Assembly: GCF_003987855.1 (NCBI RefSeq)
Contig: NZ_RXIZ01000022.1
Location: 3,567-67,566 of the forward strand
DNA: 64,000 bases
DNA from: Hyphomicrobium sp.
Lineage (GTDB): Bacteria > Pseudomonadota > Alphaproteobacteria > Rhizobiales > Hyphomicrobiaceae
Direction: 5' to 3'
A model generated the notes under the pieces. It had not been told where the DNA came from and searched no databases. It saw only the letters and a list, made by a program, of their open reading frames with translations. Below are positions 1 through 64,000 of the stretch, in pieces (the first letter of the stretch is position 1; each line of letters begins with the position of its first letter). The position numbers and the translations under genes were made by a program.

Positions 1-45
1 AGGCAATTGAAGAACAAATCCTAACTCGCTGCCTTTGGAGAGACC

Positions 46-495
46 ATGAGCGACGATCTCTCGGGCGACGATGTGATCGCGATGCTGGAACTGCTGCCCC
101 ATCCTGAGGGCGGACATTATCGCGAAACTTTTCGCGACAAAGCGGACCGGGGGCAGCGCGCGGCTTCGACTGCGATCTATTTTCTCTTGAAGGCGGGTGA
201 GCATTCAAACTGGCACGCCGTCGATGCCGCCGAGGGCTGGCACCATTACGCAGGCGCTCCACTTCTGCTCGAAATGTCGCCGTCGGGGGGCCCTATCACG
301 CAGGTCCGTCTCGGCAAGGATCTTGCGAACGGCGAGCGGCCCCAGGCGATCGTTCCAGCCGGGCATTGGCAGCAGGCGAAAAGCCTCGGCAAATGGACAC
401 TCGTCGGCTGCACCGTCGCGCCGGCGTTCACATTCGAAGGCTTCACGCTAACGGCGCCGGATTTCTCGCCGGTGTCGCGGCCGTCCGTCGATTGA
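46..495 (+). CDS. Cupin-like DUF985 family protein
   Basis: 149 aa ORF; MLELLPHPEGGHYRETFRD and SNWHAVDAAEGWHHYAGAPL match the DUF985/cupin_5 pattern. Confidence 0.8.
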   Translation: MSDDLSGDDVIAMLELLPHPEGGHYRETFRDKADRGQRAASTAIYFLLKAGEHSNWHAVDAAEGWHHYAGAPLLLEMSPSGGPITQVRLGKDLANGERPQAIVPAGHWQQAKSLGKWTLVGCTVAPAFTFEGFTLTAPDFSPVSRPSVD

Positions 496-703
496 GGGGC
501 GAGCCCGCAACAGCACAAAGCGATTCAACGCTCATCCACACGCCGTCCCCAGCCGATTTTGTTGCTCACGTGGCGCGGGCGGGCTCCATCCACCGGTTAA
601 TTGTCCCTATCCCGTAAGAGCCCTCTGGCGCTCCTTGCTGGCGGCCTTCGACTCGTCAAAAGTGATTGCGAATCAAAGTTCCGATTCACGGGGGTTGCAG
701 TCC

Positions 704-2749
704 ATGAAACGCGAGTCCTTAGGACCCGTCCTTACTACGGTGTTCGTCGATTACGACAACATCTACCTGTCGCTGAAGCGCAAGAATGAAGATGCTGCAA
801 AGCGCTTCGCCAAAGACAGCGGCGTATGGCTGCAAGGCATTGCCTCGGGTGAACTCATCACGGCCACGAATGCGTTTTCCCTCCCCGGCGAGCGTCGCAT
901 CGTGATGAACCGCTGCTATGGCAACCCAGTTCCAAGGCGGAACACGCACGACAACTCTACCGACATGAACTCCTTCCCGTTCGTGCGTCACCACTTCCTG
1001 CGCTCCGGCTTCGAAGTGATCGATTGCCCGCCGCTCACCGCGCAACTCAAGAATTCCGCGGATATCCGCATCGTCATGGACATCCGTGACATCCTCAATC
1101 ACGACACGCATTTCGACGAGTTCATCATTCTGTCGGGCGACGCCGACTTCACCCCTTTGCTGCATCGTCTGCGGGCACATGCGCGGCGCACCGTCGTGTT
1201 CGCGAACGACCATACGGCGCAGCCCTATACCGCGATCAGCGATGGCGAGATCCGCGAGTCGAGCCTGCTAACGCTGCTGACGACCAATCGCGCGATTTCG
1301 GGCGAGAGCCCGCGCGAAATTGCAGCGCCTCAGCCGACGATCGACGTTGAAGCCGCGCGCAAGGCCATACTGGCTGAAGTCGTCGACAATGTTCGCAACG
1401 CGCCGCAGGCGGTGCCGCTCGAAACGCTTGCGGATCGGGCCGTGCGCGTCATCGGCCGCGACAAGACCATCGGGACGAACTGGGGTGGGTACGGATCATT
1501 TCGCGACCTGCTGCTCGCCGATCTTCCCGACGACATCCACCTGAGCGATACGGCTCCCTACACGGTGTTCGACGCGACCCGGCATATCTCGGCGACGGGC
1601 CTCATCGCGCCGCAGCTCGCCCCGCCGGCAGCAGAAGCACCCGCCCCGCGGCGGGAATACGCGCCTGAGCCGGCTCGGATCGAGGCGCAGCCTGCCCAGC
1701 GCGCCTATGCCCCGGAACCCGTTCGCGCTGAGCCACGGCTGCAGCCGCAGGTCAGCATGCCCCCCGCCCGGCCCGTCGCACCGCAGGCGCCTGTCGCTCC
1801 CGCCGCGGCGCAAATCCCCTACCAGCAATCGGCAATTCCCCAGGCGCGGTATGTCGACCGGACTTCAGCACCCCCTGCGCCTCCGGTGCATAGCGCGCCG
1901 CTGCAGCCGGCTCCGATGCCATCGCAGAGCATGCCGCTCGGGCCAGCAGCCTCGGCGCCGCAATCGGGGGCGTTGATGCCTCGGCGCCAGCCTTCGATGC
2001 CGCAGACGCATGCCGCAGCTTATCCGTCCGAGCCGCGTCGCGAACTGCCTCGCGCGCCGGCGCAGCCCGCTCCGCCACCGCCCGTCGCGCCGACGCAGAG
2101 GAACGCCGATCACGCGACGCAAATCCAGCAGTCGATCGCGCGCATCCACGAGGCCTGCCAGGCTCCGGCGCTGGCGCCCGCGGAATATCGCGTGCTGTTC
2201 GATGTCATGTCCCAGGAAATCACGACGAACGGCCTGCAAGGTGCGCAGACCCTCGTCAACATCACGCAGCGAGCTCGCGAGTTCGGGCTCGACGTGAAGC
2301 GCGATGATCTGCGCTTCATCTACGATGTCGTGAGCGAAAGCGATCCGTGGTTCGAGCACGGCACATCGGCGGGCTTGTTCGCCAGCCGCTTCCGCAACTT
2401 CGTCGTTGCGCGCTGCCGCAGCCAGGGGCTCAGCCTCTCGGCCGATGAGCTCGATCTGGTTGAAGCCTGGTTTTCCGCGCCGCAACAGGCGCAGCAGCAG
2501 CCTCCTCAGCAGTCGCTGAGACAGCAGCCACAAGCCTACGCGGGCCGCCCCTCGGCGCCGACGCAGACTGCGCCTCAGCCTGGCGTGCCGGCACAGGCCA
2601 GCGACCGCTGGTGGGGCGCGGAGGAGACGCGTCAAAGCCCTGCCGACCCTCGCAGCATGGATCCGCGCGGCGCGAACGCCTACGGCCAGCAGCAGAGCGA
2701 GGGCGAAGACGAGTTCCCGCGCATCGTGCGGTCGCGGTTCCGCGGCTAA
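704..2749 (+). CDS. NYN domain (LabA/DUF88-like) protein with LOTUS/OST-HTH-like regions and a Pro/Gln/Ala-rich linker
   Basis: VFVDYDNIYLSL and ILSGDADFTPLLHRLR motifs of NYN nucleases; ATG at 704 (MKRESLGP) preferred over 635. Confidence 0.8.
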   Translation: MKRESLGPVLTTVFVDYDNIYLSLKRKNEDAAKRFAKDSGVWLQGIASGELITATNAFSLPGERRIVMNRCYGNPVPRRNTHDNSTDMNSFPFVRHHFLRSGFEVIDCPPLTAQLKNSADIRIVMDIRDILNHDTHFDEFIILSGDADFTPLLHRLRAHARRTVVFANDHTAQPYTAISDGEIRESSLLTLLTTNRAISGESPREIAAPQPTIDVEAARKAILAEVVDNVRNAPQAVPLETLADRAVRVIGRDKTIGTNWGGYGSFRDLLLADLPDDIHLSDTAPYTVFDATRHISATGLIAPQLAPPAAEAPAPRREYAPEPARIEAQPAQRAYAPEPVRAEPRLQPQVSMPPARPVAPQAPVAPAAAQIPYQQSAIPQARYVDRTSAPPAPPVHSAPLQPAPMPSQSMPLGPAASAPQSGALMPRRQPSMPQTHAAAYPSEPRRELPRAPAQPAPPPPVAPTQRNADHATQIQQSIARIHEACQAPALAPAEYRVLFDVMSQEITTNGLQGAQTLVNITQRAREFGLDVKRDDLRFIYDVVSESDPWFEHGTSAGLFASRFRNFVVARCRSQGLSLSADELDLVEAWFSAPQQAQQQPPQQSLRQQPQAYAGRPSAPTQTAPQPGVPAQASDRWWGAEETRQSPADPRSMDPRGANAYGQQQSEGEDEFPRIVRSRFRG

Positions 2750-2777
2750 TCACGATCCGAGGCCCATCGGAAAATCA

Positions 2778-2812
2778 AAAGGCTCTGCCGGTGATCCGGC
2801 AGAGCCTTTTTC
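2778..2812. terminator. Bidirectional Rho-independent terminator
   Basis: Perfect 15-bp stem AAAAGGCTCTGCCGG-TGAT-CCGGCAGAGCCTTTT plus T run, between convergent genes. Confidence 0.9.
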
Positions 2813-2839
2813 ACATTCGAATGAGTAGATTTTTGCAGA

Positions 2840-3568
2840 TCAGCCGGCGAGGTACTGCCCGCCGTTCGCCGTCAGCGTTGAGCCGGTGATGAAGCCCGCA
2901 TCATCGGAAGCCAAGAAGACCACGCAGCGCGCGATCTCGTTCGGCTCGCCGAGACGGCCGACCGGAATCTGCGGAAGGATGTTCTTCTCGAGCACGTCCT
3001 GCGGCACGGCCTTGACCATCTCGGTCGCGATGTAGCCTGGGCAGATGACGTTGACGGTGATGCCGGCGCGTGCGCCTTCCTGCGCCAGGGCCTTCGTGAA
3101 GCCGATATCGCCGGCTTTCGAGGCCGAATAGTTCACCTGGCCCATCTGGCCCTTCTGGCCGTTGATCGACGAGATGTTGATGACACGGCCGAACTTGCGC
3201 GCGCGCATGCCTTCCCAGACCTGGCGCGTGACGTTGAAGAGGCCGTTCAAATTGGTGCCGATCACTTCATCCCACTGCTGCTTCGTCATCTTGTGAAACA
3301 TGACGTCGCGCGTGATGCCGGCGTTGTTAACGAGAACATCGATGGGGCCAACGTCCTTGGCGATCTGTGCGACGGCTTTCTCTGTCGCTTCGTAGCTGCC
3401 CACGTCGAACTTATAGACGGGAATGCCCGTCTCGATCTGGAATGCCTGCGCGGCTGCATCGTTGCCGGCATAGCTCGCGGCTACGCGATAACCGTTGCTC
3501 TTGAGAGCGATCGAAATCGCGTGGCCGATACCGCGCGTGCCTCCCGTGACGAGGGCAACCCGTGCCAT
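2840..3568 (-). CDS. phbB: Acetoacetyl-CoA reductase (SDR family)
   Basis: VTGGTRGIGHAIS, YSASKAGDIGFTKALAQEGA; adjacent to a thiolase and near phaR. Confidence 0.93.
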   Translation of the reverse strand: MARVALVTGGTRGIGHAISIALKSNGYRVAASYAGNDAAAQAFQIETGIPVYKFDVGSYEATEKAVAQIAKDVGPIDVLVNNAGITRDVMFHKMTKQQWDEVIGTNLNGLFNVTRQVWEGMRARKFGRVINISSINGQKGQMGQVNYSASKAGDIGFTKALAQEGARAGITVNVICPGYIATEMVKAVPQDVLEKNILPQIPVGRLGEPNEIARCVVFLASDDAGFITGSTLTANGGQYLAG

Positions 3569-3663
3569 AGCAGTCTCTCCCTGGATTTTTTGTTTGGGTC
3601 TCTGGGTGGGGTGAAGAACGCAGCCGCTCTAACACGGGCGGCTGCGCGGTGATTTGATCAAGC

Positions 3664-4854
3664 TCAGTCGCGGGCGACGCACATGGCGACGCCCATCCCG
3701 CCGCCGATGCACAGCGTGGCAAGGCCCTTTTTCGCGTCGCGGCGCTGCATCTCATAGACGAGCGTGTTGAGGATGCGCGCGCCGGAAGCGCCGATCGGAT
3801 GGCCGATCGCGATGGCGCCGCCGTTGACGTTGACCTTGTCGGTGTTCCAGCCAAGGCCCTTGTTGACGGCAATCGCCTGCGCGGCAAAGGCTTCGTTCGC
3901 CTCGATCAGATCGAGGTCGTTGACGGACCAGCCGGCCTTCTCCAGCGCCTTTTTCGAAGCGGAAATCGGGCCGGTTCCCATGATCGAAGGATCAACGCCT
4001 GTCGTCGCCCACGAGACGATACGGGCGAGAGGCTTGATCCCGCGCTTCTTGGCTTCAGCGGCGGTCATCAGCACGACGACAGCGGCGCCGTCGTTGATGC
4101 CCGAGGCATTGGCGGCCGTGACGGTGCCTTCCTTGGGATCGAAGGCGGGACGAAGCTTGGCGATGCCGTCGTAGGTCACGCCATCCTTGATGTACTCGTC
4201 CTGCTCGACGACGGTATCGCCCTTCTTGCCCTTGATCGTGACGGGCACGATCTCGTCCTTGAACTTGCCGGCCTTGCGCGCGGCTTCAGCCTTGTTCTGG
4301 GACGCGACGGCAAACTTATCCTGCTCTTCGCGTGTGATCTGCCATTGACGGGCGACGTTCTCGGCGGTCGTGCCCATGTGGTAATTGTTGAAGGCATCCC
4401 ACAGGCCATCCTTCACCATGGTGTCGGTGAACTTGATGTCGCCCATTTTCGTGCCGTCGCGCATGTGTGCAGCGTGCGTCGACTGGCTCATGCTTTCCTG
4501 ACCGCCGGCAACCACGATGGATGCGGCGCCCGTCTGGATCTGCTGCATGCCGATGGCGACGGCGCGGAGGCCCGAGCCGCAAATCTGATTGATGCTCCAG
4601 GCGGGTGAATCGACCGGAATGCCGGCGCCGACGGAAGCTTGGCGCGCGGGGCCTTGTCCCTGGGCAGCGGTCAGGACCTGGCCGAGGATGACCTCCGACA
4701 CGTCGCCCGCCGGCACATTGGCACGCTGAAGCGCGGCCTTAATAGCGATTTCGCCGAGCTTTGATGCCGGCAGCGAGCCAAGCGCCCCATTGAACGAACC
4801 TACCGGCGTGCGCGCGGCACTGGCGATGACAATTGTCGAAGCGTCGTCACTCAT
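3664..4854 (-). CDS. phbA: Acetyl-CoA acetyltransferase (thiolase)
   Basis: [54 protein letters not shown]; start at 4854 chosen over 4950. Confidence 0.94.
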
Positions 4855-5132
4855 TGGGGCCCCTCCCTGGGCATGGAAATCTTTTTTGAGAAGATTTATC
4901 GGATGGCTTGCCGAAACGCCAGTTTTTGCGGCGTCAATCGGATGACCCAAACACTTTGCAGTCCGGGGCTATTTTCAGCAATTGCGACCTCTTGGCTAGA
5001 CTGCCCGATTGCACTGGGTTAGCCCCGCCCAAAAGAGTGACAGAAACGTCTGGCGGGGGACCCCGAGGGTGTGGTACGCTGCCGCAGTGCAGCAACCCGT
5101 CTGATAGCCGTCGATAAGAGAACGCGAACGCG

Positions 5133-5774
5133 ATGTTGACCAATCCAGATCCACAAACGCAGGCGCCCAAAAAAGAAGCGGTCGTTATCAAGAAGTACGC
5201 CAATAGGCGGCTCTATAACACCGAGACGAGCACCTACGTTACCCTCGAAGATCTCGCCAAGATGGTCCGCGGCGACCGCGATTTCGTGGTTTACGACGCC
5301 AAGAACGGCGACGACCTCACGCATGCGGTTCTGACCCAGATTATCGTCGAACAGGAAAGCCGCGAAGGCGGCCAGGCCCTGCTTCCTATTCCGTTCCTTC
5401 GCCAGCTCATTCGCTTCTACGACGACAGCATCGCGCGGATGGTCCCGAGCTACCTGCAGTTCAGCCTTGAGCATCTTGTGAAAGAACAATCGCGGTTCCG
5501 CGAGCAGTTCGCTTCGGCTTTTTCCAACCCAGCCGCAGCCTTCGATTTCTACCAGCAGCAGGCCCGGCAGAACATGGCGATGTTCGAACAAGCCATTTCA
5601 ATGTGGGCGTCGTTCGGAGCATCGGGCAACAAGCCCGGCGAAGGTCAGCCCGCGGGATCTCCCGCGGCGTCTTCCGACACATCGTCCGGCGACCGAAACG
5701 AACTCAACGAACTGAAGTCGCAACTGTCGGCGATGCAGCAGAAGATCGAGAAGCTGTCGCAGTCGCGGACCTGA
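5133..5774 (+). CDS. phaR: Polyhydroxyalkanoate synthesis repressor PhaR
   Basis: IKKYANRRLYNTETSTYVTLEDLAKMVRGD N-terminal PhaR DNA-binding domain. Confidence 0.93.
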   Translation: MLTNPDPQTQAPKKEAVVIKKYANRRLYNTETSTYVTLEDLAKMVRGDRDFVVYDAKNGDDLTHAVLTQIIVEQESREGGQALLPIPFLRQLIRFYDDSIARMVPSYLQFSLEHLVKEQSRFREQFASAFSNPAAAFDFYQQQARQNMAMFEQAISMWASFGASGNKPGEGQPAGSPAASSDTSSGDRNELNELKSQLSAMQQKIEKLSQSRT

Positions 5775-5796
5775 CCTCGCCAAGCCGCAGATCGGT

Positions 5797-7575
5797 TCAG
5801 GCAGCGTTCGAGTAATCGGCGCTGTCGAACGGGCGACCGAAGTAGAATCCCTGCATGTAGGTAATGCCGGCGTTCCGCAGGAATTGGGCGGTGCGCTCAT
5901 CGCCCACCCATTCGGCGACCGTCTCCATTCCGAACTGGTTGGCGAGCTCGATCATCGTCTTCACGAAGATCTGGTCACTGGTATCGTCCGCAAGATTTTT
6001 GATGAAGGCTCCATCGATCTTGACCATGTCGACGTTGAGCCGCTTCAGATTCTTGAAGGACGTGTAGCCCGCGCCGAAATCGTCGATGGCGACGCGGCAA
6101 CCCAGCTCATTGAGGGTGTCGACGAAATTCGCGGATTGATCGAGTTCTTCGAGCGCGACGGTCTCCGTGATCTCGACGATCATGCGTTTCAGAACGTCGG
6201 GCCGGTCTTTCGTCAGGCGCTGCAACGTCGTCAGCCACTCGCGGTCCGAGCACGTCAGCGCAGAGACGTTGACCGACAGCACGAGCTCGCGGTGCCGCTT
6301 TAAAAGTTCAACGGTGAGTTCGAGCGTTCGGCGATCGATCAGGCGCGAAAGGCCGAGCTGCTCGACGATAGGGACGAATTCGCCGGCTGACGCCAGGCTG
6401 CCGTCCGGCCTCTCCATGCGCAGAAGGGCTTCGTAAATTTCGGCTTGGTCCGTCTTCGTGGAAACCATGGGCTGAAGAACGAGGCGCATGCGATTGTCGT
6501 CGAGCGCCGCGATCACGCTCTCGGCGATCGATTTATTGCGCAGGCGGGCCATGTCGGCGATCGGCGAGGCTTCATAGGCGACGAAGCAATCGAAGCGCTT
6601 CGACTTCGCGACATCCAGGGCACGCAGGGCGCAGTTGATGGTCTCCTGGACCGATTTTGCCTGGTCGGGGACGATGACGCCGCCAAGGGAGATCGTCGCC
6701 GCCAGCTGTGCTGCCGGCGTGGCGATGGTTTCTTCGGTCACTGCCTTGATAAATCGCTCGGCGGCGGCGCGAAGCGCGCCCTTTCCGCATCCAACCAGGA
6801 TCAATCCAAACTTGTTGGAGGAGTATCGCCCGATGATGTCACCGGTACGGAGTTTGCCGCGGAGGCGGCGGCCGACCTCAGCGATTACTTTGTCGCCGAT
6901 CTCGATCCCGAACGTTTCATTGATGACGGCAAGGTTATTGACCGAGATCATGAGAAACGCGTTGGCGCTGTATTCGCGGTCGGCACGGGCGAGCACGGTG
7001 CCCAGCGCATCGGTCAAACGGATGCGGTTCAGCTGGCCGGTGAGTTCGTCGAGATCGGTGCCGAGCAGACGTTGCTGCTGCTCAAGATAACGCTCGTCGA
7101 GAATGCGGATGACGCCACGGGCGCGCGCCGGATGGCCATCTGCACCCTGCCACCAGCGCCCCTGATCCTCGACGCGTACCTCGCCACCGCCGCGCTCGTC
7201 ACCGGTGCGCAAGCGGTATTGAATGCGATAGGGAACGCCGTGCTCGCGATCGGCGCCAATGCTGCACGAAAACGCTTGCAGGCGCGCGTTCAGATGTTCC
7301 GGGGCGATGCGGGCGTGATAGGCAGAGCCCGTCGCGATCTCGTCGATATCTCTGACGCCGAGAATGGTCGGGGCGTTTGTCTCCCAGTCGATCCGGCCGG
7401 ATCGAAGATCCCAGACGTATGCCGTCGCATCGACGGACGAAAGGATGCCCACGAGATCGAGGTTCTCGGTCTCGTTCAAACGATCAGACGCGCTTTTCTG
7501 CGCTGACGGGGGCCGCAACCGGTTTTTAGGGACGGGCACAGCGGTCACGTCGTCAGCAATCGGCGTGGAAACCAC
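5797..7575 (-). CDS. PAS-GGDEF(degenerate)-EAL domain protein, probable c-di-GMP phosphodiesterase
   Basis: EALLRMERPDG, VEITETVAL, DDFGAGYTSFKNL, VKIDGAFI, MQGFYFGRPF; the GGDEF position reads SSNKF. Confidence 0.88.
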   Translation of the reverse strand: MVSTPIADDVTAVPVPKNRLRPPSAQKSASDRLNETENLDLVGILSSVDATAYVWDLRSGRIDWETNAPTILGVRDIDEIATGSAYHARIAPEHLNARLQAFSCSIGADREHGVPYRIQYRLRTGDERGGGEVRVEDQGRWWQGADGHPARARGVIRILDERYLEQQQRLLGTDLDELTGQLNRIRLTDALGTVLARADREYSANAFLMISVNNLAVINETFGIEIGDKVIAEVGRRLRGKLRTGDIIGRYSSNKFGLILVGCGKGALRAAAERFIKAVTEETIATPAAQLAATISLGGVIVPDQAKSVQETINCALRALDVAKSKRFDCFVAYEASPIADMARLRNKSIAESVIAALDDNRMRLVLQPMVSTKTDQAEIYEALLRMERPDGSLASAGEFVPIVEQLGLSRLIDRRTLELTVELLKRHRELVLSVNVSALTCSDREWLTTLQRLTKDRPDVLKRMIVEITETVALEELDQSANFVDTLNELGCRVAIDDFGAGYTSFKNLKRLNVDMVKIDGAFIKNLADDTSDQIFVKTMIELANQFGMETVAEWVGDERTAQFLRNAGITYMQGFYFGRPFDSADYSNAA

Positions 7576-7764
7576 GTTGTCCTCGAGCTGGATCGACTAC
7601 TGCGCAAAACTCATTGAAGCGCACAATGTGCCGACGCCTGCCGCGAAACTAGTTCGCTAAGCTTAACAAGACTTAAACAATTGTCCCTCGCGCGGCCACG
7701 CGCGACGTTGCAGGCGGGGCCAAGCCCCGCCACGCCAATTTTCCGAGAGCGGATTGCGCCGTGC

Positions 7765-8169
7765 TTACTGATCGGCGCCGATGTTGAGATCGCGACGGGC
7801 GACGCGAATGCCGATCGTGTAACCGCCGATGACGTCGATGAGGCTCGCAACCATGATGAGGAAGAAGATCGACGAGGCCGCCTGCGGGACAATCAGGAAC
7901 TCCGCGCCGATGGCCATGAAGACAACCATCGATAAGGCGTGATCGATCAAGGTCGACGTGGTCGTGAAGGTCGATTTCACGATCTCAACGAAGAGCAGGA
8001 TGAGGGTAACGAGAAGAATGAAATCGCCCCAGGTGAAAATCCAATCACCGCCGCTCAGGAGATGCAGCTTGAAAATCTCCTTCTGCAGAGCGTCGAGCCC
8101 CATCGTCAGCACGACCGCATTGTAGAGAAGGAAGGCAAAAACCAAGAGCGGCAGGGCTCTAATGGACAT
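7765..8169 (-). CDS. Conserved hypothetical membrane protein
   Basis: 134 aa with about 4 hydrophobic segments; compatible with flanking genes. Confidence 0.65.
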   Translation of the reverse strand: MSIRALPLLVFAFLLYNAVVLTMGLDALQKEIFKLHLLSGGDWIFTWGDFILLVTLILLFVEIVKSTFTTTSTLIDHALSMVVFMAIGAEFLIVPQAASSIFFLIMVASLIDVIGGYTIGIRVARRDLNIGADQ

Positions 8170-8379
8170 GAAGCTCTCCTGACATTTCGATCACCCCCGT
8201 CGATCGCGCAGTCCGCTAGACCTGATCTTTGCGGCACTGTGGTTAATCACGGAGGCGCGGACCGGGTTTTGGCACGCTCCACCCTATTTGCCAAGCGAGG
8301 ATGGCTGGCACATGGCAACGGCCGCCGGAACAGACCGTTCCGGCGTTCGAAATGCCAAGAAACTCTACTTAGAGCAGGC

Positions 8380-8565
8380 TTACTCTTCGACGGTCGGCGG
8401 CAGGATCTGACGGCCGCGATACTTGCCCGACTTCAGGTCGATGTGGTGGGGACGGCGACGCTCGCCGCTTTCCTTGTCCTCGACGTAGGCGCGAGCCGTG
8501 AGTGCGTCGTGAGACCGGCGCTGTCCCCGCTTCATTGGGGAGGTTTTTTTGCGCGGAACTGCCAT
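8380..8565 (-). CDS. rpmF: 50S ribosomal protein L32
   Basis: [22 protein letters not shown]; internal start within the 80-aa ORF. Confidence 0.96.
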
Positions 8566-8743
8566 CAGTCTTGCTCCAAATGTGACATCCATCCCGACCA
8601 ATACGGGCGGGCCGCCGAACATGCGGCGGGAATGCCGAACGTCTTAATTGCTGGATGAACCGGCGGCCAATGTCGGCGCTCGGTACCTCGGGCCGGGCTT
8701 ATACGCAAGTTGGACGAGAAAAGCCAGTCCCCCCGGGCGAGGC

Positions 8744-10018
8744 TCAATACGGGCTTTTCGAAAGCACACAAGCAAACTGGCTGCTCGGTGCGAGGCGCAT
8801 CCGGACCTGAATTGCATTGGCAAGCCGCTGAAGCCCCGGACCGGGCCTGCCAGCGTTGCGGACCAACGGGTTAGGCAGCGAAACGGCCAGGCGGGCGGCC
8901 TCGCGCGACGAGAGCTCGCGGGCGGATTTGGCGAAATGGTATTCGGCGGCCGCGCCGACGCCGAAGATCCCCGGCCCCCACTCGGCGATGTTGAGGTAGA
9001 CCTCCATGATCCGTCGTTTTGGCCAGACGAGTTCCATAAAGTATGTGAGCGGCAGCTCGATGGCTTTGCGCACATAGCTCTTGGATGGCCAGAGAAAGAG
9101 GTTCTTGACGACCTGCATGGAGATCGTGCTGCCGCCGCGCGTGCGCCCATCGGTATTCTCGATGGCCTCTTCAATGGCGTCGAGATCGATGCCAGCGTGC
9201 TGGCAGAAGCGGCCGTCCTCACTGACGAGTACGGCACGGACGACGTTGGGCGATATCTCTTCAATCGGCACCCACGTCTGCGTCATACCCTCGCCCGTGA
9301 TCCAGTTCTGCAGCATCAGCATCGAGGCGGGCGGATTGACGAAGCGATAGGCGACGATCAACGCCAGCACGACAGCGAGCCACGCGATCACGAGCCAGAC
9401 AGCAAGCTTTAGGACGCGCTTGGCAATTGATCCCCAATTGCGCGACGGCAGTGGCGGCGGCTGAGCGGGTGAGGCATCCGGCCTCAGCGCGCGTTCAATC
9501 TGCATGCCGTCGAAGTCGGGCTGAGATGCCGTTTCGAAGCGCGGCTCGAACATGCGTTGCGGAATGGTATGCCCGAGGTCGCGGGGTGCCGCAGCGGTCG
9601 GCACCGGCAGGACAAGTTCGCGGATATCGACGGGGCCGGCCGGCCTGATTTCGGTTGGGGCGCGGGGCGGTTCGGCATCGGAAGATTTTGAACGGGACGA
9701 TGCTTCCGCATCGATCGCGGCGAACACGTCGTCGGGATTGGAAACCTCGGCGGCAGGCGCTCCAAGCGGCGCGGGCGGCGATAGGTCTGGAGAACTAGGC
9801 CGATCGTCTGTGCTCGCGCCATCTGACTGCTGAACGAAGGCGCGGGCGGGCAGGGGTCGCGGCGGCGGGTGATCGAAGCCCCAAAGCAGGGGGGCCCGCC
9901 CGAGAGCCGTACTCTCGACCGATTGGGGTGCTGGCGGCGCGGCAGATAACCCAGATGTCTCTTCCGGCCGATCCATGCTTTGCTTCAGTTGCTGGCGTTG
10001 TGATACCGCGTCGGCCAT
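8744..10018 (-). CDS. mtgA: Monofunctional biosynthetic peptidoglycan transglycosylase with a long N-terminal extension
   Basis: VSEDGRFCQHAGIDLDAI, RGGSTISMQVVKNLFLW, MEVYLNIAEWGPGIFGVGAAAEYHF; start uncertain (10018 or later). Confidence 0.9.
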   Translation of the reverse strand: MADAVSQRQQLKQSMDRPEETSGLSAAPPAPQSVESTALGRAPLLWGFDHPPPRPLPARAFVQQSDGASTDDRPSSPDLSPPAPLGAPAAEVSNPDDVFAAIDAEASSRSKSSDAEPPRAPTEIRPAGPVDIRELVLPVPTAAAPRDLGHTIPQRMFEPRFETASQPDFDGMQIERALRPDASPAQPPPLPSRNWGSIAKRVLKLAVWLVIAWLAVVLALIVAYRFVNPPASMLMLQNWITGEGMTQTWVPIEEISPNVVRAVLVSEDGRFCQHAGIDLDAIEEAIENTDGRTRGGSTISMQVVKNLFLWPSKSYVRKAIELPLTYFMELVWPKRRIMEVYLNIAEWGPGIFGVGAAAEYHFAKSARELSSREAARLAVSLPNPLVRNAGRPGPGLQRLANAIQVRMRLAPSSQFACVLSKSPY

Positions 10019-10079
10019 ACCGCCAAACCATGGCCATGTTGAGCGGCGGTTAGTCACCCTCGGGGGAGAGCATAAGGCA

Positions 10080-10985
10080 GTGTCACAGTTTCTTGTCCAG
10101 CTTGGCAACGCGGCAACAGTCGTCGAAGCCTATTTGACCACCGTTCTGGCCAAGCAGGAGAGCGAAGGAACGCCGCCCCGTCTGGCCGAAGCGATACGCC
10201 ACGCCGTTCTGGGCGGCGGGAAGCGTTTCCGGCCGTTCCTCGTGTTGCATAGCGCCGCCTTGTTCGGCGCCTCGCCGGAAGCTGCCCTGCCGGCAGCAGC
10301 GGCGATCGAATGCATCCATTGCTATTCTCTTGTCCATGACGATCTGCCGTCGATGGACAATGATGAGCTGCGGCGCGGACGGCCGACCGTATGGAAGGCC
10401 TACGACGAGTGGACGGCAATCCTCGTCGGCGACGCGCTACAGGCCTTCGCATTCGAACTGGTGGGAGCCCCGGACACCAACAGCGACGCGCGCGTGCGGG
10501 CGGATCTGGTTCATGTGCTGGCGGTCGCGTCGGGTGCCGTCGGCATGGTCGGCGGCCAGCAGCTCGATCTTGAAGCTGGCAAGCTTGCCGGTCAGCCGGC
10601 GCCGACGATCGCGAGCATCATGCGGCTGCAGGCCATGAAGACAGGCGCGCTCATCCGGGCCGCGTGCGAGATGGGCGCCATCGTTGGCGGCGGCACGCCG
10701 GATGAACGGGCAGCGCTCCGGACATACGGCGAGCACCTCGGCGCGGCGTTCCAGATCAGCGACGATTTGTTGGATGCTGAAGGGTCAAGCGCCGAGACCG
10801 GCAAGGCGACCGGAAAGGACGCGGCCGCAGGCAAAGCAACGCTGATCGGGATGCTTGGCATCAAAGAGGCGCGTAGCCACCTCGACCATTCGATCGCGGC
10901 GGCTATCGCAGCCCTCAACGTGTTCGGTGATAAGGCCGAACCTCTCGCCGATGCCGCGAAGCTCATGGGCCGTCGCGACAGCTAG
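10080..10985 (+). CDS. ispA: Polyprenyl (farnesyl/geranylgeranyl) diphosphate synthase
   Basis: GGGKRFRPFLVLHSA, LVHDDLPSMDNDELRRG, ISDDLLDAEG; probable GTG start at 10080. Confidence 0.88.
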   Translation: MSQFLVQLGNAATVVEAYLTTVLAKQESEGTPPRLAEAIRHAVLGGGKRFRPFLVLHSAALFGASPEAALPAAAAIECIHCYSLVHDDLPSMDNDELRRGRPTVWKAYDEWTAILVGDALQAFAFELVGAPDTNSDARVRADLVHVLAVASGAVGMVGGQQLDLEAGKLAGQPAPTIASIMRLQAMKTGALIRAACEMGAIVGGGTPDERAALRTYGEHLGAAFQISDDLLDAEGSSAETGKATGKDAAAGKATLIGMLGIKEARSHLDHSIAAAIAALNVFGDKAEPLADAAKLMGRRDS

Positions 10986-11001
10986 CGAGAGGCGAAGAGG
11001 C

Positions 11002-11667
11002 TTACCAAAATTTGTAGTTCAGACCGACGCGGACGGTCTGGAAGTCGTCGTTGATGCGATAGCCGCTGGACAGCTTCTCATCGCCGAAGCCCAGATACAG
11101 GTATTCGGCCTTCATGCTCCAGTTCGGTGCGAACGCCCATTCGACGCCGCCGCCAGCTGCGTAGCCGACCTTGGTATCGTTGTCGCGGAAGGTCAGCCCG
11201 CCGACATCAACCTTGTTGTCGAAGTCGGCCACCGCGAGACCGCCGGTGCCGTAAATGAGGAGCGATCCGGCGGTGAAGCCGAGACGGCCGCGAACGGTCG
11301 AGAACCAGTTGACGTTCGAATGCGCCGTCGCATCATCGAAGGGATTGTAAGCGCGGCCGCTGATGTCTGCAGCCTGGATGTCGCCTTCCAAACCGAAGAC
11401 GAAGCGATCACGCTGCCAGTTGTAGCCGAGCTGACCGCCGCCGAAGCCGCCCTCTGGCTCGGTGAAGGTCGAGTTGGACCAGCCATAGCCGCCGTTGATA
11501 CCGATGTAGGCGCCCTGCCAAATCGAAGGCGTCCCGTACACGACTTCCGCTGACGGCGGCGGCGAATACGGCTGATACGGACCGAGATCCGCGGCCCAAG
11601 CGCTCCCGCTTGCAGTCAACGCGAGCACAGCTCCGCCCAGAAGGGACTTCGTGAATTGAGATGTCAT
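11002..11667 (-). CDS. Outer-membrane beta-barrel protein (Omp25/Omp31-like)
   Basis: Signal peptide; WQGAYIGINGGYGWSNS; terminal VRVGLNYKFW. Confidence 0.88.
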   Translation of the reverse strand: MTSQFTKSLLGGAVLALTASGSAWAADLGPYQPYSPPPSAEVVYGTPSIWQGAYIGINGGYGWSNSTFTEPEGGFGGGQLGYNWQRDRFVFGLEGDIQAADISGRAYNPFDDATAHSNVNWFSTVRGRLGFTAGSLLIYGTGGLAVADFDNKVDVGGLTFRDNDTKVGYAAGGGVEWAFAPNWSMKAEYLYLGFGDEKLSSGYRINDDFQTVRVGLNYKFW

Positions 11668-11860
11668 TTTGTGAACCCCGTAACTCTAGGCCAGCGGCCC
11701 AATCGTACGCCCTAACGCCAACAACCCAATTGGGGTTCCAGTTGGACAATTTCGATGCGCAAACCGATACGCTGGTATGCATGACAGCCGAACGTGGCTG
11801 AGTGGTTTCTGAAATGCCCTAATAAGGGGTGGATACTAATAACGCGTTGATTGAACGCAA

Positions 11861-13183
11861 TCAGACGCGTGCCGCTAATCCACTTTTATCTGAATTGAAC
11901 TTTAGTTTTCGCGCGATGCGCCGATCACGAAGTTTAAGAAGCGGTAATATCCAGTGCGCGAGTTTAATCTCGCGGCGCGCTTTTTCCGGATCGACGAGAT
12001 GCGATGTCGGCAGTTTTTGCGTGAACGAGCTTTCCATCAGCGTGCCGAGCGGAAGCTCCAACTCGTCCTGCAACAGGATCATGCGCGCGTAGAGGTCGGA
12101 CAACGGTGTGATCAGACGGCCGAAGCCATTGCGCGCTTGCGCCCAGCCAACGAGATACAAGCCGCGTGCGCCGGGAGGAAATGCACCGCCATAAACTTGC
12201 ACGACGTTGTTCTTCACCGACACCAGCCCTTCGGGCAGGAACGGGAATGTCGTTTTGAAGCCCGTTGCCGCGACGATCATTTCGTAGGTGCCGGTGGTGC
12301 CGTCCACGAACGTCACTGTTTGACCATCGACGTGATCGATGCCGGGGCGCGGCTTCACGCGGCCTAGCCGAATGGCATTCAACAGCTCGGTTCCGAATGC
12401 CGGGTGGCGCTCGAAGATTTTATGATTGGGACGTTGCAAACCGTAGCGGCGGTAATCGCCAATGGTCAGCGCGATGATGGATTTCAAAAGTGCGCGCTGC
12501 ATGAAGATCGGCAAACGCCACAACGGAATATCGGTCAACGGCCGGCCGAGAAACGTCTTGGGCAAATACCAATAGCCCGATTGCAGGCTGATATCGCAGG
12601 AATTGCCGAAGCGTCCCGCATCGCATGCCATGTCGACACCGGAGTTGCCGCCGCCGATGACGAGCACACGCTTGCCTTGGATCTGTTCGGGACCGACGTA
12701 ATCCTTCGAGTGTAGGATCTCACCGCTGAACGTGCCCTGGAAAGTCGGATAGTTCTTGTCCCAGTGATGGCCGTTGCAGACGACGACCCCTTTGTACGTG
12801 CGCTCCTCACCGTCCTCGAATTTCACTGCCCAACGGCCTTGGGCATCCGGCGCGGCAGACACGACCTTCTTGTTGAACTCCGCGGACGCGTAGAGACCGC
12901 GGTCGTTGGCGTAGGCGGTCAGATAACTCAACATCTGATCGGCGGACGGGAAATCAGGAAAGTCGTCGGGCATCGGGTAGTCGGTGTATTCCGTCGCCTT
13001 CTTCGACGAGACGATATGGGCCGACCGATAGACGCCGTGCAGCCAGTTGCCGCCGACGCCCGGCGCCGAGTCCACGAGATCGAAGGGAATGCCGCGCCGC
13101 TTCATCGCTGCGGCCATCGCCAATCCGACCGGACCTGCGCCGATGACGATGTGGCGCTCGAGCGTGCTAATACCTTCGCTCAT
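11861..13183 (-). CDS. Flavin-containing monooxygenase-like NAD(P)-binding oxidoreductase
   Basis: IVIGAGPVGLAMAAAMKRRGIPF, second Rossmann VLVIGGGNSGVDMACDAG; start at MSEGIST (13183). Confidence 0.85.
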   Translation of the reverse strand: MSEGISTLERHIVIGAGPVGLAMAAAMKRRGIPFDLVDSAPGVGGNWLHGVYRSAHIVSSKKATEYTDYPMPDDFPDFPSADQMLSYLTAYANDRGLYASAEFNKKVVSAAPDAQGRWAVKFEDGEERTYKGVVVCNGHHWDKNYPTFQGTFSGEILHSKDYVGPEQIQGKRVLVIGGGNSGVDMACDAGRFGNSCDISLQSGYWYLPKTFLGRPLTDIPLWRLPIFMQRALLKSIIALTIGDYRRYGLQRPNHKIFERHPAFGTELLNAIRLGRVKPRPGIDHVDGQTVTFVDGTTGTYEMIVAATGFKTTFPFLPEGLVSVKNNVVQVYGGAFPPGARGLYLVGWAQARNGFGRLITPLSDLYARMILLQDELELPLGTLMESSFTQKLPTSHLVDPEKARREIKLAHWILPLLKLRDRRIARKLKFNSDKSGLAARV

Positions 13184-13395
13184 TCTCAGAAATTCCTTGG
13201 TGGCGGATGCTATTGCACCCATCAGCAACGCTTCCCGACTGAGGGGGTTCATCGGGAGCGTATTGGTCAGCCGCTTCGATACATCATTGACGGACCGCAA
13301 TGCGAGCGCTGGAACGTCGCAAACGCCGCATCGGAACGGCGTGCTTCCATCAAATGCTTAAGAAATATGGTATTCTGCGGCAGCGCGCGGATCAA

Positions 13396-14661
13396 TTATT
13401 CCGCCGCTTCCCCGCCAGCCAAAGCGTTCGCGCCGAAACGCCGGGCAATGTAATCCTCGACGATCGCCTTGAAGTCGCCGGCGATGTTGGGCCCACGCAG
13501 CGTCATGGCTTTTTTCCCGTCGATGAAAACGGGCGCGGCCGGCGACTCTCCGGTGCCCGGCAGCGAAATGCCGACGTCGGCGTGCTTGCTTTCGCCGGGG
13601 CCGTTCACGATGCAGCCCATGACGGCAAAGTTCAGCGTCTCGACGCCAGGATACTGCGTTTTCCAGTCGGGCATGCGATCGCGGATCATGTCCTGGATGT
13701 CGCGCGCGAGTTCCTGGAAAACAGTCGATGTCGTGCGTCCGCAGCCGGGGCAGGCGGCGACAACGGGCACGAACGAGCGCAGGCCCATGGTCTGCAAAAG
13801 TTCCTGCGCGGCGCGGACTTCCTGCGTGCGGTCGCCGCCCGGTTCCGGCGTCAGCGAATAACGGATCGTGTCACCGATACCTTGCTGCAGCAGAATGCCA
13901 AGCGCGGCAGAGGATGCGACAATACCTTTGGAGCCCATGCCCGCTTCGGTCAGGCCCAGGTGGAGCGCGTAGCGGCTGCGATCGGCGAGCATGGCATACA
14001 CGGCAAGCAGGTCCTGAATCGATGAGACCTTGCCAGAGACGATGATCTTGTTGGCTGGAAGGCCCATCTCTTCGGCACGCTGCGCCGACATCAGGGCCGA
14101 CTGCACCATCGTCTCGTGCATGACGCTGCGTGCGGGCTTGGGCTCGGCGGCCTTGGCGTTTTCGTCCATCAGGTGCGTGAGGAGTTCGGCGTCGAGCGAG
14201 CCCCAGTTCACACCGATGCGGACCGGCTTGTCGTGCTTCATCGCCATGTCGATGATGGCGCCGAACTGCTTGTCCTTCTTGTCCTTGAAGCCGACGTTGC
14301 CCGGGTTGATGCGATATTTGTCGAGGGCTTCGGCGCAATCGGGATTTTCGCCGAGCAACTTGTGGCCGATGTAATGAAAGTCACCGATAAGGGGAACGTC
14401 GACGCCGCGCTTGCGCAGCTGGTCGCGAATGTGGGGAACGGCTTTGGCCGCTTCATCGCGATCAACCGTGATGCGCACGAGTTCGGACCCTGCGCGCGCG
14501 AGATCAGCGACCTGTTTGACGGTAGCGGCGATGTCGGCCGTGTCCGTGTTGGTCATCGATTGAACGACCACCGGCGCGCCGCCGCCAACCTGCACGCTTC
14601 CGACGCTCACCGCGATGGTCTGGTGGCGTGGTTTCATCGTGATGCTGTCGCTGTGCAACAT
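13396..14661 (-). CDS. ispG: 4-hydroxy-3-methylbut-2-en-1-yl diphosphate synthase
   Basis: [54 protein letters not shown]. Confidence 0.96.
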
Positions 14662-14694
14662 CGTATAGCCTTTCCGATCCCAGTGGCCCGAGTT

Positions 14695-15498
14695 CTAGCG
14701 CGCTGTGCGGCTTGCCGCCAGCAGCGATATGGCGGCGATTGTGCACAGCGCTATGACGATGCTGGGGCCGCCGGGCACGTCCGTCGACAAAGACAGCCAA
14801 AGGCCGAGAATAACGCCCAGAATGGCCACTGCCGCGGCAAGGACAGCCATCCGCTCGGGGGTTGTGGATAGTGGCCGTGCGGCAACGGCGGGGACGACGA
14901 GGAACGCCATCACGAGCAGCACGCCGACGATTTTCATGGCAACCGCGATGACGACCGCGAGCAGGAGATCGAACAGCGCACGCGGGAGACGTGGGTTTAT
15001 GCCCTCGGCCGTTGCAAGATCCTCGTGCAGCGAAAGGCGGACGAGCGGTTTCCACAGGAAGACCATGGCTGCGAGCACAGCAACGCCGCCGGTATAGATC
15101 CAAACGAGGTCGGTGCGCGTCACCGCGAAAACGTCGCCGAAGAGATAGCTCATCAGGTCTATGCCCGGGCCCTTCACGAGCGAGATGGCGGCGATGCCCA
15201 GCGCGAGGGTGGCGTGGTGCATCAGGCCCAGGGCGGAGTCGAGCGGCACCGTCGACTGGCGCTGAAGCAAAGTCAGCACTGCTGCCGCGACGATCGCCGC
15301 CAGGATCACAGCCAACGTCAGATCGACGCTCGCTGCTAATCCAAGGGCAACTCCCAAGAGCCCGGCCTGCGATAACGTTTCGCCGACATAGGACATGCGC
15401 CGCCAGACGACGACGCAGCCGAGCGGCGCGGCGACGATGGCGAGCCCTAGAGCGGCGAAAAATGCGCGCCAGACGAACGGATCGGGCCAGCTCTGCAC
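14695..15498 (-). CDS. znuB: Zinc ABC transporter permease
   Basis: ABC-3 family membrane protein; VVWRRMSYVGETLSQAGLLGVALG; next to znuC and zur. Confidence 0.92.
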   Translation of the reverse strand: MQSWPDPFVWRAFFAALGLAIVAAPLGCVVVWRRMSYVGETLSQAGLLGVALGLAASVDLTLAVILAAIVAAAVLTLLQRQSTVPLDSALGLMHHATLALGIAAISLVKGPGIDLMSYLFGDVFAVTRTDLVWIYTGGVAVLAAMVFLWKPLVRLSLHEDLATAEGINPRLPRALFDLLLAVVIAVAMKIVGVLLVMAFLVVPAVAARPLSTTPERMAVLAAAVAILGVILGLWLSLSTDVPGGPSIVIALCTIAAISLLAASRTAR

Positions 15499-16393
15499 TC
15501 AGGCCTCGCGGTCGGGCAGGGAGGCGCCACCAAGAGGTTTCGCTTCGCCCGTCAGATCGTGCCGATGATCGTGATGGTGGCGATAGACGCCGAGTTTGGT
15601 GGCCGCCAGTGGTCCGAAGATGCGGGCGTAGGATTCGTGCTGCGAGACGTCTTCGGGTTTGCCCGAGCAGCAGACATGACCGTTGAGGCAGATGACGCGA
15701 TCGCTGCGGGCCATGACCACATGAAGGTCGTGAGAAATGAGAAGCACGCCGAGCCTGTGCTTGGCGCGAAGGCGGTCGATGAGATCGTAGAGGTCGGCCT
15801 CGCCCGAGAAATCGACGCCGCTCGCCGGTTCATCGAGGATCAGCAGGTTAGGCCGGCGTAGAAGCGCACGGGCGATCAATACGCGCTGCGTTTCGCCGCC
15901 TGAGAGTTTCGAGAGTTGCTGATCGAGGGTGCGCGATGCGCCGGTCTCCTCCAATGCCGACTTGATCTCCCTTTGCTTCGCTGCCGCCCCGAGCGCCAGG
16001 AAGGAGCCGACTGTCATCGGTATCGTGGAATCGACGTCGAACCGCTGCGGGACGTAGCCGATGCGGGTCGAGGCAGGCTTTACGATCGTCCCCTGCGACG
16101 GCGCCTCGATGCCGAGAAGGAGGCGGACAAGCGTCGTCTTGCCCGCGCCGTTCGGGCCGATGAGGGTGACGATCTCACCCGGCAGGACGTCCAGATCGAC
16201 GTTCGACAGGACCTCGCGATCGCCGCGCTTCATCGCGACGCCACGCGCAGAGATGAGGGTGCCCGCCGGTATCGGCGGCGCGCCCGGCTGCGCATGCGCA
16301 TGGTCGTGGCGATGCCCGCAGCTGCACGGCGTCGCGTCCGTCGCGACGAGATGACCCGAGGGGGGCTTCAGGTTTGGGTCAAGGGCAGACAAT
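15499..16393 (-). CDS. znuC: Zinc ABC transporter ATP-binding protein
   Basis: Walker A GPNGAGKTTLVRLLLG, LSGGETQRVLIARALLRRPNLLILDEP; start unclear (ORF opens to 16545 and would overlap zur; TTG near 16393 possible). Confidence 0.9.
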
Positions 16394-16405
16394 AAACTCT
16401 CCGGA

Positions 16406-16906
16406 TCAGGCGGGGCGATGCGCGGCGCAGTCGTGGCAGGTGCCTGAAACTTCGACAAAGCGGACGCGGGTGTTGAACTCCGCGCCCGAGGCCGCGGTGT
16501 CGATCGCGCGGAAGATCTCGTCGCCGTCGACTTCCTGGACGGCACCGCACTTTTCGCAACTTAGAAAAATCGGCGGCCGGCCGGTGCGCGGCTTATCCAT
16601 GCGCCGGCAGGCAAAGTAGGCGTTCTTGCTTTCGAGGCGATGGACCACTCCGGCCTCGAGCAGCGCGTCGAGCGCGCGATAGACTGAGATGGGAGCGAGC
16701 CGCGTGCCCTTCTTGGCCAGTCGATCCAGCACCTCGTAGGCGCCGACGCTCGCTCGCGTGGCAGCGATCTCCTCGAAGACCTTGCGGCGGAGCTCGGTGA
16801 AGCGGATGTTCTTTTCGGCAAAAATCGCGGTGGCCTGTTCGAGCGACGTCTTGAGACGTTCTTTTGCTCCCAGGTCTTCGGCTGCGTTCGCTACCATGAC
16901 AGTCCT
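16406..16906 (-). CDS. zur: Fur-family transcriptional regulator, zinc uptake regulator
   Basis: FTELRRKVFEEIAATRASVGAYEVLDRL, CEKCGAVQEVDG, CHDCAAHR; linked to znuCB; start near MVANAAEDLG approximate. Confidence 0.88.
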   Translation of the reverse strand, partial: RTVMVANAAEDLGAKERLKTSLEQATAIFAEKNIRFTELRRKVFEEIAATRASVGAYEVLDRLAKKGTRLAPISVYRALDALLEAGVVHRLESKNAYFACRRMDKPRTGRPPIFLSCEKCGAVQEVDGDEIFRAIDTAASGAEFNTRVRFVEVSGTCHDCAAHRPA

Positions 16907-16960
16907 CTTTCGGCCGACCGGAGGCGAAGTGCGATCGGACCTTGGAACTTCCACCCCGCC

Positions 16961-16978
16961 GGACGATATAACATGTCG
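16961..16978 (-). promoter_or_regulatory. Candidate Zur-box-like site upstream of zur
   Basis: Minus strand CGACATGTTATATCGTCC has an ATGTTATA core and partial dyad symmetry; not verified. Confidence 0.3.
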
Positions 16979-17208
16979 GGTTGGGCGGCTATTCGGTTCA
17001 AGGGGCCGCATGCCCAATTTATCCCCGCGCGGTTTTCACACGGTAGAATGCGTCGTTGTTGGCTGGAAGAAGGGCGAACCTCAACAGATCTTCATCGGAT
17101 GAGCACAATTCGTCTTATTTCCGCCGCCAATTGGCCCGCTGGGCCGCGCAATTTTAACCATAGCGGCCAGCGACTTGCCGGCCGTATTAGGCTGGGATCG
17201 ACGACACG

Positions 17209-20200
17209 ATGGACGTCAAATTTCTGATCGACAGGCTGGCGGAAAATGCCCGGCCGATCGGTATTGCCGTTTTTGTTGCATGTACCCTTGCCCTTCTCTT
17301 GCGCTCACGGGTGGCGCGTCGGCTTCGCGCGGCGATCGAAGAAACGATATTTTCCAACTGGCGTCTGGCTTTGCTCGGTACGACCGGCATCGTGCTGTCG
17401 GCCGCCGCCGGTTGGCGGACCTGGGAAGGAATGTACAATTTCACCGGCGAGCCTCTGCTCTCCGGCATGGTGACGTTCGGCATCCAGGGCATCATGCTGA
17501 TCGTGGCTTGGCTGATCGGCGAAAGTTTCGCCACAGGCATGAACCGGCAATCGCGGCCGGGGCAATCGACGCTCGTCAGTTCCGGGGCGCAGCCCTGGAT
17601 CGGCACCTTCATCGGCCTGCTCCTATTCTTCACGGTTTTCACGCTGGTCCTGCAGTGGACCGGTACGGAGGGGGGAAATCGCGCAGCCGGGCTTGAAAGC
17701 CTCGACTGGTCGGCGGCGGGCAACAAGTTTCTGATGTTCGGCGCGGGGCTGTTACTCGTAGCTCTGTTCGCCCTCTATGCCGCGAGCGACCTCATTCGCC
17801 CGTACATTCAGGTCGTGCGCATCATCATTCGAAATTCGATGCTGTGGCTGATGTTCCTCGCCTGCATGGCGACGAGCGTGTTCTTCTCGTTCGACAGTTT
17901 CTTCACCTCGATATTCCCGCAGTCGGAGCGCGTGCGCGCGGCCGAGTTGCGCGCGCAGAACCAGGTGTCCGGGATCATCACGGACATCGAGCAGGCCATC
18001 GCCCGGCGGCGCGCCAACCTGGCAGAAAGCTTGTTCACGACGGACGCGTGGAAGGCATACGACGGGGAACTTGAAAAGATCACCCAGGCGGCGACGCAAT
18101 CGCAGAGCGTGATCGAGAAGTACGTCAACGATCAGATCGAAGAGCATCGCCGCGCCGTCAAGGAACAGCAGGAGCGGATCGCGTCGGCCCAGGCGGGTCA
18201 AGCCGGGTTGGCCGGGCGGAAGACTTCGCTCACCGATGAGAAGTCGAGCCTCGCGGGGCAACGTCCCGAGCTTGCGGCCGACTACGCGACGAAGAAGGCC
18301 GACTACGATCAAAAGCTCAAAGACGTCGACGCCAAGCGGGTCGAGGCTCTCGCTGAAGACAAAGGCGTCGAGGGAAGCGGCAAGGCCGGGCGCGGCCCGC
18401 TCTATCGCCAGCGGATGGGCGAACTGGCCCAGCTGCAGGCGGCAGCGCAAATCTCGCAAGAACGCATGAAGGACGCGCAGAAGCGCCTGACGGGCGTGGA
18501 GTCGCGGCTCGCGGCCATCGACACCGAGCTGGCGACGCTCGACGGCGATCTGGCAAAATACAAGGGCGAAGCCGAGACAGCGGAGCAGCGGATCAAACTC
18601 GCCGAGGACGGCGTGCAAACCGAAGCCGGGCCGAAAATCGATCCCGCGCGCATCCTTCCATTGTTCCAGCGGATCAGATCGGACTTCCGGGCCGATCCGA
18701 CGGTCGAGCACCTCAACGAGGTGCAGCGGATGTGCAGCGACATTTCCACTGCCATGCAGGCAACGCCCGAGACGAAATCGCTCGTTTCAGGCATCGACTG
18801 CGATCCGAAGACGACGGCTGACGCGGCCTCGACCCTCTTCGCGCTGCAGGCGGGTACGAAAGTCTTCGAGAACACTTGCGTCGGCGGCGACAAGCTCAAT
18901 GCGAACAAATCGACCGACGACCTTTTTGCGTTCGCGCGCCGCTGCCTGTCCGACAGCGCCCTGCCGAGCAACGATACCGACGCGCTTCGGACCGAGATCA
19001 ACCGCATCGAACTTTCGCGAGATGACAAGGCGCATCGCTTCGTCGTCACGCTCAACGCTTTCCAAGACGGCAACCGGCTGGCCTATCTGGCGCTGGCGAT
19101 TGCCATCGGGCTCGACGGCCTCATCTTCATGTCGGGTCTTTTTGGCGCCAACGCCGTCCGCTCGCCCCTGTCGGACATCCCGAGCTATCGTTCGCGCTCT
19201 GGCTCGCAGCTGGAAGCGACCATCAATGCGGCGCTTGGTGCTCACCCCTATGAGACGGCTTGGCTGACTCTCACATCGTTCCGGCCGATCACGAACCAGG
19301 ACGGTTTTTCGGCGCTCGCCGATTTGAGCACGATGGAGCGGTCGCAGGCCGATCGCGTGCGCATGGTGCTCACCGCCGGGGCCGATATTGGCGCGGTCGA
19401 GACTGTCAGTCACAACCCTGAGCGCTACCGCGTGCGCAGCGAGCTGCGCGAATACCTGTCTTCGATCTGCGATAAGCAGTTCAAGACGGACGCTTCGGCG
19501 AAGGATCGCGCGCGGCTCGAACAGCTCGTCTCCGCGGCGCTGGCTCCGCATCCGCGGGAGCATTCCGAACTCGTCCTCAATACGCTCGAGCCTATCCGGG
19601 AGACGGAAGGCTTCACGTCGATGGTGACGCTCTCCGATATTTCCAGCGACTATGACTCGCGCCTCGTCCGCCGCGTCATGAATGCCGGGTCGGCGGTGAA
19701 GGCGGTGGCGCCCGACGTCAAGATCGACGACCGATACTACATTCGCCCGGCCCTCTATGAGACGCTGCTGATGATCCGGGCAACGGCACCGGAAAGTCCT
19801 GCCTACAGCCGGGAACGGGCGCGCTTCGAAGGCGTGCAGGAACGGCCAGCGCTTGAAGCGGGGGAGCTGCGCGAGGTTCAGCCGGAACTGCCGCTGCAGA
19901 GAAAACCGAGCTTGCCGGATTTGGAGAACCGGCGGCAGACTCGGGCGCTCCCCGGTTTGCTGCCGCTGTCGATCGAAGAACGGCTCGGCCTAGCGGCGCA
20001 TTACCGTGAGGCGTTGCTGGATGCTGTGCATCTCACGCCGGATATCGTCGACAAGCGCCTTGGTCAGCCGCAATCGCGTCAAGCCGTTCTAGAGGCTTGG
20101 AAGGCGCTCAATGATCACAAAAAGAAAAATGAAAATCTTGGCATCCTTCTCCGCGATTTTCAGAACGAGCAGGATCGCATTTTGAGCGAAGTCTATTCGC

Positions 20201-20553
20201 GGTTGCGTGGCGAAAGCGATGGCGACGAGCGCAAACTGGCCGTTTTGGACGGCGTTGACGGCCGCCTGCGCAATGACCTGCCGCTTTACATGCTGTTTCC
20301 GGAGATGGGGCTCGTCGCGTACCTCATCGACGAACTGGAGGTGGCGGCGCAGCCAGACGATGGCTTGGCGCACGGCGAGCAGGATCTCAAGGACCAGCTC
20401 AAATCCGTGCGCGAGGCATTCGGCCGTCTCGACCTGGACAACCCGCGATCGTGGGACGAAATCCGTCAAAAGCTGGCGATGCGGACCGGATCGGATTTTC
20501 GGTTCTTCAACAAACCTTCGAGCCGTGACGTCGAGCCAGGCGATGACGCCTAA
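17209..20553 (+). CDS. Large membrane-anchored coiled-coil protein of unknown function
   Basis: 1114 aa; about 6 N-terminal TM segments, Lys/Glu/Ala/Gln-rich coiled coil, another TM (LAYLALAIAIGLDGLIFMSGLFG), duplicated C-terminal module. Confidence 0.8.
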   Translation: MDVKFLIDRLAENARPIGIAVFVACTLALLLRSRVARRLRAAIEETIFSNWRLALLGTTGIVLSAAAGWRTWEGMYNFTGEPLLSGMVTFGIQGIMLIVAWLIGESFATGMNRQSRPGQSTLVSSGAQPWIGTFIGLLLFFTVFTLVLQWTGTEGGNRAAGLESLDWSAAGNKFLMFGAGLLLVALFALYAASDLIRPYIQVVRIIIRNSMLWLMFLACMATSVFFSFDSFFTSIFPQSERVRAAELRAQNQVSGIITDIEQAIARRRANLAESLFTTDAWKAYDGELEKITQAATQSQSVIEKYVNDQIEEHRRAVKEQQERIASAQAGQAGLAGRKTSLTDEKSSLAGQRPELAADYATKKADYDQKLKDVDAKRVEALAEDKGVEGSGKAGRGPLYRQRMGELAQLQAAAQISQERMKDAQKRLTGVESRLAAIDTELATLDGDLAKYKGEAETAEQRIKLAEDGVQTEAGPKIDPARILPLFQRIRSDFRADPTVEHLNEVQRMCSDISTAMQATPETKSLVSGIDCDPKTTADAASTLFALQAGTKVFENTCVGGDKLNANKSTDDLFAFARRCLSDSALPSNDTDALRTEINRIELSRDDKAHRFVVTLNAFQDGNRLAYLALAIAIGLDGLIFMSGLFGANAVRSPLSDIPSYRSRSGSQLEATINAALGAHPYETAWLTLTSFRPITNQDGFSALADLSTMERSQADRVRMVLTAGADIGAVETVSHNPERYRVRSELREYLSSICDKQFKTDASAKDRARLEQLVSAALAPHPREHSELVLNTLEPIRETEGFTSMVTLSDISSDYDSRLVRRVMNAGSAVKAVAPDVKIDDRYYIRPALYETLLMIRATAPESPAYSRERARFEGVQERPALEAGELREVQPELPLQRKPSLPDLENRRQTRALPGLLPLSIEERLGLAAHYREALLDAVHLTPDIVDKRLGQPQSRQAVLEAWKALNDHKKKNENLGILLRDFQNEQDRILSEVYSRLRGESDGDERKLAVLDGVDGRLRNDLPLYMLFPEMGLVAYLIDELEVAAQPDDGLAHGEQDLKDQLKSVREAFGRLDLDNPRSWDEIRQKLAMRTGSDFRFFNKPSSRDVEPGDDA
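19204..19776 (+). repeat. Tandem intragenic domain duplication (copy 1 19204-19467; copy 2 19510-19776)
   Basis: SQLEATINAALGAHPYETAWLTLTSFRPITNQDGF aligns with ARLEQLVSAALAPHPREHSELVLNTLEPIRETEGF and onward to RYRVRSELREYLSSI / RYYIRPALYETLLMI. Confidence 0.75.
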
Positions 20554-21404
20554 AGCTTGAACTCGACGACGGTCTGGCGCTGCGAGCCCAGGCCGTCGAT
20601 TTTCAGTTCCACAACATCGCCGGCCTTGAGGAATTCCTTCGGATTGCGCGCGGTGCCAACGCCGGGGGGCGTGCCGGTGGTAATGATATCGCCGGGCTCG
20701 AGCACCATGAACTCGGTGACGTAGGCGAGCAGCTCGGGGATCTTGAAGATCATGGTCGCCGTCGAGCCGGTCTGCTTGCGTACGCCGTTCACGTCGAGCG
20801 ACATCGCCAGGTTATCGACGTCGGCGATCTCATCGGGCGTCACGAGCCAGGGTCCGATCGGCCCGAAGGTTTCGGCCGACTTGCCCTTGACCCATTGGCC
20901 GCCGCGCTTGGACTGAAAGCGGCGCTCCGAGACATCGTTGCAAATGCAGTAACCGGCGATGTACTGCGCCCAGTCCTTGGCTTCGACGTAACGGGCGCGC
21001 GCGCCGATCACGAAGGCAATCTCGACCTCCCAATCGAGGTGGCGGGACTCTCGTGGGATCATGACGTCGTCGTTGGGACCGCAGATCGAGGTCGTTGCCT
21101 TATTGAACAGGATCGGCTCGGTCGGAATTTCCTGGCCCGTTTCCTTGGCGTGGTCGGCGTAGTTGAGGCCGATGGCGATGAAGTTGTGCGTGCCGGCCAC
21201 CGGTGGCCCCAGGCGGGCGTCGGCCGGCGCCTTCGGCAGGGTCGTCAGGTCAATGTTGCGCAGCTTGGCGAGGGAAGCGGGCGAGAGGTATTCGCCCGAC
21301 AGATCAGGAATGACGGAGAAGAGGTTGCGGATTTCGCCGTTGCTGTCGACGACGCCAGGGGTTTCGGCACCCTGGGCGCCAAAGCGAACGAGTTTCATCT
21401 CCAA
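20550..21404 (-). CDS. Fumarylacetoacetate hydrolase family protein
   Basis: NFIAIGLNYADHAKETG, DLEVEIAFVIG-type segment DWEVEIAFVIG, PGDIITTGTPPGVG. Confidence 0.93.
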   Translation of the reverse strand: MEMKLVRFGAQGAETPGVVDSNGEIRNLFSVIPDLSGEYLSPASLAKLRNIDLTTLPKAPADARLGPPVAGTHNFIAIGLNYADHAKETGQEIPTEPILFNKATTSICGPNDDVMIPRESRHLDWEVEIAFVIGARARYVEAKDWAQYIAGYCICNDVSERRFQSKRGGQWVKGKSAETFGPIGPWLVTPDEIADVDNLAMSLDVNGVRKQTGSTATMIFKIPELLAYVTEFMVLEPGDIITTGTPPGVGTARNPKEFLKAGDVVELKIDGLGSQRQTVVEFKL

Positions 21405-21749
21405 TTACCTCCAGGTCCATCGCCAGTCGTCGGGGAGTGGTTCTAAGCAGAAAAAAGCTGGCCTGCCAATCACGTGGGCCTAAGGGGCATGGGATCGGAC
21501 ACCGACCGCCGCCACACTGCGATAAATGGCGCACCACCCGGGCGTGGCAGCCCGGAAACAGCCTCGGCGGATCAAGGGATCGCGCGCGCAAAAACGATCC
21601 GGGCCCGGAACTCTTTCACGGCCTCCGGCATTCCGATCGGCAGAATTGATGTGCGTCATCGAGGCTAAGGGGTCGGCGTCGGAACATATTTTTTACGGGT
21701 TTGTGGTGCTTTCTCATTAGTGCGCGTACACCATATCCTCGACGGGCGG

Positions 21750-22679
21750 ATGTCTGGAGTTGTCATGGCCCAGGGGGGCAAAATAGATCTGGAGGGGAAG
21801 CGTGCCGCGCGCCGTCGAAACATTAGGCGCTATCGCTCTGTAGCCTCGGTCTTTTCCCTTTTTTCGATCGCGATGACATTCGGCGGAGCACTTGCCGCCC
21901 GCGCTGACGACTACTCTCCGCGCGAAACCAACTCGACCTTCGCCGCCTATGCTTCGACCTCCGACCTTATCGTGACGATCGGCGGGTGGGGCAACATCTC
22001 ACCGGAATACTCCGGCTCGAAGCATTACGACTTCGGCGGATCGCCCATCATCGACATTCGTCACGTCGGCTCGCGCGAATGGCTGAGCCTGCCGAGCGAC
22101 GGCATCGACTACGAATTGTTCGAGACCGATAATTTCCGCGCCGGTCCCGTTGGAACGCTCCGCTGGGATTTCGGCAACAGCAAAGATCGCGGCCTGAAGG
22201 AAGTCGGAAACACCGGCATCGATCTCTCGCTCGAACTCGGCGTGTTCCTCGAATATTGGCCGACGGACTTCTGGCGGACACGCCTCGAAGCGCGCAACGC
22301 CGTTTATGGCGCCACTGGCTGGGTGTTCGATCTCAGCACGGATCTCGTCTGGCATCCGAGTTCGCAATGGACACTCGCCGCCGGCCCGAGACTCTCGATC
22401 GCAGATAGCGACTACATGAATTCCTACTACGGCATCGACGCGCAAGAATCCCAGCAACTGCATCTTCCGAAGTATGACGCGGCGGCGGGCGTGCGTTCGG
22501 CGGGGGCCGGCATTTATGCGGAATACAAAGTCACCGAGCAGCTCACGACGATGGCATCGTTCGAGTACGAGCGATTGGTGGGAAGCGCGGCCGACTCGCC
22601 CTACGTGCGAGACGACGGATCACCGGATCAATTCACGATCTCGCTCGGCGCCAAGTACCAGTTCCTCTGGCAGCGATGA
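21750..22679 (+). CDS. MipA/OmpV family outer-membrane protein
   Basis: GGWGNISPEYSGSKHYDFGGSPIIDIRH; terminal FTISLGAKYQFLW; start approximate. Confidence 0.85.
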   Translation: MSGVVMAQGGKIDLEGKRAARRRNIRRYRSVASVFSLFSIAMTFGGALAARADDYSPRETNSTFAAYASTSDLIVTIGGWGNISPEYSGSKHYDFGGSPIIDIRHVGSREWLSLPSDGIDYELFETDNFRAGPVGTLRWDFGNSKDRGLKEVGNTGIDLSLELGVFLEYWPTDFWRTRLEARNAVYGATGWVFDLSTDLVWHPSSQWTLAAGPRLSIADSDYMNSYYGIDAQESQQLHLPKYDAAAGVRSAGAGIYAEYKVTEQLTTMASFEYERLVGSAADSPYVRDDGSPDQFTISLGAKYQFLWQR

Positions 22680-22686
22680 ATTCGGT

Positions 22687-24111
22687 TTAGCCCGCGCCTC
22701 GGCGCACGGGTTCGTCGCGGCTGGATTCCCGCGCGATGAGCAGCAGGCCAAGCGCCCATACCGCCAATATCGGGACAAGGTGAAGGATCGACGGCCGGGG
22801 GAGGACGTAATAGCTCAACGTCGACATGAGATTCCCGGACAGGAAGCTCGGCAGGATGTAATTGAGAAGCGGGTTCTTGTCGTTTTCGGGGGCCGCCATA
22901 TCGACCGATACGGCGGCGAGACTCATGAGCACGCTCAAGCCGATGACAGCTAAGAAGACGGGCTTGATGCGGCTTGGTAGAGACGGCCAAACCAATCCCA
23001 AGACCAAACACGGCAGGCCAAACGCTGGCGTCAGGAAGCGAGGCCCCGTCGACCAACCGCCGTCCCAGTAGATGTATCCGGCATTGTAAAACAGATACCA
23101 CGCAGTAACGAGCGCGGTGACGATGCTAACCTCTCGCAAAGCTCGCTGCCTGACGGCAAAGCACCAGGCGACAATCAGAACGATCAGCGCCGGACAAAAC
23201 CAAAGTACGCCGCGGTAGCTGCCGACGAGCAATTCCTTGACGACGCCGAGCGACGGCAAACCGATACCGAAGAAACCGGACTTCATGCCGTCGAAACCAA
23301 CGACGTTGCTATAGCCCAAGTGGAGCGGCGAGCCGAACGCCGCATCGTTGTAGATCAAGGTCGGCGCGAGGCCGATCACACCACCAAGAAGCGCGGCACC
23401 GAGAAGTTCAGCTGCAGTCGCCAATTGCTCGCGCGTCAGGAGGCGGATGACCATCGCCACGCCGATTATCGCCGCTGGGATCGCCGTTGGAAATTCCACG
23501 CCGGTAGCAACTCCGAGCGCAAGTCCGCCGGCAAAAAATCGCGCGATGCGCAGCCATCTTCCGCCATCGCCGTCCTGCCACGCAATGAACCCGAGCAGAA
23601 GGAGCGCTGCCGCAGTCGCGTGGCCGAAAAAAACCGTCGACCAACCGAACATCGGCGTCGCCAGGCCAAAGGTCAGCGATGCGATCAGCGCGGCATCGAT
23701 GCTGGCCGTCGTGCGACTGACGAATAGGAACATTGCGGCAGCTGCCAGGGCGGAAAAGAATCCTGCCACGCTCAGCGTGCAAAGGTACATGTAAAGCGTC
23801 CACCATCGCGTGCCGAACTTGTCCGGTTCGATAGTGAAAAAGCGCGTCACCAGAAGCGACATGGGCACGGCCAATAGGCTCATGCTCGGAGCTTTGTCGC
23901 TGTAGTAGCCGCTCGGCGTGGACGCGCGATCCCCCGTGAGCTTCTCATAACCATTGATCGACAACTCGCCATGCTGAGACAATTGCGCGGTCAAAGCGAG
24001 CCGGGAGGTACTGTTCCAGTTGGGATGCTGTGCAAAACACGCGTAGCTGGCGAAAAGCACGAAGAACACGATCGCGCTTAGTCGAAAGCGGCTGGCTTCG
24101 CCTGAAGTCAT
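22687..24111 (-). CDS. Polytopic membrane protein (glycosyltransferase-like, unassigned)
   Basis: 474 aa with many TM segments; weak resemblance to GT-C type membrane proteins. Confidence 0.65.
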   Translation of the reverse strand: MTSGEASRFRLSAIVFFVLFASYACFAQHPNWNSTSRLALTAQLSQHGELSINGYEKLTGDRASTPSGYYSDKAPSMSLLAVPMSLLVTRFFTIEPDKFGTRWWTLYMYLCTLSVAGFFSALAAAAMFLFVSRTTASIDAALIASLTFGLATPMFGWSTVFFGHATAAALLLLGFIAWQDGDGGRWLRIARFFAGGLALGVATGVEFPTAIPAAIIGVAMVIRLLTREQLATAAELLGAALLGGVIGLAPTLIYNDAAFGSPLHLGYSNVVGFDGMKSGFFGIGLPSLGVVKELLVGSYRGVLWFCPALIVLIVAWCFAVRQRALREVSIVTALVTAWYLFYNAGYIYWDGGWSTGPRFLTPAFGLPCLVLGLVWPSLPSRIKPVFLAVIGLSVLMSLAAVSVDMAAPENDKNPLLNYILPSFLSGNLMSTLSYYVLPRPSILHLVPILAVWALGLLLIARESSRDEPVRRGAG

Positions 24112-24271
24112 GAAAGACCTAAACTAAAATCGAGACGTATGCGCCCTATCATCCGGCGCGGCGCGCAAATAGCAAACCCAGATGGGTGGTAGTGCCGTAA
24201 TCAATTTGGCGGGGAATAAAGCTTACTTGCGCGCGTATTGAGCGCCGCTCATGCAGCGGGGGGCGGCGGCG

Positions 24272-24862
24272 TCAGGCCGCCGCCGATACCGGTTGATGTT
24301 TTCCGTGGCGCGCCGCTGCGGCGTTCAAGTTCGCGCGGACGGCGATGGCAACGTGGATGGCGATCGCGATCGCCAAACCCACAACGGTTTGCAGATGCGT
24401 CGCGGGGACGAGCCAGACGAGAGCCAGACCGAAAGGCGCGAACAACAGGACACCGGTGACGAGGCCTGGGTTGTAGGCACGAAACCGGGCCGCCATGACA
24501 ACGTGGGCGACGCCGTTGACGAGCATCAGATAGCCTGCAGCCACGCCCCAACCAACATCGACAAAATGCGCAGCGTAAAGAGCAGCGAAATTCAGGCCCC
24601 AGACGCCAGGAAGATTGATCCAGAGGACGTCGGCAACGCTGAGCGCCTGCACGCCTCCAAAGACGGTGCCGTTGATGTAGGAGCGGAAGCGGTCGCCCGT
24701 GTGTTCCTCAACCTGGTGCAGCATGTAGACGGGAGAAGCGAGGAAGATGAGCGTCAGCGCCAGGCTGCCATCGCCGATGCCCACCGGCAGCAACAACAGC
24801 AACGCGAGGCTCATGAAAATCGCGCCGGCAACCCAATGCGCTTGCAGCCAGGATTTTAACAT
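24272..24862 (-). CDS. HXXEE domain-containing membrane protein
   Basis: SPVYMLHQVEEHTGDRFRSYIN; HxxEE motif; start at MLKSWLQ. Confidence 0.75.
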   Translation of the reverse strand: MLKSWLQAHWVAGAIFMSLALLLLLPVGIGDGSLALTLIFLASPVYMLHQVEEHTGDRFRSYINGTVFGGVQALSVADVLWINLPGVWGLNFAALYAAHFVDVGWGVAAGYLMLVNGVAHVVMAARFRAYNPGLVTGVLLFAPFGLALVWLVPATHLQTVVGLAIAIAIHVAIAVRANLNAAAARHGKHQPVSAAA

Positions 24863-24998
24863 CGTCGACCCCCGATGGTGACACGACATTTTCGCCGACC
24901 CGCGTCGGCAAAACGCAGAATCGCACGGAAATTACTAAAACGAGATAAATGCGCTTGCCGCGGCCGGTCGTCGTCCGCAGGGCTGTCGGGAGGGCCGT

Positions 24999-25053
24999 GT
25001 GCGGACGGTGGGAGTCGAACCCACACGACGTTACCGTCTCAGGATTTTAAGTC
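24999..25053 (-). repeat. Displaced tRNA-Leu 3' fragment (att-like direct repeat, 55 bp)
   Basis: Identical over 55 nt to 32761-32815; covers anticodon loop through acceptor 3' strand; no 5' half present. Confidence 0.93.
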
Positions 25054-25216
25054 GACGTCCGTTTGAAGACCTGGAGCGAAGTAGGGACACCTCAAAATCA
25101 TGAGTCGCCCGTGCTTGCGATTTCACGGCTAACCGTTCCTTTTGAGTTCGATTGAGCTCTAAGATGCGACATAATCCCTATTACTCGAAAAGCGCCGAGC
25201 CGGTGCATTGACTTTT

Positions 25217-25234
25217 AGATGTCGTTTCACATCT
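25217..25234. promoter_or_regulatory. Operator-like inverted repeat O1a
   Basis: AGATGTCGTTTCACATCT; between TTGACT (25208-25213) and ATCTAT (25231-25236). Confidence 0.6.
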
Positions 25235-25242
25235 ATCTTGAC

Positions 25243-25260
25243 AGATGACGATCGTCATCT
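25243..25260. promoter_or_regulatory. Operator-like perfect palindrome O1b
   Basis: AGATGACGATCGTCATCT is its own reverse complement (18 bp). Confidence 0.7.
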
Positions 25261-25307
25261 AATCGCTGCAGACGTTGATTTGCGGCAGAACCGAATGGAG
25301 AACGACC

Positions 25308-25508
25308 ATGAAATCTTTGATCCTTGCTGCGGTTGCAGCTGCTGCACTTTCCGCTGGCGCAGTAAGCGCGCAGGCCTTGGAAGAAACCGACCGCGCTTTG
25401 GGAGCCGGCTCTTATGTCAACCCGAATGGGTCTGACCAGGGCGCATGGTCCGCAGCGAAGGTAAAAATCAGCCACGCCGGTGCCGCCGTCACCAGCAAGA
25501 AGCGCTGA
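25308..25508 (+). CDS. Small secreted protein of unknown function
   Basis: 66 aa with signal peptide (MKSLILAAVAAAALSAGAVSAQA), downstream of paired operator-like sites. Confidence 0.65.
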   Translation: MKSLILAAVAAAALSAGAVSAQALEETDRALGAGSYVNPNGSDQGAWSAAKVKISHAGAAVTSKKR

Positions 25509-25529
25509 GTGCCGCGCAGGAACCTAACG

Positions 25530-25558
25530 GAGACCGGGACATTCTCGGTCTCTCCTTG
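25530..25558 (+). terminator. Probable terminator hairpin
   Basis: GGAGACCGGGACATTCTCGGTCTCTCC inverted repeat after ORF 25308-25508. Confidence 0.5.
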
Positions 25559-25632
25559 CTCAGGTCAGCTCACACAAATTGCACTTGACAAATTAATTTC
25601 GATCAACATCTAACTTCTTACCGGAGTTTCGA

Positions 25633-25782
25633 ATGGATCGCTCTAATCGAAATAGTGTGTGGAACCGGTTTCTAAGGTGGGTTCAGCAGGTCGGAGAAGC
25701 TATGGCTTACGAGCCGATCGACGATCTCGAATCCAGGGTTGTGCGATTAGAAAATGAGATCAGAACCTTGCGGGCAAGGTAG
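25633..25782 (+). CDS. Small ORF (49 aa), hypothetical
   Basis: MDRSNRNSVWNRFLRWVQQVGEAMAYEPIDDLESRVVRLENEIRTLRAR; upstream TTGACA (25585) and TCTAAC; absent from the supplied track because of its size. Confidence 0.5.
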   Translation: MDRSNRNSVWNRFLRWVQQVGEAMAYEPIDDLESRVVRLENEIRTLRAR

Positions 25783-25851
25783 CTGACTCGGGATGTATCG
25801 ACCAACTACGGCAGCCGCCTACCAAGAAGCGGCAAAAAAGAGAGGTGGATC

Positions 25852-26436
25852 ATGCGCGTGTCCCGCGAGGTAATGGCGCAACGGCACGACGAAATCATTT
25901 CCGAGACCTCGAAAATGTTGCGTCAGCGGGGCATCGTCGGTACGAGCCTTGCCGATCTGATGGCTGCTGCGGGCCTGACGCATGGCGGCTTCTATAAGCA
26001 CTTCGACTCGAAGGACGCGCTCGTCGCCGAGGCCACAGAGCGGATTTTCGCCGAGATCAACGCGCGCTTTCAGGAACGAGTCGAGTCGCAGGGATCCATG
26101 GCTGCTCTCATCGCCTACGTTACGGATTATCTTACCTTAGGGCATGTCAAAAAGCCCGAACTCGGTTGCCCGATTCCGGCATTCGGACCGGATGTGAGCC
26201 GAGAGCACGGCGCCGTCAGAGGCGTTTTCACCAACGGCATCAAGACAAATCTGTCCCTGATTATAGAGGGCTTGTCCGGCCCGATGGCAGAGCGAAAAGA
26301 GAAAGCGGTGGAGTTGCTTTCTCTGCTTTCGGGAGCCGTCGCCATGGCCCGTGCCACGGACGACGAAAAATTGTCGAGCGAAATCATCGCTTCAGCTCGC
26401 AAGCGCGCCAACCAGATCATCGAATCCCCTAAGTAA
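25852..26436 (+). CDS. TetR/AcrR family transcriptional regulator (TetR1)
   Basis: N-terminal HTH: GTSLADLMAAAGLTHGGFYKHFDSKDALVAEA. Confidence 0.92.
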   Translation: MRVSREVMAQRHDEIISETSKMLRQRGIVGTSLADLMAAAGLTHGGFYKHFDSKDALVAEATERIFAEINARFQERVESQGSMAALIAYVTDYLTLGHVKKPELGCPIPAFGPDVSREHGAVRGVFTNGIKTNLSLIIEGLSGPMAERKEKAVELLSLLSGAVAMARATDDEKLSSEIIASARKRANQIIESPK

Positions 26437-26611
26437 TCAAAGCTGCTGGTACTCGGCACGGCCCCCTATTCACAACCCTGACCGCCAAGTGGCGTCGCGA
26501 TAGCAGACCGTTGCGTCGTGACCCTCCGTGAGCTCGAAAGAGCCCTGGGGCGTTGACGCAGCGTTCGCGCTGGCCCTCCATTTCGGGTGAAATCCTCCCC
26601 CTTCGAAAGAA

Positions 26612-26629
26612 AGATGATGCTCAGCATCT
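26612..26629. promoter_or_regulatory. Operator-like inverted repeat O2a
   Basis: AGATGATGCTCAGCATCT; 14/18 match to the perfect palindrome at 25243. Confidence 0.55.
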
Positions 26630-26647
26630 TTTTCGCTTGTGCTTTTA

Positions 26648-26665
26648 AGATGTCGATCATAATCT
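26648..26665. promoter_or_regulatory. Operator-like inverted repeat O2b
   Basis: AGATGTCGATCATAATCT; 15/18 match to the perfect palindrome at 25243. Confidence 0.6.
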
Positions 26666-26721
26666 ATATTCAGGAAGTCGATTTATGTCGAAGCGAACCG
26701 CCGTCGGACAGTGAGGTTGTC

Positions 26722-27858
26722 ATGAAAACGCTTGAACGAAACGCCGGGCCTCGGCACTTGACCGGCACGTCGCTCTTAAAAGCATCTGTCGCCGTTCTGG
26801 CTCTGAGCCTCGTATCGGTGGGCGTTGCAGCCTGCAAGCCGGCTGATGCCGATCCCAGAAACGGGGCGCGGCTTGTGCGCGTGGCAACAGTCCATTGGGC
26901 AAGCGCTGCAGAACGCGCCTTTACGGGAGTGATCGCCGCGAAGGTGCAAAGCAACCTCGGCTTCCGGGTCTCCGGCAAGATCATCGAGCGCCTCGTCGAC
27001 ACCGGGCAGACCGTCAAGGCCGGACAGCCGCTGATGAAGCTTGACCCGGTTGACCTGAAGCTCACCATCGTCGCCCAGACCAATGCGATCAACGCCGCGC
27101 GCGCGACCGCCATTCAGGCACGCGCGGACGAAGCGCGCTATAAAAACCTGGTCGGGCAAGGCTGGATCTCCCATCAGCGCTACGAGCAAGCGAAGTCAGC
27201 ATTGGAAAATGCGGAAGCCCAGCTCGCTGCCGCCGAAGCCAATGCCCAACTGGCGCGTAATGCCGAAGATTATTCGGTCCTGACGGCCGATGCTGACGGC
27301 GTGGTGATGGAGACGTTGTCCGAGCCTGGACAGGTGGTATCCGCCGGCCAGACTGTGGTGCGCCTGGCGCACGCCGGCGCCCGAGAAGCTTCCGTTGACC
27401 TGCCCGAAACCGTGCGGCCAGCGATCGGCTCGGAAGCAACCGCCACGCTCTACGGTGATCTCAAGTCCCGGTCTGGCGCGAAACTCCGTCAGCTGTCCGA
27501 TGCCGCCAATCCCGCCACGCGTACCTATGAAGCGCGTTACGTGCTGAGCGGTGCGGCAGCCAGCGCTCCCTTAGGCGCGACCGTGACGCTCCATATTCCG
27601 GAATTCAAGAACAAGAACATCCTCGAAGTGCCGGTCAGCGCCGTCGTCGATAATGGCTCGTCCTCGGGCGTGTGGCTGATTGACCAACAGAAGATGTCCG
27701 TAGCTTTCCGGTCGGTGGCACTCGCGGGCATCGGTGAAGAAACCGCGCTTATCACCGGCGGCGTGCAAGCTGGCGATCAAGTGGTCGCCCTTGGTAGCCG
27801 CCTACTGCACAACGGCGACAACATTCGCGTCGAAGGCGAAGAAACGGCATCACGATGA
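26722..27858 (+). CDS. RND efflux periplasmic adaptor (membrane fusion protein)
   Basis: Lipoprotein-like N-terminus (VGVAACKP), VQSNLGFRVSGKIIERLVDTGQTVKAGQPLMKLD; overlaps the RND gene by ATGA. Confidence 0.92.
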   Translation: MKTLERNAGPRHLTGTSLLKASVAVLALSLVSVGVAACKPADADPRNGARLVRVATVHWASAAERAFTGVIAAKVQSNLGFRVSGKIIERLVDTGQTVKAGQPLMKLDPVDLKLTIVAQTNAINAARATAIQARADEARYKNLVGQGWISHQRYEQAKSALENAEAQLAAAEANAQLARNAEDYSVLTADADGVVMETLSEPGQVVSAGQTVVRLAHAGAREASVDLPETVRPAIGSEATATLYGDLKSRSGAKLRQLSDAANPATRTYEARYVLSGAAASAPLGATVTLHIPEFKNKNILEVPVSAVVDNGSSSGVWLIDQQKMSVAFRSVALAGIGEETALITGGVQAGDQVVALGSRLLHNGDNIRVEGEETASR

Positions 27859-30800
27859 CAAACTTCAACCTCTCTGCCCTCGCCGTTCGCGAACGCGCGA
27901 TCACGCTGTTTCTGATCATCGCCATTACCTTGGCGGGCGCCTATGCGTTCGCCAAGCTGGGACGGGCCGAAGACCCTCCCTTCACCATCAAAGTCCTGAC
28001 CGTCACTGCCGTGTGGCCGGGCGCGACGGCAAAGGAAATGCAGGACCTGGTCGCCGAACCGCTCGAGAAGCGAATGCAGGAGTTGCGCTGGTACGATCGT
28101 GTCGAGACGTTTACGCGTCCCGGCTTGATGCTGATGAAGGTCCAAATGCGGGACCAGACTCCGCCAGCCGACATCCCTGAGCAATTCTATCAAGCCCGAA
28201 AAAAACTGGGCGATGAAGCGCTGAAGCTGCCGGCCGGCACTATCGGGCCTTTCATCAACGACGAATACGCCGACGTCACGTTTGCTTTGTACACCGTGCA
28301 GGGCGATCGGATGCCGCCGCGACAATTGACGAGAGAAGCGGAAGCGCTTCGTCAGCGGCTCCTCCATGTCGCCGGCGTCAAGAAGGTAGATATCCTGGGA
28401 GAGCGCCCGGAGCGCATTTACGTCGAATTCTCTTACGCCAAACTCGCCACGCTCGGGATCAGCGCCCGAACGATCTTTGATGCACTCAACCGGCAGAACG
28501 TGGTCACGCCGGCGGGTTCCGTGGATACCAACGGCCCGCAGGTGTTTGTCCGCGTCGAAGGCGCATACGATGATCTGCAAAAAATTGCCGACACTCCGAT
28601 TGTCGCCGGCGGCCGCGTTTTAAAGCTGTCTGACGTTGCAGAGGTCAAACGCGGCTATGAAGATCCCGCCACGTTCCTCATCAATCATAACGGCGATCCC
28701 GCGATGGTCCTAGGCGTCGTCATGCAGGATGGCTGGAACGGCCTAGACCTCGGCAAGGCGCTCGACGAAGAAGAAGCGAAAATTGCCAAGTCGCTGCCCG
28801 CCGGGTTGTCGCTCAACAAAATCATCGACCAAGCCGAAAACATCCGCGAGTCCATCGACGAGTTCATGTTGAAATTCGTGGTCGCTTTGGCGGTCGTGAT
28901 GATCGTCAGCCTTCTAAGCCTTGGATGGCGCGTCGGCATCGTGGTGGCAGCGGCCGTGCCTCTGACTCTCGCAGCAGTGTTCGTGATCATGATGATGACC
29001 GGCCGAAACTTCGATCGCATCACGCTCGGAGCGCTGATCCTAGCTCTCGGTCTTCTCGTCGACGACGCGATCATCGCCATTGAAACAATGGTGGTGAAGC
29101 TCGAGGAAGGTTACGAGCGCACGAAGGCAGCTGCCTACGCCTGGAGCCACACCGCTGCCCCGATGCTTTCGGGGACACTCGTAACGGTCATCGGCCTCAT
29201 GCCGGTGGGGTTTGCGATGTCCACGGCAGGCGAGTACGCCGGCAACATCTTCTGGATCGTAGCCTTCGCCCTCATCACTTCGTGGCTCGTGGCGGTAGCC
29301 TTCACGCCTTACCTCGGTGTGAAAATGCTGCCAAACATAAAGCCAATCCCTGGCGGCCATGCGGCAATCTATTCAACGCCGAACTACGAGCGGTTCAGGC
29401 GCGCCGTCGGATGGGCCGTGCGCCGCAAGTTCATCGTCGCTGGCTTCGTAGTGCTCCTCTTCGTTGCGGCCGGCGTGGGCATGACCGCGGTGAATCAGCA
29501 GTTTTTCCCAAGTTCGGATCGTCGCGAGTTGCTGGTGGAAGTGCAGATGCCGGAAGGCTCGAGCATTGAAGTGACGAGCGGTGCCGTTGCGAAAGTAGAA
29601 GCGTGGCTAAAGACGCAGCCGGAAACAAAAAATATCGTGTCTTTCATCGGCCAGGGCGCTGCGCGTTTCATCCTCGCCTATAATCCAGAACTGCCCGACC
29701 CGTCATTTGCGAAAATTGTCGTTCTGACGCCGAGTTCGGAAGCACGCGACGCGCTTAAGCTGCGCATTCGCCAAGAGATCGCCGCGGGTCTAGCCCCTGA
29801 GGCACGTGTTAGGGCGACGCAGTTCGTGTTCGGGCCACCATCTCCCTTCCCCGTCGCCTTTCGCGTTATGGGACCGGATCTCACAAAGCTGAGAGACATT
29901 TCGCAAGACGTCGTCAAGATCATGCGTACCAATCCGCACACCCGTGATGTCAACACAGACTGGACGGAAAGAACGCCTTCCATGCGCTTCACGGTTGATC
30001 AGGACCGCCTCCGCCTGATCGGCTTGTCGCCTAGTGACGTCGCCCAACAACTGCAGTTCCTGCTGACCGGCGTGACGGTCACAGGGGTTCGCGAGGATAT
30101 TCGGACCGTGCAAGTCATGGCCCGCAGCGCTGGACCGGACCGGCTCGATCCGATGAAGCTCGGCAATCTGGTGCTGCAGAATGACAGCGGGCAACTGGTG
30201 CCGCTCAGCCAGATTGGTCACATCGAGGTGGTGCAAGAAGATCCGATTTTGAAGCGCCGTGACCGCACGCCGACGATAACTGTGCAGAGCGACATCGACG
30301 AGTCGATGCAGCCGCCACCGGTTTCTTTGGAGATCCAAAAGGCACTGCAGCCTGTCATCGCTTCCCTTCCTGACGGCTATCGCATCGAGATGGGCGGCAA
30401 CATCGAAGAGGCAACCAAGGCCAACGACGCGCTCGTTCCAGTGTTTCCAGTCATGATCGCGCTTACGATGATCGTGATCATCTTCCAGGTGAGATCGTTT
30501 GCAGCGATGTGGCTGGTGTTGGCGACAGCGCCGCTCGGTCTGATCGGTGTCGTGCCGACGCTGCTGATCTTCAACCAGCCCTTCGGCTTCAACGCGATCC
30601 TCGGCTTGATCGGATTGTCCGGCATCTTGATGCGCAACACGTTGATCCTGATCGAGCAGATCAAGACCAACAAGGATGAAGGTCTCGACGACTACCACGC
30701 CGTGGTCGAGGCCACCGTGCAGCGATCGCGTCCGGTCGTGCTCACAGCCATGGCTGCCGTGCTCGCCTTCATCCCTCTGACCACATCGGTCTTTTGGGGT

Positions 30801-30947
30801 TCGATGGCCTACACGCTGATCGGCGGCACCGCGGTGGGAACGTTCCTCATCCTGCTGTTCTTGCCCGCGCTCTACGCCATCTGGTTCCGCGTCCGTCCGA
30901 CTGAAAGGGCTTTTTCTCCTCCGGCGCGAGTCGAAGCTGTGGCCTGA
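27855..30947 (+). CDS. RND (AcrB/AcrD/AcrF family) efflux transporter permease
   Basis: 1030 aa; GLLVDDAIIAIE, PMLSGTLVTVIGLMPVGF, ILRNT-type ILMRNTLILIEQI. Confidence 0.95.
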   Translation: MTNFNLSALAVRERAITLFLIIAITLAGAYAFAKLGRAEDPPFTIKVLTVTAVWPGATAKEMQDLVAEPLEKRMQELRWYDRVETFTRPGLMLMKVQMRDQTPPADIPEQFYQARKKLGDEALKLPAGTIGPFINDEYADVTFALYTVQGDRMPPRQLTREAEALRQRLLHVAGVKKVDILGERPERIYVEFSYAKLATLGISARTIFDALNRQNVVTPAGSVDTNGPQVFVRVEGAYDDLQKIADTPIVAGGRVLKLSDVAEVKRGYEDPATFLINHNGDPAMVLGVVMQDGWNGLDLGKALDEEEAKIAKSLPAGLSLNKIIDQAENIRESIDEFMLKFVVALAVVMIVSLLSLGWRVGIVVAAAVPLTLAAVFVIMMMTGRNFDRITLGALILALGLLVDDAIIAIETMVVKLEEGYERTKAAAYAWSHTAAPMLSGTLVTVIGLMPVGFAMSTAGEYAGNIFWIVAFALITSWLVAVAFTPYLGVKMLPNIKPIPGGHAAIYSTPNYERFRRAVGWAVRRKFIVAGFVVLLFVAAGVGMTAVNQQFFPSSDRRELLVEVQMPEGSSIEVTSGAVAKVEAWLKTQPETKNIVSFIGQGAARFILAYNPELPDPSFAKIVVLTPSSEARDALKLRIRQEIAAGLAPEARVRATQFVFGPPSPFPVAFRVMGPDLTKLRDISQDVVKIMRTNPHTRDVNTDWTERTPSMRFTVDQDRLRLIGLSPSDVAQQLQFLLTGVTVTGVREDIRTVQVMARSAGPDRLDPMKLGNLVLQNDSGQLVPLSQIGHIEVVQEDPILKRRDRTPTITVQSDIDESMQPPPVSLEIQKALQPVIASLPDGYRIEMGGNIEEATKANDALVPVFPVMIALTMIVIIFQVRSFAAMWLVLATAPLGLIGVVPTLLIFNQPFGFNAILGLIGLSGILMRNTLILIEQIKTNKDEGLDDYHAVVEATVQRSRPVVLTAMAAVLAFIPLTTSVFWGSMAYTLIGGTAVGTFLILLFLPALYAIWFRVRPTERAFSPPARVEAVA

Positions 30948-30978
30948 TCAGACAAGCGCAAAAAACAAGGAAGTTGCC

Positions 30979-31563
30979 ATGCGATTGTCGCGGGAAGCCA
31001 AGGCCCAACATCACGAAGAGATCACCGCCGCAGCGTCGAAGATGCTGCGCGAACGCGGAATTGAGCGCACCAGCGTCGTCGACCTCATGCAGGCCGCAGG
31101 GCTTACTCATGGCGGCTTCTATCGTCACTTCAAATCTAAGGATGAGCTCGTTGCGTCCTCGGCCGCGAAGGCGTTCGAAGAAGTCGTCGATCGCTTCGAA
31201 ACCCGAACGGAAAGACATGGGCCGAAGGCGGCACTCACCGCGTACGTCCTCGAGTACTTGTCCGACACTCACCGCGACGACCCAACAATCGGCTGCATGG
31301 TCTCGGCTTGCGGCGCCGAAGCGTCGAGACAAGCCGATGTGGTGCGCGAAGCTTTCACGGCAGGAATACGCAAACTCCTCGAGCTTGCCGAAGAGGGACT
31401 GTCTTGCGCCGTGGACAAGCGAACCGAACGCGCGATTGAACTCGGCGGATTGATGCTCGGTGCGCTCGTGATGGCGCGTGCAAGCATCGATGCGGCACTA
31501 TCGGAGACCATACTCTCAGACGCCAAACGCCGTGCTCTAGAGATCATCAATCAAGAGGATTGA
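30979..31563 (+). CDS. TetR/AcrR family transcriptional regulator (TetR2)
   Basis: RTSVVDLMQAAGLTHGGFYRHFKSKDELVASS; clear paralogue of the ORF at 25852. Confidence 0.92.
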   Translation: MRLSREAKAQHHEEITAAASKMLRERGIERTSVVDLMQAAGLTHGGFYRHFKSKDELVASSAAKAFEEVVDRFETRTERHGPKAALTAYVLEYLSDTHRDDPTIGCMVSACGAEASRQADVVREAFTAGIRKLLELAEEGLSCAVDKRTERAIELGGLMLGALVMARASIDAALSETILSDAKRRALEIINQED

Positions 31564-31637
31564 GGGCCGGGCGGAGCATTTCGACCACTTCGTCCTATCA
31601 GTCACTCCACCCCCCATATCCAAACAGGAGTTCAATC

Positions 31638-32498
31638 ATGGCGTCTGACAATGCAGCTAAGCCAAGCTTGCTCAAAATTTCGGATAAGCTCAGCATCAGG
31701 TTTCAAAAGACGGGCGAAGGTCCGCCATTGGTTCTCATGCATACGATCCGTACGCAGCTTGAATACTTCCGCGCGCTGCTTCCTGCACTTGCGCGTTCCT
31801 ATACCGTGTACGCCATTGACTTGCCGGGGCACGGGCGATCGCCGATTGATCCCAACGCGGAACTGGACGAACCCTATATGAGACGCGCGGTCATCAGTTT
31901 CATCGAGAAGCTGAACCTCACGGACGTAACGCTCGTCGGAGAGTCTATCGGTGGCGCGCTTGCCCTGACTGTTGCCGCCTCAATTCCGCAGCGGATCAAG
32001 CACGTCTATGCGTTGAACCCGTACGATTATGAAACGCGCTACGGTGATGGCATCCGCCGGGGCAACTGGTTCTCTAACTTTATCATCGGCAGTTTGCAAA
32101 TTCCTGCTTTGGGCGCATTCAATGCGTCGCTGGAGAATAAGGTCGTGCTCAAGAAGATCATGGGCGGCGGCTACCACGATCCGAAGAAACTACCCGACGA
32201 TTTGCTGACCGAGTTCGATCAAGTCGCCCACCTGCCCGGATACAAGCGCGCTGCGCGCAAGGTGTTGGCTGGCTGGCGATCCTGGAGCAAAGCGCGGGAT
32301 CTGTATAGCGGAATCAGCGCGCCCGTTACCTTGATCTACGGCGACTCGGATTGGTCTCATCCCAGCGAAAGGGAACGCACCAGGTCACTCATTGCTCAGG
32401 CCAGAATGGTGACTCTCAAAAATACTGGCCACTTCTCGGCAGTCGAGAACCCCGGCGAACTGGCGCAAGTCATCCTCGCGGATCAGCCCAGGCAGTGA
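31638..32498 (+). CDS. Alpha/beta hydrolase
   Basis: AIDLPGHGRSPID, nucleophile elbow VGESIGGALAL, C-terminal NTGHFSAVENP. Confidence 0.9.
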   Translation: MASDNAAKPSLLKISDKLSIRFQKTGEGPPLVLMHTIRTQLEYFRALLPALARSYTVYAIDLPGHGRSPIDPNAELDEPYMRRAVISFIEKLNLTDVTLVGESIGGALALTVAASIPQRIKHVYALNPYDYETRYGDGIRRGNWFSNFIIGSLQIPALGAFNASLENKVVLKKIMGGGYHDPKKLPDDLLTEFDQVAHLPGYKRAARKVLAGWRSWSKARDLYSGISAPVTLIYGDSDWSHPSERERTRSLIAQARMVTLKNTGHFSAVENPGELAQVILADQPRQ

Positions 32499-32760
32499 AA
32501 GTATTTCTGTGTCGCTCCGCGAGGCGAGCCAATTGATCCAAGGACCCCATGGCGGGTAACCCTTCGCTGTTGTCCGCCGTGACATGGTTGAGGAACATCG
32601 GGACAACGCGGACTTTGAGCTGACCGGACGTCCGCTCTCTCCGCAAAGCGGTAGCCGCTTCGTCACACAGAACGTCCGAACGCGCGTGTCCTGACGCATA
32701 ATTCGCAGAACGAGATTGTCAGTGCATCAAATCGGCTTTTTTGCACGGCACAGCCGTATG

Positions 32761-32815
32761 GTGCGGACGGTGGGAGTCGAACCCACACGACGTTACCGTC
32801 TCAGGATTTTAAGTC
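32761..32815 (-). repeat. tRNA-Leu 3' half, second copy of the 55-bp direct repeat
   Basis: Identical to 24999-25053. Confidence 0.93.
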
Positions 32816-32845
32816 CTGTGTGTCTACCGGTTCCACCACGTCCGC
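32762..32845 (-). tRNA. tRNA-Leu (anticodon TAA)
   Basis: GCGGACGTGGTGGAACCGGTAGACACACAGGACTTAAAATCCTGAGACGGTAACGTCGTGTGGGTTCGACTCCCACCGTCCGCA; class II variable arm; CCA encoded at 32759-32761. Confidence 0.96.
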
Positions 32846-32910
32846 GTTGCTGGCCCTTATGACTGCTCGGGAGCGGAAGCGCAACACGCAGCCCGACCCG
32901 CGCTCAGATT

Positions 32911-33423
32911 TCAGGTCCGGTTGTCCGGCACAGGCGGAGCCGCCGCTGGCGGGGCATCAAATACGCTGCTGGCTTTTTTCATCAGGGCCAGAAGCTCGTC
33001 CGGTTTGTCGACATCGACGGAGTGGGGATACTGCGGATCGGAGCCCACGAGCTTATCTGAGACGTTACCCTGTGAGTCGATGAAGAGCGTTCGTGGCACG
33101 TAGGAGCCGTCCGGCTGGAACGCGCCGTTGATCTCCTTCTCCTTGTCGGCATCGACCAGGATCATCACGAAGTCGCGCGATGCTTCGACGATGGCGGGAT
33201 CCTTGAAAACTTGACGGAAGCGCTTGCAGACCGTGCACCACGTGGCGTGAAAAACCATGAGCACCGGGCGTCCGGTTTTCGCGGACTCGTAAATGCCGGA
33301 CCGCGCATCGCGCCAATTGATCTCCGCGCCGTTCCATTCCTCCGCATGATCTGGCGTCCGCGCCATTACGGAAAAAGGCAGCGCAAGGAGGATGAGCGCG
33401 GCAACTGCGAGCGGGCGGATCAT
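32911..33423 (-). CDS. Periplasmic thioredoxin-like protein
   Basis: Signal peptide; VLMVFHATWCTVCKRFRQVF; YVPRTLFIDSQG. Confidence 0.85.
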   Translation of the reverse strand: MIRPLAVAALILLALPFSVMARTPDHAEEWNGAEINWRDARSGIYESAKTGRPVLMVFHATWCTVCKRFRQVFKDPAIVEASRDFVMILVDADKEKEINGAFQPDGSYVPRTLFIDSQGNVSDKLVGSDPQYPHSVDVDKPDELLALMKKASSVFDAPPAAAPPVPDNRT

Positions 33424-33529
33424 GGGCAGATGAGCTCCGAATTAGGCGTCGCGTTTGTTGTTGCGCGCCTATCTACTGAAGACAAGCTTGCTTCTTCACG
33501 CGAGTTAACACCTCGTAATCTTCGCCGTT

Positions 33530-34471
33530 TCACGTGCGATCCGACGTTTGCGAGGCGCGGAGCACATTCTGATAGGCTTGCAAATGGACGTAGGCAGTGC
33601 GGAGCAGCGTCGCTTGCACGCCCTTTTCGCTTCCACGGCGGATGATGTCGCCGACGATCTGATCAGCTTCGATCTGGCCGCCCTTGCGAACGTCGCGAAG
33701 CATCGAAGCCGTTATGCTCGAGGCGGGATCGGTCATGAAGGTCTGGGCGAATTCGAGCGCGCGGGGCTGCGGCGGGTAACCATTCGCGGTCGCGATGGCG
33801 ATGCACTCATTCAGAAGCTCGGCCATGAAGCCGGGGCCGCCATCGGTGCGAACGATTTCGCCCACAGAGGCACGCATCAGGCAGGTCGAGGATGCGAGAG
33901 CGGCGATGAAAAACCACTTCTCCCATATCGCTGCGAGAATATTCTCGGCATAGATCGCATCGGTTCCCCTCGCGAGCACCTGGTGAAGCTTCTCGGCTGG
34001 CGCCTGCTGCTCGGGCAATCGGGCGCCAAGGGTCAGCGTTGCGACATCGCCGAGCTTACGAATGGTGCCATCATCGGCAAGCGTCACGCTGATGTGGCAG
34101 AGGCCACCAAGCACACGCGTTGCACCAAAGGCGGCATCCAAGGCATCCAGGTGCTTCATGCCATTGAGCAGAGGCAAGATCACGGTCGCGTCGCCGACGG
34201 CAGGCCTGATGGACTCGATCGCGCTTGCCAAATCGTAGGCTTTGGCGCTGACGATGACCGCATCGAAGGGGGACGAAATCTCCTCGCGCGTGATGGCCTT
34301 CACGGGCATGGTAAAGCTGCCTTCAGGAGCCTCGATCTTGAGGCCGTGACGGGCGAGCTGCTCCCGTCGTTTGGGGCGCACCAAAAACGTCACGTCGGCG
34401 CCGGCGTTTACTACTCGGCCACCGAAATAACCTCCGGTCGCGCCGGCTCCAAGGAAGAGCAATCGCATCAA
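33530..34471 (-). CDS. 2-dehydropantoate 2-reductase (ketopantoate reductase family)
   Basis: LLFLGAGATGGYFGGRV; DAVIVSAKAYDLASAI; ITASMLRDVRKGGQIEADQIVGD. Confidence 0.92.
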   Translation of the reverse strand: MMRLLFLGAGATGGYFGGRVVNAGADVTFLVRPKRREQLARHGLKIEAPEGSFTMPVKAITREEISSPFDAVIVSAKAYDLASAIESIRPAVGDATVILPLLNGMKHLDALDAAFGATRVLGGLCHISVTLADDGTIRKLGDVATLTLGARLPEQQAPAEKLHQVLARGTDAIYAENILAAIWEKWFFIAALASSTCLMRASVGEIVRTDGGPGFMAELLNECIAIATANGYPPQPRALEFAQTFMTDPASSITASMLRDVRKGGQIEADQIVGDIIRRGSEKGVQATLLRTAYVHLQAYQNVLRASQTSDRT

Positions 34472-34664
34472 GGCTGCCTTTCGTAATTGTCACGGATTTC
34501 AACTGGTCGTGATCAAAGCGCGTTCCGAAACGCGAATAGATCACATTTTGCTCACGATATCAGGCCGCGGACGCACGGGGAGTTGTGTGGCGGTGAGCGG
34601 GTTCAATGTCTATCTCAAGTTCATCAGAGGCGGCACGTGCGCCGCGCATCCTAATGGAGATTAC

Positions 34665-34940
34665 ATGACCCGCATAATGTTAATTGGCTTGGCTACGGCT
34701 GGCATGGCCCTTCCGGCTTTTGCCGATGAGAGCAGCAATGCGGCCGCATTCAGTGCGGAACTTACGAACGCTGCAAACGCCCAGCAGGCGCGCGTTCAGC
34801 TGGCGCATCAGGGTTATACCGGGATTTCGCCGCTTTATCGCGGAGAGCAGGGCCACTGGTACGGCACAGCCGTGAAGGACGGCAAGACGGTCATCGTCGG
34901 CGTTCTGCTGCCGCAGGCTCCGAACGGACTGACGAACTAG
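34665..34940 (+). CDS. Small secreted hypothetical protein
   Basis: Signal peptide MTRIMLIGLATAGMALPAFADE; followed by a terminator hairpin. Confidence 0.65.
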   Translation: MTRIMLIGLATAGMALPAFADESSNAAAFSAELTNAANAQQARVQLAHQGYTGISPLYRGEQGHWYGTAVKDGKTVIVGVLLPQAPNGLTN

Positions 34941-34975
34941 AAAACCGCTGGTTGACGCCAGCACCTTGTTTCACT

Positions 34976-35006
34976 GAGCGTCCGGCCCACGTGGCCGGGC
35001 GCTCTT
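34976..35006 (+). terminator. Rho-independent-like terminator
   Basis: GAGCGTCCGGCC...GGCCGGGCGCTC stem followed by TTT. Confidence 0.65.
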
Positions 35007-35087
35007 TGGTATCTACGGCGAGTTCCGTGAGGAACTACGTAAGATCCTAAGCTGGCGTAGCGCTCGGAGAACCGATGGAGGCTTTCG

Positions 35088-35249
35088 ATGCGCTACGCTG
35101 GCATGTTTGTGGGATTGCTGATCTTTGGCGCCAAGCTCGCCTATACGGCGCACGCGATTTACGCGTTGGAGCGAGTGTCCGTCGCCACTTACAAGTATGC
35201 GACGGGACATCACGACCATGAGGATCGACGCGAAACGGCGCGCCCGTAA
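35088..35249 (+). CDS. Small membrane-like ORF (53 aa)
   Basis: MRYAGMFVGLLIFGAKLAYTAHAIYALERVSVATYKYATGHHDHEDRRETARP; GGAG upstream; below the track size cutoff. Confidence 0.5.
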   Translation: MRYAGMFVGLLIFGAKLAYTAHAIYALERVSVATYKYATGHHDHEDRRETARP

Positions 35250-35261
35250 GAACGACAATCG

Positions 35262-35284
35262 ATCCTCGGGCTGAGCCCGAGGAT
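35262..35284. terminator. Perfect hairpin between convergent genes
   Basis: ATCCTCGGGC-TGA-GCCCGAGGAT. Confidence 0.6.
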
Positions 35285-35288
35285 GACA

Positions 35289-37106
35289 TCAAGCTTTCTT
35301 CTCCTGCGGGACGACGCGAATTGAAAGTTCCCGAAGCTGCTTCGGCGATGCTTCGCTGGGCGCGCCCATCAGAAGATCAGCGGCTTGCTGGTTCATCGGG
35401 AAAAGCGCCACCTCGCGCACGGTCTTGCCGCCGGTCAGCAGCATGACGATGCGTTCGATGCCCGCCGCCATGCCGCCGTGGGGCGGCGCGCCGTACTGGA
35501 ACGCGCGGTAGAGGCCGCCAAAACGCGCCTCGACATCCGCCTTGGAAAGCCCGGTAATCTCGAAAGCCTTGACCATCGTCTCGGGCACGTGGTTACGCAC
35601 CGAGCCCGAAGCGATCTCGTAACCGTTGCAGACGATGTCGTATTGGTTTGCCTTGAGCGCGAGCAGTGCGTCGCGGCCTGATGTCTCGGCAGCTTCCAGC
35701 GCCTCGCGTCCACCTTTGGGCATCGAGAATGGGTTGTGCGAGAAGTCGATCTTCTTGTCCTCCTCGTTCCATTCATAGAACGGGAAGTCGACGATCCAGG
35801 CGAGGGCGAAACGATCCTCGTCGATCAGCTTCAGTTCGTGGCCGACGCGATCGCGCGCGGCGCCCGCAAACTTGTAGAAGTTCGCTGGGTTCCCACCGAC
35901 GAAGAAAACGGCGTCGCCATCCTTAAGGGCGAGCTGGTTTTTGATCGCGACCGCGCGCTCGGGTCCGATGTTCTTCGCAATCGGGCCTGCTCCGGCCTCC
36001 TCGCCATCGCGCCAGAAGATGTAACCAAGTCCGAGCTGGCCTTCACCCTGGGCCCACGAGTTCATGCGATCGCAGAACGCGCGGCTGCCGCCGGTCGGAG
36101 CGGGGATGGCCCAGATGCGCGCTTTCGGGTCCTTCTCGATCATGCCGGCGAAGACCTTGAAGCCCGAGCCGCGGAAGTGCTCGGTGACGTCGGCCATTTC
36201 AATCGGGTTGCGCAAATCGGGCTTGTCGGAGCCATACTTGGCGATCGCCGTGTCGTAGGGAATGCGCGGCCAGCCCTGAGTGACCGGCTTGCCACCCGCG
36301 AATTCCTCGAACAGGCCGGTGATGACCGGCTCCATCGTCGAGAAAATATCCTCCTGTTCGACGAAGCTCATCTCGACGTCGAGCTGATAGAACTCGCCGG
36401 GAAGACGGTCCGCACGCGGATCTTCGTCACGGAAGCACGGCGCGATCTGGAAATACCGGTCGAAGCCCGACACCATCAGGAGTTGCTTGTACTGCTGGGG
36501 AGCCTGCGGCAACGCGTAGAACTTGCCGGAATGGATGCGGCTGGGCACGAGGAAGTCGCGCGCGCCTTCCGGGCTCGATGCGGTCAGGATCGGGGTCGGG
36601 AATTCGTTGAAGCCGGACTCATGCATACGGCGGCGGATCGAGCGCGTGATCTCGAGCCGCTTCATGATGATGCCGTGCAGCGTCTCGCGGCGCAGGTCGA
36701 GGAAGCGGTATTGCAGGCGCAAATCTTCAGGATAGTCGGGCTCGCCGAATACCGGCACCGGCAGTTCCTTGGCCGCTGAAAGCACTTCGATTTCAGTCGC
36801 GTAAAGCTCAATTTCGCCAGTGGGCAACTCAGCGTTCGTCGTGCCTTCCGGCCGGTTGCGGACCTTGCCATCGATGCGCACGACCCACTCGGAGCGGAGC
36901 GTCTCGGCGACCTTGAAGGCGGGGCTGTCGGGGTCTGCTACGACCTGTGTCAGACCGTAGTGATCGCGAAGGTCGATAAAGAGCACGCCGCCATGGTCGC
37001 GCACGCGATGGACCCATCCGGACAGGCGCACCGTAGCCCCAACGTCGCTCTTCCGGAGCGCACCGCAGGTGTGCGAGCGATAACGATGCAGCTTAGCCTC
37101 GGCCAT
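35289..37106 (-). CDS. aspS: Aspartyl-tRNA synthetase
   Basis: [66 protein letters not shown]; start 37106 chosen over 37199. Confidence 0.96.
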
Positions 37107-37354
37107 TGCCGGAAACCCTTTGATCGATGTGGGTGAAAATTGCCGCGGAAAAGCGCATGGGGGCGCGCGAAAGTCAAGGTTACCGGGCGACGGAGACACG
37201 AGCGGCGGCGGAGCGAAGATTTTCAGGGCCTTGAGGCGGCCGATCTAGGCACCCTAGCTCGCGCCCCGGGGCAAACCGTCGCCAAAAAAGCCCCAGAATC
37301 GCGACGAAGCTGATGGCGACAACGAAGAGGCCATGCGCTATAGGCGTTGCCCTG

Positions 37355-38509
37355 ATGCGAATGATCACGACCACGTCCGACCTGTCGGCACTTTGCGATG
37401 TGCTGGCGAAAAGTGAATATGTAGCCGTCGACACCGAATTTCTGCGCGAGCAGACGTTCTGGCCTTTGCTGTGCCTCATCCAGCTTGCGGGCCCCGACGC
37501 CGAAGCCGTTGTCGACCCGCTGAGCCCGGGGCTCGACCTCTCGCCATTCTACAAGCTGATGGCGGACCCGGCGATCGTGAAGGTGTTCCACGCGGCGCGG
37601 CAGGACATCGAAATCGTCTATCTGAAATCCGAGATCGTCCCCCATCCCGTCTTCGACACCCAGGTGGCGGCGATGGTGTGCGGGTATGGCGACAGCATCA
37701 GCTACGTCAACCTCGTCAAAAAAACGGTCGGCGTCGATCTGGATAAAAGCTCTCGGTTCACCGATTGGAGCCGCAGGCCGCTGTCGGACAAGCAGCTCGA
37801 TTATGCCCTCGCCGATGTCACCCATCTTCGCGACGTTTACGTCCGCCTCAAGCAGACGCTGGAGAAGACCGGGCGGACGCCGTGGCTGCAGGAAGAGATG
37901 GGCGTTCTGACGAGCCCCGCAACCTATGATGCAAAGCCTGAGAACGCGTGGCAGCGGCTCAAGCTGCGCGTCAAAGGGCGAAAGTCGCTCGCCGTCCTCA
38001 TCGAACTAGCGGCCTGGCGTGAGCGGCTGGCGCAACAAATGGATGTGCCGCGCGGGCGCGTGCTGCGCGACGATGCACTGTACGACATCGCTAATCAGCT
38101 TCCTGCCAGCGCAGAGGCGCTCGGCCAACTTCGCACGCTGTCGGACGGCTTCGCGCGTTCACAGCGCGCCAAGGAAATCATCGATGTCGTAAAGACAGGC
38201 TTGGCGCGCGATCCGAAAACGCTGCCGAAGATCGAACGGAGCGAGGCGCTGTCGGCGGAAGCGAGCGCAACGCTGGAGCTTCTCAAGGTGCTGCTGAAGG
38301 CAGCCGCGGCGGAGCACGGGGTTGCGCCGCGTATCATCGCCGACAGCGACGACCTCGAACAACTTGCCACGTCGGACGAAGCGGACATCCTGGCGCTGCA
38401 GGGGTGGCGGCGAACTCTGTTCGGGGACGCGGCGCTGAAGCTCAAGCGCGGTGAACTCGCGCTGACGCTCGTGGACGGCGAGGTAAGGGCTGTGCCCGCC
38501 GCGCGCTAG
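37355..38509 (+). CDS. rnd: Ribonuclease D
   Basis: YVAVDTEFLREQTFWPLLCLIQLA; FHAARQDIEIVYL; HRDC-like C-terminus. Confidence 0.93.
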   Translation: MRMITTTSDLSALCDVLAKSEYVAVDTEFLREQTFWPLLCLIQLAGPDAEAVVDPLSPGLDLSPFYKLMADPAIVKVFHAARQDIEIVYLKSEIVPHPVFDTQVAAMVCGYGDSISYVNLVKKTVGVDLDKSSRFTDWSRRPLSDKQLDYALADVTHLRDVYVRLKQTLEKTGRTPWLQEEMGVLTSPATYDAKPENAWQRLKLRVKGRKSLAVLIELAAWRERLAQQMDVPRGRVLRDDALYDIANQLPASAEALGQLRTLSDGFARSQRAKEIIDVVKTGLARDPKTLPKIERSEALSAEASATLELLKVLLKAAAAEHGVAPRIIADSDDLEQLATSDEADILALQGWRRTLFGDAALKLKRGELALTLVDGEVRAVPAAR

Positions 38510-38555
38510 TTTTTTGTTGGCGATTGCCCCACCGGGGAGCCGGCCGCCAATCGCG

Positions 38556-39497
38556 TTACTTCCGTCCCGGATCGTAGCCGTGCTTCTGCCGCCACTCGGA
38601 GAAGAAGTAGGACAGGCTGTCGTCGATATCCGGCGGCATGACGATCTTGATGGTGACGAGCTGATCGCCCGGGTTGCCGGACTTGCCCCGCGCGCCCTTG
38701 CCCTTCAATCGAAAGGTCTTGCCGGAACTCGTTCCCTTCGGGATCGTCAGCTGCACGCGGCCGGTTGCGGTCGGCACTTCGACGCGACCACCGAGCACGG
38801 CTTCATCGAGCGTAATCGGCAGATCCATCAGAATATCATCGCCGTCACGCCGGAAGTCCGGATGCGGGCGCACTTTGATTTCGACGAGAGCGTCGCCGTG
38901 TTCGCCCGAGGGGCTGCTCGCAACGCCCTTGCCCTTGAGGCGAAGAACCTGACCGTCCTGCGTGCCCTCGGGAACGTTGAGGTCTAGGATGCCGCCATCC
39001 GGCAACGTCACCCGCTTCTTGGCGCCCTGCACGGCTTCCAGGAAGTCGACTTCGAGCGAGTAGCGAACATCCTGGCCGCGCGAGGCAAAGCCCTGCGCGT
39101 CGCGGCGGGTCCCCGCGCTTGCGGCGCCGAAAACGTCGGAAAAGATGTCGGAGAAACTGAAATCGTCGAAGCCTGCGCCGGCACCGGCCCGGCCTTCAAA
39201 GCCGCGTGCGCCAAAGGGGCTTCGCCGGCCGCCCGCCCCTGCTCCGGCGCGACTCCACTGGGGACGACGCGGGTCGCCCTTGGCATCGATCTCGCCCGAG
39301 TCGTACTGACGGCGCTTCTCGGGATCGCTCAGAATGTCGTTGGCGGCAGTGATTTTCTTGAAGCGTTCGGCGGCACCGGCATTACCGGGATTGACGTCGG
39401 GATGGCTGGCCTTGGCGAGCTTGCGGAACGCGCTCCGTATTTCATCCTCTGTCGCTGTGCGCGAGACGCCGAGAATGTCATAAAGATCTTCCGCCAT
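38556..39497 (-). CDS. DnaJ-family (CbpA-like) co-chaperone
   Basis: MAEDLYDILGVSRTATEDEIRSAFRKLAKASHPDVNPGN; C-terminal DnaJ domains; no zinc finger. Confidence 0.93.
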   Translation of the reverse strand: MAEDLYDILGVSRTATEDEIRSAFRKLAKASHPDVNPGNAGAAERFKKITAANDILSDPEKRRQYDSGEIDAKGDPRRPQWSRAGAGAGGRRSPFGARGFEGRAGAGAGFDDFSFSDIFSDVFGAASAGTRRDAQGFASRGQDVRYSLEVDFLEAVQGAKKRVTLPDGGILDLNVPEGTQDGQVLRLKGKGVASSPSGEHGDALVEIKVRPHPDFRRDGDDILMDLPITLDEAVLGGRVEVPTATGRVQLTIPKGTSSGKTFRLKGKGARGKSGNPGDQLVTIKIVMPPDIDDSLSYFFSEWRQKHGYDPGRK

Positions 39498-39573
39498 GGA
39501 GGCTGTCTTCATCCTGGGAAACTTGGTCGAGACTATCAGAAATTGTTGCGTCGCAAGCGAGGCGTACTGCCTC

Positions 39574-41061
39574 TCAACTGATAAATCGGATCTCCGGGCG
39601 CTTGCCAACCAGTTCAGCGAGCAGGCCGAAGCGCCGGCGCAGGCGTTCACCATCGAGCGCGGCGTACGCGGGCGGCAAACTTAACACGAGAGCGCCTGCC
39701 TCATAGTTCAGCGGCGTCTGGTCGATGACGCCCGCCATGCCTATCGAGAGCATATGGGCGGCCCGGATCGCGGCGCCAAGGATACGGGCCCGGCGCTGGA
39801 CCCGTTTGCTAACCAGACTCCGCAGCCGATCGGAAACTCCGGCGCCCCCATCGTCCGAGGTCTCATGGCGGTGGAAAACGGATAGGGCGAGGAAGATGCG
39901 GCCCTGATGGTCGACGCCGCCTAGCCCGGCGTTGGCGATTGTGTTGACGCTCTGCTCGCCGCGGTAATCGGGATGGGCACGCCAGCCGACATCCGACAGA
40001 AGGCATGCCGCATGACGCAGACGGCGTTCATCAGCGGATTCTTCCATCGCGGGATCGGCAAAAAGCTGGTCGGTCCAGGCGCACAGCTCATACGCGTGCT
40101 CGACCGAGCGGGCGCGGAGCCCGGCGTAGTCCTCGCAGAAGCTGATCAGAGGATCGCGCGCCCGTTCGAAAGGCGGCAAGAGGCCATAGATCAGGCCTTC
40201 GCGAATGCCATAGACCGAAAACACGACCTGACGCGGTTCCATCTGCCGCAACAGGCGCTCAAGGACCAACGCGCCGAACGGCAGCACTTCCCGCCGCGCC
40301 CTCGCCACGCCCGCGATGCCGGGCAGATCGAACGGCTTCTTCACCTTGCGGAACTGCTCGCACAGATCAAGGGCTTCGCGCGTGGTCAAACGGTAGCCCT
40401 GCATGACGCGCAGCGGGTAATCGACCCGTTCCATCTGCATGCGCGCAAGGGCACGCCACGTGCCGCCGACCGCGTAGAATGTCCGTCCCGCGCCGTTCCT
40501 GAGCCAGGGCAGGCTCGCCAGCGCGCCGTCAATCACATCGACCGCGCGCTCAATCTTGTTGCCAGTGGTATCGATCAGGCGAAGGCCGCCGAGCGGCAGC
40601 GTCGCCGCATCATTCAGTCGATCCTGCGCGATGTCGATCAGCTCGAGGCTGCCACCGCCGAGGTCCCCTGCGACCCCGTCGGCGTCGACGAAGCCCATCA
40701 TGATGCCCTGCGCCGCGAGCCGCGCTTCCGTCTCGCCCGACAGCACATCGATCTTGGTGCCGATGGCCTTCTCGCCGCGCTCGATGAAATCCCGGCCATT
40801 CTGGGCATCGCGTACCGCGGCCGTGGCGATGACGCGGATGTTCTTGACGCTGAGGATATGCGCGATCACGCGGAAGCGGGCGAGCGCCGCAAGAGCGCGT
40901 TCTACAGCCTCGACACCCAGACTGCCGGTTGTCGCCACCGAGCGGCCGAGGCCGCACAGGATTTTTTCGTTGAAGACCGGGGTAGGCGCCCGAACCGCAC
41001 CCTCATAAACGACGAGGCGCACCGAATTGGAGCCGATATCGACCACGCCGATAGGTTCCAT
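39574..41061 (-). CDS. ppx: Exopolyphosphatase (Ppx/GppA family)
   Basis: VVDIGSNSVRLVVYEG, GVAGDLGGGSLELIDI; next to ppk. Confidence 0.92.
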   Translation of the reverse strand: MEPIGVVDIGSNSVRLVVYEGAVRAPTPVFNEKILCGLGRSVATTGSLGVEAVERALAALARFRVIAHILSVKNIRVIATAAVRDAQNGRDFIERGEKAIGTKIDVLSGETEARLAAQGIMMGFVDADGVAGDLGGGSLELIDIAQDRLNDAATLPLGGLRLIDTTGNKIERAVDVIDGALASLPWLRNGAGRTFYAVGGTWRALARMQMERVDYPLRVMQGYRLTTREALDLCEQFRKVKKPFDLPGIAGVARARREVLPFGALVLERLLRQMEPRQVVFSVYGIREGLIYGLLPPFERARDPLISFCEDYAGLRARSVEHAYELCAWTDQLFADPAMEESADERRLRHAACLLSDVGWRAHPDYRGEQSVNTIANAGLGGVDHQGRIFLALSVFHRHETSDDGGAGVSDRLRSLVSKRVQRRARILGAAIRAAHMLSIGMAGVIDQTPLNYEAGALVLSLPPAYAALDGERLRRRFGLLAELVGKRPEIRFIS

Positions 41062-41123
41062 TTCTGCGGTACGCTCGTTCGCGCCCGAGAGTTCTCTCCA
41101 CCTCGTCATTCAAGATACCGGGT

Positions 41124-43292
41124 CTAGCCGGGCTGGCGGAAACGTTGCGGGAAGCTCTCCTTCAGAGATTGCCCGCGACCCGAAAGCGAAGGATTGGTCA
41201 TGAAATATTTATGGGCATTGAAGGCTTCCTCCCCCGGACCCGGTTCGATCCGGGTGGCGCTGCCGTCGGAATTGATCCGCCAGCTCTGCTGATTGTCTTT
41301 CAGGTTCGCAACCATGATCTGATTGAGGACTTGCTCGTGGACGGTCGGGTTCTTCACCGGAGCCATGGCCTCGACCCGGCGGTCGAGATTTCGGGGCATC
41401 ATATCGGCGGAGCTGATGTAGACGGCGGCTTTGGGTGAAGGCAAGGCCTCTCCGTTGGCAAAACAGTAAATGCGAGAGTGCTCAAGGAAGCGGCCGACAA
41501 TGCTTTTCACGCGGATGTTGCTCGACAGCCCCGGGATTCCGGGACGCAGGCAGCAGATGCCGCGGACGACGAGGTCGATCGGCACGCCCGCATTGCTCGC
41601 CTCATAGAGCGATGCGATGATCTGGGAATCGACCAGCGCATTCATTTTCCACCAGATGCCCGACGGACGGCCGGCCTTGGCATTGCGGATCTCTTCGGCG
41701 ATGTGCGTCATAATGCGATTGCGGATGCCGTGCGGGCTCGCCGCCATGCATTCGAGCTCAACAGGTTCGCCGTAGCCCGTCACGAAATTCAGGATGCGCG
41801 TGACGTCGCGCGCCACCATCGGATCGGTCGTGAAAAGGGACAGGTCGGTGTACACGCGCGCCGTCTGCGGGTGATAGTTGCCGGTACCGATGTGGCAATA
41901 GGTCGTGAGATCGGTTCCTTCGCGCCGGACGACGAAGCCGAGCTTGGCGTGCGTTTTCAATTCGGTGAAGCCATAGACGACGTGCACGCCCGCACTTTCG
42001 AGATCGCGCGCCCAACGAATGTTTGCGGCTTCGTCGAACCGGGCCTTGAGTTCGACGACAGCGGTGACGGATTTGCCCGCCTCTACCGCTTCTTTCAGCG
42101 CTTGAATGATCGGACTGTCGCGTGAGGTGCGATAGAGCGTCCACTTGATCGCCATGACGTTTGGATCGGCAACCGCTTGGCGCAGATACTGCACGACCAC
42201 GTCGAAGCTTTCGTAGGGATGGTGGACGACGATGTCCTTGTTGCGGATCGCAGCAAAACAGTCGCCGCTGAATTCTCGAATGCGCTCGGGAAAACGGATC
42301 GTAAATGGCTTGAAAAGCAGATCTGGGCGATCATTGACGATCAGCTGCGATGTATCGGCGAGGGCGAGAATGCCTTCCTTGACGAAGATGCTTTCCTCGC
42401 GGACTTCAAGCTCGTCGATAACGAACTTTCTCAGCTTTTCAGGCATGCGGGAATCGATCTCGAGCCGGATCACGTTCCCGCGACGGCGACGCTTCAGCTG
42501 ACTCTCGTAGGAGCGGACAAGATCTTCGGCCTCTTCCTGAAACTCGATGTCACTGTCGCGCAGGACGCGGAACGTGCCCTGGCTCTTGACCTCGAAACCG
42601 GAGAACAGCTCGGTCAAAAACATGCCGACGACGTTCTCGAGCTGAATGAAGCGGACGGCTTTGGGCTTATCGGGGTTGGCCTCGAGACGAATGAAACGGT
42701 CGAGCTGCCCCGGAATCGGGATCAGGCCGTTCATGGTCTTGCCGTCGACGGGACGCACAAGCTCCACGGCGATGGTCATCGCCTTATTCAGGATGAAGGG
42801 AAACGGATGGGCCGGGTCGGCGGCGATCGGCGTCAGGATCGGGAAGATGTGCGTGAGGAAGAGCTTCTCCAACGACGCGCGGTCAGCGGCGGTGAGGTCT
42901 TCGGGCTGGACCACATGAAGCCCGGCGGCCGCGAGCTCGTCAGTGATAACGCGCCAGTTTACCTGTTCGTCGACGACAATCGTCGTGACAAACTTATTGA
43001 TGGCCGCAAGCTGCTGCATCGGCGTCATGCCATCTTGCGACAGAGTTGTGACACCGGCACGGATCTGTCCATACACGCCGGCCGCGCGCACCATGTAGAA
43101 TTCATCGAGGTTGGCGGCAGCTATAGAGAGAAAGCGAAGGCGCTCAAGCAGCGGGTGCTGGGTATTTCCCGCTTCCTCCAGAACGCGGCGGTTGAACTGC
43201 AGCCACGACAGCTCGCGATTGTAGAAGCGGTCCGGCCCTTCCGGCACGGATGTGACATCTGCCTTGCCACTTCTGGTCTTCACGGTTGCCAT
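41124..43292 (-). CDS. ppk1: Polyphosphate kinase 1
   Basis: [30 protein letters not shown]-like [17 protein letters not shown]. Confidence 0.96.
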
Positions 43293-43388
43293 GGTGAATG
43301 AGTGCTCCGAACGGGAAATGAGACGTCCATATAATAGCTTTACACCCAAATGACGAATGGGCATGTCAGCCAGGAATCATAAACCGAT

Positions 43389-44063
43389 TCAATAGCCGAG
43401 AGCGTCGAGGGTGGCAGCGGCAATCGCACGCGTCACACGGCGTTGCAAGGCGAGCGCCCGCCGATCCGCCGCCGAGACAAAGCGTTCAGCCGCGAGCATC
43501 GAGCGCTCCATCCTGACCAGCACGTAATCGACGAGTTGAGGCTCGACGGTCAACTGCCTGTCGGCGAAGAGCTTGACGAGGACGGCTCGAAGCAGCGCGT
43601 CATCCGGCGGCTCGATCGTCGCGAGCGGCAGGGCCTTCAAGCGCGAGCGGAAGTCAGGAAGCGTGATCGGCAGATCACCGGGGGCCGTGTCGGTCGTCAG
43701 GAGGATCTGCAAGCGCTGCTCGCGGACGAGATTTAAAAGGTGGAACAGGGCGGCTTCGTCGCTCGCGCGTTGAATGTCTTCTATGAGGACCGCACCGGAC
43801 GCGGCGACCGTGGGCACGGTATCGCGCGAGATGGCAGAGGCCTCGAACGCCTTGCCGTTGGCGCGGCTCAGCCAGACGTTTGCGAGATGAGTTTTGCCAC
43901 TGCCTTTGGCGCCTGCGATGACAGCTGCGCCAATCGGCCAGTCAGGCCAGCGGTCGACGAGATCCACGGCGGCTTCATTCGACCGCGAGACCAGGAAGTC
44001 TTCCAGTCCCATGGCCGTGCGGTGCGGAAGTTCAAAGACAAGCTGCTCGGGCGTCGTGATCAT
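43389..44063 (-). CDS. hdaA: DnaA regulatory inactivator HdaA-like AAA protein
   Basis: GAKGSGKTHLANVWLSRANG, ALPLATIEPPDDALLRAVLVKLFADRQL; synteny with ppk. Confidence 0.88.
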   Translation of the reverse strand: MITTPEQLVFELPHRTAMGLEDFLVSRSNEAAVDLVDRWPDWPIGAAVIAGAKGSGKTHLANVWLSRANGKAFEASAISRDTVPTVAASGAVLIEDIQRASDEAALFHLLNLVREQRLQILLTTDTAPGDLPITLPDFRSRLKALPLATIEPPDDALLRAVLVKLFADRQLTVEPQLVDYVLVRMERSMLAAERFVSAADRRALALQRRVTRAIAAATLDALGY

Positions 44064-45157
44064 GGAATAGGTGGTTGCTGTTCCTTCGGCGCCGCTTCAA
44101 CCTCGCCTTGGTAGACGCTCGAGGCGAGATAGCTGCTGACCGCGAAACGTACGAGCACGCCGATTGCGGCAGAAACCGGCACGGCTACGAGAAGTCCCAG
44201 AAATCCGAACAGATAGCTGAAGGTCATCAAGGCGAAAATGACCCAGACGGGATGCAGGCCGACCTCTGAACCTATGATGTAGGGGCTCAATATCCCCGAC
44301 TCCAGAGCCTGACCACCGAGCAGAACACCGACGACGATCAGAATGGACGTCATGTCCGGCCAGTACTGCACGATCGCCAGCAGCACGGCGATGAGGGCGC
44401 CGATCGACCAGCCGAACACAGGAATGAAAGAAGCAAGTCCGGTCGCAACGCCGAGCAGCAGCCCATAGTTCAGACCAGCAAGGCTGAAGCCCGCGGCATA
44501 GTAGATCGCAAGCAGGATGCAGACCACGCCCTGGCCACGAATGAAAGCGGATATGCGTTCGTCAATCTCGTGTGAGAGCGCGCGGATCTGATCGGCTTCG
44601 TCACGCGGCAGCAGCGAGTCGAGCTTCGCGACGATCTTGGGCCAATCGAGCAGAACATAGAAGAACACCACAGGCGTTATGAGAACGACCGTGAAGAAGT
44701 TGTAGGCGGCCGAACTCTGGTTCCAGACACTCTGGGCGATGCCGGCAAGCAGGGTCGGCGCCGCGTTCGTCACGCTGTCGAGCACATTTCGCACCGTCGC
44801 TTCAGCCTGCGGGTAGCGCGAGCCCAGGTGATCGCGGGCGCTCGTCTCGATCAGCGTCTTCAATCGCTGGAAGGCGGCGGGCGCGGCTTCCATCAAGCCT
44901 GCGGCCTGCTGGAACAGGATCGGCATCACGAAGACCAGCGCGAGAACGATGATCAGGGCCGAGCACGTGACCAGCAGAATGGTGGCCAGCCAACGGGGCA
45001 CGCCGCGCCGGACCATGGCGTCAACGATGGGGCTCAGGAAGTAGGCGAGCGTCAAGCCGATCGCGAACGGCAGCAGGGCCGGAGCGATGAGCTGCACGAT
45101 GTATGCAAACAGCAACGCCGTCGCTGCCCAGAACAGCGCGTGCCGCTCAAAATGCAT
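44060..45157 (-). CDS. AI-2E/PerM family transporter
   Basis: Polytopic; LGVATGLASFIPVFGWSIGALIAVLLAI; PYIIGSEVGLHPVWVIFALM. Confidence 0.92.
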   Translation of the reverse strand: MHFERHALFWAATALLFAYIVQLIAPALLPFAIGLTLAYFLSPIVDAMVRRGVPRWLATILLVTCSALIIVLALVFVMPILFQQAAGLMEAAPAAFQRLKTLIETSARDHLGSRYPQAEATVRNVLDSVTNAAPTLLAGIAQSVWNQSSAAYNFFTVVLITPVVFFYVLLDWPKIVAKLDSLLPRDEADQIRALSHEIDERISAFIRGQGVVCILLAIYYAAGFSLAGLNYGLLLGVATGLASFIPVFGWSIGALIAVLLAIVQYWPDMTSILIVVGVLLGGQALESGILSPYIIGSEVGLHPVWVIFALMTFSYLFGFLGLLVAVPVSAAIGVLVRFAVSSYLASSVYQGEVEAAPKEQQPPIP

Positions 45158-45211
45158 GGAATTTCATCCTCACCTAATCGCCAAGCCTCAACGCAGCATG
45201 GCCTTAAACGC

Positions 45212-45766
45212 TCAGGTTTTCGAGCCGGGAGTTTCGTGGACCGTCATATGACGCAGCCACACGCGCAAATAGGCAACGAGTGACGCGACGGTGGTGGCTG
45301 CGGCGAGCAGCGTCAGGAGTTGCACAGGCCCTTTGAGCTTCAGCGCGAATGCCTCGTCGGCGAGCACGGTGCCCGCGAGAACGATCTGAGCAACGGTGTT
45401 CATCTTACTGATGGCCAGAGGCTTCATCGGCGTTGGATGTTCGAGCAGCCACGACAGCACGACGGCGATGATGATCAGGATGTCGCGGGAGACGACGAGG
45501 ATCACGAGCCAAGAGGGGAGACGCCCCGTCACCCCCAGGGCGATGAATATGCAAACGATCAGGAGCTTGTCGGCGAGCGGATCGAGATAGGCACCGAGTT
45601 CGGTTTCCCAGTTGAACCGCTTGGCAAGGAAGCCGTCGATCGCATCCGAGATGCCGGCCAATACGAAGGCCAGAAATGCCGCTTGCAACTCACCGGTCAG
45701 CAAGAGCCAGAAGACCACGGGTACGAGGATGACTCGACCGAGCGTAATGAGGTTAGGAATGCTCAC
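45212..45766 (-). CDS. pgsA: CDP-alcohol phosphatidyltransferase (PgsA-like)
   Basis: SIPNLITLGRVILVPVVFWLL; SDAIDGFLAKRFNWETELGAYLDPLADKL; GTG start at 45766 preferred. Confidence 0.88.
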   Translation of the reverse strand: MSIPNLITLGRVILVPVVFWLLLTGELQAAFLAFVLAGISDAIDGFLAKRFNWETELGAYLDPLADKLLIVCIFIALGVTGRLPSWLVILVVSRDILIIIAVVLSWLLEHPTPMKPLAISKMNTVAQIVLAGTVLADEAFALKLKGPVQLLTLLAAATTVASLVAYLRVWLRHMTVHETPGSKT

Positions 45767-45967
45767 GCCGAAACTGTCCCCGTCTCTCTCCCCTATCGCC
45801 CGGCCACATATCACGCTTTGCCAAGCGGCGCGAACCTAGCCTCTCATGCTTCGGCTCGTCGAGGAGAACCTCCCTTGCGGTGCGGCAAAAGCGGCCGCGG
45901 GCTGAGTTGCGGCCCGAAAGGCGGCGCGCCCAGAGCCGGAAGTCAGATCTGGATAATTTTTGCTAAT

Positions 45968-47254
45968 TCAATAGCCTGGACGAAGGACCCAGCCTGAACC
46001 GGTATTTGAGAGGCTGAAGCCTTTAGGCCCGAGCGCGGTTGCGAGGCTCGTGGCGCCGCCGGGGTATTTCAACGAAATTCCGGCGCTGCGATCGGATACG
46101 GATCCGATGTTCAAGGCGTCGACGCCTGGCATGTCGAGAAGCTGGGAGCGGATCAGGTCCCATTGATCGGAGCTGGCGAACTCAGCGGTCAGTGTGACGT
46201 CTTCCCCACTCCCGCCCGTGGACGCTGCCCAGACCGGTGCGCCGCCAGCCGGGTTGGACGATGCCGTCGCCTCGCCAATGCCTGCCTTGATCGCTTTCCA
46301 ACGGCCCTCGATGATGCCAAGCGAGACAACTGCCGCGAGCTGAGAGGCGTAATCGAGGTCGTTATCGTTGATCCGATAGGCGCGTTTCAAAAGAAGGCCA
46401 CCGACGGCATCGCTGCCGACGAGGGTCACCGTGACCTTTTTGGCCGGTAAATCCGGTTCGGCTATTGCAAGGACGACCAATCCGCTGCCGTACTCCGCTT
46501 TCAGCTTTTGCAAAGCGCTGTCCTGGCCGGACATCAGCGCCTGAACCGTGTCGGTCTTGATCGTGGGCTTTAGATCCTTCACAGCGATTGGTGTCAGCGT
46601 GTGGGTGAGGTCGAGGCCTGACCACGCGCGCCGCCAGAGGCCGGTGTCACTGGTCGCAGCGGGCGGATTACCTTGCAACAGCACCGTTACGACGGTCAGT
46701 TGCGGCGCCTGCTGATCAACGAATGGAATACCTTGGCCGGACAGAAGCGAGCGCACCCCGTTAGAGTCGAAAGAGTAGTCGAGGTTGGCGATATACGCGG
46801 TCGACGAGTTGCGCTCGGAGCGCACAGAAAGCCCGGAGACGAGATCGGCGACTTTTGCATTCTCCACGCGGGTGAGCTGCTTATAAGCCGTTACCGGCAC
46901 GAGGCGCTTCAGAAGCGACTTGAAGGCGGCTTGCTGGCCATCGGCGAGGGCCTGATCTTTCGCCGCAACCGCATTCGCAGCCGTCGCCTCGACGGGGTAA
47001 TTTGCGACGGTAAATGCGACATCGGGATCAGCCGCCCGCGCGGGCGCGACATCGAGGCCAGCGGCACCCATCCACACCAGAATAGCGATAGCGACGCAGC
47101 GGCTCGCGAGCACGTAAATCCCCCATTTCCGCGTTTTGCGACGTTCTCGGGCGAGCGTTCGATCCTTGCCCTGCGGAACCGGCCTTGAGAGCGCTTCGTT
47201 GCTCTCCGGTCCAGTCGCTGCTACGACCCCCAATACGGGTTGGCAATGGGGCAA
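45968..47254 (-). CDS. DUF2066 domain-containing protein
   Basis: Signal/TM segment then FTVANYPVEATAANAVAAKDQALADGQQAAFKSLLKRLVP; start uncertain. Confidence 0.8.
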   Translation of the reverse strand: MPHCQPVLGVVAATGPESNEALSRPVPQGKDRTLARERRKTRKWGIYVLASRCVAIAILVWMGAAGLDVAPARAADPDVAFTVANYPVEATAANAVAAKDQALADGQQAAFKSLLKRLVPVTAYKQLTRVENAKVADLVSGLSVRSERNSSTAYIANLDYSFDSNGVRSLLSGQGIPFVDQQAPQLTVVTVLLQGNPPAATSDTGLWRRAWSGLDLTHTLTPIAVKDLKPTIKTDTVQALMSGQDSALQKLKAEYGSGLVVLAIAEPDLPAKKVTVTLVGSDAVGGLLLKRAYRINDNDLDYASQLAAVVSLGIIEGRWKAIKAGIGEATASSNPAGGAPVWAASTGGSGEDVTLTAEFASSDQWDLIRSQLLDMPGVDALNIGSVSDRSAGISLKYPGGATSLATALGPKGFSLSNTGSGWVLRPGY

Positions 47255-47344
47255 AAGTGAGTTTAACCGAAGCTTTTGCCTCGCCTGGTTGTCTTATCGC
47301 GCCGGCCCTTCCGACCTTACTTTTTTGACCGACGACGAGGATCA

Positions 47345-48481
47345 ATGTCCGCGGCTGACGAAAACTCGCAAAAATCCATCACATATGCCGACGCGGGCGT
47401 CGATATCGACGCGGGAAATGCGCTTGTCGCGGCGATCAAACCGTTGGCCAAGGCCACCAGCCGGCCCGGAGCCGATGTCGATCTGGGCGGCTTCGGTGGA
47501 CTGTTCGATCTGAAGCGGACGGGCTTTCGCGATCCCATCCTGGTCGCGGCAAACGACGGCGTCGGCACGAAGCTCAAGATCGCCATCGACACGCAGCGCC
47601 ATTCCACCATCGGCATCGACCTTGTCGCGATGTGCGTCAACGATCTGATCGTGCAAGGTGCGGAACCGCTTTTCTTCCTCGATTACTTCTCGGTCGGGAA
47701 ACTCGACGTGCAAGTTGCGCGCGAGGTGATCGCGGGCATTGCCGATGGTTGCCGCGATGCCGGATGCGCGCTGATCGGCGGCGAGACGGCAGAGATGCCG
47801 GGCCTTTATCAGAGTGGCGACTACGATCTCGCGGGCTTTGCAGTGGGCGCGGTCGAACGCGACGAGATCCTGCCGCGTGCGAACATCGGCGTCGGCGACA
47901 TCCTGATCGGCCTTAGATCGAGTGGCGTGCATTCCAATGGGTACAGCCTCGTCCGCAAGCTCGTGGAACACGCCAAACTCGACTGGAATTCGCCTGCGCC
48001 ATTTGCAAAATCCCAGAACCAGTCGGTCGCCGAGGCGCTGCTGACGCCGACGCGCATCTACGTCAAACCGCTGCTCGCGGCCATTCGTGCAACGGGTGGA
48101 TCGGGCTTGAACGGCGGCATCAAAGCGCTGTCGCACATCACAGGCGGGGGCCTTTCGGAGAACGTGCCGCGCGTGATGCCGAAGGATGTCGCGGCCCGGA
48201 TCGACCTGTCGAGTTTCTCGGCACCGCCGGTTTTCGAGTGGCTGGCGAGGACAGGCAACATTCCCGATGCCGAGCTTCTCCGGACCTTCAACTGCGGCAT
48301 CGGCATGATCGCCGTTGTCTCCAAGGACCGAGCTGACGACGTGGTCTCGGAGCTCAAATCTGCGGGTGAAGATCCAACCGTCATCGGCGACATCATTCCT
48401 CCGACCGGCGAAAAGTCGGATGCCAAAGGCAAAGGCGAAGCTTGGGCCGTCAAGTACGACGGCAAGCTCAACTTCGGCTGA
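47345..48481 (+). CDS. purM: Phosphoribosylformylglycinamidine cyclo-ligase
   Basis: [53 protein letters not shown]. Confidence 0.96.
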
Positions 48482-48504
48482 GGGTGTACGGCTGTCAGTC
48501 CGCA

Positions 48505-50322
48505 TTAGGGCAGCGCGAAAACCGTAAGCGTCCCTCCGAGGCTCGTGTACTCGGAGAGATTTGCAAACCCGCCGACGGCGCCTGATCCATCTTCCGGATT
48601 GGTGAGCCCGGCAGCAAGGCCGATACCGGCCCAACCTCCCACTCCCGACAGGATGGCGACGTATTGCTTGCCATCGTGCATGTAGGTCATCGGGGCGCCT
48701 ACGATCCCGGACGGCGTCTTGAACTTGAAGAGTTCCTTGCCGGTCTTCTGGTCGACGGCTTTCAAATAGCCTTCGAGCGTTCCGTAGAAGACGATCCCTC
48801 CGGCCGTCGAAAGCGCGCCGGACCAGACGGCGAAGCGCTCGGGCTTAGACCAGATTATTTTGCCCTGAGCGCCATCCCAGGCGAGAAAGGCACCCGTGTC
48901 GCCGTTCGCCGACGGCGCGGGAAACATCGTCAGCGTAGCCCCGACATAGGGCTGCCCCGCTGCGTAAGACACCTTGAAGGCCTCCATATCCATGCAGAGG
49001 CGCGTCAAGGGAACATAGAACCAGCCGGTGAGACGAGAAAAGGATGCGGGCTGCTGGTTTTTCGCACCCATTGCCGAAGGGCAGATGCCTTTGGTCACAT
49101 CATCCGTACCGGTGACGAAGGGTGAGAACTTCTTGTTCACGAGCGGCCGGCCGTACTGCGGATCATTTCTGTCCGTAACGACCTTGGACGCCCAATTGGC
49201 GTCGGGATCGAATTTTTCCGCGACGAGAAGCTCGCCGTTGGTGCGATCGAGCGTATAGGCAAAACCGTTGCGGTCGAAGTGAGTCAGGACCTTCCGGGTG
49301 ACGCCGTCGATCTCAAGATCCGTGAGTATCGGCTCGTTGACGCCGTCGTAATCCCACTGATCGAAAGGGGTCATTTGATAGACCCACTTGGCGATGCCGC
49401 TGTCAGCATCGCGCGCAAAGATCGTTTGCGACCATTTCTGATCGATCGGTTTGTGATCGGGCCCCGCGCGCTGGACCGGGTTCCAGGTCGAAGGATTGCC
49501 TGAGCCGTAGTAGATCAGGTTCAGCTGGGGGTCGTACGCCATATAGCCCCAGACCGGCCCGCCACCGATCTTCCATTGGTCGCCGTTCCAGGTCTTTAGC
49601 GACGAATCCTTCCCAATCGGCTTGCCGAGAGACGTCGTTTTGTCGGGATCGACCAGGATATCCTCGTCCGGCCCCATCGAATATGCGCGCCAGACTTTGC
49701 GACCCGAGTTCAGGTCGTAGGCAGTGATGTAACAACGCACGCCGAACTCACCGCCCGATACGCCGACGATGACCTTGTCTTTGACGACCAGAGGTGCGCC
49801 GGTGCCCGAGGCGCCATTCTTCGGATCATCATCCTTCACCTTCCAGACTTCGATGCCGGTTTTAGCATCGAGGGCAATGAGCGAGGTGTCGGCGGTGTGC
49901 AGCAGAATCTTGCCCTCGGCATACTGGACGCCGCGATCGACGGTATCGCAGCACATGACGGCGGCGGCGAACGGATCCTGCTTCGGCTGATACTTCCATA
50001 GAATCTTCTGATCGTGAGCCAAATCGATTGCGATGACGGTATTGGGGAATGGCGTCACCAGATACATGACGTCGCCGATAACCAATGGGCCGCCCTCATG
50101 ACCGCGGAGCACGCCGGTCGAGAACGTCCAGGCGACTTTCAGTTCCGATACGTTCGAGGCGTTGATCTGATCGAGCCGCGAGTATCGCTGACCCGCGTAG
50201 TCGCCGGATTGTATCACCCAGTTCGCCGGGTCGTCGGCGAGCGACTGTACGTCCAGATTCGCTTTCGCATCCGTCGCGCACAGGAGCGCGGTGACGGCGA
50301 CGAACGCAAGCCATCTCATCAT
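48505..50322 (-). CDS. PQQ-dependent methanol/ethanol-type dehydrogenase, XoxF-like
   Basis: Signal peptide; [34 protein letters not shown] (vicinal Cys), [18 protein letters not shown] (DYD). Confidence 0.92.
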
Positions 50323-50571
50323 TCATTCACTCCCGCTCGCACGCCAACGACTTGAGCCGCCTTATCAATATCCAAGGGGCGCTCGTACCAGACTTATGGT
50401 GGGGGTCGTTGAAAACGCGGCAAGCTGTAGCGCCGACGGTGCGAATGGCCAAAACGCGCTGATGCTCGCGTCACGCATTAACGACTTTCAATGAGAGTAC
50501 GCGAAGACTGCCACGCAACTGAAAAGTTTGGCGCCTACTCACCGCGCTCGTGAACGATTCGGAGCAGGCAC

Positions 50572-50817
50572 ATGGCTGGCCATTCAGCGGACCTTCTGGT
50601 GGGCGAAATTATCGAAATCAAGTATCGGGTTCCTCAACCCGCGTTCGACGAACAGCCTGATTCGCGATTGTCGGATCGCTGGATCGCCGCGGAGATCATC
50701 CATCGGGACGAAGACGCCTTCCCCATCGCGCGCCTAGCCGACGGGCAAATCACGGATATTCGCGCGTACATGACGTGGCGGCGGGTCTCGCGCTCGGTCG
50801 ACGCCAATCACGGCTAG
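50572..50817 (+). CDS. Hypothetical small protein (81 aa)
   Basis: MAGHSADLLVGEIIEIKYRVPQPAFDEQPDSRL; no alternative ORF with better features. Confidence 0.45.
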   Translation: MAGHSADLLVGEIIEIKYRVPQPAFDEQPDSRLSDRWIAAEIIHRDEDAFPIARLADGQITDIRAYMTWRRVSRSVDANHG

Positions 50818-51020
50818 AGCAAAAATGATGGTTAAAGTGACGGTTGTCCCTGCATTTGCCGTCAGTTGTCACACAATCGAAAAGTGCTGACGTCAGAAGC
50901 GGTCTAAAATACACCGCTAGATAGATTCGGACCTGCTTCTCGTCATGCATTCTGGCCCGACCGGCGATCGCGCGGACCGCGCCCTGGGATCTGGGGACCG
51001 CGCCTCAGATGCGAGGTAGC

Positions 51021-52109
51021 ATGATGCGAATCCTCATCGCCACCGACGCCTGGAGGCCTCAGGTCAATGGCGTCGTGCGGACCTACGAGAACCTGAAGCG
51101 CGAACTCGAAGCCGCCGGCCATTTCGTCACGATCCTGTCACCTCTGGACTTCGCAACGTTGCCATGCCCCGGTTACCGGGAAATCCGTCTGGCGCTCGCG
51201 CGACGGTCGCAAGTTGCGGCCGTGTTGAAACAGGGAAATTACGATCACGTCCACATCGCGACCGAAGGGCCGATCGGCCTTGCGACGCGCGGCGTGTGCT
51301 TGCGCCGGGGCATCCGGTTCACGACTTCGTTTCACACCCGCTTCCCTGAATACATCGAAGCCTATACCGGCTTGCCGGCCTGGATCAGCTATGCCTTCCA
51401 ACGATGGTTCCACCGGCCAGCCATCGGCATGTTCGTGGCGACGCCGTCGCTGAAGGCCGAGCTTGCGCGACGCGGTTTCCGCCGACTGATGCTGTGGTCG
51501 CGCGGCGTGGATACGGCACAGTTCAACCCCAGATCCCGGGCGCATGACGGCGAGAGACAATCGGGCCCGACGTTTCTCTATGTCGGGCGCGTTTCGCGCG
51601 AGAAGAACGTCGAAGCTTTTCTCAATCTCGATCTCCCGGGTCGCAAAGTCGTGGTCGGTGACGGGCCGATACTCGGCGTGCTTCGCCGACAGTATCCTGA
51701 CGTGATCTTCAAAGGCGCGAAGTCAGGCGATGATCTCGCGCGTGAATACGCCAACGCGGACGTGTTCGTGTTCCCAAGCCGCACGGACACATTCGGGTTG
51801 GTGCTGCTTGAGGCCATGGCATCGGGTCTTGGCGTAGCGGCGTTTCCGGTGACTGGCCCGATCGACGTCGTGACACCCGGCGTTACGGGATGCCTCAGCG
51901 AAGATCTGAGGGCTGCCGCGCTGGCCGCACTCGACCTAGGTCGCGAGCAGGTTCGTGTGCAAGCGATGCGGCACGATTGGTCGCGAGTCGCGAACCTCTT
52001 TATTGCCAATATCCATCAGGCCCGCCGCGCGGCCGGATTTGGGAAGCGCCTCATCAGGGCGCGTGCGAAGCTTTTGCAGATCAAGGCCGCCGCGCGGCCG
52101 ATAAGCTGA
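51021..52109 (+). CDS. Glycosyltransferase family 4-type (mannosyltransferase-like)
   Basis: ATDAWRPQVNGVVRTYENLKRELEAAGH; TFGLVLLEAMASGLGVAAFPVTGP. Confidence 0.92.
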   Translation: MMRILIATDAWRPQVNGVVRTYENLKRELEAAGHFVTILSPLDFATLPCPGYREIRLALARRSQVAAVLKQGNYDHVHIATEGPIGLATRGVCLRRGIRFTTSFHTRFPEYIEAYTGLPAWISYAFQRWFHRPAIGMFVATPSLKAELARRGFRRLMLWSRGVDTAQFNPRSRAHDGERQSGPTFLYVGRVSREKNVEAFLNLDLPGRKVVVGDGPILGVLRRQYPDVIFKGAKSGDDLAREYANADVFVFPSRTDTFGLVLLEAMASGLGVAAFPVTGPIDVVTPGVTGCLSEDLRAAALAALDLGREQVRVQAMRHDWSRVANLFIANIHQARRAAGFGKRLIRARAKLLQIKAAARPIS

Positions 52110-52111
52110 TC

Positions 52112-53413
52112 TCAGCTGGCAATTTTCGCGCGACGGATGGTGGCTTCGCTCGACGGGGCGCCGATCAACTTTTTGACGACAGCCACGGCGTTTGCGGTAC
52201 CGTTCTCCTGCTGCATAGCGCGGCCTATTTCAGCGGCCTTGAGCGCGTAGGATGCATTGGTCGCAAGATCGCGAATGCGTTCGGTCAGGAGATCCAGCGT
52301 CCAGTCCTGAATGGGCAGCTGATCCGGTCCGGCGCCCAATTCGAAAACGCGGCGGCCCCAGTATTTCTGATCCATCATGAAAGGACCGACGAAGTTCGGG
52401 CGGCCAGCGCGCAGCGCCTGGGAGGTCGTGCCCAAGCCGCCATGATGGACGATAGCGGCCACCTCGCGGAAAAGCTTCTCGTGCGGCACGTATTGGTCGA
52501 TCAGGTGGAAATTGTCCGAGAGCGGCACACGATCGAATTCGCCACGGCCTTTGAAGAGCACCGCGCGTTGGCCCGCTGCCTCACAGGCACGGAGGATCAA
52601 CTCGGTGCGCTCGAGCCCAAGCGCGGGCATGCTGCCGAAGCCGATGTAGATGGGACGGGGGCCGCTTGTCAGAAATTCCGCCAGCTTTCCTGTCGGCCGC
52701 CACGTCGGCGCTTCATCGCGGAACCAGTAGCCGGTGAAATAAATCTCGTCGCCCTCCTCGCTCGCGCGCGGCTGAAGGACGGGGCTCACCGGGTAAATGA
52801 CTGGAGCGCGCTCGCCATGAACGCGGTGTGGGTGCCTCAGCCAGAACGCGCGACCAAGCCCGAGCGACTTGCGGATCTCACCAATCACACGGCGGTAGGC
52901 CAAGCGTTGCAAACCCAGCGTATTGTAGCCGTAACGGTTCCAGGCAGCGATGCCGGTGCCCGGAATGACGGAGAGAAGATTCTCGGCGGAAGGGGAAACG
53001 GAACCGAGACCGACCATCACGGCCGGAATGTTTCGCGCTTCCGCGATTTCGCCGGCCACGGAAATAACGGGATGAAAGAGGATGGCGTCGGCGTCTGCGG
53101 AGGCGGTAACGGCGTCGCGCAGAATGCCTTCGAACAGCGCGCGCATGTCGGCGCCCGGCCGCAACCACTTCTTGACCGTCACGATCGTATGGGCGCCGGC
53201 GATCTCGGCCATCTCTCCGTCCTTCATGAACTTCGAGAAGTCCGTGCCGCAGCGGCGGGCCTCAAGGCCTTTGCTGGCGACGTAGTCCATGAAGTCTTCG
53301 GGAGCGGCGAGGCTGACCTCGTAGCCAGCCTCCTTGAGCGCGAGTCCCAGCGCCACCATAGGGCCGACGTCGCCTAGCGTACCAACTGTCAGAAGTGAGA
53401 TGCGGCGAACCAT
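52112..53413 (-). CDS. GT1/UGT-type glycosyltransferase
   Basis: ISLLTVGTLGDVGPMVALGLALKEAGYEV; VHHGGLGTTSQALRAGRPNFVGPFMMDQKYWGRRV. Confidence 0.9.
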   Translation of the reverse strand: MVRRISLLTVGTLGDVGPMVALGLALKEAGYEVSLAAPEDFMDYVASKGLEARRCGTDFSKFMKDGEMAEIAGAHTIVTVKKWLRPGADMRALFEGILRDAVTASADADAILFHPVISVAGEIAEARNIPAVMVGLGSVSPSAENLLSVIPGTGIAAWNRYGYNTLGLQRLAYRRVIGEIRKSLGLGRAFWLRHPHRVHGERAPVIYPVSPVLQPRASEEGDEIYFTGYWFRDEAPTWRPTGKLAEFLTSGPRPIYIGFGSMPALGLERTELILRACEAAGQRAVLFKGRGEFDRVPLSDNFHLIDQYVPHEKLFREVAAIVHHGGLGTTSQALRAGRPNFVGPFMMDQKYWGRRVFELGAGPDQLPIQDWTLDLLTERIRDLATNASYALKAAEIGRAMQQENGTANAVAVVKKLIGAPSSEATIRRAKIAS

Positions 53414-53638
53414 GGCCATCCGATTTAGCAGTAAGACTGACCATGCCCGCAAAGTGCCGCGGCCGCGCAGTCGCGAAAGCCTGCGATCGTGGCCCCCGAT
53501 CCCCATCAGCTTGCGTCAGGTGAAACCCAGCCGCAACAATGGTCACCAAGAATGGCTAACAATCTGGCCTATCGTAACTATCGAGCCTCACGCAGGGATG
53601 CACTCGCACACCGCGAGCGGGTCTGCTAGATCCGCGCC

Positions 53639-54292
53639 ATGACCAGGAAGAAACGAACTGCCATTCTGATTTCGGGCCGCGGCTCGAACATGCGATCGCT
53701 CGTCGAGGCGGCACGCGCACCGGATTATCCGGCGGAAATCGCCCTGGTCGCGTCAAATAGGCCCGACGCCGAGGGCGTGGCCTGGGCCATCGATCAGGGC
53801 GTGCCGACCGTCATCATCGATCACAAGGCCTATCCATCGCGCGCCGATTTCGAGCGCGCTCTTCAGTCTGCCTTGGACACCAACGGTATCGAACTCGTTG
53901 CGCTTGCGGGTTTCATGCGGCTGATGACGCCGGATTTCGTCGAGTATTGGCGCGACCGCATGCTCAACATCCATCCGTCGCTGCTGCCGAGTTTTAAGGG
54001 GCTCAACACCCACGAACGGGCGATTGCGGCGGGTGTGCGGATCGCGGGCTGCACCGTGCACTTCGTCCGTGCCGAGATGGATGAGGGCCCGATTATCGCT
54101 CAAGCTGCGGTTCCGGTTCTCTCAGGTGATACCGCAGAGACACTCGCGGCTCGGATCCTCAAAGTGGAACACCGGGTTTACCCGGCTGCTTTAAGACTTG
54201 TCGCCGCAGGCGAGGCGCGCTTGGATGGTGAAAAAGTGCTTATTTCCTCGGATGTTAGCGAGCCGGACACCCTTTTCGCGCCGACGATCTGA
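53639..54292 (+). CDS. purN: Phosphoribosylglycinamide formyltransferase
   Basis: ILISGRGSNMRSLVEAA; LAGFMRLMTPDFVEYWRDRMLNIHPSLLPSFKGLNTH. Confidence 0.96.
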   Translation: MTRKKRTAILISGRGSNMRSLVEAARAPDYPAEIALVASNRPDAEGVAWAIDQGVPTVIIDHKAYPSRADFERALQSALDTNGIELVALAGFMRLMTPDFVEYWRDRMLNIHPSLLPSFKGLNTHERAIAAGVRIAGCTVHFVRAEMDEGPIIAQAAVPVLSGDTAETLAARILKVEHRVYPAALRLVAAGEARLDGEKVLISSDVSEPDTLFAPTI

Positions 54293-54478
54293 TCCACAGC
54301 ATTAGATACCGGTTACCTTGCGCTGGCCGTCGCATGGACAGGGCCCCCCCAAAGCATGGTATTTCTATGGCTCCGGAGAGGGAGTCCGGCGACCCGAAGT
54401 GCCGAGCGCAGTCCGTGAGGCGCCCGAAGCGCCCGCCAAGCGGAACGATGTGCACGCTACTCCGGTGCCGAATGGAGA

Positions 54479-55846
54479 ATGCTTATGGAAACGACCCCCA
54501 GCCACACTCTGGGTCTCGGCGAAGAATCTAGCATCTGGTTCAACCTGACGCCGTTGCTGCGTGGTGATCCGGACAATCCCATGCGCATCCTCATGCAGAT
54601 GATGGATCGCTATGGGCCCGTTCTTCCGGTCAACATGGCGAACCAGCGCGTCGTGCTCATCTCCGAGCCGGAATATTTCAAGCACGTGCTCGTGACGAAG
54701 GCCGACAACTACATCAAATATTTCGACGGGCTGAAGCCGATTTTCGGCAAGTCGATGATCACGAACGACGGCGCGCTCTGGCAGAAGATTCGCATGCCGC
54801 AGCAGCCGGCATTCCACCCCGACATGTTCGCCGAATACATCCCGTACTTCCTGCGCGCCATCGACAGCAAGATGGCGATCTGGGGCGAACTGGCTAAGTC
54901 GGGTGAATCCGTCGAGATGGTCGAACAGACCTGGACGCTTGCCGCGGACATGATCTGCAAGGCACTGTTTGATCGCGACATGCCGTTCAATCCGCACGTC
55001 GTGTTCAAGTGCGTGAAGACGTACACCGACGTCATGAACCACCGCGACATTCGCCTGCGCAAGCAGGCCGGCGAGATCTTCGAGATGACCGACGAAGATC
55101 CGGCGAAGGCGATGGAAGTATGGGCGAGTGTGCCTCCCGCCGTCATGGGCGCCGACCCGCGTGAAATGCGCGAACGCACGCTGCTCAAGATGATCGAAGA
55201 TACGGTGGCCGATCCATCCGTTCCCGAGTTCGATCGCCAGCAGGCGATCGACGAATTGAAGCAATATCTCTGGGCTGGCACGGAAACGACGGCTCTGACA
55301 CTCGCTTGGGCGCTTTATGAAACGTCGCGGCGGCCAGAGATGGCGGAACGCATCCGACGCGAGGGCGAGCAGGTTTACGGCGATCGCGAGCCGACGGCGG
55401 CCGATTACTCAGGTCTCGCCTATACGCGCGCCGTGATCCAGGAGACGATGCGCATCTATCCGCCGGTATGGAGCCTCATCCGGATCGCCGCCGCGGAAGA
55501 CGAAATTGGCGGCGTGAAGATCAATCCCGGCGACCGCGTCTCGATCTTCAGCTATGGCGCGCACCATAATCCGAAATTCTGGCCGGAGCCTGAGTCGTTC
55601 CTGCCGGAGCGTTGGATGGCGGGCAACGCCAAGAAGCAGGTGAAGTACAGCTACATCCCGTTCGGCGCGGGCAAGCGTTCCTGCATCGGCGGCGCGATGA
55701 GCCAGGTTGAGAACACGCTGGCGCTGTCGCTTCTGCTTCGCCGCTTCCAGCCCGAGTACGTCGGCAAGGACCCGGCGGGCCTCAACGCGACGGTGACGCT
55801 GACGCCAAAGGGCGGACTGCGCTTCAAGATCCGCGAGCTGAACTGA
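54479..55846 (+). CDS. Cytochrome P450
   Basis: AGTETTALTLAWALYE (I-helix), ETMRIYPPVW (ExxR), FGAGKRSCIGGAMSQVE (heme Cys loop); start near 54482-54485 likely. Confidence 0.95.
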   Translation: MLMETTPSHTLGLGEESSIWFNLTPLLRGDPDNPMRILMQMMDRYGPVLPVNMANQRVVLISEPEYFKHVLVTKADNYIKYFDGLKPIFGKSMITNDGALWQKIRMPQQPAFHPDMFAEYIPYFLRAIDSKMAIWGELAKSGESVEMVEQTWTLAADMICKALFDRDMPFNPHVVFKCVKTYTDVMNHRDIRLRKQAGEIFEMTDEDPAKAMEVWASVPPAVMGADPREMRERTLLKMIEDTVADPSVPEFDRQQAIDELKQYLWAGTETTALTLAWALYETSRRPEMAERIRREGEQVYGDREPTAADYSGLAYTRAVIQETMRIYPPVWSLIRIAAAEDEIGGVKINPGDRVSIFSYGAHHNPKFWPEPESFLPERWMAGNAKKQVKYSYIPFGAGKRSCIGGAMSQVENTLALSLLLRRFQPEYVGKDPAGLNATVTLTPKGGLRFKIRELN

Positions 55847-56163
55847 AAATCGCGCGGCGCTCTGGAACTGCGGCCGTAGGCACTCGCAACGATGCGAAAC
55901 GCAAGTTGATTCGCGTCGTCGCGCTTGGGTCGCGGGACTTTTCCACAGGCAATCTCGCACTGCATCCTGTGCCCTTCCACCCGAATACTGCTCAGGAAAG
56001 TGCAAATCGAAGTTGCATAGGTGCTCGCGTTTGCGAGACGGGCGGGTATCCAAAGAGTATCAATGCCGTCATATTCACGGCACGTTAGTAAATTAATAGG
56101 ATTTCCGAGTGTCACTTCCCCCCCGTGACACTCCTTCGTTCCAACTCCAGGAGGCCCCTCATC

Positions 56164-56358
56164 ATGGAGTCCGTGAGAACAGTTGTGCTTGGAAAGCCTG
56201 TATTTCTTCTGACCGGCGCAAAGCCGCGCAGAGTTAAAGAAAATCCTTCGGCGACCTATGAAGTCGAGTCGCCGGAAAAATTGATTGAAGCCGCGCGTCG
56301 CAATCCCGACGCGGTTGCCTTCGGGTTCGTCGCCGGAAGCTGGGTCGCATCGGCCTGA
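56164..56358 (+). CDS. Hypothetical small protein (64 aa)
   Basis: MESVRTVVLGKPVFLLTGAKPRRVKENPSATYEVESPEKLIEAARRNPDAVAFGFVAGSWVASA; upstream AGGAG, downstream terminator. Confidence 0.6.
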   Translation: MESVRTVVLGKPVFLLTGAKPRRVKENPSATYEVESPEKLIEAARRNPDAVAFGFVAGSWVASA

Positions 56359-56399
56359 GTTGCGCACCGCGCGTCGTTGGCGAGACAACAAAAGATACC

Positions 56400-56432
56400 A
56401 GGGCCATGCCGAAGTGCGCGTGGCCCTTTTTT
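56400..56432 (+). terminator. Rho-independent terminator
   Basis: AGGGCCATGC...GCGTGGCCCT stem followed by T6. Confidence 0.8.
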
Positions 56433-56463
56433 GTACCTGCTCACCCGGTTCGCATGATCCTGA

Positions 56464-56973
56464 TCAGATATCTGCCGGTGTGAACGGAAGGTCCGTTACG
56501 CCTGGGTTGATCCCGAAACCGGTCAGCATCGCGTTCACCTGGCCCCGGTGGTGCGTCTGGTGATTGAAGATGTGCACGATGATTTGCGCTCTCGGTCGCG
56601 TCATCTCTCGTGCCGCAGCGGCCGAGAACCACGAGAGATCGCCATCGATGGCGCCGGCGTCGATGCCTCCAGCCCAACGCTCGATGATCTGATCGAAGGC
56701 GCGACGCTCAGATTTCAGATCATCCCAGTTATCGAACAGGGAGAGACCTTCGGCGATCGATCCCTTGGCAGGCGGCGTCGCTGCGCCAAATCTCGACAAC
56801 CAAATCCGGTCGGCCCAGAGGATGTGGTTCAACGTGGCGTGAATGGAGCGAAAGAAAGCGCCGCGATCTTCTTTCCGCTGATCATCGCTGAGCTTGTCGC
56901 ATGCGTCGTACACACTGGCATTCTGCCAAGCGTTGTAGCGCGCCATGGTGCCGATGTAGGCGGGCGAAATCAC
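56464..56973 (-). CDS. DinB family protein
   Basis: MARYNAWQNASVYDACDKLSDDQ, ATLNHILWADRIWLSRF, HIFNHQTHHRGQVNAML. Confidence 0.93.
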   Translation of the reverse strand: MISPAYIGTMARYNAWQNASVYDACDKLSDDQRKEDRGAFFRSIHATLNHILWADRIWLSRFGAATPPAKGSIAEGLSLFDNWDDLKSERRAFDQIIERWAGGIDAGAIDGDLSWFSAAAAREMTRPRAQIIVHIFNHQTHHRGQVNAMLTGFGINPGVTDLPFTPADI

Positions 56974-57025
56974 GCCTGGTTCCCGCAGAAAAGGCCGGAA
57001 CGCGCTTGGCGTTCCGGCAGCGTTT

Positions 57026-57448
57026 TTAGCCGACGATCTCGTCGAGCCGGAAATTCAACGCGATCTCGCGCTCAGCGGCAGCGGCGCTATCGGAGCCATG
57101 GGTCGAGTTCGAACCCTTCGACTCGGCGAACAGCTTGCGGATGGTACCGTCGGCGGCTTCCTTGGGGTCGGTCGCGCCCATGACCTCGCGGTATTGCGCG
57201 ATGGCGTTTTCGCCTTCCAGAACTTGAAGAACGACAGGGCCGGAGGTCATGAAATCGACGAGTTCGCCGTAAAATGGCCGCGCCTTGTGCTCTTCATAGA
57301 ATTTCTCGGCCTGGGCGCGGGTCCAGCGCACGCGCTTCTGAGCCACGATGCGCAGACCAGCGTCCTCGATCACGGCGTTGATTTTGCCGGTCAGATTGCG
57401 GCGGGTCGCGTCAGGCTTGATGATAGAAAACGTGCGTTCGATAGCCAT
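57026..57448 (-). CDS. ndk: Nucleoside-diphosphate kinase
   Basis: [44 protein letters not shown]. Confidence 0.97.
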
Positions 57449-57687
57449 AACTCTGTCTCGCTTTGCGGATTTTATGCGGGTTCCGCGGGCTTATAGCATG
57501 CGATCCGCCGCCAGCAAGCGCGGCACGGCGGGCGGCCGGGATCCGGTTGCACGTCGCACGCAAAAGTGGAGCTTTACCGCATAATCGCCCGATTGACGGG
57601 CGCAATTACGTGTGAACAGTGTGGGCCGGCGAAAAGCGCACGGTCGGAGGGTGGGGCAGCAATGCCTACGTGTGCGAAGAAGCAGAG

Positions 57688-59085
57688 ATGACGGCACAGG
57701 CCAACGACATTCAGTGGTACATCGCCCGTGACGGCAAACAGCACGGGCCGCTGACCGACATCGAGATGCGCACGTTCGTTGCGCACAATTACCTGCGGCT
57801 CAGCGATCTGATCTGGCGCCCTGGCATGCCGGAATGGCAGTCGGCGCCGAACGTGTTCCCGACAGCATTCGAAGCGCTTGGGCAGGAGCCGGGTGCAGCT
57901 CCCGTAGCTGCGAGTGCGCCGGTCGCTGCGCAGAATGGCCCCGCCTATTCGTCCGCTGCCGTACAAAATAATCGCCGCGGCATCGACTATGAAGGCCAGC
58001 CCGCGCCGACGCCCGATCGCAGCTTCATCAAACGGCTGGCGATTGCCGCTGTGGCAATCACGGTCATAGGTGGGGGAGCTTTTGCCTTCACGAATTACCG
58101 CGATGCGATCATGGAAATGGTTTCCGGAGGTTCCAGCGGTACGACGGCGGACAACGCGCCTGTGGTCGCTGCTCCCGACAATTCCGCATCGGGACAAGCG
58201 CCTGCCCCGCATAGCGATCCAGTGCAGACCGCCGCGACCTCGGCTGCGAACGGTCCGTCGACGAGTGACGTCATTCCTCCGTCGCAGCCGGCCGACACGA
58301 CGACATCATCCGTTTCGACGCCGAACACGGTCACCGACGCTTCGCCCGCACCTGAGACGCCAAGCACGCAAACACAAGTTGCCGCGGTGGAGCCGCAGTC
58401 GTCGACACCGCCTCCGCCCGCCGGAATCGATGGCTCGCCGCTCGATCTTCGCCTGCAGACGGTTCCCGTGTGGGCGCTGATCAAACGCGAATATCCCGAC
58501 TGGTATTCCAACGAGATCACGTCGGCGAACAAGCTCGTCGCCGATAAGAAGCCGGACAACGAAGTCGCGACGTTGTTGGCCCAGGGCCTCGTCAATCTGC
58601 GCAGGCAGAACGCGGAGAAAGCTCTCGCCGCGAGTTCGGAAAAGCTCCAGGCAATCGCGGAAGCGTTTCTCAACCACTTGAAGTCGCTGCGCGCCCAGAG
58701 CGTCAGCGCCTGCTTCGGTTTCATTTCCAAGGGTGAGATGAGCCCCGCCGTCATTCAGATGATGGAGCATCCCGAACAGGCTTCCGCGCTCAACGCGCAG
58801 GCCGGGGCCATCTTCGAGGCCATCTCGGAAGGTTCGAAGAATCCGGCGAAGCACGACTCAGCCGTCAAGAGCGATTACGACATCCTGATCAAGGAACTCG
58901 GCAAGCTCGGCTGGAAGGAAGAGGATCTGCAGGTCTTCTCAAACCCGAAGCTGCTTGCGAAGCGCGAACCGGAGCAGGTTTGCAAGATGGTGCAGGAGTG
59001 GTTCGTTGCGCATCTGGCCGTGCAGGATAAGTCCGTTCGCGACAGGCTGCTCTATGAAACCCTGAAGCCCGTCGTTTCGGGCTGA
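57688..59085 (+). CDS. GYF_2-domain single-pass membrane protein with a Thr/Ser/Pro-rich linker and conserved-looking C-terminal domain
   Basis: QWYIARDGKQHGPLTDIEMRTFVAHNYLRLSDLIWRPGMPEWQSA; TM around LAIAAVAITVIGGGAFAF. Confidence 0.82.
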   Translation: MTAQANDIQWYIARDGKQHGPLTDIEMRTFVAHNYLRLSDLIWRPGMPEWQSAPNVFPTAFEALGQEPGAAPVAASAPVAAQNGPAYSSAAVQNNRRGIDYEGQPAPTPDRSFIKRLAIAAVAITVIGGGAFAFTNYRDAIMEMVSGGSSGTTADNAPVVAAPDNSASGQAPAPHSDPVQTAATSAANGPSTSDVIPPSQPADTTTSSVSTPNTVTDASPAPETPSTQTQVAAVEPQSSTPPPPAGIDGSPLDLRLQTVPVWALIKREYPDWYSNEITSANKLVADKKPDNEVATLLAQGLVNLRRQNAEKALAASSEKLQAIAEAFLNHLKSLRAQSVSACFGFISKGEMSPAVIQMMEHPEQASALNAQAGAIFEAISEGSKNPAKHDSAVKSDYDILIKELGKLGWKEEDLQVFSNPKLLAKREPEQVCKMVQEWFVAHLAVQDKSVRDRLLYETLKPVVSG

Positions 59086-59087
59086 CG

Positions 59088-59438
59088 ATGGCTTACACCG
59101 CGCTCAAAGTTCTGCTGAGTGCGGTCATGATTGTTGCCATCTCGGAAATCGCCAAGCGCTCGACCGTTCTGGGCGGCATTATCGCCTCGCTGCCGCTGAC
59201 ATCGCTATTGGCCTTCATTTGGCTTTATGGCGAAACGGGCGATACGGCGAAGATCGCCGGGCTATCGAATAGCATTTTCTGGTACGTGCTGCCGTCGCTG
59301 GTGTTGTTTCTCGTCCTGCCGCTCCTTCTAGCGCGCGGGCTCGGCTTTTGGGCGAGCCTGGCGATTGCATCGGCGCTAACCTTTGCGGCCTATCTGCTGA
59401 TGACGGCCCTACTCGCGCGCTTCGGCGTAACGCTCTGA
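59088..59438 (+). CDS. DUF3147-like membrane protein
   Basis: LSAVMIVAISEIAKRSTVLGGIIASLPLTSLLAFIWLYGETGD. Confidence 0.8.
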   Translation: MAYTALKVLLSAVMIVAISEIAKRSTVLGGIIASLPLTSLLAFIWLYGETGDTAKIAGLSNSIFWYVLPSLVLFLVLPLLLARGLGFWASLAIASALTFAAYLLMTALLARFGVTL

Positions 59439-59477
59439 CCCGGTGACAGCGGGCGGCGGACCGGCTATCGGCATCCC

Positions 59478-61379
59478 ATGCTGCACATCAACGATCTCAC
59501 CTATCGCATCGAAGGCCGGCCTATCCTGGACCAGGCTACCGCCGCCATTCCGTCAGGCCACAAGGTTGGGCTCGTCGGTCGAAACGGCGCAGGAAAATCG
59601 ACGCTGCTTCGGCTCTTGAGGGGCGAGATCTCCCCCGACGATGGCTCGATTTCCATTCCGCGCAATGCGCGTCTTGGCCATGTCGCGCAGGAGGCGCCCG
59701 GCGGCGACGACAGCCTGATCGACTGGGTACTGTCGGCAGATACCGAGCGCGCCAGCCTTCTCAAGGAAGCCGAAACCGCGAGCGACCCGGAGCGGATCGC
59801 GGAAATCCAAATGCGACTGACGGACATCGACGCGCATTCTGCGCCCGCTCGCGCCGCGCGCATCCTTTCAGGCCTGGGGTTCGATGAGGACGCACAGCGA
59901 CGCGCGTGCCGCGACTTCTCGGGCGGGTGGCGCATGCGGGTGGCGCTCGGCGCGATCCTGTTCCTGAAGCCGGATATCCTTCTGCTCGACGAACCGACGA
60001 ACTATCTCGATCTTGAGGGCACACTCTGGCTCGAGAACCACCTCAAGAGCTATCCGCATACGGTGCTGATCGTCAGCCATGACCGCGACCTGCTCAACAG
60101 CGCGGTGACGGAAATCCTGCATTTGGACAAAGGCAAGCTGACCCTCTATGCGGGCGGCTACGACGATTTTGAAGAGGCGCGGCGCGAGAAGCAGCGCCTC
60201 GAAATGAAGCTCAAGAAAAAGCAGGACGAGCAGCGCCGGCATCTGCAGGCATTCATCGATCGCTTCAAGGCGAAGGCCAGCAAGGCGGCGCAAGCGCAGA
60301 GCCGTGTGAAAGCCTTGGCGAAAATGCAGCCCATCGCCGCGCAGGTGGACGATCGGGTGGTGCCGTTTCATTTCCCCGATCCGCAGAAAATCATCGCCAG
60401 TCCGCTGCTGCGCATGGAAAAGGCGAGCGCCGGTTATCAAGCCGATAATCCGGTCCTGTCCGGTATCGATCTTCGCATCGACAACGACGATCGCATTGCG
60501 CTTCTCGGCCAGAACGGCAACGGCAAATCGACGTTCGCCAAGCTGATCGCAGGACGACTGAAGCCGCTATCGGGCGACATGTTCGGCGCCCAGAAAGTCG
60601 ACGTCGGCTACTTCGCACAGCATCAGCTCGACGATCTTCTGCCCAACGCGACGCCCTATGATTACATGTTGAAGCTCATGCCGGAGGCAACGGAGGCGCA
60701 GCGGCGCACGAAGCTCGGCACATTCGGTTTCAGCGCCGATAAAGCCGACACCGCGTGCGGGAAGCTTTCGGGTGGCGAGAAGGCGCGCCTTCTGCTGGCC
60801 CTGACCGCGTTTCATGGTCCGCACATTCTTATCCTCGACGAGCCGACCAACCATCTCGACATCGACAGCCGCGAAGCCCTGATCCGCGCGCTGATGGAGT
60901 ACAACGGCGCCGTCATCCTGATCAGTCACGACCGACATCTCGTCGAAGCGACTGCCGACAGGCTCTGGCTCGTGCGGAATGGCACGGTGAAGCCTTACGA
61001 CGGCGACATGGAAAGTTATCGCGCATTGCTGCTCGAAGAACGCGGGGCACGATCGAGTGAGCGGCGCGATGACAGCGGCGGCGAAGGGCGTGCGTCGCGA
61101 ACCGACCAGCGCCGTCTCGCAGCGGAAAAGCGGGCCGAGCTGGCCCCGCTCAAGAAGGCGATGGTTGCGGCCGAGAAGCAGGTTGAAAAGCTGTCGAAGG
61201 AAATCGCGGCCCTCGACGCGGTGCTCGGAGATACTTCGATCTACACGGTCAATCCGCAAAAGGCGCGGGCCGCCGCACAGCAACGAGGACAGCTCGCGCG
61301 AGACCTCAGCTCTGCCGAAGAGGCGTGGCTTTCGGCGACGGAGGCTTACGAGCAGGCGGCCGAAGGAGCCGACGCCTAG
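59478..61379 (+). CDS. ABC-F family ATPase (Uup/YheS-like)
   Basis: Two Walker A sites (GRNGAGKSTLLRLL; GQNGNGKSTFAKLI), two LDEPTN, C-terminal coiled coil. Confidence 0.94.
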   Translation: MLHINDLTYRIEGRPILDQATAAIPSGHKVGLVGRNGAGKSTLLRLLRGEISPDDGSISIPRNARLGHVAQEAPGGDDSLIDWVLSADTERASLLKEAETASDPERIAEIQMRLTDIDAHSAPARAARILSGLGFDEDAQRRACRDFSGGWRMRVALGAILFLKPDILLLDEPTNYLDLEGTLWLENHLKSYPHTVLIVSHDRDLLNSAVTEILHLDKGKLTLYAGGYDDFEEARREKQRLEMKLKKKQDEQRRHLQAFIDRFKAKASKAAQAQSRVKALAKMQPIAAQVDDRVVPFHFPDPQKIIASPLLRMEKASAGYQADNPVLSGIDLRIDNDDRIALLGQNGNGKSTFAKLIAGRLKPLSGDMFGAQKVDVGYFAQHQLDDLLPNATPYDYMLKLMPEATEAQRRTKLGTFGFSADKADTACGKLSGGEKARLLLALTAFHGPHILILDEPTNHLDIDSREALIRALMEYNGAVILISHDRHLVEATADRLWLVRNGTVKPYDGDMESYRALLLEERGARSSERRDDSGGEGRASRTDQRRLAAEKRAELAPLKKAMVAAEKQVEKLSKEIAALDAVLGDTSIYTVNPQKARAAAQQRGQLARDLSSAEEAWLSATEAYEQAAEGADA

Positions 61380-61579
61380 CCGTTTTGATTCGGCTGAAAG
61401 GCGTAGACCCTCTGATTTTCCATCGTGATTTGAAGAAGAAGGGCGGAATTGCGAATTCGTCGCGTCTATCCACACCTGGACGCGGGGCATTTCGGAACCC
61501 ATTTCACTGTCCAGAAGTTCAATGGAACGCGCAGACAGAGTGCACCTTCCCCCGGCGTACTGCGCAAGTGAGAACGATC

Positions 61580-61864
61580 ATGGACCAGAAATTCGTCTAC
61601 CACCCCCTCAACCGCACGAACTCTTCGCGTGCACACGCCGCGAGCGCGAAATTGGTCGTGTCGGAATATCTTGCTTATCTGACCATGCTTTCGGCGGCGG
61701 TCGTTATTGCAATCGTTACCTTCGCTTACGCCGCTAATATTACAGTGCACTGGCTCTCTCACGTCAACGGCCCTGGCTTCTTTTCGTCAGAAGTCCAGCC
61801 CGTATCGAATTCCAGCATCAAGCCGTTCGCGCCCGAGAAGGTTGCGATGGTTTCAGCGCGTTGA
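61580..61864 (+). CDS. Small single-TM hypothetical protein (94 aa)
   Basis: MDQKFVYHPLNRTNSSRAHAASAKLVVSEYLAYLTMLSAAVVIAIVTFAYAANITVHWLSH; followed by a terminator. Confidence 0.6.
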   Translation: MDQKFVYHPLNRTNSSRAHAASAKLVVSEYLAYLTMLSAAVVIAIVTFAYAANITVHWLSHVNGPGFFSSEVQPVSNSSIKPFAPEKVAMVSAR

Positions 61865-61899
61865 ACTGAATTCTTCGTCCACGCCTCGTGAATGCTTGA

Positions 61900-61929
61900 T
61901 CCTCGGGTTTCCCAACCCGAGGACTTTTT
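61900..61929 (+). terminator. Rho-independent terminator
   Basis: TCCTCGGGTT-TCCC-AACCCGAGGA-CTTTTTA. Confidence 0.85.
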
Positions 61930-61962
61930 ATTGCGTGCGAGCGGCTGCAGCGGCGGTGAGGA

Positions 61963-64000
61963 TCAGCCGCTGATCTTGGAGAAGTCGGCGACGGTGGCCG
62001 TCGCGGCGCGGATCTCGGACAACAGGTGCAGGCGGTTCTCGCGCACCTTCTTATCTTCTGCATTCACCAGGATCTTATCGAAGAACTGATCCACGGGGGC
62101 GCGGAGTTCGGACAGCGCGCGCATAGCACCGCCGAAATTTTCGACCTGTATCGCGGCGACGGTATCCTGCTTTACGGCTTCGATGGCGGCGGCGAGCGCG
62201 ATTTCTTCTTTCTCGGTGAGAAGCGCAAGATCATAGGAACCCGCGTAGGACTTCTTGTCCTTTTTCTCTTCGATCGAGAGGATGTTGGCGGCGCGTTTGA
62301 CGCCGGCGAGCAGATTGGCGCCGTCGTCGGTCTTCAAGAAGTCGTCGAGCGCTTCGACGCGACGGACGATGAGCGCGAGGTCCTCCTGGCCCCCTAGCGA
62401 AAACACAGCGTCGATCAGGTCGTGGCGCTTGCCTTGATCCTTGAGGAAGACCTTCAGGCGGTCGGCGAAGAAGGAGAGCAGATCTTCCTTCACCTTCGGA
62501 ACATCGAACCTGTTGGGCATCAGCGCGTTGCTTGGAGCCCCTACCCCGCCTTTGAGTTTCCAACCAAAGAGTTTGGCAGAACTGTCGATGGCAGTGAGCA
62601 GAGGAAGACGAAGGTCATTCTCCAGCACGATGCGAATGACGCCGAGCGCGGCGCGGCGAAGCTGGTAGGGATCGCCGGAGCCGGTTGGCTTTTCGCCGAT
62701 GGCCCAGAAGCCAACGAGCGTGTCGAGCTTGTCGGCGAGGGCGACGGCGCAGGCGACGGCGTCGCCCTGATCTTCACGCGGAACGGAATCGGTCGGGCCC
62801 TTCGGCTTGTAGTGCAGCTCGATGGCGCGGGCGATTTCGGGCTTAGTGCCGACGTGCTCCGCATAGTAGCGGCCCATCAAGCCTTGCAGCTCGGGGAACT
62901 CGCCAACCATTTCGGAAACGAGGTCCGCCTTGCAGAGACCAGCGGCGCGGCGCGCATCTTCCGGCACGGCATCACAGGCACCAGCGAGTTCGAACGCGAG
63001 CTGCTCGATGCGCTCAACGCGATCTTTCTGCGAACCGAGCTTCTCGTGGAACGTGACGTGTTCGAGCCGACCCGCCATCTCGCCCAGCGGATGCTTCAGG
63101 TCCTGCTCCCAGAAGAACTTCGCATCCGACAGGCGCGCGCGACTGACCTTCTCGTTGCCCGAGATGATTTCCTTGCCCCCATCTTTGGCGACGAGGTTCG
63201 AAACGAGAAGGAACTTGTTTGCGAGTTTCTTTGATTTCGGATCGCGAACGGAAAAGCACTTCTGGTGCGTCTTCATCGAGGTGGTGAGAACTTCGCCCGG
63301 GACTTCGAGGAAGGCCTTTTCGAACGATCCCATCAGAACGACCGGCCACTCGGTCAGCCCGGCATTCTCCGCTAGAAGCGCGTCATCCTCAACGAGCTCG
63401 AGCTTGGCTTCCTTGGCGAGCGCATGCGCCTGCTCGGAGATCGCAGCGACCCGTTTTGCCGGATCGAGCATGACGTGGTGCGCCAGGAGCTTCTCTTCGT
63501 AGTCGGCGAAGCTTTTGACCTTGAACGGTCCGGGACCGAGGAAACGATGGCCTCGGGTTTCATTGGCCGACGCAAGGCCGTTGATTTCGAACGGCACGAC
63601 CTTGCCGCCAAGCAGGCAGAGCACCGACTGGAGCGGACGCACCCACTGAAAGGGAGACGCGCCCCAGCGCATCGATTTCGGCCAGGGGAATTTCGCGACG
63701 ACGTCGATGACCGTTTCGGCGATGATCTCAGCCGCGGCCCGGCCGGGCTTCTCGATGTTGGCGACGTAATAATCGCCCTTCTTGTCGTCCTTGACGACAG
63801 AGGCGTCCTTGATAGACGCAAGGCCAGCAGACTTCAGGAACCCGGCGACCGCTTGTTCCGGCGCACCGACGCGCGGACCCTTCTTCTCTTCGGAAATCGC
63901 AGGGGAGCCGTGCGGGACATTATCGATGACAAGCGTCAGCCGACGAGGCGTGGAATAGGCCCGCGCGTCGCCAACTTCCAGACCGCGCGATTTAAGGCCG
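61963..64000 (-). CDS. glyS: Glycyl-tRNA synthetase beta subunit (5' end outside window)
   Basis: Reading frame stays open through 64000 (GLEVGDARAYSTPRRLTLVIDNVPHG...); KFPWPKSMRWGASPFQWVRPLQSVLCLLGG; the track start at 63672 is only an internal Met. Confidence 0.95.
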   Translation of the reverse strand, partial: GLKSRGLEVGDARAYSTPRRLTLVIDNVPHGSPAISEEKKGPRVGAPEQAVAGFLKSAGLASIKDASVVKDDKKGDYYVANIEKPGRAAAEIIAETVIDVVAKFPWPKSMRWGASPFQWVRPLQSVLCLLGGKVVPFEINGLASANETRGHRFLGPGPFKVKSFADYEEKLLAHHVMLDPAKRVAAISEQAHALAKEAKLELVEDDALLAENAGLTEWPVVLMGSFEKAFLEVPGEVLTTSMKTHQKCFSVRDPKSKKLANKFLLVSNLVAKDGGKEIISGNEKVSRARLSDAKFFWEQDLKHPLGEMAGRLEHVTFHEKLGSQKDRVERIEQLAFELAGACDAVPEDARRAAGLCKADLVSEMVGEFPELQGLMGRYYAEHVGTKPEIARAIELHYKPKGPTDSVPREDQGDAVACAVALADKLDTLVGFWAIGEKPTGSGDPYQLRRAALGVIRIVLENDLRLPLLTAIDSSAKLFGWKLKGGVGAPSNALMPNRFDVPKVKEDLLSFFADRLKVFLKDQGKRHDLIDAVFSLGGQEDLALIVRRVEALDDFLKTDDGANLLAGVKRAANILSIEEKKDKKSYAGSYDLALLTEKEEIALAAAIEAVKQDTVAAIQVENFGGAMRALSELRAPVDQFFDKILVNAEDKKVRENRLHLLSEIRAATATVADFSKISG

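Follow-up and report, generated by a model that had tools for sequence, protein, structure and literature searches.

Candidate tandem operators of two TetR regulators upstream of a small secreted protein gene and an RND efflux operon on a Hyphomicrobium genomic island

Four related 18-bp palindromic sites, arranged as two tandem pairs on a small genomic island of Hyphomicrobium sp., are very probably tandem operators through which the island's own TetR regulators (TetR1 and TetR2) repress a small secreted protein gene and an RND efflux operon. The original prediction, that one or both of the island's TetR proteins control a small regulon, is supported at the sequence level by the co-occurrence of motif and TetR genes in both directions and by the conservation of the target genes. 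Binding itself, repression rather than activation, the ligand, and which TetR uses which site are inferred.

The island is 7.76 kb in length and covers positions 24999-32815 of the 64-kb stretch of DNA analyzed here (the window). It is inserted at a tRNA-Leu (TAA) gene (32759..32845, minus strand) and is bounded by a 55-bp exact terminal repeat, the far copy of which corresponds to the 3' part of tRNA-Leu (24999..25053, minus strand). The same site is unoccupied in a relative (G014, L165), in which an HXXEE gene, tRNA-Leu and a thioredoxin-like gene follow one another without the island, so that the element has the features of a tRNA-gene island: the 3' end of the tRNA is repeated directly at its two ends, and a relative has the empty site. 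No integrase was found among the Pfam-scanned island genes, no other long ORF is present in 25.0-32.8 kb, and defence-system profiles gave no match. Other species of the genus carry additional partial copies of the 3' end of tRNA-Leu (L186 in G013, L187 in G004, L188 in G006, and G007:C1:3959211), which suggests that different islands have inserted repeatedly at this tRNA-Leu gene. The same seven-gene block is also found in G007 (L037, G007:C1:2898000-2916000), about 1 Mb from the tRNA-Leu gene of that genome.

All seven island genes lie on the plus strand. The leftmost encodes a small secreted protein of 66 aa (25308..25508) with a signal-peptide-like start and the conserved core ETDRAxGAGSYxxPTGPxNGxW, for which no Pfam or NCBIfam match was obtained. 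It is followed by a 49-aa ORF (25633..25782), likewise without a family match in Pfam or NCBIfam, homologues of which lie beside TetR genes in G007, G017 and G063, and by the candidate repressor TetR1 (25852..26436; TetR_N, PF00440, E=1.5e-11). The second group comprises an RND periplasmic adaptor (MFP) gene (26722..27858; TIGR01730, 198 bits against a cut-off of 94.9), an RND permease gene (27855..30947; PF00873, E=2.8e-149), the second candidate repressor TetR2 (30979..31563; PF00440, E=1.8e-13) and, as the last island gene, an alpha/beta hydrolase (31638..32498; PF00561, E=1.5e-25). Both the adaptor and the permease genes expected of an RND efflux operon are thus present downstream of the second pair of sites.

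All four 18-bp sequences of the original prediction were recovered at their positions. Operators O1a (AGATGTCGTTTCACATCT, 25217..25234) and O1b (AGATGACGATCGTCATCT, 25243..25260) lie upstream of the secreted protein gene, and O2a (AGATGATGCTCAGCATCT, 26612..26629) and O2b (AGATGTCGATCATAATCT, 26648..26665) upstream of the MFP-RND operon, the O2 pair lying 57 bp upstream of the adaptor gene; none of the sites is assigned to a strand. The centres of O1a and O1b are 26 bp apart and those of O2a and O2b 36 bp apart, which is one helical turn more. The predicted palindrome counts hold for O1b (18/18) and O2a (14/18); those for O1a (13) and O2b (15) cannot be correct because an 18-mer can match its own reverse complement only at an even number of positions, and both sites measure 12/18. 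The right arm of O2b reads AATCT, not CATCT. When the window and the collected loci were scanned with a matrix built from sites that precede homologous TetR genes of other organisms, with no window site included, the four top positions in the 64-kb window were the four reported sites, in the order O2b (30.8 bits), O1a (26.6), O1b (24.9) and O2a (22.8).

Two promoters are proposed for the first part of the island. Both were read by eye, and neither was reported by the consensus scan. That of the secreted protein gene (25208..25236, plus strand) consists of TTGACT (25208-25213), a 17-bp spacer and ATCTAT (25231-25236). O1a had been predicted to fit exactly between these hexamers; the hexamers and their spacing are as described, but O1a begins four bases past the end of TTGACT and overlaps the first four bases of ATCTAT. 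It therefore covers parts of the spacer and the -10 element of the proposed promoter, and O1b lies near the expected transcription start. The other promoter (25585..25613, plus strand; TTGACA, 17 bp, ATCTAA) is proposed for the unit of the 49-aa ORF and TetR1, and it overlaps a weaker fifth site, O3 (TAATTTCGATCAACATCT, 25594..25611, strand not assigned), which ranks fifth in the window with a score of 18.2. O3 is palindromic at 10/18 positions, has only one good half, and precedes the 49-aa ORF (25633) and TetR1. It is kept in G007 together with the same TTGACA (L037:5107, score 18.3). In control sequence totalling 790 kb, a matrix score of at least 18 is reached about 28 times; O3 is therefore likely, but not certain, to be an operator, and its position suggests control of TetR1's own unit, i.e., autoregulation.

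TetR1 and TetR2 are 51% identical and share a nearly identical recognition helix, the region of which reads THGGFY[KR]HF in both proteins. Both exceed the PF00440 cut-off of 24 bits (44.3 for TetR1 and 50.4 for TetR2), as expected for a TetR_N domain, and both reach 20.5 and 21.7 bits, respectively, for TetR_C_13, which is below its cut-off of 27. They show full-length similarity to the solved TetR proteins 2fd5 and 3dpj. By sequence, the closest solved structure to TetR1 is PDB 2fd5 of Pseudomonas aeruginosa (E=1.2e-17; profile 5.7e-27), which we take to be a PA3133-type TetR; it differs from the island regulators in that the Pseudomonas homologues retrieved (L091, L095) are without the strict AGATG motif. 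In the tree, TetR1 and TetR2 fall into separate supported groups and are therefore old paralogues that arose from an old duplication. Given 51% identity and nearly identical recognition helices, both probably read the same operator, and with shared operators they may still answer to different ligands. A third TetR paralogue, 35-37% similar, is encoded in the genome (C4:72798) and across the genus. A variant palindrome, for example ATATATGATGATCATAATTAA, is located about 200 bp upstream of this paralogue (L051, L018, L021, L022) and may be its own operator.

The association between the motif and this TetR group was examined from both sides. Starting from the motif, we searched for site pairs with the pattern AGAT-N10-ATCT / N4-24 / AGAT-N10-ATCT and used the reversed pattern as a control. 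Among 103 genomes of the family, the pair pattern occurs at five places (twice in G000 and once each in G007, G017 and G035), every one of them at a gene homologous to the island's TetR, secreted-protein or RND genes, and the reversed pattern has no match. In 398 genomes of the order, 16 places were found against a single match of the reversed control; all seven matrix-fitting pairs adjoin a TetR1/TetR2 homologue, and none of the nine poorly fitting pairs does. Starting from the proteins, TetR homologues were gathered from the family and from a large genome collection, the latter giving 67 non-redundant loci from Proteobacteria, Actinobacteria, Acidobacteria and others. Nine or more of the ten arm letters were matched by a site within 250 bp upstream of 40 of these 67 homologues, compared with 1.4% of random stretches taken from their loci and, in Markov shuffles, 0.6 of 67 loci on average; the remaining 27 homologues have no such site within that distance. 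The consensus of the homologue sites is tttAGATGAyrn-nyrTCATCTaaa. The commonest distance between paired sites among homologues is 26 bp, which is that of O1a and O1b; the O2 pair (36 bp) departs from it. These counts show that predicted operators and genes of this TetR group accompany one another, whichever of the two the search starts from, and that pair spacing is conserved. The residue after FY in the recognition helix (K/R or G) was considered as a determinant of motif presence and found unsupported, the motif being present in 14 of 18 G-type homologues.

The sites also stay with the same targets, the secreted protein and MFP-RND genes, in other genera despite changed gene order. Site pairs 24-28 bp apart precede the secreted-protein gene in G000, G017, G051, G068, G035 and G134, and sites lie upstream of MFP-RND genes in G007, G017, G025, G041, G068 and G004. 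Orthologous sites in G007 were identified for O2a (L037:6138) and O2b (L037:6175, score 31.7), the latter with counterparts in G017, G025 and G041. The secreted protein is rare, being encoded in eight of 103 family genomes; a close TetR1 homologue is present in nine genomes, six of which are among these eight. Against the model, the close relative G007 has lost O1 and the start of the secreted-protein gene, at the left edge of the block, and two divergent secreted-protein copies in G022 are without a site. Members of the secreted-protein family (L038, L041, L043, L046, L154) usually adjoin a TetR gene with tandem sites.

Could the palindromes reflect chance or coding bias? Exact pattern searches of the whole 3.78-Mb genome found AGATG-N9-ATCT at 37 places, 33 of them besides the four reported sites; those four, however, fall within 1449 bp, for which the Poisson P is about 1e-9. 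The concern that the motif might be common at random positions of the genome was not borne out, as the close-pair pattern is confined to the O1 and O2 pairs and the nine other full-arm sites (AGATG-N8-CATCT) all sit within long ORFs. Together with the conservation of the sites across species, this leaves chance or coding bias a practically negligible explanation, and for the four sites a chance origin is already refuted by the comparative sequence data. It is also very improbable that the palindromes act as RNA or DNA structures, such as terminator-like hairpins, rather than as operators. O2a and the T's that follow it were marked, on either strand, as resembling a terminator hairpin, but terminator-like matches in the region are at the shuffle mean (9 vs 7.9), two of the four sites pair at only six of nine positions, and what is conserved is the identity of the bases (AGATG/CATCT) and not just their pairing.

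The identity of the regulator deserves closer weighing. The sites might be used by a protein encoded off the island, either a global factor or a further TetR, and the third TetR paralogue of the genome and genus would be a candidate; yet its own region contains only weaker variant palindromes and no site with at least nine arm letters. Moreover, the rest of the genome contains no further copy of the motif pair, and most relatives without the module lack it as well; the motif therefore travels with the island TetR group. We regard an outside regulator as improbable. A division of labour within the island has a real, if less than even, chance of being correct: each TetR would control one operon only (e.g., TetR1 its own secreted-protein unit, with the RND operon left to TetR2), and common ancestry of the two TetRs would account for the shared motif. 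The presence of one TetR per operon, the old duplication, and the retention of the motif at loci with a single TetR and a single target (G025, G035) are consistent with such a division, whereas the nearly identical recognition helices, O1 and O2 sequences that are not separable into two types, and a TetR1 orthologue in G017 that adjoins MFP-RND rather than the secreted-protein gene argue against it.

The preferred reading, control by the island's own TetRs, has known parallels. Among the TetR regulators that have been studied, the majority repress their targets, in many cases efflux pumps, until a ligand relieves the repression (PMC3511530); by this family precedent, TetR1 and TetR2 are probably repressors as well. 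Two palindromic operators are located between tetR and tetA (PMC3511530). The island, as predicted here, resembles that system in a TetR-family dimer, two palindromic operators over promoters, an efflux target and local autoregulation, and differs from it in operator sequence, in having two TetR genes, two co-directional operons and five sites, and in having an RND pump instead of TetA together with a secreted-protein target. In Bradyrhizobium japonicum, the flavonoid-responsive FrrA-FreCAB system is likewise an alphaproteobacterial TetR regulator adjoining an RND pump; in the parts of that paper drawn on here, no secreted-protein target is reported for it, unlike in the island (PMC4070704). 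The BjG30 locus of the same organism (bll7019-bll7025), described there as induced by genistein within minutes, can be likened to the island by gene content, since it combines an RND pump, two TetR genes and small unknown proteins; it has an extra efflux protein and PHB genes (PMC4070704). By analogy, the predicted control logic of the island is that of tetR-tetA and of TetR-controlled RND pumps such as FrrA-FreCAB, and is of an ordinary, well-known type.

In the mechanism we propose, dimers of TetR1 and/or TetR2 would occupy O1a/O1b and O2a/O2b, over or beside the promoters, and would prevent expression of the secreted-protein gene and of the MFP-RND-TetR2-hydrolase operon. A small molecule, probably a substrate of the pump, would release the TetRs so that all units are induced together, and O3, ahead of the 49-aa ORF and TetR1, would provide autoregulation. 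The sites have the form expected of such operators, short palindromes at promoters of or next to a regulator gene, and they are conserved upstream of its homologues.

A wider proposal comes close to an even chance of being right without quite reaching it: that the TetR subgroup with THGGFY[KR/G]HF, found in Proteobacteria, Actinobacteria, Acidobacteria and others, uses one operator code, tttAGATGAyrn-nyrTCATCTaaa, in tandem pairs mostly 26 bp apart, and that its most constant partner in Hyphomicrobiaceae is the small secreted protein, co-induced with the RND pump. Text searches for the motif and the recognition-helix letters returned no earlier description, and a literature search found no study of a Hyphomicrobium TetR-RND system; open-access coverage is incomplete in both cases, and the motif may have been described before. 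The operator consensus of so broad a TetR subgroup may be new, as may its secreted-protein partner. For an uncharacterized TetR subgroup, the analysis supplies an operator sequence together with a predicted regulon, and with this one consensus targets could be assigned to many TetR genes that have not been studied. It would also connect RND efflux with a small, conserved, functionally uncharacterized secreted protein, within a predicted control circuit that travels with the island and survives gene rearrangement.
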